64,000 nt of DNA from the NCBI RefSeq assembly GCF_012844235.1, contig NZ_JABAGR010000005.1:1-64000 (forward strand). Direction: 5' to 3'. Below are positions 1-64,000 of this stretch, in pieces. The position numbers and the translations under genes were made by a program. Position 1 is the stretch's first letter, and every line of letters starts with the position of its first letter. Under the pieces are notes generated by a model. The model did no database searches. It had not been told where the DNA came from and saw nothing but the letters and a program-made list of their open reading frames with translations. The stretch comes from Parafannyhessea umbonata. Its GTDB lineage: Bacteria > Actinomycetota > Coriobacteriia > Coriobacteriales > Atopobiaceae.

Positions 1-76
1 GGGTCGTTAGCTCAGTTGGTAGAGCAGGGGACTCTTAATCCCAAGGTCGAGGGTTCGACCCCCTCACGACCCACCA
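1..76 (+). tRNA. tRNA-Lys (CTT)
   Basis: Full cloverleaf with acceptor arms GGGTCGT and ACGACCC, D arm GCTC/GAGC, T arm with TTCGACC, and encoded CCA. The anticodon loop CTCTTAA gives anticodon CTT (Lys, reads AAG). The window begins exactly at its first base, so its promoter is outside. Confidence 0.95.
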
Positions 77-113
77 TTGACCTCTTCTCTGGCACACGCC
101 AGCACACATAGAT

Positions 114-189
114 GGGTCGTTAGCTCAGTTGGTAGAGCAGGGGACTCTTAATCCCAAGGTCGAGGGTTCGACCCCCTCACGACCCACCA
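114..189 (+). tRNA. tRNA-Lys (CTT), second identical copy
   Basis: Base-for-base copy of the tRNA at 1-76, separated by 37 nt, also with CCA encoded. It is followed by an intrinsic terminator at 201-229, so the two are probably one transcript. The tandem copy fits the very heavy use of AAG codons in the neighbouring genes. Confidence 0.95.
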
Positions 190-200
190 TCGCAAACGCA

Positions 201-229
201 AGCCCGGCGCATCCGCGTCGGGCTTTTTT
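201..229 (+). terminator. Intrinsic terminator of the tRNA-Lys pair
   Basis: Ten-base-pair stem AGCCCGGCGC / GCGTCGGGCT (one G-T pair), loop ATCC, then a run of T. It ends 16 nt before the stop codon of the converging gpmA gene. Confidence 0.9.
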
Positions 230-245
230 GTGCTCGGGACGCGCG

Positions 246-1040
246 CTATGCCGGGCTCGAGCCCAGCGCAAGCGCCTCCGCCGCGCCTCGGCTCGCGGCG
301 TCCGGGTCCAGCCAGCGCCCGGGGCCGGCCAGGCGAAGCCCTCCCATACCGCCGGTCTCGAACTCGTACACGCGGGGCTGGCCCGTCGGGACGTTCACCT
401 TGCGAATCTCGTCCGCGGACACGCCCTCTATAACCTTTATGAGCGAGCGCACAACGGAGCCGTGCGTCACCACGAGCACCGTCTGCCCCAGCAGCAGGGG
501 CGGCGTCACGTAGGCGCCCCAGAACGGCTCCAGCCGCGCGATCACGTCCTTAAGGCACTCGCTGCGAATCTGCCGCGGGTCCGTAGCGTCAAGCCCGTCC
601 TGCGAAAGCGTGCCGTAGCGCGGGTCGTCTGCCTGGAAGTACGGGGAGGCGGGGTCGATCTTGGGCGGCCTCACGTCGAAGCTGCGCCGGTACGCGTTAA
701 ACAGCTCCTCGCCGTACGCCTTGCGCATGTCGGGACGCGTCTGCCCCTGGAACGCGCCGTAGTGGCGCTCGTTCAGGCGCCAGCTGCGGATGACGGGCAC
801 CCACAGGCGGCCCACCTCGTGCAGCGCGATGTCCGCGCTCACGATGGAGCGCTCCAGAAGCGACGTGAACACCGCGTCCGGCTGGATGCCGGCCTCGCGC
901 ATGAGCCTGCCCGCCTCCGCCGCCTGGGCGCGCCCGCGCTCCGTCAGCGGAACGTCCACCCAACCCGCGAAGCGGTTCACCCGCTTGTCCGTCCACGCGC
1001 TCTCGCCGTGGCGCATGATCACCAGCGTCGCCGTCGCCAT
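246..1040 (-). CDS. gpmA: 2,3-bisphosphoglycerate-dependent phosphoglycerate mutase
   Basis: Interconverts 3- and 2-phosphoglycerate in glycolysis, in the cytoplasm, using a phosphohistidine intermediate. The 264-residue protein opens with the histidine phosphatase motif (MRHGES, phospho-acceptor His at residue 11). It carries the GpmA signature NERHYGAFQG around residues 90-99 and the second catalytic histidine in VVTHGSVVRSL near residue 193. An AGGAGG-type site lies just before the ATG (gaggaggctgccATG). The gene is monocistronic and faces away from the folate cluster. The last 25 residues or so are an alanine-rich tail beyond the usual family end. Assignment is firm. Confidence 0.95.
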   Translation of the reverse strand: MATATLVIMRHGESAWTDKRVNRFAGWVDVPLTERGRAQAAEAGRLMREAGIQPDAVFTSLLERSIVSADIALHEVGRLWVPVIRSWRLNERHYGAFQGQTRPDMRKAYGEELFNAYRRSFDVRPPKIDPASPYFQADDPRYGTLSQDGLDATDPRQIRSECLKDVIARLEPFWGAYVTPPLLLGQTVLVVTHGSVVRSLIKVIEGVSADEIRKVNVPTGQPRVYEFETGGMGGLRLAGPGRWLDPDAASRGAAEALALGSSPA

Positions 1041-1207
1041 GGCAGCCTCCTCGCATCGATCGCCCTGCCTGCGCTACCCTAGGGCGAGGGTAAGGCGGGC
1101 GCGGCGCCGCACGGGCGCGGCGCCCCAGATTTCACCCAACGCGCACGACGGGCGCGACGGGCACGAAGGGCGCGGTGCAACGGGCCGAGCCGGGAAGGGG
1201 GCACCGC

Positions 1208-1807
1208 ATGGACGGCGATGGGACGCGCGGGCGCAAGCGCGAGCTGCGCCGCCACTACAAGGAGGTCAGGAGCGCCCTCGGCGAGGACGGCCGGGCGAGA
1301 AGGGACGCCGCCATAGCGGGGCGCGTCACGCGGCTTCCGGAGTATCTGGCCGCAGACACCGTCCTCACGTACCTGTCCGTGGGCGACGAGGTCGACACCC
1401 GCGCGCTCGTGCGCGACGCCTGGGCGCGGGGCAAGTCCGTCGCGCTTCCGTGGTGCGTCCCCGGCACGCGTCGCATGCGCTGGTTTCGCGTGTCCTCGCT
1501 CGACGGTCTCGTGAGGAGCCCGTTTGGCGTGGAGGAGCCCGTGCCCGACCCCACGCTCGAGGCGGACCCAAAGGCGTCGCGCCGCGCGCTTGCGATCGTG
1601 CCGGGGCTCTCGTTCGACGAGCGCGGCTATCGCATGGGCTACGGCGGCGGCTTCTACGACGTCTTCCTCGCGGACTTTGCGGGCGTCTCCGTCGGCCTCT
1701 GCCGCGAGCCGCAGATGAGCGCGGTGGGCGCCCTCGCGCTCGACGGGCACGACGTCCCGGTCGATGTCGTGGTGACGGAGGGGCGCGTCATTCGACCGTC
1801 CCGCTAG
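1208..1807 (+). CDS. fau: 5-formyltetrahydrofolate cyclo-ligase
   Basis: Converts 5-formyl-THF to 5,10-methenyl-THF with ATP, returning a storage folate to the active pool. About 199 residues, usual for the family. It shows the basic ATP-binding N-terminus (KRELRRHYKEVR) and the family's C-terminal signature GYGGGFYD, preceded by VPGLSFDERGYRMG. I chose ATG 1208, which has a purine-rich site (gggaagggggcaccgc) before it. An in-frame upstream start at 1175 exists, but the extra 11 residues look like non-coding sequence. It is the first gene of the one-carbon run, separated from fhs by about 180 nt. Confidence 0.9.
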   Translation: MDGDGTRGRKRELRRHYKEVRSALGEDGRARRDAAIAGRVTRLPEYLAADTVLTYLSVGDEVDTRALVRDAWARGKSVALPWCVPGTRRMRWFRVSSLDGLVRSPFGVEEPVPDPTLEADPKASRRALAIVPGLSFDERGYRMGYGGGFYDVFLADFAGVSVGLCREPQMSAVGALALDGHDVPVDVVVTEGRVIRPSR

Positions 1808-1990
1808 GGAACCGGCGAAGGGTGCGGCTCTTCTCGGCCGCCCGAATTGCGACTATTCGATATCCGCCGCTCGATCCTCGGCAAAAATGTCCCCTGGAAC
1901 GCGCACAATGGGGTAACGGTCAGTTCGTCCCGTGAGACCCGGTAACCGTTGGAGCTCGACCGCTCCAAGAAGCGAAAGGAAGCGCCGAGG

Positions 1991-3658
1991 ATGGCAAAGT
2001 CAGACATTGAGATCGCGCAGGAGGCAACGATGCTCCCGATCACCGAGGTGGCCAAAAAGGCCGGCCTCGGTCCGGAGCAGCTCGAGCTCTACGGAAACTA
2101 CAAGGCGAAGGTGGACATCCACGCCTTCAGGGACAAGCCCATGAAGGGCAAGCTCATCCTCGTGACGGCCATCAACCCCACGCCTGCGGGCGAGGGCAAG
2201 ACCACTACGTCCGTCGGCCTGCAGGACGCCCTGTGCAGGCTCGGCAAGAACTCTATGCTGTGCCTGCGCGAGCCCTCCCTCGGCCCGGTCTTCGGCATCA
2301 AGGGCGGCGCCGCCGGCGGCGGCTACGCGCAGGTCGTCCCCATGGAGGACATCAACCTGCACTTTACGGGCGACTTCCACGCCATCGGCGCCGCGAACAA
2401 CCTGTGCGCCGCCATGCTGGACAACCACATCAAGCAGGGCAACTCCCTCGGCATCGACCCGCGCCGCATCGTGTGGAAGCGCTGCGTCGACATGAACGAC
2501 CGCCAGCTTCGAAACGTCGTGGACGGCCTAGGCGGCGTCGCGAACGGCATGCCGCGCGAGGACGGCTTCGACATCACCGTCGCGTCCGAGGTCATGGCCG
2601 TGTTCTGCCTCGCGACGGACCTCATGGACCTGAAGGCGCGCCTCGGCCGCATGGTCATCGCGTACACGTACGACCGCAAGCCGGTCACGGTCCACGACAT
2701 CCACGCGGAGGGCGCCATGACGGCGCTCCTGAAGGACGCCATCAAGCCCAACCTCGTCCAGACGCTCGAGAACAACCCCGCGTTCGTGCACGGCGGCCCG
2801 TTCGCGAACATCGCGCACGGCTGCAACTCCGTCGAGGCCACGACGACGGCGCTTAAGCTCGCGGACTACGTCGTCACGGAGGCCGGCTTCGGCGCGGACC
2901 TTGGTGCCGAGAAGTTCCTGGACATAAAGAGCCGCTACGCGAACCTCCATCCCGACGCCGTCGTGCTCGTGGCGACGGTGCGCGCCCTCAAGTACAATGG
3001 CGGCGTGCCGAAGGCGGAGCTCACGGAGGAGAACCTCGACGCCGTGCGCGCCGGCCTTCCCAACCTGCTGCGCCACGTCTCGAACATCAGGGACGTCTGG
3101 GGCCTGCCCGTCGTCGTCGCCGTCAACGCGTTCCCCACGGACACCAAGGCAGAGCTCGACCTCGTGGCCAAGGAGTGCGGCAAGCTCGGCGTGAACGTGG
3201 CGCTGTCCGAGGTCTGGGCAAAGGGCGGCGAGGGCGGCGAGGCCCTCGCGAACGAGGTCATCCGCCTGTGCGACCAGCCGAACGACTTCCGCTTCGCCTA
3301 TGACGTCAACGACAGCATAAAGAACAAGGTCGAGGCCATCGCGACGAAGGTCTACCACGCGGACGGCGTGGACTTCACGCCGAAGGCGGCGCGCCAGATG
3401 GCCCAGCTCGAGGAGCAGGGCTTTGGCGACCTGCCCATCTGCGTCGCGAAGACCCAGTACTCCTTCACGGACGACCCCAAGCGGCTCGGCGCGCCCGAGG
3501 GCTTCCGCATCACGGTGCGCAACCTGAAGGTCTCCGCGGGCGCGGGCTTCATCGTCGCGCTCACGGGCGACATCATGACCATGCCGGGCCTCCCGAAGGT
3601 GCCGGCCGCCGAGAAGATCGACGTCACGCCCGACGGAAAGATCGTCGGCCTGTTCTAG
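1991..3658 (+). CDS. fhs: Formate--tetrahydrofolate ligase
   Basis: ATP-dependent formation of 10-formyl-THF from formate and THF, the entry of formate into the one-carbon pool and the first methyl-branch step in acetogens. The 555-residue length is typical. The ATP loop TPAGEGKTT sits at residues 64-72. Other family stretches are [28 protein letters not shown] and the C-terminal [10 protein letters not shown]. Start ATG 1991 follows gcgccgagg. An earlier in-frame ATG at 1949 would add 14 lysine/arginine-rich residues not normal for the family. Followed closely by fchA and folD, so formate can be carried to methylene-THF by adjacent genes. Confidence 0.97.
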
Positions 3659-3695
3659 CCGCGTCCTTCTCGTCCGTACAACCAATCTGACCTGC

Positions 3696-3717
3696 GGGGT
3701 GCCCGATGGGGCACCCC
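3696..3717 (+). other. GC-rich hairpin between fhs and fchA
   Basis: Perfect nine-base-pair stem GGGGTGCCC / GGGCACCCC with loop GATG. No T-run follows, so it is not a classical terminator. It could pause transcription or stabilise RNA ends between fhs and the downstream genes. Confidence 0.6.
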
Positions 3718-3737
3718 CTCATGGGAGTGTGCATATC

Positions 3738-4382
3738 GTGCAAGAGAGGCCCGAAGAGAGGCTCGCAGACAAGAGCTGCGCCCGCTTTGCGGAGGAGCTC
3801 GCCGGAAGGAGCCCCGTTCCCGGGGGCGGCGGCGCCGCGGCGTACGCGGGCGCGCTGGCCGCCGCGCTGTGCTCAATGGCCGGCGCGTTCACGCTGGGCA
3901 AACGCCGCTACGCCCCCGTCGAGGCGGACGTGCGGCGCATGGTGGAGCAGGCGGGGGAGGTGCGCCGGCGCCTGGTAGAGCTCGTGGACGAGGACGCCCG
4001 CGGCTTCCTGCCGCTTTCGCGCGCGTACGCGCTGCCTAAGAGCGACCCCGCGCGCCCGCAGGCCATACAGGACGCGACGCGGCTCGCGTGCGAGGCGCCG
4101 CTCGCGGTGATGGGACAGGTGTGCCGCGCCATCGAGCTTCTGGAGGAGATGGGCGAGAAGGGCTCGGCCCTGCTCGTGGCAGACGTCGGGACGGGCGCGC
4201 ACCTTGCCCGCGCCGCGCTGGAGGCCGCGAGCCTGAACGTGTTCGTGAACGCGGTGGCGCTGGAGGACCGCGCGTGCGCGAAGGAGCTGGAGGCCCGCTG
4301 CGACGGCATGCTCGCGGCGTACGTGCCCCGGGCTCAGGCGCTTGCGCGCTCCGTGACGGACCGTGTGAGGGGAAGGGGATAG
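3738..4382 (+). CDS. fchA: Methenyltetrahydrofolate cyclohydrolase (FTCD cyclodeaminase-like family)
   Basis: Family member of the FchA/formiminotransferase-cyclodeaminase fold, which interconverts 10-formyl-THF and 5,10-methenyl-THF. The all-helical family pattern is visible: FAEELAGRSPVPGGGGAAAYAGALAAAL near the N-terminus and the long helices after it. About 214 residues from the GTG at 3738, which has GGGAG ten bases upstream. An earlier GTG (3699) lies inside the hairpin and is less likely. Because folD downstream also encodes cyclohydrolase activity, this gene is either redundant or specialised for the fhs direction. It ends two bases before folD. Confidence 0.85.
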   Translation: MQERPEERLADKSCARFAEELAGRSPVPGGGGAAAYAGALAAALCSMAGAFTLGKRRYAPVEADVRRMVEQAGEVRRRLVELVDEDARGFLPLSRAYALPKSDPARPQAIQDATRLACEAPLAVMGQVCRAIELLEEMGEKGSALLVADVGTGAHLARAALEAASLNVFVNAVALEDRACAKELEARCDGMLAAYVPRAQALARSVTDRVRGRG

Positions 4383-4384
4383 TC

Positions 4385-5239
4385 TTGGCGGAGTTGTTGA
4401 AGGGGGCGCCCGTCGCCCGCGCCCTCACGGAGGAGCTTGGGGCGCGCGTGGCGGCACTTCTCGCCCGCGGCGTCACGCCAGGGCTCGCGATGCTGCGCGT
4501 GGGGGAGCGCCCGGACGACCTCTCGTACGAGCGCGCCGCGCTGAGGCGCTGCGAGAAGGTGGGAATCGCCGCCCGGCGCGTCACGCTGCCGGCGGACTGC
4601 ACACAGGCGGAGCTGGAGCGCGCCATACGCGACGTCAACGCGGACCCGTCCGTGCACGGGTGCCTCATGTTCCGCCCGCTGCCGGCCGCGCTGGACGAGC
4701 GCGCGGCGTGCGCGGCGCTCGACGTGGCCAAGGACGTGGACGGCGTCACCGCGGGGTCGCTCGCGGGCGTGTTCGCGGGGGAGCCCGTCGGGTTTCCGCC
4801 GTGCACCGCGGAGGCCGTGCTGCAGCTGCTGCGCCACCACGGCGTGACGCTCGACGGCGCGGACGTCGTGGTGGTGGGGCGCTCGCTCGTGATCGGGCGG
4901 CCGGTGTCCATGCTGCTACAGGCGGCAAACGCCACCGTGACCATGTGCCACACGCACACGCGCGACCTTGCGGCGAAGTGCGCCGCCGCGGACGTCGTGG
5001 TGGTGGCCGCCGGCCGCGCGGGCACGTTTGGCGCACGCTGCGCGCGCCCAGGCCAGGTCGTGGTGGACGTGGGCATCAACTGGGACGAGGGCGCGCAGCG
5101 CCTTGTGGGCGACGTGGACTTCGACGCGGTCGAGCCCATCGTGGGCGCGATCACGCCCGTGCCCGGCGGCGTGGGGTCGGTCACGACGGCCTGCCTCGCG
5201 AAGCACGTGGTGGAGGCCGCGGAAAGGACGGTTGGATAG
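4385..5239 (+). CDS. folD: Bifunctional methylene-THF dehydrogenase / methenyl-THF cyclohydrolase
   Basis: NAD(P)-dependent interconversion of 5,10-methylene- and 5,10-methenyl-THF plus its hydrolysis to 10-formyl-THF. 284 residues, as usual. The family blocks are present: VGERPDDLSYERA, DVDGVTAGSLA, FPPCTAEAVLQLL, VVVGRSLVIGRPVSMLL and the C-terminal PVPGGVGSVTTACL. The catalytic lysine expected in the YxxxK motif is not obvious: the sequence reads SYERAALRRCEK. The start is a TTG at 4385 with GGAAGGGG six bases upstream. It abuts fchA and folE with 2 and 0 intervening bases, so translation is probably coupled. Confidence 0.92.
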   Translation: MAELLKGAPVARALTEELGARVAALLARGVTPGLAMLRVGERPDDLSYERAALRRCEKVGIAARRVTLPADCTQAELERAIRDVNADPSVHGCLMFRPLPAALDERAACAALDVAKDVDGVTAGSLAGVFAGEPVGFPPCTAEAVLQLLRHHGVTLDGADVVVVGRSLVIGRPVSMLLQAANATVTMCHTHTRDLAAKCAAADVVVVAAGRAGTFGARCARPGQVVVDVGINWDEGAQRLVGDVDFDAVEPIVGAITPVPGGVGSVTTACLAKHVVEAAERTVG

Positions 5240-5893
5240 ATGGTGCCAGAGACGACATCGTTTCGCGCGGCGCGGCCCACGGGCGAGAAGGACCGCTACG
5301 GCCGCCCGCTGAACGACCAGGGGTTCGCGCCCATAGACAAGCCGCGGGCGGAGGCCGCCGTGCGCGAGTTCCTGCTCGCGATCGGCGAGGACCCGGACCG
5401 CGAGGGCCTCAGGGGCACGCCGGAGCGCGTGGCACGCGCCGCGGAGGAGCTCTTTGGCGGAATGCAGGAGGACCCCGCCGCCCACCTGCGCCGGCAGTTC
5501 CAGGAGGAGCAGAACCAAGAGATGGTCGTCGTGCGCGACATCCCGTTCTCTTCCATGTGCGAGCACCACATCCTGCCGTTCGAGGGGACGGCCAGCGTGT
5601 GCTACATCCCGCGCAAGGGGCGGATCACGGGGCTTTCCAAGATCGCGCGCTGCGTCGTGGGCTACGGGCACCGCCTGCAGGTGCAGGAGCGCCTGACCGC
5701 GCAGGTGGCGGACGCGCTCATGCGCGAGCTCGACCCGCTGGGCGTCATGGTGGTCATGCAGGCGGAGCACACGTGCATGACCATGCGCGGCGTGCGCGCC
5801 GCAGGATCGTCCACCGTCACGAGCGCCGTGCGCGGCGTGTTCAAGGCAGACAGCAAGACGCGCGAGGAGGCGCTCAGGCTGCTGAGGGGCTAG
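5240..5893 (+). CDS. folE: GTP cyclohydrolase I
   Basis: Converts GTP to 7,8-dihydroneopterin triphosphate, the first step toward folate and, via QueD, queuosine. 217 residues. Zinc ligands are visible in [10 protein letters not shown] (Cys107, His109, His110) and in the later HTCMTMRG (Cys near 178). [16 protein letters not shown] and the terminal TREEALRLL are family signatures. ATG begins on the base after the folD stop. Unlike many genomes there is no folB, folK or folP beside it. The next genes are folC and a QueD homologue. Confidence 0.95.
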
Positions 5894-5938
5894 CCCCGCG
5901 GCCTGCGCGCGCCCGCGCAAGAAGGAGCGCATTCCATA

Positions 5939-7456
5939 ATGTACCAGGTTCCCTTCCAGATACCTTCCCTTGGCTACGCGGACGCGATGGCGCGCCTCGC
6001 CGCCACGAAGCGCTTTGGCATCCAGCCCATGCTCGAGAGCGTGGAGGACATGCTCGCAGAGCTTGGCAACCCCGACGAGCGCTTCCAGAGCGTGCAGATA
6101 GCGGGCACGAACGGCAAGACCTCGACTGCGCGCTTCACGGCGGCGATCCTTGGGGGAGAGGGGCTTCGCGTGGCGCTGTACACCTCCCCGGAGCTCGTGA
6201 GCATGACGGAGCGCATGGAGGTGGCGGGCCATCCCGTGAGCGAGGAGCGCTTCGCGCGCGGCGTCGCGGCCGCCGTGGCCGCCGGCGAGCGCGTGAACGC
6301 GCGCCGCGAGGCCGCCGGCGAGCGCCCGTACGACATCACGGAGTTCGACGTGCTGACCGTTGCGGCCATGGTGGTCTTCGCCGAGGCCGGCGTGGACGCG
6401 TGCGTGCTGGAGTGCGGCATGGGCGGCCGCTGGGACGCCACGAGCGCCGCGCACAACATCCGCTCCGTCGCCGTCACGGGCATCGGCCTGGACCACATGC
6501 GCATCCTGGGCGACACGCTCGAGAAGATCGCGGGCGAGAAGGCCGCCATCATCAAGCGGGGCCGCAGCTGCGTATTGGGCGTGGGCACGGCGACGCCGGA
6601 CAGCGTGGAGGACGTGTTTCTCGCCCGCTGCGCGGAGCAGGGCGTCACGCCGACGCTGCTGAGGCCGACCGACCCTGCGGACGCCGCGGGCGAGATGCAT
6701 CCCGGCGTGCCACGCGCGCACGAGGGGCTGCCTCACGCGACGTATTGCATAACGCGGCGCCCGGACCGCATAGGCGCGCCGCTTGTGGTGGACGTGAGGA
6801 CGCCGGGCGCGGACGGCCGCGCGTACCGCGAGCTGTCCGTGCTGAAGCCCGCGTACCAGGCGGCGAACCTCGCGTGCGCCGTCACGCTGGCACAGCAGTT
6901 CCTCGGGCGGCCGCTGGACGCCGAAGCGCTGTTCCAGTCCCTCGTCACGTGCCCGACGCCCGGTCGCTTCGACCTGGTGGTGCCAGACCCGCCCGTGCTC
7001 ATCGACGCATGCCACAACCCCCAGAGCGTCCAGACGTTCTTGACGGCCGTCCGCGGCGTGGACCCCAACGTGGCCACGCGCCCGGCGCTTCTGTGCGCCG
7101 TGCTCGCGGACAAGGACGTGAGGGGCATCGTGGGCCTGCTCGCGCCGGAGTTCCCGCGCGTGTACGTGACGCAGACGTCGTCCGACCGGGCGCTTCCGGC
7201 CCGGGACCTTGCCCGCGTCTTCGAGGAGTGCGGCAGGCGGCCGGACGCGGTCTTCTCGTCCGTGCGCGAGGCGACGGACGCGCTCTCGGGCACGCCGTAC
7301 GTCGCGTGTGGGTCGATCACGACGGCCGGTGAGGTCGCGGCGCTGCTCAGGCCGGGCGTGCAGAACGCGGCGGGCCCCGTGCGGCCGCACGCCGCGCCGG
7401 ACCACCATCCAAGGGTGCAGATTTTCGACGACGCCGCGGACGACGGGAGGGACTAG
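5939..7456 (+). CDS. folC: Folylpolyglutamate / dihydrofolate synthase
   Basis: Mur-ligase-type enzyme adding glutamate to dihydropteroate and to reduced folates. 505 residues, toward the long end of the family. The P-loop GTNGKT lies at residues 56-61. TSPELVSMTERM, ITEFDVLTVAAM and ECGMGGRWDAT match the central domain, and DACHNPQS matches the C-terminal domain. The ATG at 5939 has AAGAAGGAG about 11 bases upstream. The final 35 residues are extra and of low complexity. The queD-like gene starts two bases after its stop. Confidence 0.95.
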   Translation: MYQVPFQIPSLGYADAMARLAATKRFGIQPMLESVEDMLAELGNPDERFQSVQIAGTNGKTSTARFTAAILGGEGLRVALYTSPELVSMTERMEVAGHPVSEERFARGVAAAVAAGERVNARREAAGERPYDITEFDVLTVAAMVVFAEAGVDACVLECGMGGRWDATSAAHNIRSVAVTGIGLDHMRILGDTLEKIAGEKAAIIKRGRSCVLGVGTATPDSVEDVFLARCAEQGVTPTLLRPTDPADAAGEMHPGVPRAHEGLPHATYCITRRPDRIGAPLVVDVRTPGADGRAYRELSVLKPAYQAANLACAVTLAQQFLGRPLDAEALFQSLVTCPTPGRFDLVVPDPPVLIDACHNPQSVQTFLTAVRGVDPNVATRPALLCAVLADKDVRGIVGLLAPEFPRVYVTQTSSDRALPARDLARVFEECGRRPDAVFSSVREATDALSGTPYVACGSITTAGEVAALLRPGVQNAAGPVRPHAAPDHHPRVQIFDDAADDGRD

Positions 7457-7457
7457 C

Positions 7458-7883
7458 GTGTACCAGCTGAAGACGGAGGCGAGCTTCGACGGCGCCCACT
7501 TTCTGACGGACTACCACGGCAAATGCGAGAACCTCCATGGCCATCGCTGGCGCGTGGTGGTCTACATCAGGCAGGCCTCGCTTGGCACGGACGGGACCGG
7601 GCGCGACATGGTGCTGGACTTTGGCGAGTTCAAGCGCATCGTGCGCGAGGAGGTTGCGCGCTTCGACCACATGTTCCTGGTGGAGGAGGGCTCGCTGGCG
7701 CCGGAGACCGTTGCGTGCCTGCAGCGTGAGGGCTTCACCCTCAAGATGCTGCCGTTTCGCACCACGGCGGAGAACCTCGCGCGCAACTTCGCGGAGGTCC
7801 TCGTTGGCCGCGGGCTGCCCGTGAGCCAGGTGGACTGCTACGAGACGCCGCTGAACTGCGCCACGTACCTGGTGGACGAGTAG
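7458..7883 (+). CDS. queD: 6-carboxy-tetrahydropterin synthase / 6-pyruvoyl-tetrahydropterin synthase family protein
   Basis: 141-residue T-fold enzyme. Visible are the zinc histidines His14, His27 and His29, with Cys23 in the motif C-x3-HGH. That cysteine is the QueD/PTPS catalytic type, not the Glu found in the folate-making PTPS-III branch. The product is therefore predicted to be 6-carboxytetrahydropterin (7-deazaguanine/queuosine route) rather than hydroxymethyl-dihydropterin. Its position as the last gene after folE-folC nevertheless suggests it uses the same dihydroneopterin triphosphate. No queC, queE or queF is in the window. GTG start at 7458, two bases after folC. Confidence 0.88.
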   Translation: MYQLKTEASFDGAHFLTDYHGKCENLHGHRWRVVVYIRQASLGTDGTGRDMVLDFGEFKRIVREEVARFDHMFLVEEGSLAPETVACLQREGFTLKMLPFRTTAENLARNFAEVLVGRGLPVSQVDCYETPLNCATYLVDE

Positions 7884-7973
7884 CCGCGGGTCCGGCCGGT
7901 GAAAAGCGGTCGCGGGTCCAGACGGTCCGCTCGCGCGGGCCGCGGCCGCGGCCACGCGCGTTTCCGATGGCAC

Positions 7974-8276
7974 AAGCCCACCACTTTCTGACAGATCAAG
8001 CTTCTGTCAGAAAGTGGTGGGCTTTTCGGGCTCCAGGGGCCCTTTCCGCATCACTATCTGACAGGTCGCGCTTCTGTCAGATAGTGGTGAGCCTTCTGTC
8101 CCCACTAACTGACAGGTCGCGCTTCTGTCAGTTAGTGGCTGGATTTCGAGGCAATCGAGGCCCAATCGAGGCCGTATGTCCCTCACTACCTGACAGATCG
8201 AACATCTGTCAGGTAGTGAGGTCCGCAGGATTCCAACTAACTGACAGGTCGCGCTCCTGTCAGATAGTTGGCGGAC
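7974..8276. repeat. Tandem array of five related hairpins filling a convergent intergenic gap
   Basis: Five long inverted repeats lie at 7974-8024, 8049-8089, 8102-8138, 8181-8221 and 8233-8271. All share the core CTGACAG ... CTGTCAG. Three have the loop GTCGCGCTT or a close variant. The outer arms differ but stay paired: TTTCTGACAG with CTGTCAGAAA, TATCTGACAG with CTGTCAGATA, TAACTGACAG with CTGTCAGTTA, and TACCTGACAG with CTGTCAGGTA. The fifth has one A-A mismatch and an extra outer pairing of GTCCGC (8221) with GCGGAC (8271). The first is a 21-22 bp stem followed by TTTT. The array sits between convergent queD and the helicase. I see no protein-coding gene in 7884-8297. Confidence 0.9.
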
Positions 8277-8297
8277 CCTGGCGCTATCGGCCGCGCG

Positions 8298-9968
8298 CTA
8301 ACCGCGCCTGCCGCCGCGGTCGCCGGGATGGCGGCTCAGCTTCTTCGTGGCAGAGCGCTTCGGCTTGCCGCCGGGGCCATAGGGCATCGCCTCGTCGCGC
8401 GGGGCGTTCCGGCGCCTCGGCTTCCGGGGCGTGCGCGCGGCCTTCGCGGCCTTCGGCGCCGTGCCCTTCACCTTCGTGGCCTTCGCCTTCGCGGCCTTCG
8501 GCGCCGTGCCCTTCACCTTCGCGGCCTTCGGCTGTGCGGCGGCGTCGCCCTTCGCGTGCCTAGCGCCCTTGGACCTGGTGCCCTTCGGCCTCGCGGCCTT
8601 GACCTGCGCGCCGAGCGACTCGGCCGCCTGCTCGCAGGCAGCGCGTCGTGCCTCGCGGCGGGCGGCGCGCTCCTCGGCCATCTTCTTGCGGGCCTTCTTG
8701 CCGGGGAGCTTCTCGCGCGGGTCGTGCGCGGGGTCAAGCCGCAGCGGCTCTGCCCCCAGGTCGATGCCCACGGCGCGGGGGTAGTCGGGCACGACCTTGC
8801 CCATGAGCGCCTCGGCGTCGCGAAGCTCCAGGTAGTCGTCCTCCGTCACGAAGGTCAGCGCCCAGCCGGACTCGCCGGCGCGGCCAGTGCGCCCAATGCG
8901 GTGGATGTAGTCCTCCGCGTCTCCGGGCACGTCGAAGTTCACCACGTAGCGTACGTCGGGGATGTCGATGCCGCGCGCAAGGACGTCCGTCGCCACCAGC
9001 ACGTCCACCGCGCCCTCGCGGAAGCTCCGCAGCGCGTTCTCGCGCTGGCGCTGCGTGCGGTTGCCGTGGATGGGCGCGCACAAGAAGCCTGCCTTGCGCA
9101 GCTTGCGGCAGATTGCGTCCGCGCGGTGCTTGCCGCGCGTGAACACGATCACGCGCTCGGCGCCCTCGCGGCGCAGCACTTCCGCGAGCACGGCGTGCTT
9201 CGCCTCCGGCGAGACCCCCAGCGCAAACTGCTCAATCGTCTGGGCCGGCGTGCCCTTGCGCGCGATCTTCACGTGGGCGGGGTCGCGCACGAGCGAGCGC
9301 GTGCTCGCGATGGCGTCGTCGTCCAGCGTTGCCGAGAAGAGCAGGGTCTGCCGCTCGGACGGCGTGCGGGCCACGATTTTCTTCACGGCCGGCAAGAAGC
9401 CCATGTCCAGCATGCGGTCCGCCTCGTCCAGGACGAGCACGCCCACGTGGTCGAGGCTCGCGTGGCCGGAGTCCAGAAGGTCCTGCAGGCGGCCCGGCGT
9501 CGCCACCAGCACGTCGCAGCCGCGCTCGAGCGCCTGGTACTGAGGCTCGTACGCGACGCCGCCCACCAGCGTCACGGTGCGGTGCCCCGTGTGCGCGCAG
9601 ATGGTGCGCGCGACGCCGTCAATCTGCTGGGCAAGCTCGCGCGTGGGCGTGATGATCAGCATAAGCGGCCCCTCGCCGGCGCCTACGTGGCCCAAGCGGC
9701 TGAGCGTGGGCAGCAGGAACGCCTCCGTCTTGCCGGTGCCGGTCTGCGCCGCGGCCAGCACGTCCCTGCCCGCGAGCACGAGGGGGATGGCCTGCGCCTG
9801 CACGGGCGTCGGATGCACGTGGCTCATCTCGGCGACGGCGTCAAGCACTTCCTGGCTCAGGCCCAGCCGGTCAAATGTCGGAGTCTTCTCGCCCGCGGGC
9901 GCCTCCTGCGCCTCGCGAACGGTGGCCGCGTCCGTGCGGTCCTTCTTGTGGTGATGGCGGTCTGCCAA
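8298..9968 (-). CDS. DEAD-box ATP-dependent RNA helicase with lysine/alanine-rich tail
   Basis: RNA helicase with all core motifs: Q motif region FDRLGLS, AQTGTGKT (I), PTRELA (Ia), TPGR (Ib), DEAD in VLDEADRML (II), SAT (III), RGIDIPDV (V) and HRIGRTGR (VI). About 556 residues from a TTG start at 9968, with GGAAG eight bases upstream. The frame is open further upstream but that part is unlike protein. The last 130 residues are basic and repetitive, with KVKGTAPKAAKA occurring twice, like nucleic-acid-binding tails of RhlE/CsdA relatives. Likely role in ribosome assembly or mRNA turnover; the exact member is not assignable. Confidence 0.92.
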   Translation of the reverse strand: MADRHHHKKDRTDAATVREAQEAPAGEKTPTFDRLGLSQEVLDAVAEMSHVHPTPVQAQAIPLVLAGRDVLAAAQTGTGKTEAFLLPTLSRLGHVGAGEGPLMLIITPTRELAQQIDGVARTICAHTGHRTVTLVGGVAYEPQYQALERGCDVLVATPGRLQDLLDSGHASLDHVGVLVLDEADRMLDMGFLPAVKKIVARTPSERQTLLFSATLDDDAIASTRSLVRDPAHVKIARKGTPAQTIEQFALGVSPEAKHAVLAEVLRREGAERVIVFTRGKHRADAICRKLRKAGFLCAPIHGNRTQRQRENALRSFREGAVDVLVATDVLARGIDIPDVRYVVNFDVPGDAEDYIHRIGRTGRAGESGWALTFVTEDDYLELRDAEALMGKVVPDYPRAVGIDLGAEPLRLDPAHDPREKLPGKKARKKMAEERAARREARRAACEQAAESLGAQVKAARPKGTRSKGARHAKGDAAAQPKAAKVKGTAPKAAKAKATKVKGTAPKAAKAARTPRKPRRRNAPRDEAMPYGPGGKPKRSATKKLSRHPGDRGGRRG

Positions 9969-10135
9969 TATGCACTTCCAATCAAATCTGTAAATGATGC
10001 GTTGGCATCGTATCCGCAAACGGCACCCACGAGTCCGTCGGCGGCGCATCTACCAAATAAACCCACGTCGTGCCGCCCGTCAGGCGATACCATTGAGCAA
10101 CGTGCCAGTGGCGTCGCAACAAGGGAGGAGCCTGC

Positions 10136-10828
10136 ATGGACGGCGAGAAGGACGAGGGCTGCCGGGCGGATGACGCCCGCGGGCGCGAGACGGGTGCCGG
10201 CGCCGCGATCGAGGCGGCGGCGGGCGCGGACGGCCGCGAGACGGCGGGATCGCCCGACGGGCTCGAGCGCATCCGCGAGCTTCTGCGCGACGACGCGCGC
10301 CTGGTGGAGCGCGTCGTGGGCGAGACGCGCGTGTGGGACGGCAGGATCTTTCGCGTGCGGACGCTTGACGTGGCGCTTCCCGACGGCACGAAGGGGTACC
10401 GCGAGGTCGTGTGGCACAACGGGGGCGCAGGCGTGTGCGCCGTGCGCGACGGCAGGATGTGCCTGGTGCGGCAGTACCGCGTGGCCATGGGCCGCATGAG
10501 CCTGGAGATTCCCGCGGGCAAGCTGGACGCGGGGGAGGACCCCGCGCACTGCGCCGCGCGCGAGCTCGCGGAGGAGACGGGGCTCGTGGCGCAACGGCTC
10601 GAGTTCGTCGCGCGGGCGGCGGGGTCGATCGGCTTCACGAACGAGGCGACGAGCGTCTTTCTGGCGCATGGGCTCTGTGCCGGGACGGCGCGGCCGGACC
10701 GCGGCGAGTTCGTGGACGTGGCATGGCTTCCCGTGAGGGACGTGCTCGCGGCGGCGCGCGCCGGCCTCATCCAGGACGGGAAGACGATTATCGGGGCGCT
10801 CGCTGCCGTGGAGCGCGGGCTCGCATAG
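10136..10828 (+). CDS. Nudix hydrolase, ADP-ribose pyrophosphatase-like
   Basis: Hydrolase of nucleoside diphosphate derivatives. The 230-residue protein has a complete Nudix box, beginning GKLDAGEDPAHCAAREL and ending EETG. It is preceded by LEIPAGK, the pattern of the ADP-ribose pyrophosphatase subgroup (NudF-like). The first 45 residues are acidic, alanine/glycine-rich and probably disordered. ATG 10136 has AAGGGAGG upstream (acaagggaggagcctgcATG). Divergent from the helicase, with a shared promoter region 9969-10135. Substrate is inferred from family only. Confidence 0.88.
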   Translation: MDGEKDEGCRADDARGRETGAGAAIEAAAGADGRETAGSPDGLERIRELLRDDARLVERVVGETRVWDGRIFRVRTLDVALPDGTKGYREVVWHNGGAGVCAVRDGRMCLVRQYRVAMGRMSLEIPAGKLDAGEDPAHCAARELAEETGLVAQRLEFVARAAGSIGFTNEATSVFLAHGLCAGTARPDRGEFVDVAWLPVRDVLAAARAGLIQDGKTIIGALAAVERGLA

Positions 10829-10892
10829 CGCGTCGCGCATGGCTCGCGTCGCGCATGGCTCGCGTCGCGGCGCCCTGCGTGCAGAGGGCAAC

Positions 10893-10930
10893 AAAAAAGC
10901 AGGTCGGACGCCCAATTGCGCCGACCTGCC
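10893..10930 (-). terminator. Terminator of tRNA-Arg (may also act on the Nudix gene)
   Basis: Stem GCAGGTCGG / CCGACCTGC flanking a 13-nt loop. On the minus strand the stem is followed by TTTTTT, so it terminates the tRNA-Arg transcript. Confidence 0.85.
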
Positions 10931-10939
10931 GTCGCGTTC

Positions 10940-11016
10940 TGGTGCTCCCTAGGCGATTCGAACGCCTGACCTGCGGTTTAGAAGACCGATGCTCTATCCA
11001 GCTGAGCTAAGGGAGC
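10940..11016 (-). tRNA. tRNA-Arg (TCT)
   Basis: On the minus strand, acceptor GCTCCCT pairs with AGGGAGC, with D arm GCTC/GAGC, anticodon loop CTTCTAA (anticodon TCT) and T loop TTCGAATC. CCA is encoded. It reads the rare AGA/AGG arginine codons. Confidence 0.95.
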
Positions 11017-11309
11017 GCGTAGTCGATAGTAGCACGAAGTGGGCGCGCGCGGCCGGCTCAATCGCCGCGGATGCGAGCGCGCATGGCCGGGCGCGTGCCG
11101 CAACATGTGGGTCGCACCCGCCGAGTTGACCACTAGTCCGTGTACATGCCCTTCTCCGATTCATCGCGGCTGTTTGCGAGATGTTGGCGAAAACGCGACG
11201 ATTCTGGCCTATTGTTGAATGCGATGTAGGGTTTTAGCTTTTTTCACGATGTCGGGGCAGGTCGTTTGAGTCATAATGTAGCCAAATTGTGTGCTGGAAG
11301 GAGCCTACG
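11017..11309. other. Intergenic region upstream of fruK
   Basis: About 290 bases between tRNA-Arg (leftward) and fruK (rightward), more A+T-rich from about 11160 on than the genes around it. This is expected of a promoter region. A CATAAT hexamer at 11273-11278 is a possible -10 box, but I find no convincing -35 partner or operator palindrome. No coding potential seen. Confidence 0.5.
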
Positions 11310-12239
11310 TTGATTTACACCGTAACTTTGAACCCGGCTATTGACTATGTCATGCATCCGCTGACGCTTGACATGGGCTTCACGAACAGGTCCTCGAGCG
11401 AGGAGCTGTACTGTGGCGGAAATGGCATCAATGTTTCAACTCTGCTCAACGAGCTTAAGGTAATCAACGTCGCCTTCGGCATCGTGGCCGGGTTCACCGG
11501 CGACTACCTGGTCAAGACGCTCCAGAAGAACGGCATCTCGTCCAACTTCGTGCGTCTGGACAAGGGCTTCACCCGCATCAACGTAAAGCTGAACGGCATC
11601 GTCATGACGATGGTGAACGGCATGGGCCCCAAGATCTCCGAGAAGAAGGTCGACGAGCTGCTCGAGCGCATCGACTACATCGGCGAGGGCGACACGCTGG
11701 TCCTGACCGGCTCCATCCCGAAGTCGCTGCCCGAGGACATGTACAGCATCATCATGAAGAGGCTGAAGGGCCGCGGCATCCGTTTCGTCGTCGACGCACC
11801 CGGCCAGCTGCTGCTCGAGTCCCTGGAGGACGAGCCGTTCCTCATCAAGCCCAACAACCACGAGGTCGGGCGCATCTTCGACGCGCGTCCCGAGACCCCG
11901 GAGGAGTGCATACCCTTCGCGAAGGAGCTGCACGAGCGCGGCGCCCGCAACGTCATCGTGTCCTGTGGCGGCCACGGCTCGCTCCTGTACGACGAGAAGG
12001 GCGAGGTCCACACCGTCCCGACCGCGAAGATCCGCCTGGTCAACGCGACCGGCGCGGGCGACTCCATGGTCGCCGGCTTCGTGGCCAAGGTGCAGGAGGG
12101 CGCAGACTACGAGACCGCGCTCCGCTTCGCTTCCGCCTGCGGCACCGCGACCGCGGCGAGCAAGGGCATCGCGAAGCGCGCGACGATCGACCGCGTCTAC
12201 CAGAACCTGAACGAGATCATCGCGAAGCAGGGGAAGTAG
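11310..12239 (+). CDS. fruK: 1-phosphofructokinase (PfkB family)
   Basis: Phosphorylates fructose 1-phosphate to fructose 1,6-bisphosphate after PTS uptake. 309 residues with the PfkB signatures: YTVTLNPAIDYV at the N-terminus, GGNGINVS, and the C-terminal catalytic motif NATGAGDSMVAGF with the base Asp. The start is a TTG at 11310, chosen because AAGGAG lies seven bases upstream. Tagatose-6-phosphate or other hexose-phosphate kinase activity cannot be excluded. About 100 nt upstream of ptsI, with a hairpin between. No fructose permease gene (fruA) or ptsH is adjacent, which is unusual for a fru operon. Confidence 0.88.
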   Translation: MIYTVTLNPAIDYVMHPLTLDMGFTNRSSSEELYCGGNGINVSTLLNELKVINVAFGIVAGFTGDYLVKTLQKNGISSNFVRLDKGFTRINVKLNGIVMTMVNGMGPKISEKKVDELLERIDYIGEGDTLVLTGSIPKSLPEDMYSIIMKRLKGRGIRFVVDAPGQLLLESLEDEPFLIKPNNHEVGRIFDARPETPEECIPFAKELHERGARNVIVSCGGHGSLLYDEKGEVHTVPTAKIRLVNATGAGDSMVAGFVAKVQEGADYETALRFASACGTATAASKGIAKRATIDRVYQNLNEIIAKQGK

Positions 12240-12258
12240 CGCGAGAAGAGCCATGTTA

Positions 12259-12291
12259 TCTGGCGGGGGCAAAGGGGGAGCTCCCGCCAGA
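12259..12291 (+). other. Hairpin between fruK and ptsI
   Basis: Nine-base-pair stem TCTGGCGGG / CCCGCCAGA without a T-run. It may be a partial terminator or processing site that sets different levels for fruK and ptsI. Confidence 0.5.
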
Positions 12292-12336
12292 CGTATAGGT
12301 GCATGGGATACTTGGCAATGCAAATGGGAGGTTTAG

Positions 12337-14040
12337 ATGTTCGAAGGCGTAAATGCTTCTGACGGCTACGGCATTGGTGTCGCACAGGTTGCGGTCGCAC
12401 CCGACCTGTCCTTCACCCCGACGAAGCCCGAGGATCCGGAGGCCGAGAAGGCCCGCTACAACGAGGCTCTCGCGAAGTTCATCGACCAGACGAACAAGCA
12501 GATCGAGCGCATGAAGCAGTCCGTCGGCGAGGAGGCTGCCGCCATCATGGGCGCGCACATCGAGTTCGCCGAGGACGAGGGAATCAAGGACATGGTGAAC
12601 GGGTCCATCGATTCCGGCATGTGCGCCGAGCAGGCCGTGAGCGAGGCCTACGACATGTACTTCAACATGTTCTCCAACATGGAGGACGAGCTGTTCCGCG
12701 AGCGCGCGGCCGACGTCGCCGACGTCAAGACCGGGCTTCTGGCCGACCTCCTCGGCAAGCAGGTCGTCGACCTGTCGTCCCTCCCGGAGAACTCCATCGT
12801 CGTCGTCAAGGAGCTCACCCCCTCGATGACCGCCGACATCGACAAGGAGAACGTCGCCGGCATCGTCACCGAGACCGGTGGCCGCACCTCCCACTCCGCC
12901 ATCATTGCCCGTGCGCTCGAGATCCCCGCAGTCCTTTCCGTCGCGGACGCCACGAAGAACATCAAGTCCGGCGAGATGGTCATCGTCGACGGCACCCTCG
13001 GCAAGGTCATCAACAACCCCGAGGACGACGTTCTGGACAACTATCGCGCCAAGGCGAAGTCCTACGCCGAGGAGAAGGCCGCGCTCGAGGCCTATCGCGG
13101 CAAGGAGACGGTGACCGGCGACGGCGAGAAGGTCCTTCTCGTCGCGAACATCGGCAACCCGGACGACGCGAACGTGGCGGCGGAGCACGACGCGGAGGGC
13201 GTTGGCCTGTTCCGCTCCGAGTTCCTGTTCATGGACGCGAAGGAGCTCCCGACCGAGGATGAGCAGTTTGCCGCGTACCAGAAGGTCGCCCTGCGCATGA
13301 AGGACGAGCCGGTCATCATCCGTACGCTCGACGTGGGTGGCGACAAGGAGATTCCGTATCTCAACCTGAAGAAGGAAGATAACCCCTTCATGGGCTTCCG
13401 CGCCGTCCGCTACTGCCTGAACAATCCCGAGCAGTACAAGGTGCAGCTCACCGCGCTGCTTCGCGCATCCGCGTTTGGTGACGTGAAGATCATGCTGCCG
13501 CTCGTCACCACCCTGGACGAGGTGCGCCAGGCGAAGGCCCTCGTCGAGGAGTGCAAGAAGGAGCTGGACGAGCGCGGCGTCGCGTACAACAAGGACATCG
13601 AGGTCGGCACCATGATCGAGACGCCGGCCGCGTCGCTCATCGCCGACGACCTCGCGGAGGAGTGCGACTTCTTCTCCATCGGCACGAACGACCTCATCGG
13701 CTACACCATGTGCGCCGACCGCGGCAACGACCGCGTCTCTTACCTGTACACCGTGTACCAGCCGGCCGTCCTGCGCTCGCTGAAGAGGATCATCGAGTCT
13801 GGCCGCGAGAAGGGCATCATGGTTGGCATGTGCGGCGAGGCCGCGGCTGACCCGCTGCTCATCCCGGTGCTGCTGTCCTTCGGCCTGAACGAGTTCTCCG
13901 TGTCCGCCCCGTCGATCCTGCGCACCCGCAAGATCATCTCCGAGTGGACGAAGGAGGAGGCAGACGCCCTGACCGAGAAGGTCATGAAGCTGAAGACCGC
14001 CACCGAGGTCAAGGTCATGCTCCAGGCTGCCCAGAAGTAG
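12337..14040 (+). CDS. ptsI: PTS enzyme I (phosphoenolpyruvate-protein phosphotransferase)
   Basis: First enzyme of the sugar phosphotransferase system: moves phosphate from PEP to its own histidine and then to HPr. 567 residues, normal length. The N-terminal HPr-binding region is followed by the phospho-histidine motif GGRTSHSAIIAR (His near 189). The PEP-binding barrel shows LFRSEFLFMD, RTLDVGGDKEIPYL, EVGTMIETPAA, SIGTNDLIGYT and the catalytic cysteine motif MCGEAA. ATG 12337 has GGGAGG upstream. It is read with fruK and closed by a strong terminator. HPr must come from elsewhere in the genome. Confidence 0.97.
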   Translation: MFEGVNASDGYGIGVAQVAVAPDLSFTPTKPEDPEAEKARYNEALAKFIDQTNKQIERMKQSVGEEAAAIMGAHIEFAEDEGIKDMVNGSIDSGMCAEQAVSEAYDMYFNMFSNMEDELFRERAADVADVKTGLLADLLGKQVVDLSSLPENSIVVVKELTPSMTADIDKENVAGIVTETGGRTSHSAIIARALEIPAVLSVADATKNIKSGEMVIVDGTLGKVINNPEDDVLDNYRAKAKSYAEEKAALEAYRGKETVTGDGEKVLLVANIGNPDDANVAAEHDAEGVGLFRSEFLFMDAKELPTEDEQFAAYQKVALRMKDEPVIIRTLDVGGDKEIPYLNLKKEDNPFMGFRAVRYCLNNPEQYKVQLTALLRASAFGDVKIMLPLVTTLDEVRQAKALVEECKKELDERGVAYNKDIEVGTMIETPAASLIADDLAEECDFFSIGTNDLIGYTMCADRGNDRVSYLYTVYQPAVLRSLKRIIESGREKGIMVGMCGEAAADPLLIPVLLSFGLNEFSVSAPSILRTRKIISEWTKEEADALTEKVMKLKTATEVKVMLQAAQK

Positions 14041-14074
14041 GCAGAGCGAGGCTGCAACCTCTAACGCAAACAAG

Positions 14075-14104
14075 GGGGGACGTCCGGAAGGGCGTCCCCC
14101 TTTT
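14075..14104 (+). terminator. Terminator of ptsI
   Basis: Stem GGGGGACG / CGTCCCCC with a ten-base loop, then TTTT. Confidence 0.9.
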
Positions 14105-14177
14105 GCATGCAGGGCTTTTGGGGTCTGGGGGCGGCTATGCGGGTGAAAGCGATTGATGGCCTACTATTGCCAGCCGT

Positions 14178-15134
14178 CTACCATGTGGGCGCCACGAGCG
14201 TAAGCGAGCGCGGCCGAACCTCTACGTCGTACGTGCGCCCATGGAGCGGCTCGCCGTCTGCCTGGCATGGCGGCTCGCGCTCCAGGAACTCTATGTGAAG
14301 GTGCATGACCCGCCTTGTGGCGATGGCGCGCGACCCCGCGTGCCTGCCCGTGCGCGCAAGGGCAAACAGCGCGAGGACATGGGGGAGTGCGGGCACGCTC
14401 ACGTTGTAGCAAAGGTCGAGGCTGCCGTCGTACGGGTCGGCGTCCGGGCAGATCCTGAAGCCGCCGCCGTACGTGGGACCGTTCTGCACGGCAAACACGA
14501 TCGAGTTGAGGTGGACGTCCTTCTCGCCGTCCATGGTGACGCGCGAGGGATAACCTGACGCCTCGCCCCTGACCTTGGAGAGGATCTTGATGCCTGACGT
14601 CGCGAACAGCCCGGATCCCTTCTGGTGCGTCTGCGCGGCGCGGCGGTCGGTCGTGTCGAGGGCGATGGCGGCGTCGAGCCCAAACGAGAGCGTCTGCACG
14701 AAGTAGGCGGACTCGCCGGCGTCGCTTGCTACGTGGCCAAGGTCAAGCTCGAGCCTGCGCCCGCGCAGGATCTGCCCAAGGGCGGCGATTGGGTCGTTTG
14801 TGGCGGCACCGATGGTACGCGCGAAGTCGTTTCCCGAGCCGACGGGGACGACGGCAAGTGCCGGCCGCTCGTGCGGCGCCACGGACATGAGGCCGTTTGC
14901 GACCTCGTGGATGATGCCGTCGCCGCCAAGCGCGACGACCGTGTCGAAGCCGGCGGACTCCCGCGCCATCCGCATTCCGTCTCCCGGCGCCTGGGTAAGG
15001 CGAAGCTCGAAGCCTTCTGTCGCGTTTGCGTAGGACGAGAAGAACCTCTCCACGCGCTCGGCGGCCGCGGCTCCGTCGCCGCTGTGTGCCACCGGGTTCG
15101 CTATCACGAGCGTCCTGCCAAGGCTTTCGTTCAT
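14178..15134 (-). CDS. Diacylglycerol kinase family lipid kinase
   Basis: Cytoplasmic or membrane-associated lipid kinase of the DagK/YegS/BmrU fold, which phosphorylates diacylglycerol or a related lipid. About 318 residues. Visible motifs are ANPVAHSGDGA at the N-terminus, the nucleotide-binding VVALGGDGIIHEVANGL, VPVGSGNDFART, and the C-terminal domain DPYDGSLDLCY. I chose ATG 15134 (GGGAG ten bases upstream). ATG 15155 is also in frame. A second paralogue lies at 48963-49901. Substrate not determinable. Confidence 0.88.
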   Translation of the reverse strand: MNESLGRTLVIANPVAHSGDGAAAAERVERFFSSYANATEGFELRLTQAPGDGMRMARESAGFDTVVALGGDGIIHEVANGLMSVAPHERPALAVVPVGSGNDFARTIGAATNDPIAALGQILRGRRLELDLGHVASDAGESAYFVQTLSFGLDAAIALDTTDRRAAQTHQKGSGLFATSGIKILSKVRGEASGYPSRVTMDGEKDVHLNSIVFAVQNGPTYGGGFRICPDADPYDGSLDLCYNVSVPALPHVLALFALARTGRHAGSRAIATRRVMHLHIEFLEREPPCQADGEPLHGRTYDVEVRPRSLTLVAPTW

Positions 15135-15247
15135 GCTGGTTCGACTCCCATCCATCGCCCTGTAAACAATCTAGCGCCACTGGTGCTTGTGCGTAGGGGA
15201 GGGTGGGACGAGGATGCCGCGTTGCGCGGTGGGTGGTGGGACCGAAC

Positions 15248-15278
15248 AAAAAAGAAGGCCACGGGATAACCCGTGGCC
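15248..15278 (-). terminator. Terminator of the tRNA-Gly/tRNA-Pro transcript
   Basis: Perfect stem GGCCACGGG / CCCGTGGCC with loop ATAA. On the minus strand it is followed by a T-rich run (TTCTTTTTT). Confidence 0.92.
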
Positions 15279-15288
15279 TCATGTGCAA

Positions 15289-15364
15289 TGGAGCGGCGGA
15301 CGGGACTCGAACCCGCAACAGGCAGCTTGGAAGGCTGCTGCTCTACCAATTGAACTACCGCCGC
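15289..15364 (-). tRNA. tRNA-Gly (TCC)
   Basis: On the minus strand, acceptor GCGGCGG / CCGCCGC, anticodon loop CTTCCAA (anticodon TCC), T loop TTCGAGTC and encoded CCA. Three bases downstream of tRNA-Pro, in one transcript. Confidence 0.95.
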
Positions 15365-15367
15365 ATA

Positions 15368-15444
15368 TGGTCGGGGTGACTGGATTCGAACCAGCGACCC
15401 TCTGCTCCCAAAGCAGATGCGCTACCAAACTGCGCCACACCCCG
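15368..15444 (-). tRNA. tRNA-Pro (TGG)
   Basis: On the minus strand, acceptor CGGGGTG / CACCCCG, anticodon loop TTTGGGA (anticodon TGG), T loop TTCGAATC and encoded CCA. First gene of the Pro-Gly tRNA pair. Confidence 0.95.
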
Positions 15445-15548
15445 GAGCCGCTCTGAAAGTATAGGGTACTGCGACGGTTTGGGCAACCGTCGATCCAACA
15501 ATCGGCACAACTAGTTGGATTATGGGAGGCGTCTACGTGTCGTGATGA

Positions 15549-15752
15549 CTAGTGATGATGGTTCGTCATGTACTCGTGAGTAGCCATCATGAGGTAGTAG
15601 TCCTCGTCATGCTTTTCCGCCTTGGCGCGCTCCTCTGGCGTCATCTTCTGACGTTCGCGTGCGCGAGAGTTTGCCGCAGCCTGAATCAGTCCGATAAGAA
15701 GGCCAATGCCATAGAGCACGAGAATCAGGATGCATACGCCGTAGAAATCCAT
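15549..15752 (-). CDS. Small single-pass membrane protein with histidine-ended charged tail
   Basis: 67 residues. Residues 4-26 are a strongly hydrophobic helix (VCILILVLYGIGLLIGLIQ). After it comes a charged segment RARERQKMTPEERAKAEKHD and the end HEYMTNHHH, which could bind metal. A good ribosome site (GAGGGGG, about eight bases before the ATG) supports translation. No family recognised. It stands alone between tRNA-Pro and the gdhA upstream region, and function is unknown. Confidence 0.6.
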   Translation of the reverse strand: MDFYGVCILILVLYGIGLLIGLIQAAANSRARERQKMTPEERAKAEKHDEDYYLMMATHEYMTNHHH

Positions 15753-15820
15753 GATGTCGCCCCCTCGGTCCCTAGCTGTCCGACGCCCATCTTATCGATT
15801 ATGGTACCCAGAAGGTCAAC

Positions 15821-15946
15821 GTGAAATATGTCGAGTTCCGCGAGGACGTGAGCCGCAAGAACGGTTATGCGCACTTCCTGCGGGATGCGGCCGCCGGCCA
15901 CACGGCGGAGCACGTGCAGATACTGCGCTCCGCGCTCGGGGGCTAG
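15821..15946 (+). CDS. Possible 41-residue protein or gene remnant
   Basis: GTG frame at 15821 with AGAAGG six bases before it. The sequence is protein-like (starts VKYVEFREDVSRKNGYAHF) with the codon bias of the region. The frame stays open 45 bases further upstream after a TAG at 15773, so it may be the remaining 3' end of a longer lost gene. No family recognised. Confidence 0.35.
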   Translation: MKYVEFREDVSRKNGYAHFLRDAAAGHTAEHVQILRSALGG

Positions 15947-17600
<1,654 letters not shown>

Positions 17601-17661
17601 AGCGGGACAACCCATGGCGGTCCGGGGGGCTTCGACTACCCGGGCACGCGAGCACATGAGA

Positions 17662-17705
17662 GAGGCGGGATCGGGCATGCGTCCGGTCCCGCCTCATCGC
17701 TTTTC
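17662..17705 (+). terminator. Terminator of gdhA
   Basis: Stem GAGGCGGGA / TCCCGCCTC with a 16-base loop, then ATCGCTTTT. Confidence 0.85.
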
Positions 17706-17904
17706 TCGGCTGTTTGTAACAGAATCATAAACATGACCACGAATTGATACTAAAACGCATATCAGACCCTCTACAATACGAAACAACCTTTAAGGACGGT
17801 ACGGAGATACCGTAAAGGATGACCATGCGTCAAGGTGATGATTAGGGATTCCGCCAAGGGGTGGGGTCCCTCTATTTGGCGCGCGGCACGGAGAGGATGG
17901 TTGC
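17706..17904 (+). promoter_or_regulatory. Promoter and structured leader of carAB
   Basis: A+T-rich start with a -10-like TACAAT at 17772-17777. A TTGATA lies 22 bases before it, long for a -35. Downstream are two possible hairpins, ACGGTA / TACCGT (17797-17814) and CGCCAA / TTTGGCG (about 17852-17881). A tiny frame of eight codons begins at 17820. The layout suggests post-initiation control of carAB, but I cannot name the mechanism. Confidence 0.4.
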
Positions 17905-19172
17905 ATGAACCCACTTGTGAGCAGGGAACGGCAGACACAGGCGCTTCTGGCGCTCGAGGACGGCACGGTGTACAGGGGTCGAAGCGCCGGTGCCGGCGGC
18001 GAGGCCTTTGGCGAGATCGTGTTCAACACCTCGATGGCGGGATACCAGGAGATCGTGAGCGACCCCAGCTACGCGGGACAGATCGTGACGCTCACGTATC
18101 CGCAGGTTGGCAACTACGGCGTGAGCGCCGCCGCCATGCAGTCCGGCGGGCTTGCGCTTTCCGGCCTGGTGGTGCGCGACATGTGCCGCGAGCCCAGCAA
18201 CTGGCAGAGCGAGGGCAGCCTTCCGGACCTGCTGCGCAAGAGCGGCGTCGTCGCGATCGAGGGCGTGGACACGCGCGCGCTCACGCTGCGCATTCGCTCG
18301 GCGGGCGCCATGCGAGCCGCGATATCGACGGAGGACCTGGACCCCAAGAGCCTTGTGGCGCGCGTGTGCCAGGCACCCGGGATATCGAGCCACAACTATG
18401 TGCCGGACGTTTCGACCAAGCAGGAGTACGTGGTGCCCGCGGCGGGGGAGCGGCGCTTCCGCGTGGTGGCGTACGACTGCGGAGAAAAGCGCGGCATCGC
18501 GGACGGGCTCGCGGCCGTGGGGTGCGAGACGGTCGTGGTGCCGTGGGACACTCCGGCCAGGCGCGTGCTTGCGCTTGGGCCGGACGGCGCGGCGCCGGAC
18601 GGCGTGTTCTTCTCGAACGGGCCGGGCGATCCCACCCAGGTTGGGGCGACCGCGCAGGCGGCGCGCGAGCTGATGGGCAAGGTGCCGGTGTTTGGCATCT
18701 GCCTGGGCAACCAGCTGATGGCCCTTGCGGCGGGCGCAACGATCGAGAAGCTGCCGTTTGGGCACCACGGCGGCAACGAGCCCGTGATGAACCTGCTGAC
18801 CGGCAGGGTGGAGATAACGGCCCAGAACCACAACTACGGGCTGGTGTTCGAGTCGCTGGGCAAGATCGTGCCGGAGGAGTCCGGCGGCTTTGCGGAGCAT
18901 GAGCGCGACCTGCGCGCATGGAGCGAGCGCCACGTGGCGCCCGTGGTCATGAACGAGCGCTTTGGCCGCGTGAGGCTGACGCACGTGAACCTGAACGACG
19001 GCACGCCGGAGGGCGTGCAGTTCCTGGACGTGCCCGCGTTCTCGGTGCAGTACCACCCGGAGGCGTGCCCGGGGCCGCACGACTCCGCGTACCTGTTCAC
19101 GTCGTTCGCACGGCTCATGGCAGGCGACGCAGACTGCCTTGACATCGACGTGCGCGAGGGGAGGCGCTTCTG

Positions 19173-19173
<1 letters not shown>
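17905..19173 (+). CDS. carA: Carbamoyl-phosphate synthase small (glutaminase) subunit
   Basis: Hydrolyses glutamine and channels ammonia to CarB for carbamoyl phosphate (pyrimidines and arginine). 422 residues with an about 40-residue longer architecture than E. coli. The class I amidotransferase site is clear: nucleophile Cys near 266 in [12 protein letters not shown] and the dyad in [14 protein letters not shown]. The usual GICLGHQ is GICLGNQ here, and GGNHPV is GGNEPV; neither change touches the triad. ATG 17905 follows gagaggatggttgc. It overlaps carB by one base. Confidence 0.96.
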
Positions 19174-22412
<3,239 letters not shown>

Positions 22413-22414
22413 GC

Positions 22415-22441
22415 AAGGGCCCCCGCTCGAGGGGCCCTTTT
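22415..22441 (+). terminator. Terminator of carAB
   Basis: Stem AAGGGCCCC / GGGGCCCTT with loop CGCTCGA and a short T-run. Confidence 0.9.
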
Positions 22442-22524
22442 GCGCAGCTCGCATGGAAAGATTTGCGGACAGCGGGGTAAAATGCGAAACGTTTGCTATC
22501 ATGCATAGGCTGTGCATGAATCAT

Positions 22525-22611
22525 GCGGGCGTGGCGGAACTGGTAGACGCGCTGGATTTAGGTTCCAGTGGGAGAAATCTCGTGAAGGTTCAAATCCTTT
22601 CGCCCGCACCA
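22525..22611 (+). tRNA. tRNA-Leu (TAG)
   Basis: 87-nt class II tRNA with acceptor GCGGGCG / CGCCCGC, anticodon loop ATTTAGG (anticodon TAG), a long variable arm and encoded CCA. A short hairpin TCATGCA / TGCATGA (22498-22518) precedes it. The trigger-factor gene begins 74 bases downstream with no terminator between. Confidence 0.93.
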
Positions 22612-22685
22612 ATGCAAAGCAGAGTAACTGCGCAAGGGGGCAAGACGTGGGCCCTGCTCCCTGGCACGAGAACACTGGAGGAACG

Positions 22686-24026
22686 TTGAACATCACCGTC
22701 ACCGCTGAGAAGCCCGAGAATGGCAAGGTAGTCGCCACCATTACCGTCCCTGCCGCCGAGGTCGACAAGTACGTCGCCCGCACGTACAAGGACATCTCTC
22801 ACAGGTACCAGTTCCAGGGCTTCCGCAAGGGCCACACCCCGCGCCCCGTCATCGACGGCATCGTCGGCCGCGAGGCGGTTCTTGGCCAGGCGACCGAGGA
22901 CCTCATGAACGACGCACAGCCCGCGATGCTCGAGGAGCTTGACATCGTCCCCGTCGAGAGCCCCGACTACGGCGAGGATCCCCTGGCCGTCGTGGAGCAC
23001 GAGGACTTCACCGCTACCGTGACCGTGAGCGTGCCGCCCACCTGCGAGCTGGACAGCTATGACGCGCCGGCCATCAACATGCCTCCCGAGGAGGCCACCG
23101 AGGCCGAGATCGACCAGCAGCTCGAGCAGCTCATGAGCTACCACAACACCTACGAGGACGTCGAGGAGGACCGCGAGGCCACCAAGGACGACGTCGTCTC
23201 CCTGGACGTCGAGGACAAGGCCGAGCAGAAGTCCGGCCTCGCCGGCACCGACCGCCAGCTGAACCTCGCGAGCACCTACCTGCCGGAGGAGTTCGTGGCG
23301 GGCGTCGTCGGCATGAAGAAGGGCGACCAGAAGGACATCGCCTGGACCGAGAAGCAGGGCGATAACGAGCGCAACTACGAGGTCTCCGTCACCCTGAAGG
23401 CCATCAAGAAGTCCGTCACCCCCGAGCTCGACGACGAGTTCGCGAAGAAGAACTTCGGCTTCGACACCGTCGCGGAGCTTCGCGACGCCCTGAAGGAGGA
23501 CATCGAGAACGACAAGAAGTCCAGCCTTCCCTCCCTCAAGGAAGACCGCGTCGTCGAGGAGATCGGCAAGCACCTCACCCTTGAGGAGGTCCCCGAGGCC
23601 TATCTCAACCAGGTGTTCAACGAGCTCGGCCAGGAGGTCCTCGGCCAGCTCCAGCGCCAGGGCATCAGCCTCGACATGTACCTCGCGGCTCGCAACATCA
23701 AGAGCCAGGACTTCGTGAACGACCTCCACGAGCAGGCCGAGGAGCGCGCCCGCCAGTCCCTGGCGCTCGACGCCCTGGCCGACAAGCTCGGCCTCGAGGC
23801 CACCGACGAGGACGTGCGCGCCGAGTTCGAGAAGGCCAACGTCGACGACGTCGACGCCCGCATCGAGGAGTTCAAGAAGGGCGGCCAGCTGCCCGCCATC
23901 CGCGAGTCCATCCGCCGCTCCAAGGCCGTGGACTGGATGGTCGAGAACGCTCCCGTGACCGTCGTGGACGAGGTCGCCGAGGCCCGCGCGAAGGCCGAGG
24001 GTGCGGATTCCGAGGACGCCGAGTAA
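22686..24026 (+). CDS. tig: Trigger factor
   Basis: Ribosome-associated chaperone and prolyl isomerase. 446 residues. The N-terminal ribosome-binding signature is recognisable in FQGFRKGHTPRPVI (usual GFRKGKxP). The central FKBP-like domain (about 150-240) includes TKDDVVSLDVEDKA, and the long helical C-terminal arms end in an acidic tail. I chose TTG 22686, with GGAGG five bases upstream. The frame is open further up only because it runs through the tRNA-Leu gene. It heads the conserved tig-clpP-clpX group. Confidence 0.95.
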   Translation: MNITVTAEKPENGKVVATITVPAAEVDKYVARTYKDISHRYQFQGFRKGHTPRPVIDGIVGREAVLGQATEDLMNDAQPAMLEELDIVPVESPDYGEDPLAVVEHEDFTATVTVSVPPTCELDSYDAPAINMPPEEATEAEIDQQLEQLMSYHNTYEDVEEDREATKDDVVSLDVEDKAEQKSGLAGTDRQLNLASTYLPEEFVAGVVGMKKGDQKDIAWTEKQGDNERNYEVSVTLKAIKKSVTPELDDEFAKKNFGFDTVAELRDALKEDIENDKKSSLPSLKEDRVVEEIGKHLTLEEVPEAYLNQVFNELGQEVLGQLQRQGISLDMYLAARNIKSQDFVNDLHEQAEERARQSLALDALADKLGLEATDEDVRAEFEKANVDDVDARIEEFKKGGQLPAIRESIRRSKAVDWMVENAPVTVVDEVAEARAKAEGADSEDAE

Positions 24027-24050
24027 CTCTCGATAACTTAGACTACGGGA

Positions 24051-24088
24051 AGCGCTCCGAGGGTAACAGGTACCTCGGAGCGCTTTTT
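24051..24088 (+). terminator. Terminator after tig
   Basis: Perfect twelve-base-pair stem AGCGCTCCGAGG / CCTCGGAGCGCT, ten-base loop, then TTTT. clpP therefore probably has its own promoter in 24089-24168. Confidence 0.92.
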
Positions 24089-24168
24089 GCAACCATCGTA
24101 GTGGCATTGCATGGGACAGGTCCCATGTTCTGACGGCCGGCCCAACGTTCCGGCAAGAAGGAGAACGC

Positions 24169-24780
24169 ATGCACAACCCCATGAACACACCCCTCATCCC
24201 GTACGTGGTGGAGCAGACGCCGCGTGGCGAGCGCAGCTACGACATCTACTCGCGCCTGCTGAACGACCGCATTGTCTTCCTGGGCGAGGAGATCACCCGC
24301 GACTCCGCGAACCTCGTGATCGCGCAGCTGCTGCATCTCGAGAGCCAGGATCCCGACAAGGACATCTCGCTCTACATCGACTCTCCCGGCGGCGAGGTGT
24401 ACGCGGGCCTCGGCATCCTCGACACCATGAACTTCATCAAGCCGGACGTCTCGACCATCTGCGTGGGAATGGCCGCCTCCATGGCGTCCGTCCTTCTCGC
24501 CGCGGGAACCCCGGGCAAGCGCCTCGCGCTTCCCAACTCGATGATCATGATTCACCAGCCGAGCTCCGGCGCCCAGGGACAGCAGACCGACATCCAGATC
24601 GTCGCCGACGAGACCAAATACATCCGCGAGCACATGAACGAGCTCCTCGCGCAGTATACTGGTCAGTCCGTGGAGAAGATCAACGCGGACACCGAGCGCG
24701 ACAACTACATGCGCGCCCAGGAGGCAAAGGAGTACGGTCTCGTCGACAAGGTCATCGCCTCGCGCAACGAGCAGGCGTAG
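24169..24780 (+). CDS. clpP: ATP-dependent Clp protease proteolytic subunit
   Basis: Serine protease chamber working with ClpX. 203 residues. The catalytic serine lies in [16 protein letters not shown], the histidine in MIHQPSSG and the aspartate in [22 protein letters not shown] is the oxyanion strand. ATG 24169 has AAGAAGGAG upstream. clpX follows after 32 bases, giving a clpP-clpX operon. Confidence 0.97.
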
Positions 24781-24812
24781 CCTCAAGGCGAGCAGCTTAG
24801 GAAGAGAACCAG

Positions 24813-26108
<1,296 letters not shown>

Positions 26109-26179
26109 CCCGCAGGGCGCGCCTGGGCGAGAAGGACGAGGCGCCTGGCACGAGGCGTCCGCCAGAGGCTCAAGACACG

Positions 26180-26216
26180 ATGCCCGCCGTACGGTATCAC
26201 TCCGTACGGCGGGCAT
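26180..26216. terminator. Bidirectional terminator-like hairpin between clpX and the kinase gene
   Basis: Perfect fifteen-base-pair stem ATGCCCGCCGTACGG / CCGTACGGCGGGCAT with loop TATCACT, in a convergent gap. The T-run is weak on both sides. Confidence 0.75.
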
Positions 26217-26300
26217 TCTGCTGCTCTTGCGCCTCGTGGGCGCGCGTGACGTGTGGGGCGACTCTCCGGGCGTACGCTGGGGACGTCCCCTGCCGCCGCC

Positions 26301-28403
26301 CTAGATGGCGAATCCCGGCAGCACGGTCGAGTCGTTGTCGTCTCCCGTCGCCGCCACGGCGAAGCGGAAGACGTCCCCACTCGGCCCCACGCGGTTGAAC
26401 CAGGTCTGTCCATCGTCCTCGGAGCAGTCGGGGCTGGGGGAGCGCGTCCACCAGTAGCACTTCGAGCCCTTCCAGCGCTCTGCCGTCGCGTCGTTCGCCC
26501 TTGCGTTCGTGGAGACCTTGCGATCCTTCCAGTAGCGGTACTGGGTGCCCTCGGCGTTTATGATTCCGGCCAGGTACCCATAGCCCTTCGAGAAGGAGGC
26601 GGTCGTGCGCTTGCCGCCGAGCTCTGCCATCGAGAAGAGCCACACGGAGTCCTTGGTGGCGGTGACGGAGTCTGCGCTTCTCGTTGCGCCCGCGTTGTTC
26701 GTTAGCTTCGAGACGGGGACGATGACGGAGGACAGCTCCTCTGGCAGCATCGCGAGGAAGTCGTCGTTCAGCCACGCGCGCATGTCGCAGTCCTTCCAGC
26801 CGCCCTGGGCCATCTTGGCGTCGCTCATGTTCCTTGCCGCGACCGGCGCCCTGAAGGCGAAGGTGAGCCCCGCCTTGCCCTTGCCGTCCGAACGGTCGTC
26901 GTGGTGGTAGCCGACTATCCGCACGGTCGCCTTCGTGCCGTCTTGAAGCTCGATGTCCTTCGTGAGGTTGCCGGCGATGGACCCGTCCTTCCTGGCGATG
27001 CCGTACTTGACGGCAAGTGACAGGGCCTCCTTGGAATCCCCCGCGTTTGCGATCTTGCGCGCGACCTTGGAAAGCTCGTCCCAGCTGCTGTCATTCAGGC
27101 CGTGGTCGGCAAGGGCGCCGAAGAGCTGCGTGCGGTACGCGGCGATGCCGAGCGCCGCGGCACCTACGGCGCATCCGGCTCCGATCAGGAGCGAGCGCCT
27201 GGAAATCACTATCTTGCCCTCGGACGCCTGGGGCGCGGCGGTGCCCTTCTCGCCCGCGGGCGTTGTGGGACCTGCGATCGGGACAGAGGGTGCGTAGGCG
27301 GAGACATATCCGCTCTCGAGGTGGGCTTTGCCGTCAACCTTCGGCGCCTGCTCGCGTACGAGCTCGATGGCGTGCCCCGTCGTCTTCTCCTGCCACGCGG
27401 CGATGCCCCGGAAGAGCTCGCTAGCGGAAGGGCGGTCATGGGGGCTTGCCGAGAGGCAGGGCATGAGGGCGTCTATCAGGGGTTGGTCTGCGTCGATGTG
27501 CGCCACGAGCGGCTCCGGCGCGTGGCTCGTCTTGATTTTGAACGCGCTTTCGCCCGGATGCTCGGAGAGCCTGAACGGCGTCCTTCCCCCGTACATCTCG
27601 TAGAGCACGCTGGCCAGCGCATAGACGTCGATGGAGGGGGAGCGTCGCGCCTCGATGTAGCTCCTGTCGTCGAGCGCGAGCATCTCGGGTGGGGCGTACT
27701 CCGGCGTCGCGGCGCGCCATACGTCCATGGTGCGGGTGAAGGTCGCCTCGGTCCTGCTCATGAAGATGGAGCTTCCCAGGTCGATGAGACGGAGGTCCAG
27801 GACGTCGCCCGAATCGCCGTTTGCGGGGAGGACCATGATGTTGCGCGGGGATATGTCGCGATGGATGAAGGTGCCGTCGAGGCAGCTGGTGGAGACGAGC
27901 GTCTGCAGCGCGCCGAGGGCGAGCGCCGCGACGGCATGCCCCGTGCAGCCGCTGCCGTCCTCGCAGAGTGGGAGGTCCTGCGCGCGCTCCGCGGCGAGCA
28001 GGGTCTTTCCGGGTATCCACTCCATCAGGATAGCGGGGTCTCCCGCCCGCGTCACGCCGTAGCCGTAGACCCTCGGGAAGCCCCTGAGAGAGGAGACCGC
28101 AAGCATGGTGCGGTACTCCTCGAAGAGTGCTGCCTCGCGCCCGCGGCGAGAGAGCGGGTCCGTGTCGGTGGGGAGGGGGCGGAGGCGCTTCAGGGCGAAC
28201 AGGTCGCCCTCGGTGTTGTGTGCCGCCAGCACCTCGCAGTCCGAGAGGTGGTCGGTTGCTGGCCGCCTCTGTGCAAGCACCGTCATGTACTTGCGGCGCA
28301 CGGTTCCCTCATCCTTGGGGTTCACGGCAAAGGAGGTGTCGAGCTGGGCGAACTCCACGACCTCGAGAGCGCTATTACCCTCCTCGTTGGCTTCGTGCTT
28401 CAA
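26301..28403 (-). CDS. Membrane-anchored Ser/Thr protein kinase with extracytoplasmic DUF6273-like domain
   Basis: 700 residues. The kinase domain (about 50-345) has the ATP lysine in FALKRL (Lys72), [10 protein letters not shown] (catalytic Asp183, Asn188), DLGSS at 208-212 in place of DFG, and the APE-like APPEM. A Pro-rich linker leads to a transmembrane helix (about 403-423) that begins [10 protein letters not shown], resembling a twin-arginine motif. Residues about 480-700 match my memory of DUF6273, with [25 protein letters not shown]-like and [11 protein letters not shown] segments. Start is TTG 28403 with AGGAGG upstream, nine bases after the FHA gene. Predicted one-component signalling receptor; ligand and substrates unknown. 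Confidence 0.8.
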
Positions 28404-28412
28404 CCTGTCCTC

Positions 28413-29378
28413 CTAGCTCTTCTCGCCCGCTATGCGCATGACGAGGAACTCCGTCGACGCCCCGAGGCGCAGGACGTCGCTGTTTGATATCCTGACCGGC
28501 CCGTACTCCCGGCCGGGCTCCCGTTGGGACTGGGGCGGCTCGACGACGGTGACCTCGCGCGTGTCGCCCGAGACGAGCGTCGTGCCGTTTGTCGAGTGCA
28601 GGCCCTGGAGCCACCAGGTGCCATGCGACCGCCAGATCCTGGCGTGCCGGGCGGAGACGTCGCTTCCGACGGCGGTCACGTCCTGCGCACCCGGTGCGAG
28701 CGCGCCGATGATGGTCCCCTCCGGCTCGAGCGAGAGCGGGTATACGGGAAGTCTTGCCTCGCCGTTGTCGATGCGAAGTATTCCCAGGCAGACATCGTCT
28801 TCCGCCGCTGCGCTAGACGGACGCTCACTGCCGATGCGCGTCTCCATGGTGTGGAGGCCGTCCGCGTAGCATGCCCGCGAGTAGGCATCCACGATGCCGA
28901 TGGAGACCCGAGGGTCGCCGAGGCACCCGGTCGCCACGAAGAGCATGAAGCCGAGGTGGCTCTTCTCGCCGTCGCCTAGCTGCTTAGCGGCCCAGATCCT
29001 GTCGAGCGCGTTCTGGTAGAGGTTCCCGTCCTGCCCGAACCTCGCGATTGCGTTGCGCATGGAGTCGGCGGCCTGCCCGCGGTAGTGCCTGTCGAACTGC
29101 GCGGGACCCGAGCCTGCCTCCCTGAGGTGGGAGAGGATCAGGTTCTCGAGCTGCTGGGCGGACCTTGGGAAGCTGTTGAACGCCTCCGTTCCGTAGCGGC
29201 CGGGCCTTGCGTGGACGATGTCGCGCGAGAGGAACGTGCGGTCGGTGCCCGCGCGCCCGCGGATCGGCATGCCGTTGGCGCTTGCCGTCGGGCTCAGGAG
29301 GATCATGGCGGCGTCGCGGTTGGATATGTGGCCGAAGGCCTTGAGGTCAGCATAGAGAATGTGACTTGGAGTCTCCAT
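28413..29378 (-). CDS. FHA-domain protein paired with the Ser/Thr kinase
   Basis: 321 residues. The C-terminal FHA domain (about 205-310) shows the phosphothreonine-binding pattern: GALAPGAQDVTAVGSDVSARH followed by STNGT at 262-266. The N-terminal 200 residues are mostly helical, contain FGQDGNLYQNALDRIW, and I recognise no family. ATG 29378 was chosen; an open frame upstream lacks a ribosome site. It ends nine bases before the kinase start, so the two form an operon. It most likely binds the phosphorylated kinase or its substrate. Confidence 0.75.
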   Translation of the reverse strand: METPSHILYADLKAFGHISNRDAAMILLSPTASANGMPIRGRAGTDRTFLSRDIVHARPGRYGTEAFNSFPRSAQQLENLILSHLREAGSGPAQFDRHYRGQAADSMRNAIARFGQDGNLYQNALDRIWAAKQLGDGEKSHLGFMLFVATGCLGDPRVSIGIVDAYSRACYADGLHTMETRIGSERPSSAAAEDDVCLGILRIDNGEARLPVYPLSLEPEGTIIGALAPGAQDVTAVGSDVSARHARIWRSHGTWWLQGLHSTNGTTLVSGDTREVTVVEPPQSQREPGREYGPVRISNSDVLRLGASTEFLVMRIAGEKS

Positions 29379-29520
29379 GTATGCTTGCGGCCTTTCCTGC
29401 GATGTGGTGACGATGTGGGACAAGAGAGATTCGCCACACCCAGGCGACCAAGCCCCCACGTTCCGGGCTTGCGGACTTCGTTTCCGTTCCTAGGATGGTA
29501 CGGCAGCGCACGGTGACGCA

Positions 29521-29550
29521 TCCGCAAAATGTTGCGCAACATTTTGCGGA
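29521..29550. repeat. 30-bp perfect loopless palindrome
   Basis: The half-site TCCGCAAAATGTTGC is followed at once by its exact complement, with no spacer. It lies two bases beyond the stop codon of the DUF2252 gene and about 140 bases upstream of the FHA gene start. No T-run follows, so a protein-binding site or DNA cruciform is as likely as an RNA terminator. Confidence 0.85.
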
Positions 29551-29552
29551 CC

Positions 29553-31094
29553 TCAGCAGAGGCGCCCCGCCCTGCGCGCGGCGAGAAGTGCCTCGTAGTC
29601 CCTCTCGGTCTGGTCCGCATACCTCGTGGCGAACGTGCGGAGCGCCTCGTCCGCCTTGTCGTCCTGTCCGAGGTATGCCGCGATGGCGAAGCGGTTTCCC
29701 GTGCGGGCGTGGGCCCGCGCGAGGGTCCATCCGCACAGGGCGGAGAGGTGCGCAAGGCGATGCGCGTCAATCTTCGTGAGGTCGGGAGCGCCCTTTCCGT
29801 CCCATAGCTGCCTCACGTAGTAGTCGTGGAGCCTGCCGTCATCCGCGGGCAGGCGCGTCCATCCCAGGAAGGCGTCGGACGCGACCTGGATGGCGCGCTG
29901 TCCCTCCACCACGCGCTGGCCGTGCTCCGCGTAGCCGCTCCTTCCCACGTAGCGCTCGAGCACGGACTCCTCCGCCTCCTTGATTTGCAGCACGAGCGCG
30001 TCGGCGGGACCTGCGCCCTCGAACACGCAGATCCACGTCCGCAGGCCGACGGACCCCACGCCCACGACCTTGCGCGCGATGTCGACGCCGTGGTAGGAGT
30101 CGAGGAGCGCGCGCCTGCTCTCTGGCAGCGACTTTCGGTAGCCCCTGAGGATGAGACGTATGAGCTTTGCGGAGGCGTCCTCGCGGGTGAGGCTCGCGTC
30201 GTGGGCGAGCCTGTCCGCAAGCGCGGCCGCGGCATCGCCCTGCGGGCTCTGGGCCTCGATGTCACGAAGGGGGACGATCAGGGGAGGGTCGCTCACGAAG
30301 CGGAGCCCATTGTCCGAGACCTCGGTGAACTTGGCGACGGCGCGGGCGTTGTTTCTCTTCTCGGCCTTGTCGAAGTCCTTCGCGAACGCCTTGCGGGTCG
30401 ACTTGTCGCCATGCTCCTCGACGAGCTCCTCGACGTGCTCCTCGTCCGCCTCGGCGTACCACACCTCGAGGTTGCCCATCTCGGCGAACTGCCGCATGGC
30501 CTGGTGGTAGCCTCCGACGCAGGCGAGAACGGCCTTCTCGGCCTTGCCGCCGGAAAGCCCGAGCATGCGGGCGCACACCTCCACCGAAGCGGCGAGCCGC
30601 TTGAGGTCCCACTCCCAGGGGCCGCGTGCGGTCTCGTCGAAGTCGTTGAGGTCGAATGCCAGGTGGCGCTCCGGGGTGGCGAATATGCCGAAGTTCGCGA
30701 GGTGGGCGTCGCCGGAAGCCTGCACGCGGAGGGAAGTCGTGGGGAGGCACGCGAGGTCGCCGGCCATGGGGAGTGCGCAGCCGCGGTAGTACGCGAAGGG
30801 GTCGGCGGCCATGCGCTCGTAGCGGATGGGGACGAGCTCGCTCACGCGGCTGGCGTCCTGGTCCCTGAGCAGATCGAGCGGGTCGGGACGGGTGGTGCCG
30901 GCCGGCGGCCATTGCGCAAGCGCCGCAGGCGGGAGCTTGTCTCTAAGCCTCGTCCCGAGGGCGCGTGACTCCTCGGGGCTTAACTGCGTCGGCTGCTCGA
31001 ACGCCGCCCGCAGCAGGTGCGTGACCCTTTGGGCGATCGCCCCCGCGGCCGCGCTGCCCAAGACGCCCTTACGTTGTGTCGAACCGTCGGCCAT
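29553..31094 (-). CDS. DUF2252 family protein
   Basis: 513 residues. Sequence pattern of the DUF2252 family: RYERMAADPFAYYRGCALPMAGDL, SGDAHLANFGIF and FDLNDFDETARGPWEWDLKRLAAS. These recall the nucleotide and metal sites of kinase-like phosphotransferase folds (GDAHxxNFG, DFDE). Activity is not established for the family. ATG 31094 has AGGGGCGAGAAGGGCGAGG before it; the open frame further upstream is non-coding in character. Same strand as FHA-kinase downstream and tatD upstream, but separated from FHA by the palindrome. Confidence 0.85.
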   Translation of the reverse strand: MADGSTQRKGVLGSAAAGAIAQRVTHLLRAAFEQPTQLSPEESRALGTRLRDKLPPAALAQWPPAGTTRPDPLDLLRDQDASRVSELVPIRYERMAADPFAYYRGCALPMAGDLACLPTTSLRVQASGDAHLANFGIFATPERHLAFDLNDFDETARGPWEWDLKRLAASVEVCARMLGLSGGKAEKAVLACVGGYHQAMRQFAEMGNLEVWYAEADEEHVEELVEEHGDKSTRKAFAKDFDKAEKRNNARAVAKFTEVSDNGLRFVSDPPLIVPLRDIEAQSPQGDAAAALADRLAHDASLTREDASAKLIRLILRGYRKSLPESRRALLDSYHGVDIARKVVGVGSVGLRTWICVFEGAGPADALVLQIKEAEESVLERYVGRSGYAEHGQRVVEGQRAIQVASDAFLGWTRLPADDGRLHDYYVRQLWDGKGAPDLTKIDAHRLAHLSALCGWTLARAHARTGNRFAIAAYLGQDDKADEALRTFATRYADQTERDYEALLAARRAGRLC

Positions 31095-31152
31095 GGAACC
31101 TCGCCCTTCTCGCCCCTCTTGTCCTGCGCTCCCTCGCCATCGCCGCCAACCG

Positions 31153-31923
31153 CTATGCGAGGAGCCGCTCCGCGTTGTCGCACACGGTGCGCGCCAGCAC
31201 ATCCGCGTCGCACGAGCGCGCCTCTGCGATGCCCGCGAGGCACTCCCTGAGAGCGCCCTCGATCTGGGCGGCGGAAAACGGCACGCCCTCGCCGGGCGGA
31301 AGGTCCGTCTCGGTCAGGAGGTGGCCGAGCGGTACCTGCCGCGCGTACTCGCGACCGCGGCGCGTGCGCAGCATCATGGGGTTGACGGAGAACCAGCAGC
31401 CCGCGACCACGGAGGCGTGGAGCTCGTCCGAGCTGCCCGAGAACCAGTGGAACACGCAGCGGCAGCGCTCGAGGCAGCCCGTTTGGCTCAGGATGCCAAG
31501 CACTTCTCCCGCGGACCTGACGGAGTGGATGGACATGACCGTGGGATGCGCGGGGTCGCTCCCGGCGGCCGCGGCCTCGCAGACGAGCCGAAACGCTGCC
31601 CGCTGGGCGTCCCGCGAGCCCTCCGGCACGTGCCTGGGCGAGAAGTCCATGCCGACCTCGCCCACGTAGCGTGCCGTACCGGCGAGGTCGGCCGCCGCCC
31701 TGACGTCCGCAGGCGAGAGCCGTCCGTCCGCCACCCACCACGGGTGCGCGCCCACGGCGACGCTCACGTTGGGAAGCCCCGCAAGGGCGTCCCGCGCGCG
31801 CAGGTAGCCCCGGGGCGTCACCGTGGTCGCGAGCACGTGCAGGCCGTCTGCCTCGGCGTCGCGCGCGACGTCGCCCATGTTCGACATGAAGTCCAGGTGG
31901 CAGTGCGCGTCGAACAGCCGCAT
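31153..31923 (-). CDS. tatD: TatD family deoxyribonuclease / metal-dependent hydrolase
   Basis: 256-residue TIM-barrel hydrolase. Metal ligands are recognisable in FDAHCHLD (residues 4-11), GEVGMDF, MSIHSVRS and TETDLPPGEG. ATG 31923 is three bases after the tcdA stop. Many bacteria carry two or three TatD paralogues, acting on 3' DNA ends or other substrates, so the specific role is open. Confidence 0.88.
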   Translation of the reverse strand: MRLFDAHCHLDFMSNMGDVARDAEADGLHVLATTVTPRGYLRARDALAGLPNVSVAVGAHPWWVADGRLSPADVRAAADLAGTARYVGEVGMDFSPRHVPEGSRDAQRAAFRLVCEAAAAGSDPAHPTVMSIHSVRSAGEVLGILSQTGCLERCRCVFHWFSGSSDELHASVVAGCWFSVNPMMLRTRRGREYARQVPLGHLLTETDLPPGEGVPFSAAQIEGALRECLAGIAEARSCDADVLARTVCDNAERLLA

Positions 31924-31925
31924 GG

Positions 31926-32774
31926 CTACCTGCCCCCGCGCCTGCGTGGCGCCACGATGGGCTCCTGCACATCGAGGTCGCTGTGCAGGTCCGCGAGGTC
32001 GCATATAACGCGGCCGGCTATCATCTGGCCCATGATGGGCGGCATGTAGCTCATGGTGCCCAGCGTGACGCCCTTCTCGGGCCGCCTGCCGTCCGGCAGC
32101 TCGGCGCCGCGCGGCGTGACGGGCATGGGCACCTCGGACGAGTACAGCACCTGCAGGCCCCTGATGCCGCGCTTGCGACACTCCTTGCGCATGACCTTGC
32201 AGATGGGGCACGACTTGGTCTTCTCGATGGTCGAGAAGCGCAGGCGCTCCGGGTTTAGCTTGTTCGCCCCGCCCATGCTGGATATCAGTCGCAGCCCGCG
32301 GTCCTGGCACCACTTGGCGACGATGAGCTTCTGCGAGATGGTGTCGATGGCGTCCACCACGTAGTCAGGGCGGGGGAGCGCCTCGAGCGTCGGTACGAGG
32401 TTCTCCTTCGAGAGGAACTGGTGCACGGTGGTGACCTTGCAGGTCGGGTTGATGTCGTGCACGATCTCTTCCATCACGTCCGTCTTCGCGCGGCCGATGG
32501 TTGAGTGGTACGCCACGGCCTGCCGGTTGATGTTTGACGGCTGCACCACGTCGCGGTCCACCAGCACGAGCTCGCCCACGCCGCCGCGCGCGAGCGCCTC
32601 CACGCAGTTCGACCCGACGCCGCCCAGCCCCAGCACGAGCACGCGCGAGGACGCGAGCACGTCCAGGCGCTCCTGGCCCAGGATGATCCTCAGCCTGTCG
32701 GTGGCCGTCTCCGGCTCGATCGCGCCGCCCCCCGAGCTGGCTCCTGCCGGAACGTCCGCGTTCTTCTCGCCCAT
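31926..32774 (-). CDS. tcdA: tRNA threonylcarbamoyladenosine dehydratase (ThiF/E1-like)
   Basis: ATP-dependent cyclisation of t6A to ct6A in ANN-decoding tRNAs. 282 residues. ATP-binding Rossmann segment VLVLGLGGVGSNCVEALAR near residues 45-63, then DRDVVQPSNINRQ, YVVDAIDTISQK and the cysteine segment CPICKVMRKECRKRG expected in TcdA/YgdL. It is directly upstream of tatD and probably cotranscribed. Divergent from valS. Confidence 0.9.
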   Translation of the reverse strand: MGEKNADVPAGASSGGGAIEPETATDRLRIILGQERLDVLASSRVLVLGLGGVGSNCVEALARGGVGELVLVDRDVVQPSNINRQAVAYHSTIGRAKTDVMEEIVHDINPTCKVTTVHQFLSKENLVPTLEALPRPDYVVDAIDTISQKLIVAKWCQDRGLRLISSMGGANKLNPERLRFSTIEKTKSCPICKVMRKECRKRGIRGLQVLYSSEVPMPVTPRGAELPDGRRPEKGVTLGTMSYMPPIMGQMIAGRVICDLADLHSDLDVQEPIVAPRRRGGR

Positions 32775-33013
32775 GCGGTTCCCCTCGATGCCTAGCGGGG
32801 GCCGACGGCCCCCTAACGATGTGTGGTAAAGACTGTAGCACGGCGTGGCGCGTGGGGCACCGCCCGGCCGTGCTATGCTGTTTGCTTGACTTTGCCCGCT
32901 GGCTGCGGGCGGGTCGCAACGTAAGCCAGCCTCGGCGGAGGCGCGCGCTCACTACACGAGTGCCAACACCGTCTGCGGGGGCGCGTAAGAAGGCGGTACA
33001 CACCGTGGAAGAA

Positions 33014-35692
33014 ATGCCAAAGAACTACGACCCGCAGACCGCGGAGCCCGAGCTCATCAAGAGCTGGATCGACGCGGGCTGCTACCAGCGCAGCAAGGGA
33101 GTGGGCGACTGCACCGTCGTCATCCCGCCCCCCAACGTCACGGGCATCCTGCACATGGGCCACGCCATGGACGACACGATCCAGGACACGTTCATCCGCT
33201 ACAACCGCATGCGCGGCCGCTCCACCCGCTGGATCCTGGGCACGGACCACGCCGGCATCGCGACGCAGACCAAGGTCGACAAGAAGCTCAAGAGCGAGGG
33301 CATCTCTCGCCTGGAGATAGGGCGCGAGAAGTTCTTGGACGCGTGCTGGGACTGGACCCATGAGTACGGCGGGACCATCGTCAGCCAGATCAAGCGCATG
33401 GGCTGCTCCATCGACTTCGACGACGAGAAGTTCACGATGTCGCCGGAGTTCAGCCGCGCGGTGCGCAAGGTGTTCTGCGACTGGTACCACGACGGCTTGA
33501 TCTACCGTGGCAAGCGCATCGTGAACTGGTGCCCCAGCTGCCGCACGGCCATCAGCGACGACGAGGCGGAGTACCACGATGAGCACGGCCACCTGTGGTT
33601 CTTGCGCTACCCGCTCACGGAGTCCGTCGACGGCATCGAGTACGTGACCGTGGCCACCACCCGCCCGGAGACCATGCTCGGCGACACCGGCATTGCCGTG
33701 AGCCCGCAGGACCCGGACAAGCAGAAGCTCGTGGGCAAGACCGTCATGCTGCCGATCGTGGACCGCGAGATCCCCATCTTCAGCGACTGGCACGTCGACC
33801 CCAAGTTCGGCACCGGCTTCGTGAAGGTGACGCCCGCGCACGACCCGAACGACTACGCGATGGGCCAGACGCACGACCTGCCGCAGATCAACATCTTCGA
33901 CGAGACGGCCCACGTGGTCGACGGCTACGGCGAGTTCAGCGGCATGGACCGCGACGAGTGCCGCGAGGCCGTCGTGAAGTGGTTTGACGAGCATGGCCTG
34001 CTCGATCACATCGAGGACCTCGAGCACTCCGTCATGCACTGCTATCGCTGCGACACCGCTCTCGAGCCGTGGCTGAGCGAGCAGTGGTTCGTGGCCGTGG
34101 ACAAGCTGAAGGAGCGCGCGACCGAGGTCGTGAGGGACGGCGAGATCAAGTTCCACCCGGAGCGCTGGACCCAGACGTACCTCACGTGGATGGACAACCT
34201 GAAGGACTGGTGCATCAGCCGCCAGCTGTGGTGGGGCCACCGCATCCCGGTGTTCTACTGCGAGGACTGCGGCTGGGAGGACGCCCTCATGGAGGACACG
34301 GACGTGTGCCCGAAGTGCGGCGGCCACCACGTGCACCAGGACCCCGACGTGCTGGACACCTGGTTCAGCTCGCAGCTGTGGACCTTCGCCACGCAGGGCT
34401 GGCCCGACCACCCCGAGCAGATGGAGGGGCACCACCCCACGAAGGTGCTCGTGACCGCCCGCGACATCATCGCGCTGTGGGTCGCGCGCATGATCATGAG
34501 CTCGCTGTACTTCACGGACGAGGTCCCGTTCCACGACGTGTACATCTACGCGACGATCCTGGCCAAGGACGGCAGCCGCATGTCCAAGTCCAAGGGCAAC
34601 GGCGTTAACCCCATGGACCTGATGGCGAAGTACGGCGCCGACGCCATGCGCTTCAACCTGCTGACGCTCATCACCAACAACCAGGACGTCAAGTTCGACG
34701 CTAACATCAACAAGAAGACGAAGGAGCTCATCGACAGCCCGCGCACCGAGCAGGCGCGCTCCTTCGTGACGAAGATCTGGAACGCGAGCCGCTTTGTCCA
34801 GATGAACCTCGCGGGCTACGTGCCCGGCGCCCCCAAGGCCGAGACGCCGGAGGACGCGTGGATGCTCAGCCGCCTCGCGAAGGTGGTGGCGGAGTCCACG
34901 AGGCAGCTCGAGGACTACGAGTTTGGCGACTACGCACGCAACATCCAGTCGTTCTTCTGGAACGAGGTGTGCGACTGGTACATCGAGCTGTGCAAGGGCC
35001 GCCTGCTTGACGGGACGCCCGAGGAGAAGCTGCAGGTCCAGCGCAACCTCGTCTTCGTGCTGGACGCGTCGATGCGCCTGCTGCACCCGGTGATGCCGTT
35101 CGTGACGGAGAGCGTGTGGGACAAGCTGCCGGCAAGCGGCCTGGACGACCACTCCGCCAAGTTCCTGATGGTCGCGAAGTGGCCCGAGCCCGATGACTTC
35201 GCGAAGTTCGTGAACGACAAGGCCGAGCACGACTTCGACCTCGCGAAGCGCGTGGTCTCCGCCGTGCGCTCCACCCGCGCCCGCTACCGCCTGTCCCCGA
35301 AGGTCGAGCTGGACGTCGCGGTGCGCTCCTCCGCGGAGGACGCCGCGGTGCTCGAGGCCCAGCGCGGCTTCATCTGCTCCGTCGGCCGCGTGGACCAGCT
35401 CGCCCTTGGCCACGAGCAGCAGAAGCCGGAGGGATCGGTCACGGTGGCCGACGGCACGCTCGAGATCTTCGTGGCGCTCGGTGGCCTCGTCGACCTTGCC
35501 GCGGAGGCGAAGCGCCTGAGGAAGGAGCTCGAGAAGGCCGAGAAGGACCTGAGCTCCGTGAGCAGGACCCTCTCCAACGAGGGCTTCGTCGCGAAGGCGG
35601 CACCTGCCGTCATCGAGAAGAAGCGCGCGCAGCAGGCTGAGCTCACGACCACGATCGAGCAGCTTAAGGGCCAGATCGCGGACTTCGAGTAG
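33014..35692 (+). CDS. valS: Valyl-tRNA synthetase
   Basis: Class I synthetase, 892 residues. The HIGH motif appears as ILHMGHAMD near residue 45 and the KMSKS loop as SRMSKSKGNG. Other signatures are GTDHAGIATQ, WCPSCRTAISD, the editing-domain TRPETMLGDT and the C-terminal coiled-coil tail from about 810 (LRKELEKAEKDL). I chose ATG 33014; GTG 33005 is also in frame. No T-box or valine-rich leader peptide was found in the 240-base region upstream, although TGCTATGCT at 32870-32878 could be an extended -10. Confidence 0.96.
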   Translation: MPKNYDPQTAEPELIKSWIDAGCYQRSKGVGDCTVVIPPPNVTGILHMGHAMDDTIQDTFIRYNRMRGRSTRWILGTDHAGIATQTKVDKKLKSEGISRLEIGREKFLDACWDWTHEYGGTIVSQIKRMGCSIDFDDEKFTMSPEFSRAVRKVFCDWYHDGLIYRGKRIVNWCPSCRTAISDDEAEYHDEHGHLWFLRYPLTESVDGIEYVTVATTRPETMLGDTGIAVSPQDPDKQKLVGKTVMLPIVDREIPIFSDWHVDPKFGTGFVKVTPAHDPNDYAMGQTHDLPQINIFDETAHVVDGYGEFSGMDRDECREAVVKWFDEHGLLDHIEDLEHSVMHCYRCDTALEPWLSEQWFVAVDKLKERATEVVRDGEIKFHPERWTQTYLTWMDNLKDWCISRQLWWGHRIPVFYCEDCGWEDALMEDTDVCPKCGGHHVHQDPDVLDTWFSSQLWTFATQGWPDHPEQMEGHHPTKVLVTARDIIALWVARMIMSSLYFTDEVPFHDVYIYATILAKDGSRMSKSKGNGVNPMDLMAKYGADAMRFNLLTLITNNQDVKFDANINKKTKELIDSPRTEQARSFVTKIWNASRFVQMNLAGYVPGAPKAETPEDAWMLSRLAKVVAESTRQLEDYEFGDYARNIQSFFWNEVCDWYIELCKGRLLDGTPEEKLQVQRNLVFVLDASMRLLHPVMPFVTESVWDKLPASGLDDHSAKFLMVAKWPEPDDFAKFVNDKAEHDFDLAKRVVSAVRSTRARYRLSPKVELDVAVRSSAEDAAVLEAQRGFICSVGRVDQLALGHEQQKPEGSVTVADGTLEIFVALGGLVDLAAEAKRLRKELEKAEKDLSSVSRTLSNEGFVAKAAPAVIEKKRAQQAELTTTIEQLKGQIADFE

Positions 35693-35727
35693 CATTGGTG
35701 CGCTGCCGCGCGTGATAGCGTGACAAG

Positions 35728-35768
35728 AACGGGGCGGTCGCTGGCATGGTGCCGGCGGCCGCCCGTTT
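35728..35768 (+). terminator. Terminator of valS
   Basis: Long imperfect stem beginning AACGGGGCGGTCGCTGGC and pairing, with G-T wobbles, to GCCGGCGGCCGCCCGTT, then TTTGC. Confidence 0.7.
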
Positions 35769-35834
35769 GCATGGCTCTTCTCGCCCGCGCGCGGTGCGGG
35801 AGCCGTGCTACGGCTGCTGAGCCAGGCCTGCTGG

Positions 35835-37703
35835 CTACGCCTGCTGCGGGCGAGGGTAGAACTCCCAATACAGCGCAGGGAGCGGCGGGCGATGCCTGCC
35901 GCCGGCGTCCACGAGCGCGCCGTCGCGAATGAGGTACGCGCCGTCGCAGACCTCCTCCAGGTCGTTCAGGAGGTGGGACGACATGAAGACGCAGCGGCCC
36001 TCTTCCGCGTACGCGCGGACCTGCTCGTTCGCGAGCTGTCGGTTCGTAGGGTCGAGCGCGTTCATGGGCTCGTCCAGCAGCAGGACCGGCGCCTGCGTCG
36101 CGAGCGCGACCGCGACGGCAGCCTGCTGGCGCATGCCCTGCGAGAGCGTGGCGATGCGCTTGCGCCTGAAGCCATCGGCCGCCATGTCAGCGAGCGTGTC
36201 GCGTTCCGGCACGCAGCGCCACAGGCAACGCACGAGCTCGATGGTCTGGTCGGGCGTCAGGTGGTCGTACAGCACGGAGCCGGCGCCAGGCAGCAGGAAG
36301 ACGGACCTGCTCCACGCGGCCTGGCTGCGCGGGCTGACGCAGCCGCCGCCCGCCGCCGCCACGGCCACGGCATCGACGGACGTTGCGCGCGGGCGCTGCG
36401 GGACGCCCGCGAGCGCGGCAAGGAGCGTCGTCTTGCCATATCCGTTTGGCGCGACGAAGCCCACGACGCCGCCGCTCGCAAGGGAGAGTGCGCCTGTCAC
36501 GAGCGGCTGGTTCTTGGTGTAGCCCACGCTGACATCGCGTGCCACGAGCAGCCGTCCCCTGGGGATGGCCTGCTCCGATGCCGCCTTACGCGCATGGCCG
36601 TAGGACCTCGCGAGCGCGGCCGACCTCGCGAGCACGCCGGCCAGCCCCATGAGCGCGATGAGCACGGCGATGGAGAGCGCGCCCCGCGTCGCGTTCGCGC
36701 CTGCTATGGGTATGGCGTTCTGGGCGCCAATGCCGCCGAGCCTGCCAAGGATCCTGTCTGCGGAGAAGTACGTGGACGGCAGGGAGGCTAGCGCGTCCGG
36801 GAAGATCGCGCCCAGGTCATAGTAGTCGTCCAGGCACGGCGGCACCAGAAGCGCGATGCCGGCGGCCATGACGGCAGGCGCCCGCAGCGAGGTCGCGAGG
36901 TGGCAGAGCGTGCCCAGGCAGAACCCCGCAATGAGGAAGAACCCCGCGTACCGCACGAGCTCGCGTCCGAGGGTCGTCCTCACGAGCACGTCGTCCTGCC
37001 AATAGATGATGGGGTAGGCGAGGTCACCCACGCCGTTCCTGATGACGCCCAACACAAAGGCGGGAAGCATGGGGACGAGCGAGAAGACGAGAGCGAGCAG
37101 TGCGCCGAGGCATCCCAGGTACAGCCACATGCCGGCGGGGGAGAGCGGTGCGTGTGAGAGGAGCCTGGACGATGCGTTCTCCCGCGCGATGACCCACAGC
37201 AGGGCAAACGGCGCGAGCAACAGAACGGGGGAGGGCAGCGCCCCAAGGTAGTATGCGACCAGCATTAGCCCGGGCATGTCGTCCGTTCCCTGGTACAGGG
37301 CGGGCGAGCTCAGCTTGCACACCGCGTTCAGGAACGTGGTCGTGAAGGAATACAGCCTTCGCGTGTCCGGGTCCGACGACCGGCCCTGGGATTTCCGCTC
37401 CTTGATCCCCCGAAGCTCGTAGCTGCGGACCTTGCGGCAGTATTCAGCCGGGTCCGTCTCTTCGATGATCGACTCGAGCCTTCTGGCCTGTCGGTGTTCC
37501 GCATCGCTTATGGTTCCGCCTTGGTGAAGGAGAAAGCTGTACGTCTCGTAGTACCTGTCCACCGAGTAGTTGTACGCGCTGTCTGTGGCAAACGGCACGA
37601 GCGTGGCGAGAAGGACGGCCCCCGCGATCGCGGCGAGCATGGCCAACGCCCAACGCCTTCTGGACAGAAGGAGGTAGGACCTGAGGTAGGGAACGCGAGG
37701 CAT
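35835..37703 (-). CDS. Single-chain ABC transporter: ABC-2-type permease fused to ATPase
   Basis: 622 residues. The N-terminal half has a first helix at about 18-38, an exposed segment (40-140), then about six more helices (150-360). The C-terminal ATPase (about 385-610) has Walker A in APNGYGKTT (418-426), signature LSQGM (520-524), Walker B LLLDEP (541-546) and the switch histidine in FMSSHLL. The usual GxNGAGKS is APNGYGKT. ABC-2 permease and ATPase are normally separate genes. ATG 37703 has GGGAGGAA upstream. Cargo unknown; no cargo gene adjacent. Confidence 0.8.
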   Translation of the reverse strand: MPRVPYLRSYLLLSRRRWALAMLAAIAGAVLLATLVPFATDSAYNYSVDRYYETYSFLLHQGGTISDAEHRQARRLESIIEETDPAEYCRKVRSYELRGIKERKSQGRSSDPDTRRLYSFTTTFLNAVCKLSSPALYQGTDDMPGLMLVAYYLGALPSPVLLLAPFALLWVIARENASSRLLSHAPLSPAGMWLYLGCLGALLALVFSLVPMLPAFVLGVIRNGVGDLAYPIIYWQDDVLVRTTLGRELVRYAGFFLIAGFCLGTLCHLATSLRAPAVMAAGIALLVPPCLDDYYDLGAIFPDALASLPSTYFSADRILGRLGGIGAQNAIPIAGANATRGALSIAVLIALMGLAGVLARSAALARSYGHARKAASEQAIPRGRLLVARDVSVGYTKNQPLVTGALSLASGGVVGFVAPNGYGKTTLLAALAGVPQRPRATSVDAVAVAAAGGGCVSPRSQAAWSRSVFLLPGAGSVLYDHLTPDQTIELVRCLWRCVPERDTLADMAADGFRRKRIATLSQGMRQQAAVAVALATQAPVLLLDEPMNALDPTNRQLANEQVRAYAEEGRCVFMSSHLLNDLEEVCDGAYLIRDGALVDAGGRHRPPLPALYWEFYPRPQQA

Positions 37704-37742
37704 GGCGGTTCCTCCCGGCGAGATCGCGCGTTGCAAGAAGGT

Positions 37743-37850
37743 GCTCGCCCCACGTGGGACGACTGCCTGCGCCACATGATAGGCGTTATCCTTCGCCTGC
37801 CCGTCATGCCGCACGAAGTGGCTGGCAGGTGGTACCAAGGTGGGGCGAGC
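37743..37850. ncRNA. Candidate structured RNA or leader element
   Basis: Nested pairing on one axis: GCTCGCCCCAC (37743-37753) with GTGGGGCGAGC (37840-37850), CTGCC (37763) with GGCAG (37824), GCCAC (37771) with GTGGC (37818), and AGGCG (37781) with CGCCT (37794). Read on the minus strand it would be the leader of the ABC gene, which starts 40 bases away. No known riboswitch recognised. Confidence 0.4.
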
Positions 37851-37889
37851 GGCCTCGTTTGCGCACAATTGCCCGCGGCAACGTCGAAC

Positions 37890-37917
37890 GAATTCGCACA
37901 TCGCGATGTGCGAATTC
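37890..37917. repeat. 28-bp perfect loopless palindrome centred on ATCGCGAT
   Basis: Half-site GAATTCGCACATCG followed directly by its complement. It shares the core CGCACATCGCGATGTGCG with the element at 37972. Confidence 0.85.
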
Positions 37918-37971
37918 CCGCGTTTTTGCGTTCTCGCAGCTAGTTGGTCTGGAGGGGTTCATCGCACACGG

Positions 37972-37997
37972 TCGCACATCGCGATGTGCGATTTTTT
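37972..37997 (+). repeat. 20-bp perfect palindrome with T6, terminator-like
   Basis: TCGCACATCG plus its exact complement, followed on the plus strand by TTTTTT. Same inner 18 bp as the palindrome 82 bases upstream. Could terminate an upstream rightward transcript or bind a regulator. Confidence 0.75.
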
Positions 37998-38109
37998 GAG
38001 CGCGTCCGCGCGCCGCCAATGTGACGCCGACCGCATTCCCCGCTCGCCAGGCGTGCCCTGCCGTGCGCGGCCGCGCGCTCGATTAACAGATTCGAAAGTT
38101 TGCCAACTT

Positions 38110-38134
38110 GCGGCGCGGCCGCGCCGCTCCTTTT
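38110..38134 (+). promoter_or_regulatory. Hairpin with T-run in the iorA upstream region
   Basis: Stem GCGGCGC / GCGCCGC with loop GGCC, then TCCTTTT. It lies 78 bases before iorA, so it is either an attenuator in an iorA leader or the end of an upstream transcript. Confidence 0.5.
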
Positions 38135-38211
38135 GTAGAGTGATTAAAAGCTTGTTGTGTGCCGATGCATGGCCGCGCGCTGCGGGCGCGGCTGGCGGGG
38201 GAGGTTTGCCC

Positions 38212-40104
38212 ATGCACAAAGAGTTCCTGATGGGAAACGAGGCGATGGCACTGGGTGCACTCGCCGCCGGCGTGGACGTGGTGGCGGGGTATCCCGGCAC
38301 GCCCTCGACGGAGATCATCGAGACCGTCGCGAAGCGCAACCCCGGCGACGTGTACGTGGAGTGGTCCGTGAACGAGAAGGCCGCGCTCGAGGTGGCGGCC
38401 GGCGCGTCGTACGCAGGCGCACGCTCGCTCGTGACCATGAAGTGCGTGGGCCTGAACGTGGCGGCCGACCCCCTGATGAGCCTGGAGTACATCGGCGTCA
38501 AGGGCGGCATGGTCATCGTGGTCGCGGACGACCCCGGTCCCATCTCGTCGCAGACCGAGCAGGACACGCGCACGTTTGCCCAGTTCAGCAAGGTGCCGTG
38601 CCTTGACCCGTCCGGCATCGCGGACGCGTACCAGATGATGCGCGACGCTTTCGCGCTCTCAGAGGAGCTCCACAGCCCCGTGTTCCTGCGGCCGACCACG
38701 CGCGTGGACCACGGGTATGAGGCGATCGACGTCCTCGAGCCAGAGGACTACCTCAGAAGCGACCCCGAGGGCTTCGTGAAGGACTCCTCCAAGTGGGTCA
38801 TCTTCCCGCGCCTCTCCGTGCAGGCGCACGCGCGCATCGAGCAGAGAAACGCCAGGCTCTCGCACGAGCTGGGCTCGTACGCCGGAAACTTCGTGGATTG
38901 GGAGGCGGGCCACGGCGCCGCAACCCACGCCGGCGCTGCAACCCCCGCCGGTGCCGCAACCCATGCCAGCGCCGCGGCGCCGCGCCCTTCTCGCAAGGCA
39001 ATTGCGACGCACGGCATCAACTACCAGTACGTTCGCGAGAACCTTGCCGAGGGCGAGTGCCGCGTGCTGCGCGTGGCGACGCCGTTCCCGTTCCCGGACG
39101 ACCTTGCGCTCGAGTTCCTGGACGGCGTGGACGAGGTCCTGTGCGTGGAGGAGCTCGACCCCGTGATCGAGCGCGCCCTCACGGCGCTCGCGGGCAGGCA
39201 CCACCTGGACGTGACGGTGCGCGGCAAGCTCTCCGGCGACGTGAAGCCGTCCGGAGAGAACTCCGTGGAGTACGTGGGCCAGGTGCTCGACGCGTTCCTG
39301 GGGCGCGACGTCGCCTGCGGCGCTGGCTGGCCTGATCCGCCGCAGCTTCCCGTGAGGCCGCCCGTGCTCTGCGCCGGCTGCCCGCACCGCGCGAGCTTCT
39401 ATGCGGTCAAGCAGGCCATGCGCGGCAAGAAGACCATCTACTGCGGCGACATCGGCTGCTACACGTTGGGAAACGCCCGCCCGCTCGACATGTGCGACAC
39501 CTGCCTGTGCATGGGCGCCGGCATCAACATCGCGCAGGGCGTGGGCCGCGTGGAGCCCGACACGCACTGCTTCGCTTTCGTGGGCGACTCCACGTTCTTC
39601 GCGTCCGGCATCACGGGCGTCGTAAACGCGTTCTACAACCAGGCCAACATGACGCTCTGCGTGCTGGACAACTCCACCACCGCCATGACCGGCCACCAGC
39701 CGCATCCCGGCACGGGCCGTACGGCCATGGGCGAGAAGGTCACCCCCGTGAGCATCGAGCGCGTCCTCAGGGCAATCGGCCTTACCGTGGTCGAGACGGT
39801 GGACCCGCTCAACCTGCAGGCGACGGTGGAGACCGTCGCGCGCGTGGACGCGGAGCCCGGCGTTAAGGCCATCATCTTCAAGAGCCCGTGCGTGTTCCTG
39901 TACAAGCCGGGCGCGCAAAGCCACGTGGACCAGGCGCGCTGCGTGGGCTGCCAGCGCTGCGTGAAGCAGCTGGGCTGTCCCGCGCTCGTGCCGCAGGCAG
40001 ACGGCAAGGTAAAGATAGACGACTCGCAGTGCACGGGCTGCACGCTGTGCGAGCAGGTGTGCCCGTTCGACGCGATATCGGGAGGCTGTGCGTATGAGGC
40101 GTGA
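38212..40104 (+). CDS. iorA: Indolepyruvate:ferredoxin oxidoreductase, alpha subunit
   Basis: Oxidatively decarboxylates aryl-pyruvates (from Trp, Phe, Tyr) to aryl-acetyl-CoA, reducing ferredoxin. 630 residues. N-terminal pyrimidine-binding domain AGYPGTPSTEIIE, then the TPP domain GDIGCYTLG and GDSTFFASGITG, then two [4Fe-4S] motifs near 578-620 (RCVGCQRCVKQLGC and QCTGCTLCEQVC). Residues about 240-262 are an Ala/Thr/His repeat linker (GAATHAGAATPAGAATHASA) not usual for IorA. ATG 38212 has GGGGGAGG upstream; it overlaps iorB by 11 bases. Confidence 0.95.
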   Translation: MHKEFLMGNEAMALGALAAGVDVVAGYPGTPSTEIIETVAKRNPGDVYVEWSVNEKAALEVAAGASYAGARSLVTMKCVGLNVAADPLMSLEYIGVKGGMVIVVADDPGPISSQTEQDTRTFAQFSKVPCLDPSGIADAYQMMRDAFALSEELHSPVFLRPTTRVDHGYEAIDVLEPEDYLRSDPEGFVKDSSKWVIFPRLSVQAHARIEQRNARLSHELGSYAGNFVDWEAGHGAATHAGAATPAGAATHASAAAPRPSRKAIATHGINYQYVRENLAEGECRVLRVATPFPFPDDLALEFLDGVDEVLCVEELDPVIERALTALAGRHHLDVTVRGKLSGDVKPSGENSVEYVGQVLDAFLGRDVACGAGWPDPPQLPVRPPVLCAGCPHRASFYAVKQAMRGKKTIYCGDIGCYTLGNARPLDMCDTCLCMGAGINIAQGVGRVEPDTHCFAFVGDSTFFASGITGVVNAFYNQANMTLCVLDNSTTAMTGHQPHPGTGRTAMGEKVTPVSIERVLRAIGLTVVETVDPLNLQATVETVARVDAEPGVKAIIFKSPCVFLYKPGAQSHVDQARCVGCQRCVKQLGCPALVPQADGKVKIDDSQCTGCTLCEQVCPFDAISGGCAYEA

Positions 40105-40672
40105 CATCGTGTTGTGCGGGACGGGCGGCCAGGGCACGGTGCTCGCGTCCCGCCTGCTTGCGACGGCGGCCATGCGGAAGGGGCTTCCCGTCAAGACGGC
40201 AGAGACCATTGGCATGGCGCAGCGCGGGGGCTCCGTCCTCAGCCACGTGCGCGTGGGCAAGGGCGTGGCTTCGCCCCTGGTGGGCAGCGGCCGCGCGGAC
40301 GTCATCCTCGCGTTCGAGCCGGCGGAGGCCGCGCGCCAGCTGCACCTGCTCAAGCCCGACGGCGCCGTCGTCGTGAGCGGGCGGCCCGTCGTGCCGGTAT
40401 CGGCCGTCACGGGCGGCCCGGCGTACGACCTCGATGCCGTCATGGGCTACCTGGAGGGCGCCGTCAAGAGCCTCACCGTGGTGGACGCGGACGCCGCCGC
40501 GCGCGAGCTTGGCTCCACGAAGGTGCTGAACGTGCTGCTGCTGGGTGCGGCCGCGCGCACGGGCGCGCTCGGCTTTTCCGTAGAGGAGGTGCGCGCCGCC
40601 GTGCACGACGTGGTGCCGGAGCGCTTCCTCGCGCTCAACGACCGCGCGCTCGACTACGGCGCCTCGCTGTAG
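40094..40672 (+). CDS. iorB: Indolepyruvate:ferredoxin oxidoreductase, beta subunit
   Basis: Gamma-domain (2-oxoacid oxidoreductase) subunit partnering IorA. 192 residues. N-terminal nucleotide-fold signature GTGGQGTVLASRLL at about 9-22 and TIGMAQRGGSVLSHVR. The start ATG 40094 lies inside the iorA end, with GGAGG (40081) upstream, giving coupled translation. paaK follows after 43 bases, on the same transcript. Confidence 0.94.
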   Translation: MRRDIVLCGTGGQGTVLASRLLATAAMRKGLPVKTAETIGMAQRGGSVLSHVRVGKGVASPLVGSGRADVILAFEPAEAARQLHLLKPDGAVVVSGRPVVPVSAVTGGPAYDLDAVMGYLEGAVKSLTVVDADAAARELGSTKVLNVLLLGAAARTGALGFSVEEVRAAVHDVVPERFLALNDRALDYGASL

Positions 40673-40715
40673 CACGCCGCCGCGCCGTACAAAGACCACC
40701 CAACCGGGAGGAAAG

Positions 40716-41951
40716 ATGCAGATAAGCGACACCCAGCTCGAGCTCGTCAACACGCAGATCGCGCGCCTCCGCGCGTCGGACAACTTCTACGGACGCCGCC
40801 TGAAGGAGGCCGGGATCTCCGGCGTGGCAGACGCCGACGACTTCGGGCGCCTGCCCTTCTCGTCCAAGCAGGACCTCCGCGAGGCGTATCCGCTGGGCCT
40901 CGCCGCGGTCCCAGAGGAGAAGATCGTGCGCATCCACTCGAGCTCAGGCACCACGGGCACGCCGGTCATCGTCCCGTACACCGCGCGCGACGTGGAGGAC
41001 TGGGCCACGCAGTTCGCCCGCTGCTACCAGATGGCCGGCGTCACGAACCGCGACCGCGTGCAGATAACGCCCGGCTACGGCCTCTGGACCGCGGGCATCG
41101 GCTTCCAGGCCGGCGCGGAGAAGCTCGGTGCCATGGCCATTCCCATGGGCCCCGGCAACACCGAGAAGCAGCTCCAGTTCATGATGGACATGCAGTCCAC
41201 GGTCATCTGCGCCACGTCCAGCTACGCGCTGCTGCTGGCGGAGGAGGTGCAGAAGCGTGGCCTCCGGGACGGGATCTGCCTGCGCCGCGGCGTCATAGGG
41301 TCCGAGCGCTGGGGCGAGAAGATCCGCCGCCGCATCAACGAGGGCCTCGGGATCGAGTCGTTCGACATCTACGGGCTGACGGAGGTGTACGGTCCGGGCA
41401 TCGGCATCAGCTGCAGGGAGAACGACGGCATCCACTACTGGGACGACTACGTCTACATCGAGGTGGTGGACCCTGCCACCGGCGAGCCCGTGCCGGACGG
41501 CGAGTGGGGAGAGATCGTCATCACCACGCTCGTGAAGGAGGGCGCGCCGCTCATCCGCTTCCGCACGCACGACCTCAGCCGCATCATCCCCGGCCAGTGC
41601 CCGTGCGGCAGCCGCTTTCCGCGCATCGACACCATCCGCGGCCGATCGGACGACATGTTCAAGATCCACGGCGTCAACGTGTTCCCACGCCAGGTCGAGG
41701 AGGTTATCGCGTCGTTCCCGCAGCTGTCGAGCGAGTACCAGATCCGCCTGTCTCACCTGGAGGGGCGCGACACCATGCGCCTGTACGTGGAGACGGACGG
41801 CACGCAGAACTTCCTCGCGCTCGCGGACGAGGTGGCGCACGAGTGCCGCAACCGCATAGGCTTCACGCCGCTCGTGAAGATCGTGGAGCTGGGCGTGCTG
41901 CCGCGCAGCGAGAAGAAGACGCGCCGCGTGTTTGACGAGCGCTACGATTAG
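40716..41951 (+). CDS. paaK: Phenylacetate--CoA ligase (arylacetate-CoA ligase, AMP-forming)
   Basis: Adenylate-forming enzyme interconverting arylacetate and arylacetyl-CoA. 411 residues. The P-loop-like SSSGTTGTP is at 75-83, DIYGLTEVYGPG marks the A5 region and RGRSDDMFKIHGVNVFP the hinge/A8 region. It directly follows iorAB. In this setting it most likely acts on arylacetyl-CoA from IorAB; whether it runs toward free acid with energy recovery is inference. ATG 40716 follows GGGAGGAAAG. Confidence 0.93.
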   Translation: MQISDTQLELVNTQIARLRASDNFYGRRLKEAGISGVADADDFGRLPFSSKQDLREAYPLGLAAVPEEKIVRIHSSSGTTGTPVIVPYTARDVEDWATQFARCYQMAGVTNRDRVQITPGYGLWTAGIGFQAGAEKLGAMAIPMGPGNTEKQLQFMMDMQSTVICATSSYALLLAEEVQKRGLRDGICLRRGVIGSERWGEKIRRRINEGLGIESFDIYGLTEVYGPGIGISCRENDGIHYWDDYVYIEVVDPATGEPVPDGEWGEIVITTLVKEGAPLIRFRTHDLSRIIPGQCPCGSRFPRIDTIRGRSDDMFKIHGVNVFPRQVEEVIASFPQLSSEYQIRLSHLEGRDTMRLYVETDGTQNFLALADEVAHECRNRIGFTPLVKIVELGVLPRSEKKTRRVFDERYD

Positions 41952-42120
41952 CGGCAACGCCGCGGACGTTGCGCGATGTAGTGAGCTTGTGCGCAACCTG
42001 CACAAATGCCCATCGCGCGCGGCGCCCGCGCGCAGTCTGTTACAATCTTCTGCGATGCTGCAGCTTCCTGCGAGCGCAAGCCGGGAAGCACGTATGTCAA
42101 ATAAGAAAGGTCACTAAGAC

Positions 42121-42552
42121 ATGTCTGAGCTTCTCGACCAGCTGATTACGCCCGAAGTCCGCATGGTGCTCTACCTCATGGTTGCGTGCCTTGTCATGCT
42201 CTACATCCTCTCCATCGTCTACGTCATCCGCGACGCCCAGCGCCGCGGGGCGGAGCCTTGGTGGCTGTGGGCCGTCATCTCCATCATCCCCATCGTGGGC
42301 CTTCTGGCGTACGTGATCCTGCGTCCCAGCTCCTACCTGGTGGACCGCGAGGAGCAGGACCTGGACATCGCGCTTCGCGAGCACCAGCTCAGCCACTATG
42401 GCATCTGCCCCAAGTGCGGCGCGCCCATCGACCGCGACTTCGTGGTGTGCCCCATCTGCAACACCCAGGTGCGCAACGTCTGCCCCACCTGCCACCGCCC
42501 GCTGAACGCGGACTGGAAGGTGTGCCCGTACTGCCGCACCCGCATCCAGTAG
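42121..42552 (+). CDS. Membrane protein with double zinc ribbon
   Basis: 143 residues. Two transmembrane helices (about 15-36 and 49-66) with a PWWLWAVISIIPIVGLLAYVI core, then a cytoplasmic tail with four CxxC knuckles (CPKCGAP, CPICNTQ, CPTCHRP, CPYCRT). These form two zinc ribbons of the DZR type. The membrane part resembles phospholipase-D-nuclease N-terminal (PLDc_N) segments. Function unknown. ATG 42121 has AAAGG upstream. Stands between paaK and thrS with its own terminator. Confidence 0.8.
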   Translation: MSELLDQLITPEVRMVLYLMVACLVMLYILSIVYVIRDAQRRGAEPWWLWAVISIIPIVGLLAYVILRPSSYLVDREEQDLDIALREHQLSHYGICPKCGAPIDRDFVVCPICNTQVRNVCPTCHRPLNADWKVCPYCRTRIQ

Positions 42553-42590
42553 CGCGACATCCGATAGCGTCGCACAAGGAAGTCACCTGC

Positions 42591-42621
42591 AAGGGCACCG
42601 CGCAAGTCGCGGTGCCCTTTT
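42591..42621 (+). terminator. Terminator of the zinc-ribbon gene
   Basis: Perfect twelve-base-pair stem AAGGGCACCGCG / CGCGGTGCCCTT with loop CAAGT and a T-run. Confidence 0.92.
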
Positions 42622-42802
42622 CGTGCCGGGTGCATGGCCGCCTCGCGTGCCTGCGCATGTGGCTTTTGGCTGACGCGGAGGTCGCGGCCACATATCGCAC
42701 GAAGCTGTTGTAAAGTAGTCACGTCTGTAATTGGTTTGCGAACGGCCGTGGGCCGTCGGCAAACGCAAGTCGTGCCGTCAGGCACGGGGGAGTCGTCAGG
42801 TC

Positions 42803-42901
42803 ATGCGTTCGAACAGTGACGAGTACAGGTTCTGCCCACGCACGCGCGCGAGTCGCGCCAACGCGAACGGTATTCCCACCACCACTACGACGACTATCTA
42901 G
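42803..42901 (+). CDS. Threonine-rich leader peptide of thrS
   Basis: 32-codon reading frame with ATG at 42803 and GGGGGAG about ten bases upstream. It ends GIPTTTTTTI: six consecutive threonine codons (ACC ACC ACT ACG ACG ACT), an isoleucine codon, then TAG. It lies about 200 bases before thrS. This matches the layout of amino-acid leader peptides such as thrL, where ribosomes stall on scarce charged tRNA. The stop codon is at the first base of the following GGCGCCTG stem. Strong inference; not known to me as a described element. Confidence 0.75.
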   Translation: MRSNSDEYRFCPRTRASRANANGIPTTTTTTI

Positions 42902-42951
42902 GCGCCTGTCCTTTCGATGGGACGGCCACGCGCCGTCTTGCGGCAGGCGCC
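42901..42951 (+). promoter_or_regulatory. Candidate attenuator stem after the leader peptide
   Basis: GGCGCCTG (42901-42908) pairs with CAGGCGCC (42944-42951). Inside it GACGGC (42921) pairs with GCCGTC (42932). An alternative fold pairs GCGGC (42940-42944) with GCCGC (42949-42953), exclusive with the first. No clear T-run follows, so the off-state may be Rho-dependent or act on translation. Confidence 0.5.
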
Positions 42952-43102
42952 GCGCTGCGTTGACCCCAGGGCTTCGGCCGGGCGCGCACGCTCTTCTCCC
43001 TTGGTATGAGCAAGGTCATCACACGGCACTTACATCATTTCACGGCAATGTCTGAGGGCGGGACCCATGGCGGGCACGCCCCACACACGAAAGGTTGCGA
43101 GC

Positions 43103-44872
43103 ATGAAGGTTCTTTACAACGACGGTCACGTGGGAGAGGTTCCCGCCGACGAGGAGCTCCACGTACTTCGTCACTCCGCGGCGCACATCATGGCGCAGGC
43201 CATCAAGCGCCTGTACCCCCAGGCGGACTTCGCGTACGGCCCCGCCACGGACAACGGCTTCTACTACGACATCGACCTTCCCGAGGGCACCAAGATCTCC
43301 GAGGACGACTTCCCGGCCATCGAGGACGAGATGCGCAAGATCTGCAAGGAGAACCTGAAGTTCGAGACGTACGAGCTCCCGCGCGCGGAGGCCATCAAGC
43401 ACATGGAGGAGCGCGGCGAGAAGTACAAGGTGGAGCACATCGGCGACCTTCCCGAGGACGCGCGCATCACGTTCTACAAGCAGGGCGAGTACGTTGACAT
43501 GTGCGTGGGCCCGCACATCCTGTACACGAAGGCGCTGAAGGCGTTCAAGCTGACGGGCGTCTCTGGCGCGTACTGGAAGGGCGACAGCAAGAACAAGATG
43601 CTCACCCGCGTCAACGGCGTCGCCTTCCGCAACAAGCAGGAGATGGACGAGCACTTTGCCCTGCTGGCGGAGGCCGAGAAGCGCGACCACCGCAAGATCG
43701 GCCAGGAGATGGAGATCTTCATGATGAACGAGGCCGGCCCCGGCTTCCCGTTCTGGCTGCCCAACGGCATGCGCATCCGCAACTCCCTCATGCAGTACTG
43801 GCAGGAGATGCAGGACAAGTACGGCTACGACCAGGTGCAGACGCCGATCATCCTCTCGCGCAAGCTGTGGGAGACCTCCGGTCACTGGGACCACTACAAA
43901 GAGAACATGTACACCACGAAGATCGACGACGAGGACTACGCGATCAAGCCGATGAACTGCCCCGGCGCGTGCCTCATCTACAAGAGCAAGCCGCGCAGCT
44001 ACCGTGACCTGCCGCTGAAGCTCGCCGAGGCCGGCATCGACCACCGCCACGAGCTGAAGGGCGCGCTGCACGGCCTGTTCCGCGTGCGCGAGTTCCAGCA
44101 GGACGACGCCCACCTGTTCATCCGTCCGGACCAGATCACGGAGCAGGTGACGGACGTCGCGCACCTGATCACGGCATACTACGCGCAGTTTGGCTTCCCG
44201 TACCGCGTGGAGCTGTCCACCCGCCCGGAGAACTCCATGGGCTCCGACGAGGACTGGGAGCGCGCGGAGGAGGGCCTGAAGAAGGCGCTCGAGGCCATGC
44301 ACGTGGACTACAAGCTCAACCCCGGCGACGGCGCGTTCTACGGCCCCAAGATCGACTTCCACCTGGAGGACTGCCTGGGCCGCGAGTGGCAGTGCGGCAC
44401 CATCCAGCTCGACTTCCAGCTGCCGCACAACTTCCAGCTTGAGTACGTGGACAAGGACGGCACCAAGAAGCAGCCGATCATGATCCACCGCGCGGGCTTC
44501 GGCAGCTTCGAGCGCTTCATCGGCATGCTCATCGAGCAGTATGCCGGCAAGTTCCCCACGTGGCTCTCGCCCTGCCAGGTCAAGGTGCTCCCCGTGAGCG
44601 AGAAGACCCGTGACTACGCGAACGAGGTCGCGCAGACGCTGCGCGACGCCGGCGTCCGCGTGAAGGTGGACGACCGCGACGAGAAGATCGGCTACAAGAT
44701 CCGCGAGGCCCGCTCCGTGGACCGCGTCCCCTACATGCTCATCCTGGGCGAGAAGGAGAAGGAGGCCGGCAACATCAGCGTCCGCGACCGCGCGACGAAC
44801 GAGACCACGCAGCGCGACCTTGCCGACTTCGTGAAGGACATCTGCGCCGAGATCAAGGAGCGCCGCGGCTAG
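43103..44872 (+). CDS. thrS: Threonyl-tRNA synthetase, lacking most of the N-terminal TGS domain
   Basis: Class II synthetase, 589 residues against about 640 in E. coli; the difference is the missing TGS domain, since the editing domain begins within 30 residues (LRHSAAHIMAQAIKRLYP). Editing-site motif HSAAH and YVDMCVGPH; catalytic-core motifs ending motif 2 (RHELKGALHGLFRVREF), MNCPGACLIY zinc cysteine, and motif 3 (AGFGSFERFIGMLIE). The anticodon-binding domain is at the C-terminus. ATG 43103 has AAAGG upstream. Likely regulated through the leader peptide. Confidence 0.96.
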   Translation: MKVLYNDGHVGEVPADEELHVLRHSAAHIMAQAIKRLYPQADFAYGPATDNGFYYDIDLPEGTKISEDDFPAIEDEMRKICKENLKFETYELPRAEAIKHMEERGEKYKVEHIGDLPEDARITFYKQGEYVDMCVGPHILYTKALKAFKLTGVSGAYWKGDSKNKMLTRVNGVAFRNKQEMDEHFALLAEAEKRDHRKIGQEMEIFMMNEAGPGFPFWLPNGMRIRNSLMQYWQEMQDKYGYDQVQTPIILSRKLWETSGHWDHYKENMYTTKIDDEDYAIKPMNCPGACLIYKSKPRSYRDLPLKLAEAGIDHRHELKGALHGLFRVREFQQDDAHLFIRPDQITEQVTDVAHLITAYYAQFGFPYRVELSTRPENSMGSDEDWERAEEGLKKALEAMHVDYKLNPGDGAFYGPKIDFHLEDCLGREWQCGTIQLDFQLPHNFQLEYVDKDGTKKQPIMIHRAGFGSFERFIGMLIEQYAGKFPTWLSPCQVKVLPVSEKTRDYANEVAQTLRDAGVRVKVDDRDEKIGYKIREARSVDRVPYMLILGEKEKEAGNISVRDRATNETTQRDLADFVKDICAEIKERRG

Positions 44873-44900
44873 GGCAGCGCGACACCATCTTGGCAAGACA

Positions 44901-44928
44901 GGGGCCGTCCCGCGGGGCGGCCCCTTTT
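44901..44928 (+). terminator. Terminator of thrS
   Basis: Stem GGGGCCG / CGGCCCC enclosing CCC / GGG, then TTTT. Confidence 0.88.
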
Positions 44929-44982
44929 GCGACGGCGGCACACGTGCGCCACGGGGGCGAAACGCGCCGGGAGGGGAGAGCG

Positions 44983-45903
44983 ATGGGACAGGAGCAAACG
45001 CGCACGGACGCGGCACGCATGGACGCGCCGCACGCCGGGCGAGAAGGGCGCGACGCCTTGGCGGGGGAGACCCTGCGGGACGCCTGCCGCACCTTTGCCC
45101 GGGCCCTTGGCGGCCGTAGCCGCGCGTGGGTCGTTGCGGCGCCGGACGTCGCGGACGTGGCACGCCGGCTGGGAATCGACCCGACGGCCGTGGCGGAGCC
45201 CCTCGGCGGGACGCCCATCCGCATGCGCGACGTGCGGACGCTGGCGCGCCGCCGTGACGAGGCGCCCGTCGCCGAGCGCATTCCGCTTGCGGTTGACGTG
45301 AGCCTGACGTCCGCACTGGGATGCCCCGCCGGCAGGCTGGGGGCGGACGTTGCCCTCGCCTCGCTCGACCGCGTCGTCTGCCAGTCCGGCTGCGGCATGG
45401 CGATGGTGGGCCTCCGCCGCGAGGCCCTGCAGGGAAGGGATGGCTGCGCCGGCATGGCGGACGTGGCGTCTGCGCTGCCCGTGCCGGACGGGCAGCGGCT
45501 GCGCGCGCTTGCGGCCGGCATGGCGACCTTCGACGAGCGCCGCCGCCGCGCGAACGACGTCGCGCAGGTCATGGCGGCATACCTGCGCTGCCACCCCGTG
45601 GTGCGCGACGTGCGCTACCCCGGCCTCACGGACGACCCCTCGTACGAGGCCGCGGCCGCGAACCTGGAGGACGGCTTCGGTCCCGTCGTCGACGTGCTCG
45701 TGGATGCGGACGTCGCGTGGCGCGCGGTGGACCAAAGCGTGGACGGCTCCGTCGACCTGTGCGGACGATACGTGCCCGGCGCCACGGCAAGCCGCGTGCA
45801 GCGCCTGGCCACGGCCGCGGGCGGCGCGTGGCTCAGGGTCGAGTGCGGCTGTGGGGACGCGAGGGAGCTCGTGGCCGCGGCGGAGGCTCTTCTCCGCCCG
45901 TAG
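44983..45903 (+). CDS. Cys/Met-metabolism PLP-fold protein lacking the PLP lysine
   Basis: 306 residues. The C-terminal two thirds follow the cystathionine gamma-synthase family: LAVDVSLTSALGCPAGRLGAD (family VDNTFAT..P..LGAD), then HPVVRDVRYPGLTDDPSY (family HPxVxxVxYPGLxxHP), GFGPVVDVLV and LRVECGCGDARELV. Where the family has the Schiff-base lysine (S-x-T-K), this protein reads ASLDR, so Lys is replaced by Arg. The N-terminal 80-100 residues of the family are also missing. It has an intact frame, good ribosome site (GGGAGGGGAGAG) and local codon use, so it looks like a maintained non-enzymatic paralogue or young decay product. Confidence 0.65.
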   Translation: MGQEQTRTDAARMDAPHAGREGRDALAGETLRDACRTFARALGGRSRAWVVAAPDVADVARRLGIDPTAVAEPLGGTPIRMRDVRTLARRRDEAPVAERIPLAVDVSLTSALGCPAGRLGADVALASLDRVVCQSGCGMAMVGLRREALQGRDGCAGMADVASALPVPDGQRLRALAAGMATFDERRRRANDVAQVMAAYLRCHPVVRDVRYPGLTDDPSYEAAAANLEDGFGPVVDVLVDADVAWRAVDQSVDGSVDLCGRYVPGATASRVQRLATAAGGAWLRVECGCGDARELVAAAEALLRP

Positions 45904-45956
45904 GCCCTGCGGCCATCGTAGTGGATGGACGGCCCCGTGCCCGTCCGTATCAGACG

Positions 45957-46472
45957 TTACGCGCGCCTGTCGTAGCGCGCGAAGTCAAATGCGACGCCCG
46001 CCTTCGTGACGCCGCCGTCCTCGCGCTCGGCGAGCACCCACGAAGGGTCCTCGTCCAGGTTCGGGAAGAACGCGTCCGCGCCGGGCACCACCGTGTCGTT
46101 TCTTGTGACGTAGCAGCTGGAGCAGCGGGAAAGAAGGGCGCGGTACAGCGACTCGCCGCCTATGAGCCACACGCGAGCGTCCGCGGACGTCGCGTCGAGC
46201 GCCGCCTGCGGAGACGTCACCACGTCCACCGTCGTGCCCGCGGGGAGGTCCTCCGCCTTGGGCGGCACGTAGGCGGCGTCGTGCGTCACGATCACGTTGC
46301 GGCGGCCCTTGAGCGGACCTCCCGGGAAGCTCTCGTAGGTCTTCCGGCCCATGACGCAGGTGCAGCCGCGCGTGAGCTCCACGAAGCGGTGCATGTCCGC
46401 CTTGTTGCGGACCAGCAGCCTGCCGGCTTTACCGATGGCCCAGTCGCGCGTGACGGAAACGATGGCGTCCAT
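45957..46472 (-). CDS. folA: Dihydrofolate reductase
   Basis: Reduces dihydrofolate to THF with NADPH. 171 residues. Typical pieces: AIVSVTRDWAIGKAGRLL (normally IGxxGxLPW), CVMGRKTYESFP, RRNVIVTH, and VWLIGGESLYRALL. The acidic active-site residue usually found near 27 falls in the RNKADMHRF segment. Eight bases downstream of thyA, forming the classical thyA-folA operon in which DHFR regenerates the folate oxidised by ThyA. Confidence 0.93.
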   Translation of the reverse strand: MDAIVSVTRDWAIGKAGRLLVRNKADMHRFVELTRGCTCVMGRKTYESFPGGPLKGRRNVIVTHDAAYVPPKAEDLPAGTTVDVVTSPQAALDATSADARVWLIGGESLYRALLSRCSSCYVTRNDTVVPGADAFFPNLDEDPSWVLAEREDGGVTKAGVAFDFARYDRRA

Positions 46473-46479
46473 GGTCCTC

Positions 46480-47328
46480 CTAGATCGCTATGGGAATGTC
46501 CTTCACCTGCGGGCCGTGGCTGTAGCCCTCCACGATGAGGTCGTCGGTCGTGAAGTCGTAGAAGTCGTGCACGTACGGATTCAGGCGCACCTTCGGGGCG
46601 GGGTAGGTCGGCCTGCTGATGAGCTCGCGCACGATGTCGACGTGGCGGTCGTAGATGTGGGCGTCCGCGATCATGTGAACCAGCTCGCCGGCGTGCATGT
46701 CGCTCACCTGCGCCACCATCATCAGCAGGATGGCGTACTGGCACACGTTCCAGTTGTTCGCGGCAAGCACGTCCTGACTGCGCTGCACCAGCACCATGTT
46801 CAGCGTGGGCTTGTCGTCGCCGGGCCGTTCCGTCACGTTGTAGATCGCGTTGTACGCGCACGGGTACAGGTGCATCTCGGACAGGTCGGAGAACGTGTAC
46901 AGGTTCGTCATGATCCTGCGGCTGAACGGGTTCTCGCGCAGGTCCTTCAGCACGCGGTCCATCTGGTCGAAGTCGCCGTCCGCGTAGTGGCTCACCTGGG
47001 CCACCTGGTAGCCGTACGCCTTGCCGATCGACCCGTCCTCGTCTGCCCACTCGTCCCAGATGTGCGGCTTCAGGTCGTGGATGTTGTTCGACTTGCGCTG
47101 GTAGATCCACAGGACCTCGTCCATGCAGCTCTTTAGCGCCGTGCGCCTGAGGGTGAGCGCGGGGAACTCCTCGCGCAGGTCGTAGCGGTTGCACACGCCA
47201 AACTGCTTTATGGTGTACGCCGGCGTGCCGTCCTCCCAGTGCGGGCGGACCTTCTGTCCCTCCGTCGTGGTGCCGTTCTCGATGATGTCCCGGCACATGG
47301 AGATGAAGATGTCGTCAGCCTTGCTCAT
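46480..47328 (-). CDS. thyA: Thymidylate synthase
   Basis: Makes dTMP from dUMP using methylene-THF. 282 residues. Catalytic cysteine in HLYPCAYNAIYNV, the variant seen in the Bacillus ThyA/phage phi3T branch rather than the common PPCHxxxQ. Also RRIMTNLYTFSDL (dUMP phosphate arginine), NVCQYAILLMM and the terminal DFYDFTTDDLIVEGY. Heads the thyA-folA operon. It depends on the methylene-THF made by FolD in this window. Confidence 0.94.
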   Translation of the reverse strand: MSKADDIFISMCRDIIENGTTTEGQKVRPHWEDGTPAYTIKQFGVCNRYDLREEFPALTLRRTALKSCMDEVLWIYQRKSNNIHDLKPHIWDEWADEDGSIGKAYGYQVAQVSHYADGDFDQMDRVLKDLRENPFSRRIMTNLYTFSDLSEMHLYPCAYNAIYNVTERPGDDKPTLNMVLVQRSQDVLAANNWNVCQYAILLMMVAQVSDMHAGELVHMIADAHIYDRHVDIVRELISRPTYPAPKVRLNPYVHDFYDFTTDDLIVEGYSHGPQVKDIPIAI

Positions 47329-47405
47329 GCGTGCCTCCTTCGTGGATGCTGCCCTGGCTCCATCAGCCGTCCTGGTCGTCGTAGGTGTTCCATGCGTCGG
47401 AGTCG

Positions 47406-47699
47406 TCAGAGTACCCCGTACGCGCCGTCGGGCACGTCAAGCTCAATCGTGTCCGAGTGACGTCCCAGCTCGTTCAGGAGGGCAAACCTCGTGACGCCCG
47501 CGACGAACCCTCCAAGCGCGTTCGCCAGAAGGAGAAGGACCACCACGCCGACCGCGGCGATCACCACCGGCTTCGCGCCGGAGTTCGCGTTGTCCGGCGA
47601 CGTCGTGGCCGATGCCGTCTCTATCACTGCGGGGCGCGTCGCGGCGTCCGCCTGGGCCATGCTCGTCTGGTCGCTCGCGACCGGTTGGGTGTCTGGCAT
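47406..47699 (-). CDS. Small single-pass membrane protein
   Basis: 97 residues. Residues 1-40 are Ala/Thr/Ser-rich and soluble, 43-66 form a hydrophobic helix (VVIAAVGVVVLLLLANALGG), and the rest is an extracytoplasmic tail of about 30 residues ending DVPDGAYGVL. AAAGGA lies about six bases before the ATG, and a TATGAT/GATAAT -10-like box lies at about 47730 on the minus strand. Probably a real gene, read with or after mutT. No family recognised. Confidence 0.6.
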   Translation of the reverse strand: MPDTQPVASDQTSMAQADAATRPAVIETASATTSPDNANSGAKPVVIAAVGVVVLLLLANALGGFVAGVTRFALLNELGRHSDTIELDVPDGAYGVL

Positions 47700-47743
47700 G
47701 TATATCCTTTCTCTAACTCAGGGCATTATCATAGCAGCTGCGG

Positions 47744-48178
47744 CTACAGGCGCCCCTCCGTGAACACCTCGTCCCAGCTCATGCCCAGGCTCATGACGAC
47801 GTCGCGGTCCGCGGGGAGCCACCCCACGTCCAGGAGCTCGTCGCGCGCAAGCCAGCGCTCTGCCTCGTGCTCCCTCGAGTGGGGCGCCTCGCCCGCGGCG
47901 GGGGTGCACGCGAACACGTCCATGCTCAGGTGGAAGTCGTCGTAGTCGTGCTCCACGGTGTCAAGGTAGAACACGCCGCCCAGCTCGCAGCCAAGCTCCT
48001 CCCTCACCTCGCGGCGCAGCGCCTGCTCCGGCGCCTCGCCCTTCTCGACCTTGCCGCCGGGGAACTCCCAGCCGTCCTTCATGTCGCCGTATCCGCGCTG
48101 GGCGGCGTACACGCGGTCGTCCCTCCAGATGACCGCCGCCACCACGCGAACCACTGGCCTGTCGTCCTGCGTGCCCAT
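47744..48178 (-). CDS. Nudix hydrolase, MutT/8-oxo-dGTP diphosphatase type
   Basis: 144 residues. The Nudix box starts GGKVEKGEAPEQALRREV and ends REELG. The preceding WEFPGGK and the RVVAAVIWRDDRVYAAQRG start are characteristic of the MutT/NudG (CTP or oxidised purine nucleotide) group. It likely cleans the nucleotide pool. ATG overlaps the stop of the thioesterase gene (ATGA), showing translational coupling. Confidence 0.85.
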   Translation of the reverse strand: MGTQDDRPVVRVVAAVIWRDDRVYAAQRGYGDMKDGWEFPGGKVEKGEAPEQALRREVREELGCELGGVFYLDTVEHDYDDFHLSMDVFACTPAAGEAPHSREHEAERWLARDELLDVGWLPADRDVVMSLGMSWDEVFTEGRL

Positions 48179-48897
48179 CAGTCGCGCACCTCTATCCTCA
48201 CGATCGCGTACGGCTCTCCGTCCGGCCGCGCGAGCCTGACCGTGCGGCCGCCCTCGGAGCGAAACACCTGCGGCTCCACGGTGTCGTGCAAGAGCGCCAT
48301 CGACTCGTACTGCACCGTGATGCGCCACGGCACAAGGGCCTGGCCTGTCTGCTCGAGCGCGTCGAGCGCCATCTGGATGTACTGCGCGTTGTTGACGTGG
48401 CCGTTCGTGTCCAGGTGCTGGCGCGTCACCGTGAGCGCGGGCGCGCATGCGAAGTCGCCTTCGACGTCGATCTTGCGCCGCGTGGGCGGCATGTCCAGGC
48501 GCGGCGTGTCCTCCAGGTAGGCCATCTGGGGCTCCGGGAACTTGATGGGCCGGCCGAGCTTCGTGTCGAACAGGAACCACAGCGAGTCCGCGCGCACGTA
48601 CGGGGTGCCGTCCTGGCCCGATATGGTGAAGTTCCTGCTGGCGAGCAGGCGCTTCACGCCGTAGCACCATGTGCTGACGGCGATGGGCGTGTTGAAGCGC
48701 GGCAGGTCCTCGATCTCTATCTGCCAGGCGGAGAGAAACCACGCATAGTGGTTCCTCCTCATGTCGTCTAGGCCGATGCCAAGGCTCTCGCTCTGGAAGC
48801 ACGAGCAGTCCTGCAGGTAGTTGACGAGCCCCAGAAGCGACAGCCGCGCGTCGCTTGCGCACTCGCTGTAGCGGACCCTGCTCTCGAACGTGTACAT
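48178..48897 (-). CDS. Acyl-ACP thioesterase
   Basis: 239 residues with two hotdog repeats. Family features: TFESRVRYSECASDARLSL at the start, the catalytic-region segment RQHLDTNGHVNNAQYIQMALD (DxNxHVNN) at about 155-175, and WFLFDTKLGRPIKFPE. It releases fatty acids from acyl carrier protein, or controls chain length, in the cytoplasm. ATG 48897 has AGGAG upstream. It overlaps mutT by one base. Confidence 0.85.
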   Translation of the reverse strand: MYTFESRVRYSECASDARLSLLGLVNYLQDCSCFQSESLGIGLDDMRRNHYAWFLSAWQIEIEDLPRFNTPIAVSTWCYGVKRLLASRNFTISGQDGTPYVRADSLWFLFDTKLGRPIKFPEPQMAYLEDTPRLDMPPTRRKIDVEGDFACAPALTVTRQHLDTNGHVNNAQYIQMALDALEQTGQALVPWRITVQYESMALLHDTVEPQVFRSEGGRTVRLARPDGEPYAIVRIEVRD

Positions 48898-48916
48898 CTG
48901 TCTCCTATCGCATCGC

Positions 48917-48940
48917 AAAGGCCCCCGGACTCCGGGGGCC
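48917..48940 (-). terminator. Terminator of the lipid kinase at 48963
   Basis: Stem GGCCCCCGG / CCGGGGGCC with a three-base loop, followed on the minus strand by TTTG. It lies just upstream of the thioesterase start, so that gene needs its own promoter or readthrough. Confidence 0.8.
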
Positions 48941-48962
48941 AAGGCGCTCTTGCTCCGTTGTG

Positions 48963-49901
48963 CTATCCCAGCTCGACGCGGTTCCTGCGGTCGAAGTACG
49001 GGCTCGCCTGGTCGACGACGAGCTTGTTGCACCGGGGGATGACGTGGGCCTTGTAGCCCATGACCATGCCGGGGATGGTGTCGCCGTCCACCTGCATGGG
49101 GATGGGCGAGTCGGACCTCACCTCGATCTCGCTGCCCGAGAAGTGCTCGATGAAGGGCCTGCCGCCCTTTGCCTGCTTGTCGAAGAGCCCCGTGAAGATG
49201 GGGACGAGCAGCTGGACGGCATCGGAGGTCTCGAGCACGATAACGTCGAGCTTGCCGTCGGACATGGAGCAGTCCGGCACGATCTGGATGTCGGCCTGCA
49301 TCTTGGCGGTGTTCGCGACGATGCAGGCGATGCCGTCGCGCTCGAACGTCTCGCCGTCGACGGTGATGGTGAAGTGCTCCACCTTGGGGTGGGCGTTCGC
49401 GAGGGCCGCGGTGAAGTACGCGGCCTCGCCTATGATCTGCTTGTTGGGGATGGCCTCGCGCATGAGCACGGCGTCGTAGCCCGAGCCCGCCATGAGGCCG
49501 AAGCCGCGCGAGTCGCTGTTGCCGTCCGTGTCCGTCCACGAGATCTCGCCAAAGTCCGCGCGCACGAAGTAGCCGTCGCGGCACGCCTTCGCGATGGAGG
49601 CGGGCTCCGGGGCGTTCGCGAGGTTCTCGAACACGAGGTTCGCGGTACCAGAGGGGAAGACGCAGGTCAGGACGTTGCGGTCGCGCAGCTCGTACAGCAG
49701 GCTCGTCACGGTGCCGTCGCCGCCCGAAACGACGACGAGGTCGAAGGACTCCGCGTCGCGCAGCTCCTCCTCGCCCTGCGAGTTGGAGTCGAGGCCGCGG
49801 ATGACGATCTCGTCGTCCTCGCGCATGAGCGCGTGGACAAAGTCGAATACGTCGATCGAGCTCATGCCCGACTTGAGGTTGTGAACGATGAGGATGCGCA
49901 C
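48963..49901 (-). CDS. Diacylglycerol kinase family lipid kinase (second paralogue)
   Basis: 312 residues, same fold as the gene at 14178-15134 but divergent. ILIVHNLKSGMSS start, nucleotide loop VVVSGGDGTVTSLLYEL, FPSGTANLVFENLA (usual GTxNDFA), and SMSDGKLDVIVLE near the C-terminus. FPSGTAN in place of P.GTGND places it in a separate subgroup with uncertain substrate. Divergent from rnd. Confidence 0.83.
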   Translation of the reverse strand: MRILIVHNLKSGMSSIDVFDFVHALMREDDEIVIRGLDSNSQGEEELRDAESFDLVVVSGGDGTVTSLLYELRDRNVLTCVFPSGTANLVFENLANAPEPASIAKACRDGYFVRADFGEISWTDTDGNSDSRGFGLMAGSGYDAVLMREAIPNKQIIGEAAYFTAALANAHPKVEHFTITVDGETFERDGIACIVANTAKMQADIQIVPDCSMSDGKLDVIVLETSDAVQLLVPIFTGLFDKQAKGGRPFIEHFSGSEIEVRSDSPIPMQVDGDTIPGMVMGYKAHVIPRCNKLVVDQASPYFDRRNRVELG

Positions 49902-49938
49902 GATGCCCTCCCGCCTTGTTATGTATCATGGTGTAGTC

Positions 49939-49991
49939 GCGCCGACGTCGCGAGCCATATCCACAAAGGATAGCGTAACGCCCGTCGGCGC
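49939..49991. promoter_or_regulatory. Inverted repeat in the divergent dagK/rnd promoter region
   Basis: GCGCCGACG (49939-49947) and its complement CGTCGGCGC (49983-49991), separated by 35 bases. Possible operator pair or leader stem of rnd. Confidence 0.4.
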
Positions 49992-50027
49992 AGGGCGAAT
50001 GCTGACACAATCAACGAAAGAGCTTGC

Positions 50028-51158
50028 GTGTATATATCTGATTCAAAGGAGCTTGCCGCGTTCTGCGAGCGAGCCTCATCCTCGCGGGTGCTTGCCGTCG
50101 ACACGGAGTTCCTGCGCGAGAAGACCTTCTATCCCAAGCTGTGCCTCATCCAGGTCGCGACGGAGGACGAGTCCGCGGCCATGGACCCCATCCTCATCCG
50201 CAACCTCTCGAGCCTCCGGGCGCTGTTCGAGGACGAGTCGATCACGAAGGTGTTCCACGCCTGCACCCAGGACCTCGAGGTCATCCTCGAGGAGATGGGC
50301 TGCATTCCCGCCCCCGTGTTCGACACGCAGGTCGCGGCCGCGTTTCTGGGCTACCGCCAGCAGATAGGCTACGGCGCCCTCGTGGAGGCGTGCTGCGGCG
50401 TGAGGCTCCCGAAGGCGGAGTCGCTCACGGACTGGTCGAGGCGCCCCCTCGACCCCGAGCAGCTGCAGTACGCGGAGGACGACGTGCGCTACCTGCCAGG
50501 CATATACCGGCAGATGACGGAGGAGCTCACGCGCCGCGGCAGGATATCGTGGATCGCCCCCGAGATGGCCGAGGTCACGAGTCGCGAGCACTTCTCGCGC
50601 CCCCCGGAGCTCGCGTACCTGCACCTGAAGCGCTCCGGCTCGCTCACGCGCAAGCAACTTGCAGTCGCGCGCGAGGTGAGCGCGTGGCGCGACGTGGTCG
50701 CGGCGGACCGCAACATCCCGCGCAAGTGGGTCGTGTCCGACGAGGTCATCATCGAGTCGTGCAAGCGAGTGCCGCGCTCCGTGGACAGGCTGCGCCGCAT
50801 CCGCGGCACGGAGCAGCTGAGCGCGAAGGACGCGCAGGGCATGGTCGACGCCGTGGGCCGCGGCGTCGCGTGCCCGCCCGACGACTATCCCCAGACGAAG
50901 CGCCACGACCGCCCGTCCGCCGAGACGGAGAGCGTCGTGGACCTCATGTACGCGATGCTCCGCCTGATATCCGAGAAGAGCGGCGTCGCCACGCAGGTGA
51001 TCGCGACGAGGGACGACCTGCTCGACGTCGCGAGCGGCAGGAAGGGGTCGCGGCTCATGAAGTCGTGGCGCTACGAGCTTGCCGGACGTGAGCTGGAGGG
51101 GCTGCTTTCCGGCAGCGTCGGGCTCACCGTGAAGGACGGCAGGGTGGAGCTGCTGTAG
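50028..51158 (+). CDS. rnd: Ribonuclease D
   Basis: 3'-5' exoribonuclease used in tRNA maturation. 376 residues. DEDD metal residues are visible in LAVDTEFLRE (Exo I), FHACTQDLEVI (Exo II) and YAEDDVRYLPGIY (Exo III). An HRDC helical domain follows (about 210-290). GTG 50028 is used with AAAGAG before it. It stands alone, upstream of the metallopeptidase. Confidence 0.93.
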   Translation: MYISDSKELAAFCERASSSRVLAVDTEFLREKTFYPKLCLIQVATEDESAAMDPILIRNLSSLRALFEDESITKVFHACTQDLEVILEEMGCIPAPVFDTQVAAAFLGYRQQIGYGALVEACCGVRLPKAESLTDWSRRPLDPEQLQYAEDDVRYLPGIYRQMTEELTRRGRISWIAPEMAEVTSREHFSRPPELAYLHLKRSGSLTRKQLAVAREVSAWRDVVAADRNIPRKWVVSDEVIIESCKRVPRSVDRLRRIRGTEQLSAKDAQGMVDAVGRGVACPPDDYPQTKRHDRPSAETESVVDLMYAMLRLISEKSGVATQVIATRDDLLDVASGRKGSRLMKSWRYELAGRELEGLLSGSVGLTVKDGRVELL

Positions 51159-51252
51159 CCTCGGGCACGCCTCTCGTGCGCGACGTTCGCTACCGCGACG
51201 CCGCCTTTCGTGCCGGATTCGCGCGCAGCGAGCCCGACCGGCGACGCGGCTT

Positions 51253-51274
51253 ACAGCAAATCGCGATTTGTTGT
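51253..51274. repeat. 22-bp near-perfect loopless palindrome centred on ATCGCGAT
   Basis: CAAATCGCGATTTG is exact (51257-51270) and extends outward with one G-T position. It has the same centre as the palindromes at 37890 and 37972 but different arms. Lies between rnd and the peptidase gene. Confidence 0.65.
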
Positions 51275-51384
51275 TTGGGCGCTGCGGCGCGGCCCCGATT
51301 GCGTTACGGGTTCGGCTCCGGGGGAATTTGTGTCCACCGCGTTGGGTACAAGGACTCCATACGTCTACTAGATCGGAGAATCAC

Positions 51385-52071
51385 ATGTACTACGGCTACG
51401 GCATGGACTACGCCTACCTAGGGATCATCATCCTCTCCATCGTCCTGGGCGGCATCACGCAGTCCTACATAAACTCCCAGTACAAGAAGTGGTCGCGTGT
51501 GCCGGCGTCCATGGGCAAGACCGGCGCCCAGGTCGCGCGCGCCATGCTCGACTCGTCCGGCGCCTCGTCCGTGGGCATCGGCACCGTCGACGGCCACCTG
51601 ACTGACTACTTCGACCCGCGCGACAACAACCTGCACCTCTCGAGCGAGAACTACGAGGGGGGCTCCGTTGCGTCCGTCGCCGTCGCATGCCACGAGGCCG
51701 GCCATGCGGTCCAGACAGCGAAGGGCTACGCGTTCGGCCGCTTCCGCACGGCGCTCGTGCCCGTCGTAAACTTCACGTCGCGCACGTGGGCGATCGTCCT
51801 CGTCATCGGCATGGTGCTCGGCATCGCCGGCCTCACGCAGCTCGCGGTCGCGTTCTTCGCGTTCTCCGTGCTGTTCCAGCTCGTGACCCTCCCGGTCGAG
51901 ATTGACGCGTCGCGCCGGGCCGTGCGCTACCTCTCCACGGCGGGCGGCGGCATCGACGAGCGCGGAGCGCGCCAGGTGCTGACGGCGGCGGCCCTCACGT
52001 ACGTCGCCGCGGCCCTCATCTCCGTGCTCCAGCTGCTGTACCTGCTCGGACGCACGGGCGACAGGAACTAG
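51385..52071 (+). CDS. Membrane-bound neutral zinc metallopeptidase (YugP family)
   Basis: 228 residues. A short Tyr/Gly-rich N-terminus (YYGYGMDYAYLG) and helix (12-24) are followed by the zinc-binding HEAGH at 103-107 in VACHEAGHAVQ. Two or three more helices follow, with the third ligand region VEIDASRRAVRYL. Substrates unknown. ATG 51385 follows CGGAGAA. xseA begins two bases after its stop. Confidence 0.88.
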   Translation: MYYGYGMDYAYLGIIILSIVLGGITQSYINSQYKKWSRVPASMGKTGAQVARAMLDSSGASSVGIGTVDGHLTDYFDPRDNNLHLSSENYEGGSVASVAVACHEAGHAVQTAKGYAFGRFRTALVPVVNFTSRTWAIVLVIGMVLGIAGLTQLAVAFFAFSVLFQLVTLPVEIDASRRAVRYLSTAGGGIDERGARQVLTAAALTYVAAALISVLQLLYLLGRTGDRN

Positions 52072-52073
52072 CC

Positions 52074-53501
52074 GTGGGTGCTGCACAGGAGGGGCCGCTC
52101 TCGGTGCACGAGGCGGTCACCGTCGCCGGCGCGCACGTGGACGCCATACCCTCGCTAGTCGTAACGGGCGAGGTCAGCGGCTTCCGCGGCCCCAACGCGC
52201 GCTCTGGGCACTGCTACTTCCAGCTGAAGGACGACCAGTCCGCCATGGACGCCATCGTGTGGCGCGGCACGTACCAGAAGTGCGGCTTTGCGCTCAGGGA
52301 CGGCCTGAAGGTCGTCATGGGCGGCAAGTTCAACGTGTACAAGGGCTCGGGCAGGCTCTCGTTCGTCGCGCGCACGGTGAGCCTCGCGGGCGAGGGTGCA
52401 CTCAGGCAGAAGGTCGCGGAGCTCGCGCGCAGGCTCGAGGCAGAGGGCCTCATGGCGCAGGAGCGCAAGAGGCCCATCCCGCGCTTCTGCACGCGCGTGT
52501 GCGTCGTGACGTCGCTCTCCGGCAGCGTGATCGACGACGTGAAGCGCACGCTCGCGCGGCGAAACCCCCTCGTCCAGATTCAGGAGGTCGGCTGCTCCGT
52601 GCAGGGGCCCGGTGCGCCGGCGACGATCATCCGCGCGCTTCGCGTCGCCGCGGAGGCGCGGCCGGACGCCATCCTGCTCGTAAGGGGTGGCGGGTCCTTC
52701 GAGGACCTCATGACCTTCAACGACGAGGCGCTTGCGCGCGCCGTCGCGGCCAGCCCCGTGCCCGTCGTCACGGGCATCGGGCACGAGCCGGACACGTCCA
52801 TCTGCGACATGGTGTCCGACAGGCGCTGCTCCACGCCCACGGCCGCGGCCGAGTCCGTGGCGCCCGCGCTCGAGGAGATCGTGGGCATGATAGAGGACCG
52901 CAGGACGCGCCTCGTGCGCACCATGCAGGGCATCGTCAGGGCAGACGTCGCGGCCGTCGACCAGCTGGACGGCTCTTCTCGCGTGGCGATGCGGGCGTAC
53001 CTCGACAAGAGGCGCCTGTACGTGGAGTCCATGGCGTCGCGCAAGTGCCTGACGGACCCGTACTCCACCATCGAGGACAGGTCCGCCCAGCTCAACATGA
53101 CGGAGGAGCGTCTCGCGGCCTCGATGCCCCGGCTGATCTCTCGTCTTGCGGACGGCGTCGAGGGCGACGCGCGATCGCTTCGAGGCGCCATGCCGGGCGC
53201 GCTCGCTCGTGCCGAGAAGGGCGTGTCCCAGAGCGGACGCGCGCTCGGCGTGCTGGGAACGAGGCTGCTCGCACCGTACGAGAGCGGGCTTGCGCGCATG
53301 GCGGGACAGCTGGACGCGCTCTCGCCGCTGAGGGTGCTCGGCAGGGGGTACGCGATCGCGCGGGGGCCGGCCGGCCACGTCGTGAGCGACGCCTCGAGGC
53401 TCGCCCCCGGCGACGCGGTGAGCGTGCTTCTGGGCAAGGGCTCGTTCGAGGCGACGGTGAGTGCCGTCGACACCGCAGGAAAATCCGCACCGGAACGCTG
53501 A
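52074..53501 (+). CDS. xseA: Exodeoxyribonuclease VII large subunit
   Basis: Single-strand DNA exonuclease with XseB. 475 residues. The N-terminal OB fold (VTGEVSGFRGPNARSGHCYFQLKD) is followed by the catalytic domain with GGSFEDLMTFND and GIGHEPDTSICDMVSDRR, then a long coiled region and the C-terminal LGRGYAIA. The GTG at 52074 is two bases after the peptidase stop. xseB follows after 26 bases. Confidence 0.95.
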   Translation: MGAAQEGPLSVHEAVTVAGAHVDAIPSLVVTGEVSGFRGPNARSGHCYFQLKDDQSAMDAIVWRGTYQKCGFALRDGLKVVMGGKFNVYKGSGRLSFVARTVSLAGEGALRQKVAELARRLEAEGLMAQERKRPIPRFCTRVCVVTSLSGSVIDDVKRTLARRNPLVQIQEVGCSVQGPGAPATIIRALRVAAEARPDAILLVRGGGSFEDLMTFNDEALARAVAASPVPVVTGIGHEPDTSICDMVSDRRCSTPTAAAESVAPALEEIVGMIEDRRTRLVRTMQGIVRADVAAVDQLDGSSRVAMRAYLDKRRLYVESMASRKCLTDPYSTIEDRSAQLNMTEERLAASMPRLISRLADGVEGDARSLRGAMPGALARAEKGVSQSGRALGVLGTRLLAPYESGLARMAGQLDALSPLRVLGRGYAIARGPAGHVVSDASRLAPGDAVSVLLGKGSFEATVSAVDTAGKSAPER

Positions 53502-53527
53502 CGTAACGCATGCAACTTGGAGGAGAC

Positions 53528-53797
53528 ATGGCAGAGACCGAGTTCAGGAACATTGACGAGATGAGCTTCAAGGAGGCCTCCATCGAGCTGGAGCAGATCG
53601 TGAGGTCGCTCGAGGCGGGCGATCTGGAGCTCGAGGAGTCGCTCGCGCGCTACACGAGGGGCGTCGAGCTCCTGAAGAGCCTGCGCGAGCGCCTCGCGAA
53701 CGCGGAGCAGAAGGTCCAGGTGCTGATGGACGCGTCCGACACGGACGTGAAGGCGGACAGCACCGCGGCGCCGGCGACGGCGTTCCTGGACGACTAG
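53528..53797 (+). CDS. xseB: Exodeoxyribonuclease VII small subunit
   Basis: 89 residues, typical of XseB. The helical pair carries the signature SFKEASIELEQIVRSLEAGDLELEE and then SLARYTRGVELLKSLRERLANAEQKV. The ATG at 53528 sits six bases after GGAGGAG; an upstream in-frame start is less likely. Directly follows xseA. Confidence 0.93.
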   Translation: MAETEFRNIDEMSFKEASIELEQIVRSLEAGDLELEESLARYTRGVELLKSLRERLANAEQKVQVLMDASDTDVKADSTAAPATAFLDD

Positions 53798-53842
53798 ACG
53801 GCTTTCGGCAGGCGGAGAACGCAAACAAGGGAGAGTGCCAGC

Positions 53843-54189
53843 ATGGCCAAGAAGGACGACTGCATCTTCTGCAAGATCGCGAACCACGACATCGAGTCCG
53901 ACTACGTGTACGAGGACGACCTCGTGTGCGCGTTCAAGGACATGAACCCCCAGGCCCCGGTGCACGTGCTCGTGGTGCCGAAGGACCACTACGACAACAT
54001 CGTGGACGACGTTCCCGGCGAGGTCCTCGCCGCGATGGCGAACGCGATCAAGGAGGTCGCGAAGAGGACCGGCATCGACAAGACCGGCTTCCGCGTCATA
54101 GCGAACACCGGCGAGGCGGCGGGCCAGACGGTCATGCACCTGCACATGCACGTGCTGGGCGAAAGCCCCTCGGCGAGAGGATCATCTAG
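53843..54189 (+). CDS. HIT family hydrolase, frameshifted near its 3' end
   Basis: Nucleotide hydrolase/transferase of the HINT group. CIFCKIA zinc site, FKDMNPQAPVHVLVVPK, and the histidine triad MHLHMHVLG. After residue 106 the frame is one base short (GGGCGAAAGCC at 54158-54168, where GGCGGAAAGCC would continue). The next frame carries the normal ending KPLGERII and a TAG at 54187-54189. Without the missing base, the initial frame runs on without a stop into ackA. A hairpin and terminator follow the expected stop. Sequencing error, recent mutation or programmed shift are all possible. Confidence 0.8.
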
Positions 54190-54195
54190 CCGAAT

Positions 54196-54267
54196 CTCCA
54201 CGGATATGGTGGAGCTATGGCCCGCGGCACCTTTTTCCTGTGGCGAAAGAGGTGCCGCGGGTTTAAT
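54196..54267 (+). terminator. Hairpin plus strong terminator after the HIT gene
   Basis: First a small stem CTCCAC / GTGGAG (54196-54214). Then a 17-base-pair stem, CCCGCGGCACCTTTTTC (54221) with GAAAGAGGTGCCGCGGG (54245), seven-base loop, followed by TTTAAT. Confidence 0.88.
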
Positions 54268-54337
54268 ATGTCCAAGGTTCTTTAGTCATTTGGGCTTATC
54301 GAAGCTATGCGGTCATGCACCGCGCGAGAGGAGACTC

Positions 54338-55516
54338 ATGATAGTACTCGTGATCAACGCCGGCAGCTCTTCGCTGAAGTACCAGCTGCTCGACACCGCG
54401 ACCAAGAAGGTCTATGCAAAGGGCAACTGCGAGCGCATCGGCATCGACGGATCCTTCATCGGTCACGAGGAGAACGACGGCGGCAAGCAGAAGCTGGAGG
54501 TCGCCCTCCCTGACCACAAGACCGCCATCAAGCACGTCTTCGACATCCTGGCCGAGGCGGGCTTCGACACCGACAAGATCGAGGGCATCGGCCACCGCGT
54601 CGTCCAGGGCGGCTGGTACTTCCCCGAGTCCAAGGTCGTCACCGACGAGACCCTGGGCTGGGTGCGCGAGGTCGCGCCCCTGGCGCCGCTGCACAACTAC
54701 GCAGAGGCCGACGTCATCGAGATCTGCCGCGAGATGTTCCCCTCCATCGGCAACGTGATCGTCGCCGACACCTCGTTCCACTACAACATGCCCGAGAAGG
54801 CCTGGCGCTACGCGCTGCCGCGTGACGTGGTCGACAAGCTGCACATCCGCAAGTACGGCGCTCACGGCACCTCTCACCGCTACATCTGGAAGACCACGAG
54901 CGAGTTTTTGAACGGCGACGTCCACAAGCTCGTCTCCTGCCACCTCGGCTCCGGCGCGTCCCTCTCCGCAATCGAGGACGGCCACGACATGGACACCACC
55001 ATGGGCCTCACGCCGCTCGACGGCCTCATCATGGGCACCCGTTGCGGCACCATCGACCCCGCCACCGTCTGCTACCTCCAGCGCGTCGGTGGCTACTCTG
55101 TGGACGAGGTCGACACCATGATGAACAAGCAGTCCGGCCTGCTCGCCGTCTCCGGCGTCTCGTCCGACTCGCGCGACATCGAGGCCGGCGCGCACAACGG
55201 TGACGCCAACTGCCAGATGGCACTCGACATGTTCTACTACCGCACGAGCCAGCTCATCGCCGAGATGGCGCAGTCCATGCACGGCTTCGACACCATGGTC
55301 TTCACGGCCGGCATCGGCGAGAACTCCGCCGAGATGCGCCTGGGCGTCGCGAAGGAGCTCGAGTGGCTCGGCGTCAAGATCGACGAGAAGGCCAACGAGG
55401 TCCGCTCCGACGAGCCGCGCGTCATCAGCACCGACGACTCCAAGGTGAAGGTGCTCGTCGTCCCGACGAACGAGGAGCTCATGATCGCCCTCGACGTCGA
55501 GGCGCTGCTCGGCTAG
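54338..55516 (+). CDS. ackA: Acetate kinase
   Basis: Acetyl phosphate plus ADP to acetate plus ATP, the main substrate-level ATP step of acetate fermentation. 392 residues. VLVINAGSSSLKYQL at the start, FHYNMPEKAWRYALP, RKYGAHGTSHRYI with catalytic His, GSGASLSAIEDG, and FTAGIGENSAEMR. ATG 54338 has GAGAGGAG before it, and a terminator separates it from the HIT gene. No pta gene adjoins, so acetyl-phosphate is made by an enzyme encoded elsewhere. Confidence 0.96.
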   Translation: MIVLVINAGSSSLKYQLLDTATKKVYAKGNCERIGIDGSFIGHEENDGGKQKLEVALPDHKTAIKHVFDILAEAGFDTDKIEGIGHRVVQGGWYFPESKVVTDETLGWVREVAPLAPLHNYAEADVIEICREMFPSIGNVIVADTSFHYNMPEKAWRYALPRDVVDKLHIRKYGAHGTSHRYIWKTTSEFLNGDVHKLVSCHLGSGASLSAIEDGHDMDTTMGLTPLDGLIMGTRCGTIDPATVCYLQRVGGYSVDEVDTMMNKQSGLLAVSGVSSDSRDIEAGAHNGDANCQMALDMFYYRTSQLIAEMAQSMHGFDTMVFTAGIGENSAEMRLGVAKELEWLGVKIDEKANEVRSDEPRVISTDDSKVKVLVVPTNEELMIALDVEALLG

Positions 55517-55566
55517 AACTCAGCCTTCGGCCAAGGGGCCGCAGGGCGAGAAGAGCGCAAGAAACG

Positions 55567-55601
55567 GGGCGGATGGCGATACGGGTCGCCATCCGCCCTT
55601 T
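55567..55601 (+). terminator. Terminator of ackA
   Basis: Perfect thirteen-base-pair stem GGGCGGATGGCGA / TCGCCATCCGCCC with loop TACGGG, then TTTG. Confidence 0.9.
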
Positions 55602-55696
55602 GTCGTGCCGGCCCGTTGTCTGGGCGAAATCTCACGTGCAAGGTCGCGAAGCGTCTCTGCGCGCCGCGCGGACGCTCGCTTGGAATGGGCGCGGCC

Positions 55697-56578
55697 CTAC
55701 AGGGGCATGAGCGAGAACGACCACGCGCGCCTCTCGCCCGGCGCAAGCGTCGTCATGCCGCGCTTGTGCTCGAACTCGTCGTCCTCGTCGGTCGCGGTGG
55801 CGCAGCCGGTCCAAGGCTCGAGTGCCACGAAAGGCGCGTCGTTTGCGGCGGACCAGACGCCCAGGTAGTCAAAGCCGTCGAAGTCGACCTGCATGCCGTG
55901 GCCGGCGGGTCCCACCAGTCGCACGGAGCGGCCGGGCACGTCCTCGAACACGAGCGTGTCCACGTCGAACAGACGGCGCGTCAGCGCGAGCGTGTCGGCG
56001 TCTTCCAGGAGCTGGAAGCGGTCCTGGAAGTTCAGCAGGCCGGTCGACGTGTCGATGCGAGGGCTCGCGTACGTCCACGGCCGCGGAAACTCGAGGCGGT
56101 AGTCCGAGAAGGACTCGCCCTCGTCGCCGGCGACGGGGACGTTGAACGCGGGGTGTCCGCCGAGCACGAACGGCAGGGGAGAGTCGCCGGTGTTCGTGAC
56201 CGTAAACGTCTGCGCGAGGCGGCCGTCGGCGGCGACATAGGTCGTGTCGAACTGGAAGTCGTACGGGAAGGACTGGCGCGTGGCGGCGGAGGAGCGAAGG
56301 CGGAACGCGAGCGTGCCGTCCGTGGAATCCAGCGCGTCGAACTCGCAGTTGCGCGCGAGGCCGTGGCGCCCCAGGCGCACCTCGCCCCCGCGGGAGTGGG
56401 CGCGGTCGTCGCGGATGTTGCCGACGATGGGGAAGAGCACGGGCGCCCTGCGCGGCCACCACGTGGGGTCTCCCTGCCACAGGTACTCGCGCCCGTCCTT
56501 GCGCAGGCTCATGAGCTGCTCGCCCTTGGAATCGACCGTGAACGCGAGGCCGCCGGCCTCGCACGAGTGCAACGACAT
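55697..56578 (-). CDS. Aldose 1-epimerase family protein (LacX-like)
   Basis: 293-residue beta-sandwich mutarotase. Recognisable segments: EYLWQGDPTWWPRRAPVLFPIVGN, then RHGLARNCEFDA (general-acid histidine), FVLGGHPAFNVPV (second histidine) and ALEPWTGCATAT with the catalytic glutamate. This is the galactose-mutarotase/LacX group; the natural sugar is unknown. ATG 56578 has AGGAGGAG upstream. Converges with ackA and diverges from pckA. Confidence 0.88.
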   Translation of the reverse strand: MSLHSCEAGGLAFTVDSKGEQLMSLRKDGREYLWQGDPTWWPRRAPVLFPIVGNIRDDRAHSRGGEVRLGRHGLARNCEFDALDSTDGTLAFRLRSSAATRQSFPYDFQFDTTYVAADGRLAQTFTVTNTGDSPLPFVLGGHPAFNVPVAGDEGESFSDYRLEFPRPWTYASPRIDTSTGLLNFQDRFQLLEDADTLALTRRLFDVDTLVFEDVPGRSVRLVGPAGHGMQVDFDGFDYLGVWSAANDAPFVALEPWTGCATATDEDDEFEHKRGMTTLAPGERRAWSFSLMPL

Positions 56579-56735
56579 GACTCCTCCTTCTGGCATGCGG
56601 CCCAAGGCGCGGATGGCAGATCTTCTCGGCCGCCGAATCTTGCGGATGACTTGATTGTAAACTCTCTTCTAACTTGCCGGTAATAGGTTCAAAATGTCAT
56701 ATGTGAAGAGTCCATGTTCGTCTTTTGGAGGTCCA

Positions 56736-58337
56736 ATGGTAATTGAGGAGCTTGCAAAGTACGGCATCAACCACACCGATGACAGGACGGTCATAGACGG
56801 CTCCACGGCGGCGCTCGTCGAGAAGGCGCTCGAGCGCGGAGAGGGAACCCTCACGGAGACGGGTAGCCTGCGCGTCATCACGGGCGCGTACACGGGCCGC
56901 TCCCCGCACGACCGCTTCATCGTCGACACGCCGGACGTTCACGACAAAATCGCCTGGGGCAGCGTGAACGTGCCGTTTACGGTCGAGGGATACGAGAAGA
57001 TCAGGGCGGAGGTCATCGGCTACCTATCGGAGCGCAGAATCTTCATGGTCCACGCGCTGGCCGGCGCCGACCGCCGCTACGCCCGCAAGGTGCTGGGCCT
57101 GTGCGAGCTCGCGAGCCAGGCGCTCTTCATGAGGCAGATGCTCGTGCGCCCGACTGAGGAGGAGCTCGAGGACTTTGGCGACGCTGACTTCGTCGTGATG
57201 GCAGCCCCGATGCTGAAGCTCGACCCGAAGGAGTACGGCACGAACTCCGAGGCCGCGGTGCTCCTGAACTTCGAGCGCCACGAGATCCTTGTTGTGGGCA
57301 CGCAGTACTCCGGCGAGATCAAGAAGTCGATCTTCTCGATGATGAACTACCTGCTCCCGGTCGAGAACAACGTCCTGAGCATGCACTGCTCGTGCAACAT
57401 GAACCCCCGCAGCCACGGCACCACGGTGTTCTTTGGGCTTTCCGGCACCGGCAAGACCACGCTTTCCGCCGCGGAGGACAGGCTCCTCATTGGCGACGAC
57501 GAGCACGGCTGGGCGGATGACTCCGTCTTCAACATCGAGGGCGGCTGCTACGCGAAGACCATCAACATTACGCCCGAGACCGAGCCGCAGATCTTCAACG
57601 CGATCAAGTTCGGCTCCATCTGCGAGAACGTCGTGATCGACGCGAAGACCCGCAAGCCCGACTACTTCGACACGTCGCTCACCGAGAACGGTCGCGTCGC
57701 ATACCCCGTTGAGTTCATCGACAACGCCGTGGTGAGGGGCGTCGCCAAGCGCACCCCGGACGTCGTGATATTCCTGACGTGCGACGCGTTTGGCGTGCTG
57801 CCCCCGATCTCGAAGCTGGACGAGAACTCGGCCATGTACCACTTCATGACCGGATTCACCTCGAAGGTCGCCGGCACGGAGCGCGGCATCAAGGAGCCTA
57901 CGCCCACGTTCTCGTCGCTGTTTGGCGAGCCGTTCATGCCGCTTGACCCCATGGTGTACGCGGAGATGCTCGGCAAGCGCATCAGCACGGGCGGCACGCG
58001 CGTCTACCTGGTGAACACCGGCTGGAGCGGCGGCCCCTACGGCGTGGGCAGCCGCGTGAAGCTGAAGTACACGCGCCGCATGGTCGAGGCCGCGCAGTCC
58101 GGCATCATCGACGAGTGCGAGTTCGTGCACGACGACCGCTTCAACGTGGACGTGCCGACGGAGTGCCCCGGCGTTCCCGCGGAGCTGCTGAACCCGAAGG
58201 CCACGTGGGCGGACGGCGACGCATACGAGAGGACCGCGGAGAAGCTCGCGCGCATGTTCGAGGAGAACGCCCAGAAGCGCCTGACCTCCATGACGGAGGA
58301 GGTGCGTGCGGCAGGCCCGCATCCTCTGTCAAAGTAG
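56736..58337 (+). CDS. pckA: Phosphoenolpyruvate carboxykinase (ATP)
   Basis: Interconverts oxaloacetate and PEP; in fermenters often runs toward oxaloacetate with ATP gain. 533 residues. TGAYTGRSPHDRFIVD near the N-terminus, MHCSCNMN, the P-loop FFGLSGTGKTTLS at about 230-242, GDDEHGWADD metal site and FLTCDAFGVLPPIS. ATG 56736 has GGAGG six bases upstream; an earlier in-frame ATG lacks one. Monocistronic, with a T-rich terminator after it. Confidence 0.96.
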   Translation: MVIEELAKYGINHTDDRTVIDGSTAALVEKALERGEGTLTETGSLRVITGAYTGRSPHDRFIVDTPDVHDKIAWGSVNVPFTVEGYEKIRAEVIGYLSERRIFMVHALAGADRRYARKVLGLCELASQALFMRQMLVRPTEEELEDFGDADFVVMAAPMLKLDPKEYGTNSEAAVLLNFERHEILVVGTQYSGEIKKSIFSMMNYLLPVENNVLSMHCSCNMNPRSHGTTVFFGLSGTGKTTLSAAEDRLLIGDDEHGWADDSVFNIEGGCYAKTINITPETEPQIFNAIKFGSICENVVIDAKTRKPDYFDTSLTENGRVAYPVEFIDNAVVRGVAKRTPDVVIFLTCDAFGVLPPISKLDENSAMYHFMTGFTSKVAGTERGIKEPTPTFSSLFGEPFMPLDPMVYAEMLGKRISTGGTRVYLVNTGWSGGPYGVGSRVKLKYTRRMVEAAQSGIIDECEFVHDDRFNVDVPTECPGVPAELLNPKATWADGDAYERTAEKLARMFEENAQKRLTSMTEEVRAAGPHPLSK

Positions 58338-58441
58338 CGAAACCGCGGCGGAGATTGCATCAAATTGGTTGTTCACCGTCGAATTTTGACATCTTACCGA
58401 CGAATAAATGACCATCAATCGCTAGTCATATAGGTTATTGA

Positions 58442-58474
58442 GGGGGGCGCTGTCCGGCGTCCCCCTGTTTTTTT
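58442..58474 (+). terminator. Terminator of pckA
   Basis: Stem GGGGGGCGC / GCGTCCCCC (one G-T pair), loop TGTCCG, then TGTTTTTTT. Confidence 0.92.
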
Positions 58475-58493
58475 GGGAGCCGTCGAGGCTCCC
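58475..58493 (+). other. Hairpin in the leader of the hydrogenase operon
   Basis: Perfect seven-base-pair stem GGGAGCC / GGCTCCC with loop GTCGA, immediately after the pckA T-run and 26 bases before the next start codon. Confidence 0.5.
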
Positions 58494-58519
58494 GACGACT
58501 TGCCACGATTGGGGGAACT

Positions 58520-60343
58520 ATGGCAAGAATGCACGTAATGGAACGTAGCGAGGCGCAGCAGATCATGGACGAGCTGCACGATGCGGTTGGTCGGCGCCTT
58601 GCGGTGAGCTCGCTGGCACCTTGCCCGGTGGAGTTCACGATGGCCTTCGTCGACATGTGCTCGACGCAGAGCTGCGGAAAGTGCACGCCGTGCCGCGTGG
58701 GCCTGAGGATGCTTCGGCACATGCTGTCGGACGTGCTCACCGGCAAGGCCACCATGCAGACGCTGGATGACATCGAGAGGCTCGCGAGGAGCATCTACCT
58801 GTCCGCCGACTGCGCCATCGGCTACGAGGCGGGTGCGATGGCGCTGAAGGCCATCCGCGGCTTCCACGACGACTTCGTTCACCACGTCACGCAGCGCGCC
58901 TGCGGGTTTACGCAGTCCCAGCTCGTGCCGTGCGTGTCCGGATGCCCGGCTGGCGTCGACATCCCGGGCTACATCGCGCTCGTGCGCGCCGGCAGGAACA
59001 CCGACGCCGTGAGGCTCATCCGCAAGGACAACCCGCTGCCCCTGGTCTGCGGCCTCGTGTGCGAGCACCCGTGCGAGATGAACTGCCGCCGCGGCATGGT
59101 CGACGACCCGATGAACATCCGCGCCATCAAGCGCTACGCGTGCGAGCACATGGAGGGGGACTACGCCCCCAGCATGGCGGAGCCCACCGGAAAGAGGATC
59201 GCCGTCGTGGGCGGCGGCCCGGCCGGCCTGAGCTGCGCCTACTACCTCACGCTCATGGGGCACCACGTCACGATCCTAGAGCAGCGACACCACCTTGGCG
59301 GCATGCTGCGCTACGGCATCCCGGCGTACAGGCTCCCGCGCGAGCGCCTGGAGGGCGAGATCCAGTGGATCCTGGACCGCGGCATCGACGTCGAGCTCGA
59401 CACGTCCGTGACGGACGTCGCGGCACTGCGCGAGAAGTACGATGCCGTGTACCTGGCGATCGGCGCCCACGCCGACAAGAAGCTCGGGCTCGAGGGCGAG
59501 GACGCCGACGGCGTCGAGTCCGCCGTGCAGATGCTGAGGGCCGTGGGCGACGGAGAGATGCCCGACTACACCGGACAGCGCGTGTGCGTCGTGGGCGGCG
59601 GCAACGTCGCGATGGACGTCGCGCGCACGAGCGTGCGCTGTGGCGCGGAGAAGGTCTCCATCATCTACCGCCGTCGCGTGGCGGACATGACCGCGCAGGA
59701 CGAGGAGATCGCCGGCGCCCAGGCGGAGGGCTGCGAGCTGCTGGAGCTTAACGCGCCGCTGCGCATCTCCGTCGGCGAGGACGGCAAGGTGAACGGGCTC
59801 GTGGTGCAGCCCCAGATCATCGGCGAGGTGAAGAGGGGCCGTCCTTCTCCGCGTCCTGCGGACAAGCCGGAGGTGACCATCCCCTGCGAGCGCGTGATGG
59901 TGGCCATTGGCCAGGCGATTGACTCGAAGCCGTTCGAGGAGCATGGCGTCCAGACGAAGTGGGGGCGCATCGTGACCGACGCCGCGGCGGAGGTACCGGG
60001 GCTCGACGGCGTGTTCTCGGGAGGCGACTGCCAGACCGGCCCGGCCACGGTGATCCGCGCGATCAACGCCGGCAAGGTCGCGGCGGGCAACATCGACGGC
60101 TACCTGGGCTTCGAGCACAAGATCGAGCTCGACGTGGACATCCCGCAGGTGCAGTTCCAGGGGAAGATGGAGTGCGGCCGCTGCGAGACCACCTTCCGCG
60201 AGGCGGAGGAGCGCAAGGGCGACTTTGACGAGATCGAGAACGGCCTCACGACCGAGGAGGTCATGCAGGAGTGCTCCAGGTGCCTGCGTTGCGACCACTT
60301 TGGGTACGGCGCGTTCCGTGGCGGGAGGATCGTGGAATGGTAG
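58520..60343 (+). CDS. NuoF-cluster/GltD-like FAD oxidoreductase, hydrogenase partner
   Basis: 607 residues. N-terminal segment with NuoF-type [4Fe-4S] cysteines (CGKCTPC at 52-58, Cys98). Then a GltD-like module: DPYD-type cysteines (VPCVSGCPAGVD at 136-146, CGLVCEHPCEMNC at 177-189), FAD loop VVGGGPAGLSC (231-236 core) and NAD(P) loop VVGGGNVAMDVA near 358-367. The C-terminus carries CGRC and CSRCLRC. It probably passes electrons between NAD(P)H and the hydrogenase downstream, with which it overlaps by 7 bases. ATG 58520 follows GGGGGA. Bifurcation is possible but unproven. Confidence 0.82.
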   Translation: MARMHVMERSEAQQIMDELHDAVGRRLAVSSLAPCPVEFTMAFVDMCSTQSCGKCTPCRVGLRMLRHMLSDVLTGKATMQTLDDIERLARSIYLSADCAIGYEAGAMALKAIRGFHDDFVHHVTQRACGFTQSQLVPCVSGCPAGVDIPGYIALVRAGRNTDAVRLIRKDNPLPLVCGLVCEHPCEMNCRRGMVDDPMNIRAIKRYACEHMEGDYAPSMAEPTGKRIAVVGGGPAGLSCAYYLTLMGHHVTILEQRHHLGGMLRYGIPAYRLPRERLEGEIQWILDRGIDVELDTSVTDVAALREKYDAVYLAIGAHADKKLGLEGEDADGVESAVQMLRAVGDGEMPDYTGQRVCVVGGGNVAMDVARTSVRCGAEKVSIIYRRRVADMTAQDEEIAGAQAEGCELLELNAPLRISVGEDGKVNGLVVQPQIIGEVKRGRPSPRPADKPEVTIPCERVMVAIGQAIDSKPFEEHGVQTKWGRIVTDAAAEVPGLDGVFSGGDCQTGPATVIRAINAGKVAAGNIDGYLGFEHKIELDVDIPQVQFQGKMECGRCETTFREAEERKGDFDEIENGLTTEEVMQECSRCLRCDHFGYGAFRGGRIVEW

Positions 60344-62160
60344 AGCAGCTCAAGACGAAGGTCTCCGCGAGGGACGCGGAGAGGATCGTGACCGTCACGG
60401 TCGACGGCAAGCAGGTGCAGGTGCCCGGCAACACGACGATTCTGGACGCGTGCCGCAAGGCGGGCCAGAACGTCCCGACGCTCTGCTACCTGAGGGGCAT
60501 CAACGAGATCGGCTCGTGCCGCGTGTGCGTGGTCGAGGTCGAGGGCGTGGACCAGCTGGTGGCCTCGTGCAACAACTACGTGCTGGACGGCATGAGCATC
60601 AAGACGAACAGCCCGAAGGTGCGCCTCGCGCGCCGCGAGAACGTGATGCTCTTGCTGGCGCAGCACGACACCACGTGCACCACGTGCGCGAGGGGCGGCA
60701 ACTGCAAGCTGGCGGAGGTCTCGAACGACCTGGGGATCATCGACTTCCCGTACAAGAGCATCCTCGCGAACACCCCGTGGCCGCACGACTTCCCGCTCAT
60801 CCGCAACAACGACAAGTGCATACGCTGCATGCGCTGCATCCAGATCTGCGACAAGGTGCAGGCCTCCCACGTCTGGGGCATCACGAACCGCGCGACCCAC
60901 ACCCTGGTGGACGTTGCCGGCGGCGCGAACATCCACGACGTGGACTGCACGCTGTGCGGCCAGTGCATCACGCACTGCCCGACGGGCGCCCTGCGCGAGC
61001 GCGACGACGTCATGCGCGTGTATGACGCCCTCGCCGACCCGGACGTCACCACGATCGTGCAGATAGCGCCCTCGGTCAGGACGAGCTGGGCCGAGCACTG
61101 GGGGCTTTCGGACGACAAGGCCACCATCGAGCACATGGTGGCGGCGCTGCGCCCGATGGGGTTTGACTACATCGTGAACACGGACTTCTCGGCGGACCTC
61201 ACCATCATGGAGGAGGGGACCGAGCTTCTGGAGCACATGCGCAGGAACGCGAACGGCGGCTCCGGCTTCCCCATGTTCACGTCGTGCTGCCCGGGCTGGG
61301 TGCGCTTCGTGAAGGCGCACTACCCGGAGCTGGTGGACGACGTGTCGACGAGCAAGAGCCCGCAGCAGATGTTTGGCGCGGTGGTGAAGAGCTACTATGC
61401 CGAGATGCTGGGAATCGACCCGCACAAGATCTTCTCGCTGTCCATCATGCCGTGCGTCGCGAAGAAGGCGGAGTGCGCGTACCCCAACATGAACGACGCG
61501 TGCGGCGACCCGGACGTGGACTGCGTGCTGACGGTGCGCGAGGTGTCGCGCATGCTGCGCGCCGACCACGTGGACGTGGCGAACCTAGAGCCCGAGCCGT
61601 TTGACGAGCCGCTTGGCTATGGCACGGGCGCCGGCATCATCTTTGGCGCGACAGGAGGCGTCATGGAGGCGGCCCTGAGGACCGCGTACCACATCGTGAC
61701 GGGCAAGGTGCCGAAGGACGACATGTTCGACGAGGTCAGGGGCCTGAAGGGCTGGAAGGAGGCCACGTTCGACATGGACGGCACCAAGGTCCGCGTCGCG
61801 GTGGCGTCCGGCCTGCAGAACGCGAAGGAGCTGTGCGACGCCATCCTGAGCGGCGAGGTGAGCTACGACTTTGCCGAGGTCATGGCATGTCCCGGCGGCT
61901 GCGTGGGCGGCGGCGGGCAGCCCATACACGACGGCGAGGAGCTCGCGGGAGCGCGCGGCAAGGTGCTGTACGGCCTGGACCGTGTGGCTAAGTATCGCAA
62001 TTCCTACGAGAATCCGGACATCGTGAGGTGCTACGAGGAGTACTTTGGCGAGCCCATGAGCGAGCGCGCCGAGAGGCTCCTGCACACGGACCAGCACGGC
62101 TGGATGATGCCTGCGGAGTGGATTCGCCAGGCGGAGGAGGCGCCCGCGGCGGGGGAGTAG
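60337..62160 (+). CDS. hydA: [FeFe] hydrogenase catalytic subunit, group A (monomeric-type, four accessory clusters)
   Basis: 607 residues. [2Fe-2S] domain with Cys50, 61, 64, 78; His-ligated [4Fe-4S] with His110, Cys114, 117, 123; two [4Fe-4S] clusters (Cys161/164/167/171 and 204/207/210/214). The H-cluster motifs are complete: L1 TSCCPGW (315-321), L2 MPCVAKKAE (371-379), L3 EVMACPGGCVGGGGQP with Cys518 and Cys522. The proton-transfer cysteine in TSCCP is kept. A C-terminal helical extension follows, as in group A enzymes. The gene partner is GltD-like, which fits subgroup A2. Maturation genes hydEFG are not in the window. Confidence 0.95.
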   Translation: MVEQLKTKVSARDAERIVTVTVDGKQVQVPGNTTILDACRKAGQNVPTLCYLRGINEIGSCRVCVVEVEGVDQLVASCNNYVLDGMSIKTNSPKVRLARRENVMLLLAQHDTTCTTCARGGNCKLAEVSNDLGIIDFPYKSILANTPWPHDFPLIRNNDKCIRCMRCIQICDKVQASHVWGITNRATHTLVDVAGGANIHDVDCTLCGQCITHCPTGALRERDDVMRVYDALADPDVTTIVQIAPSVRTSWAEHWGLSDDKATIEHMVAALRPMGFDYIVNTDFSADLTIMEEGTELLEHMRRNANGGSGFPMFTSCCPGWVRFVKAHYPELVDDVSTSKSPQQMFGAVVKSYYAEMLGIDPHKIFSLSIMPCVAKKAECAYPNMNDACGDPDVDCVLTVREVSRMLRADHVDVANLEPEPFDEPLGYGTGAGIIFGATGGVMEAALRTAYHIVTGKVPKDDMFDEVRGLKGWKEATFDMDGTKVRVAVASGLQNAKELCDAILSGEVSYDFAEVMACPGGCVGGGGQPIHDGEELAGARGKVLYGLDRVAKYRNSYENPDIVRCYEEYFGEPMSERAERLLHTDQHGWMMPAEWIRQAEEAPAAGE

Positions 62161-62218
62161 CCCGCGCGGCGTCGCATGGGCGCCGCGACCGCGAGGCATA
62201 GGCCAACGAGGCAGGCGA

Positions 62219-62254
62219 GGGCGGGCCGGGGTGGATGCTCCGGCCCGCCCCCTT
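62219..62254 (+). terminator. Terminator of the hydrogenase operon
   Basis: Eleven-base-pair stem GGGCGGGCCGG / CCGGCCCGCCC with a ten-base loop, then CCTT. Confidence 0.85.
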
Positions 62255-62325
62255 GTGCTTCTCGGCGTTCCGTTGGTACGTGGCGTGCCTACGAACGCAC
62301 GATTTGGCTCGGTGGGCGGCGTATG

Positions 62326-62403
62326 TTGACACATTGTCAAAACTGTTCGTTGCTACACAGACCCTTCACATATACCATCTGGGCGTAAGTTGACACGGTG
62401 TCA
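62326..62403 (+). promoter_or_regulatory. Two operator-like palindromes ahead of the TetR gene
   Basis: TTGACACATTGTCAA at 62326-62340 and TTGACACGGTGTCA at 62390-62403, both TGACA-N3-TGTCA. They bracket an A+T-richer stretch containing a -10-like TATACC (62371). The second lies 15 bases before the start codon. Probable autoregulation sites of the TetR protein. Confidence 0.7.
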
Positions 62404-62418
62404 GCGAAGGAGGTGGCG

Positions 62419-63012
62419 ATGTCGAAGGCAGAGGCGGCGGAGGCAAGGCGCGAGCAGATCGTCCGCGCGGCACGCGAGCTGTACGAGGAGCGCGGCATCG
62501 ACCGCACCTCCGTGACGGACATCGCGGCGCGCGCCAGCATGACGCGAAGCCTGTTCTACCACTACTTCACGCACAAGGACGAGGTCACAGCCGCCATCCT
62601 GGACGGATACGTGCAGGGCTTCGTGGAGGCCGTGCGGCAGTGGGACGAGAAGCGCGTGCGCGGCGACGTCGCGGGCGCGCTCGGGAGCTGCGTCGCCATG
62701 CTGAGGCTGCACCTCTTCGACAGGGACTCGTTTCGCACCGACCTTCGCAAGAGCCAGAACGCCCAGCTCTACCAGCGCTTCAGCCAACAGGTCGCAAGCA
62801 CGCTCGCCACGTACTTCTCGTCCGTGGTCGTGCCCGAGTACGCGTGCTACCACCACGTGGAGGTGCGCCATCCCTACGAGGAGTTCTACCTGCTGATCAT
62901 CGGCCTCATGAGCTACATGAGGACCCATCCCGAGGCGCCGGACGAGCTCGTGGCGGACCTGATTTCCGACACGCTCCACCTAGACCTCGACCCAACCAAC
63001 ACCGCGGACTAG
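62419..63012 (+). CDS. TetR family transcriptional regulator
   Basis: 197 residues. The N-terminal helix-turn-helix (about 14-60) matches the family: IVRAARELYEERGIDRTSVTDIAARA, then MTRSLFYHYFTHKDE. The C-terminal ligand domain (60-190) is unassigned. ATG 62419 has AAGGAGGTGG, a near-ideal ribosome site. It is next to two matching palindromes upstream and a membrane-protein gene 57 bases downstream that it may control. Confidence 0.93.
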   Translation: MSKAEAAEARREQIVRAARELYEERGIDRTSVTDIAARASMTRSLFYHYFTHKDEVTAAILDGYVQGFVEAVRQWDEKRVRGDVAGALGSCVAMLRLHLFDRDSFRTDLRKSQNAQLYQRFSQQVASTLATYFSSVVVPEYACYHHVEVRHPYEEFYLLIIGLMSYMRTHPEAPDELVADLISDTLHLDLDPTNTAD

Positions 63013-63069
63013 CCGCGCCGCGCGCGACGGCTTGCACGTGCCTGTCAGCCTCTCGAGAGGGGAAGTGTC

Positions 63070-64000
63070 ATGTTGTTCGACCACAGTGCCAACCTGCCGT
63101 TCCAGCTTCTGGGCTGGGTGATGGTCTTCGTGGGGCTCATCGTGCTCAACGAGTTCGCCCGCAGGTCAAAGCTCGGCGGAATCGTGATGTTTGGCGTGCT
63201 GCCCGTCGCGATGACCGTGTACTGCGTCGCGATCGCCGTCGGCGTGGCCCAGGGCCAGCAGTGGGCGCTCACCAACCCGACGCACGTGTACCAGAACAGC
63301 TGGTTCCACTACGCGAAGGTGTATGCCGCGCTCGCCGGCTGCATAGGCTTCATGGCGATCAAGTACGAGTGGGGGAAGCTGGGCAAGGCCAGGTGGTTCC
63401 GCGCCTTCCCGTTCGTGATCGTCGCCATCAACATCCTGATCGCCGTGTGCTCCGACTTCGAGAGCGCGTACCACTACTTCGCGCTTGGCCAGTCCACGTG
63501 GGTCACGTCCGAGGGCGCCAAGCAGCTTGCCGGCTGGAACAACGTGTTCAACGGCGTCGCGGGCCTCATCAACATCTTCTGCATGACGGCGTGGTGGAGC
63601 GTGTACTCCTCCAAGGACGGCCGCGACATGCTCTGGCCCGACATGACGTGGGTCTTCATCGTGGCGTACGACGTCTGGAACTTCTGCTACACCTACAACT
63701 GCCTGCCGCACCACGCCTGGTACTGCGGCCTTGCCCTGCTGCTTGCGCCCACGGTGGCCAACGCCCTGTGGAACAAGGGCGCCTGGATCCAGAACCGCGC
63801 GAACACGCTTGCCATCTGGTGCATGTTCGCCCAGGTGTTTCCCGCGTTCCAGGAGAAGTCCGTCTTCGTGACGCACTCGACGCTGAACCCTGCCGTCGCG
63901 ACCGCCGTCTCCGTCGTCGCGCTCGCGGCGAACGTCGCGGCCATCTGCTACATCGCGTACCGCGCGAAGAAGCTTGGCGTGAACCCGTACAAGCAGGACG
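63070..64000 (+). CDS. Multi-pass membrane protein, DUF5692-like, cut by the window end
   Basis: At least 310 residues, frame still open at the last base. About nine or ten transmembrane helices. Features: LGWVMVFVGLIVLNEFARR at the start, YAKVYAALAGCIGFMAIKYEW, MLWPDMTWVFIVAYDVWNFCYTYNC and QNRANTLAIWCMFAQVFPAF. The pattern agrees with my recollection of DUF5692, a family of unknown function in anaerobes. ATG 63070 has GAGGGGAAG upstream. It follows the TetR gene by 57 bases with no terminator, so it is probably a regulated partner. Confidence 0.7.
   Translation, partial: MLFDHSANLPFQLLGWVMVFVGLIVLNEFARRSKLGGIVMFGVLPVAMTVYCVAIAVGVAQGQQWALTNPTHVYQNSWFHYAKVYAALAGCIGFMAIKYEWGKLGKARWFRAFPFVIVAINILIAVCSDFESAYHYFALGQSTWVTSEGAKQLAGWNNVFNGVAGLINIFCMTAWWSVYSSKDGRDMLWPDMTWVFIVAYDVWNFCYTYNCLPHHAWYCGLALLLAPTVANALWNKGAWIQNRANTLAIWCMFAQVFPAFQEKSVFVTHSTLNPAVATAVSVVALAANVAAICYIAYRAKKLGVNPYKQD

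Follow-up and report, generated by a model that had tools for sequence, protein, structure and literature searches.

A conserved leader peptide with threonine codons probably attenuates thrS in Coriobacteriia

The gene for threonyl-tRNA synthetase (thrS) in the window analysed here, the whole 64-kb stretch of Parafannyhessea umbonata DNA, is preceded by a short upstream open reading frame (uORF) that, judging from sequence comparison, is probably the leader of a ribosome-mediated attenuator of thrS sensing the charging of Thr-tRNA. Such sensing was the core of the original prediction, and this core is strongly supported by the comparison among relatives, while the output mode and the alternative stem had to be changed.

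The uORF (42803-42901, on the forward strand, as are all features below) runs from an ATG at 42803 to an in-frame TAG at 42899-42901 and encodes MRSNSDEYRFCPRTRASRANANGIPTTTTTTI ahead of its UAG stop. Its 32 codons end in Pro-Thr6-Ile-stop, and a Shine-Dalgarno-like (SD) site, GGGGGAG, can be read from the sequence at 42786-42792. From the stop, 201 nt lead to thrS (43103-44872, with the start at 43103 placed from homologues), whose product is a threonyl-tRNA synthetase without the N-terminal TGS domain (TIGR00418, E 1.8e-210, and Pfam domains). The arrangement described beforehand, namely a 32-codon frame with a ribosome site, six Thr codons, Ile and a stop about 200 bases before thrS, was thereby confirmed in the sequence. 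The six Thr codons inside the uORF (ACC ACC ACT ACG ACG ACT, 42878-42895) form the sole such run in all six frames of the window, and a run of six appeared in 0/20 order-2 simulations of 64 kb. Some 90 nt before the uORF, the sequence TAAAGT (42711-42716) reads as a weak candidate for the -10 element of a thrS promoter; a consensus scan of the region called no sigma-70 site near the uORF. Between this candidate promoter and the uORF ribosome site, at 42733-42787, lie the GC-rich hairpins GTTTGCGAACGGCC..GGCCGTCGGCAAAC and CGTGCCGTCAGGCACG, the second of which has altered yet paired bases in L003.

The absence of a uORF or of Thr codons ahead of thrS in closely related genomes had been named beforehand as the observation that would count against a sensing leader. 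We gathered thrS loci from 398 Coriobacteriia genomes and from named genome contigs, and found that relatives do carry them. Thr-rich uORF ends are found in two close genera (for example MRHTSDVHMFRQATDACCIHAFLATRATTTVTI), and in other relatives a conserved block, ACTATCTAGGCG..TGTCC, is found at the uORF stop whether the Thr run is present or absent. Among 67 distinct uORF ends, codon -2 specifies Thr in all 67 (ACT 63, ACA 2, ACC 1, ACG 1) and codon -4 in 61 (ACG 30, ACT 23, ACC 7), while residues -1, -3 and -5 vary (I/M/L/F/R/K/T/A; Q/V/P/T/R/E/K/M). The changes at codon -4 are synonymous, and therefore the amino acid is kept and not merely the nucleotides, so that cognate codons near the end of the frame are conserved as amino acid, as in leader-peptide attenuators. 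The run of Thr codons, by comparison, turned out to be local, and what is conserved is Thr at -2 and -4; on this sequence evidence, the six-codon run of the window is a local extension built on a conserved T-x-T-[I/M/L]-stop end. Many leaders comprise 14 amino acids only (MQRIFAHIARTQTI), often ending in RTQTI-stop. An SD-like site accompanies 75 of 78 homologous uORFs and ATG starts 73 of the 78, both counts being biased upward by a choice of start that favoured SD and ATG. Sites resembling a -10 element, often TGTGGTAAACC or TGTGGTACAAC, lie upstream of 56 of the 78 (15.7 expected from shuffles). A short frame with SD and start codon thus sits between a putative promoter and the gene, which is the layout of a leader-peptide attenuator.

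Leader and gene also differ in their use of two codons. In the window, thrS uses ACT for none of its 23 Thr codons and CGA for none of its 37 Arg codons, and at leader codon -5 CGA accounts for 34 of 38 Arg codons; in the window leader this position (42884-42886) is ACT, where most relatives have CGA. The presence in leaders of ACT and CGA, both absent from the window thrS, can be expected of control codons, and CGA at codon -5 may slow down translation immediately ahead of the Thr codons. Attenuator leaders are known for biased codon use, which has been attributed to isoacceptors being charged selectively and not to rarity as such (PMC1183508). CGA at -5 is also kept in leaders without a terminator, and we found no pairing that explains it.

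Immediately downstream, the RNA folds into a hairpin, P1, in which 42901-42910 pairs with 42942-42951 below an apical stem (42918-42926/42932-42940), as indicated by folding and covariation. In the window, P1 (42901-42951) comprises 10 bp, has the G of the UAG stop as its first base and folds at -31.9 kcal/mol (z -2.1). Among 68 distinct sequences, 99% of P1 cells are paired, and double changes support 6 of the 10 pairs, against 0-1 when the partner is slid and none for a slide of 1. Of the mutually exclusive stems that had been proposed, P1 is thus real, whereas the second (42940-42953), which is able to form once the 5' arm of P1 has been masked, is confined to the genus of the window and lacks conservation. 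In the window, all 7 nt of the P1 loop CCTTTCG (42910-42916) could pair with CGAAAGG (43088-43094), the ribosome site of thrS; pairing of this anti-SD-like loop (UCCYUUC) with either SD, that of thrS or that of the uORF, was rejected, since relatives show no co-variation.

We considered whether P1 might instead be bound by the synthetase itself, with the uORF being incidental. In E. coli, ThrRS represses the mRNA that encodes it, and an element as well conserved and thrS-specific as P1 would suit autoregulation of this kind. We nevertheless regard this as very unlikely, because the apical loops of P1 differ in sequence and size and hold no constant Thr-anticodon triplet such as marks the stem-loop of an E. 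coli-type thrS operator, because the element spans two ThrS proteins that are just 44% identical, and because Thr is conserved as an amino acid, in a reading frame that has a start codon and an SD.

What appears to be held constant is the placement of P1 relative to the Thr codons. In the window, the ACT codon at -2 (42893-42895), which we propose as the invariant sensing codon, ends 5 nt before P1, and this distance is 5 nt throughout the relatives. In L194 and L046 the sequence reads CAG ACT TAA TC GGCG, such that the stop has moved beside the Thr codon and become UAA; the 5-nt spacing between Thr and P1 was kept despite the move, which argues that what counts is how far from P1 a ribosome on the Thr codon stands, and not the stop codon. 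For a ribosome with ACT in its A site, the first P1 pair would lie at about +12 from the P site, that is, at the mRNA entry of the ribosome. In one genus (L192, L193 and L201), P1 and the Thr codons are retained and the in-frame leader stop is lost; this leader looks, from its sequence, like a decaying attenuator.

The conservation of the RTQTI end across several genera could also reflect arrest by the nascent peptide, with the R-T-Q-T-I end causing a ligand-dependent stall at the stop codon, much as TnaC does with tryptophan. Against this stand the variable residues at -1, -3 and -5, which leave Thr alone as the kept residue, the many peptides of 14 amino acids, which are too short to fill the exit tunnel, and L194, which lacks residue -1 altogether. 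Arrest by the peptide therefore seems to us highly improbable as an account of the leader.

An intrinsic terminator (hairpin plus U-run) follows P1 in 54 of 76 homologous loci, compared to 5.3 expected from shuffles, and in 53 of these 54 the spacer from P1 to the terminator is 4-8 nt. At the level of the family, an intrinsic terminator thus lies between the frame and the gene, and we conclude from these sequences that the family's main mode is transcription attenuation by intrinsic termination. The copy in the window differs in this respect. A second GC-rich hairpin (42952-42991), predicted by folding, occupies the position of the relatives' terminator and is followed by a degenerate U-tract, TCTTCTCCCTT (the element spanning 42952-43002), and the terminator scan called no intrinsic terminator in it. 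Because this copy has no U-run terminator, we did not file it as a transcriptional (intrinsic-terminator) attenuator. The missing T-run that had been noted originally therefore holds for the window's genus and some other genera, but does not describe most of the relatives. The output in the window's genus may be weak intrinsic, Rho-dependent or translational.

These elements suggest how attenuation of thrS by its leader would work. When Thr-tRNA is scarce, the ribosome would wait with ACT in its A site, the base of P1 lying at its mRNA entry, and the parked ribosome would keep the terminator from completing, which allows transcription of thrS. With ample Thr-tRNA, the ribosome would reach UAG and leave, P1 and the terminator would fold, and transcription would stop. 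P1 and the terminator are predicted to coexist thermodynamically. For the step by which a parked ribosome prevents termination, we name two candidates, one steric and one an RNA switch, such as pairing between the uORF end and the terminator 3' arm.

To look for such a switch, we compared own with permuted duplex energies over 21 segment pairs. Three pairs co-varied, namely P1 (z -10.0), the terminator (z -13.3) and the uORF end with the terminator 3' arm (z -3.8); no signal came from the remaining 18, which serve as an internal control for relatedness. Among the rejected candidates, a freed P1 3' arm acting as antiterminator against the terminator 5' arm pairs worse than shuffles, and no co-variation was seen between the P1 3' arm and the terminator 3' arm or between the uORF end and the terminator 5' arm. 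No convincing antiterminator was found among the 21 pairs.

The third co-varying pair, taken at face value, would give a switch of the opposite sign. Pairing of the uORF end with the terminator 3' arm would act as the antiterminator, a ribosome on the uORF end would block it and promote termination, and an empty uORF would allow read-through, so that either Thr shortage lowers thrS or the leader senses initiation or termination of translation and not Thr. This is the only pairing to co-vary besides P1 and the terminator; moreover, in many species the uORF end nearly duplicates the terminator 5' arm, and freeing the uORF end lowers the predicted terminator in some loci (to 0.02 in L131 and 0.30 in L123). 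However, the co-variation is not significant with seven distant representatives, and termination under Thr shortage, which follows if the ribosome blocks the pairing, is physiologically odd, in that a synthetase lowered when its amino acid is short would make a destabilising loop. The invariant Thr codons would also be without a reason unless Thr supply is sensed. We thus judge a switch of this sign to be improbable, although less so than binding of P1 by ThrRS or arrest by the peptide.

Returning to attenuation that favours thrS when Thr-tRNA is scarce, the steric candidate would need no RNA switch at all. The folding of P1 takes away about 44 nt, which would set the ribosome next to the terminator and leave little room between ribosome and RNA polymerase; for this reason, a parked ribosome abutting P1 could directly prevent the adjacent terminator from zipping. 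We put this form of the mechanism forward tentatively, as a minority possibility. If it were true, the conserved quantities would be distances (5 nt from Thr codon to P1, 4-8 nt from P1 to the terminator) and not an alternative pairing.

We next consider how the leader is distributed. A covariance model built on the junction of uORF stop and hairpin picked out 86 of the 398 Coriobacteriia genomes, each with a single strong match (E 1.3e-6 or better). These matches come from two families of one order, that of the window and that of Collinsella, and wherever their places were compared with those of thrS they lay upstream of it; a thrS-like start follows 83-204 nt past the uORF stop in 77 distinct loci. 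Outside Coriobacteriia, 396 genomes drawn across the phylum returned just two marginal matches. The leader is also absent from many close relatives, and in 56 leaderless loci a Thr-ended uORF occurred in 1, against 4.8 expected from shuffles. None of the NCBIfam models matched the leader peptide, and a look for cognate-codon uORFs before hisS, trpS and leuS of the window's own genome yielded none that was convincing.

Another kind of ThrS is also found behind the leader; it has the TGS domain and is 44% identical to the ThrS of the window (as measured for L142). Such proteins are found under the leader in L142, L143, L147 and L160, where the end type is TQTI or TQTF in most. This suggests, at the level of sequence, that the leader stayed in place while the thrS coding region behind it was exchanged, the two having been recombined or replaced independently.

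Weak matches of the junction model before acyl-CoA-synthetase-like and ABC-transporter-permease-like genes were rejected as look-alikes and not thrS leaders. In L145, L149, L150, L157 and L158, a conserved hairpin, GGCAUCGUCCCCUU..GGACGGUGCC, comes right after the upstream gene and before the acyl-CoA-synthetase-like gene; the upstream gene ends in -II-stop in some of these loci, and in several GATTATC recurs as GATAATC before the acyl-CoA-synthetase-like gene. This hairpin is possibly a separate riboregulator. In L146, L151, L155 and L156, from Collinsella-family genomes, a conserved perfect hairpin, GGGCGCCTGTCCTTCC..GGCAGGCGCCC, stands just before an oppB-like transporter permease gene.

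The T-box riboswitch, which controls thrS in Bacillota, likewise senses tRNA charging for a synthetase gene, whereas the Coriobacteriia leader is proposed to do so through translation of its Thr codons. No T-box (RF00230) matched at the gathering cut-off in the window or at 40 other thrS loci, and at this cut-off Rfam found nothing but tRNAs in the window. T-box-like matches, below the gathering cut-off, do lie upstream of pheST (L218, contig C24) and ileS (L219, contig C12) in the window's own genome, with the genes named from their translations. Synthetase genes in this genome thus appear to use two different charging sensors. The E. coli thrS operator also provides RNA control upstream of the same gene; it is tRNA-like and bound by ThrRS, while the Coriobacteriia leader is instead translated. 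The E. coli pheM-pheST attenuator likewise stands ahead of a synthetase operon, and its leader peptide, with 14 residues among which the cognate amino acid is abundant, has a terminator behind it. It relies on a classical alternative antiterminator, whereas for the thrS leader none was found and a single hairpin of fixed geometry is conserved; and pheST in the window's genome has the T-box-like element instead of a pheM-type leader.

Closer parallels come from predicted elements. The uORFC-8-2 motif before cysS in Rhodobacterales, a computational prediction (PMC8632094), resembles the thrS leader in combining a short uORF, two conserved cognate codons, structured RNA and a terminator before the cognate synthetase gene, but its Cys codons lie inside the first stem, while the Thr codons here end 5 nt before it, and it concerns another enzyme in another phylum. 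The attenuators predicted for Streptomyces trpS and leuS (PMC1262725) are likewise leader peptides before synthetase genes in Actinobacteria; they differ in having Trp and Leu codons and predicted antiterminators, and thrS is not mentioned there. The ilvB-II motif of Corynebacterium (PMC10272879) shares a conserved uORF, a P1 stem and a terminator, and its proposed antiterminator pairs with the terminator 3' side, like the one co-varying pair of the thrS leader; its uORF, however, lies within P1, while the thrS-leader uORF stops at the first P1 pair, and it serves other amino acids and another gene. In bacilli, a His leader precedes hisS paralogues (PMC2965389).

In the open-access literature, with subscription journals mostly uncovered, we found no thrS leader peptide of this kind. 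The type of control is known and the thrS instance appears to be undescribed, its novelty being provisional. The fixed codon-to-hairpin spacing, kept where the stop has moved, makes a sharp and testable claim on the position of the ribosome, and, with no conserved antiterminator apparent, it may be asked whether all attenuators depend on one. With this leader, the threonyl-tRNA synthetase of a major lineage of gut bacteria (Olsenella, Collinsella and their relatives) joins the genes that are likely under the control of stalling leader peptides, and T-box and leader-peptide sensing become comparable within one genome.
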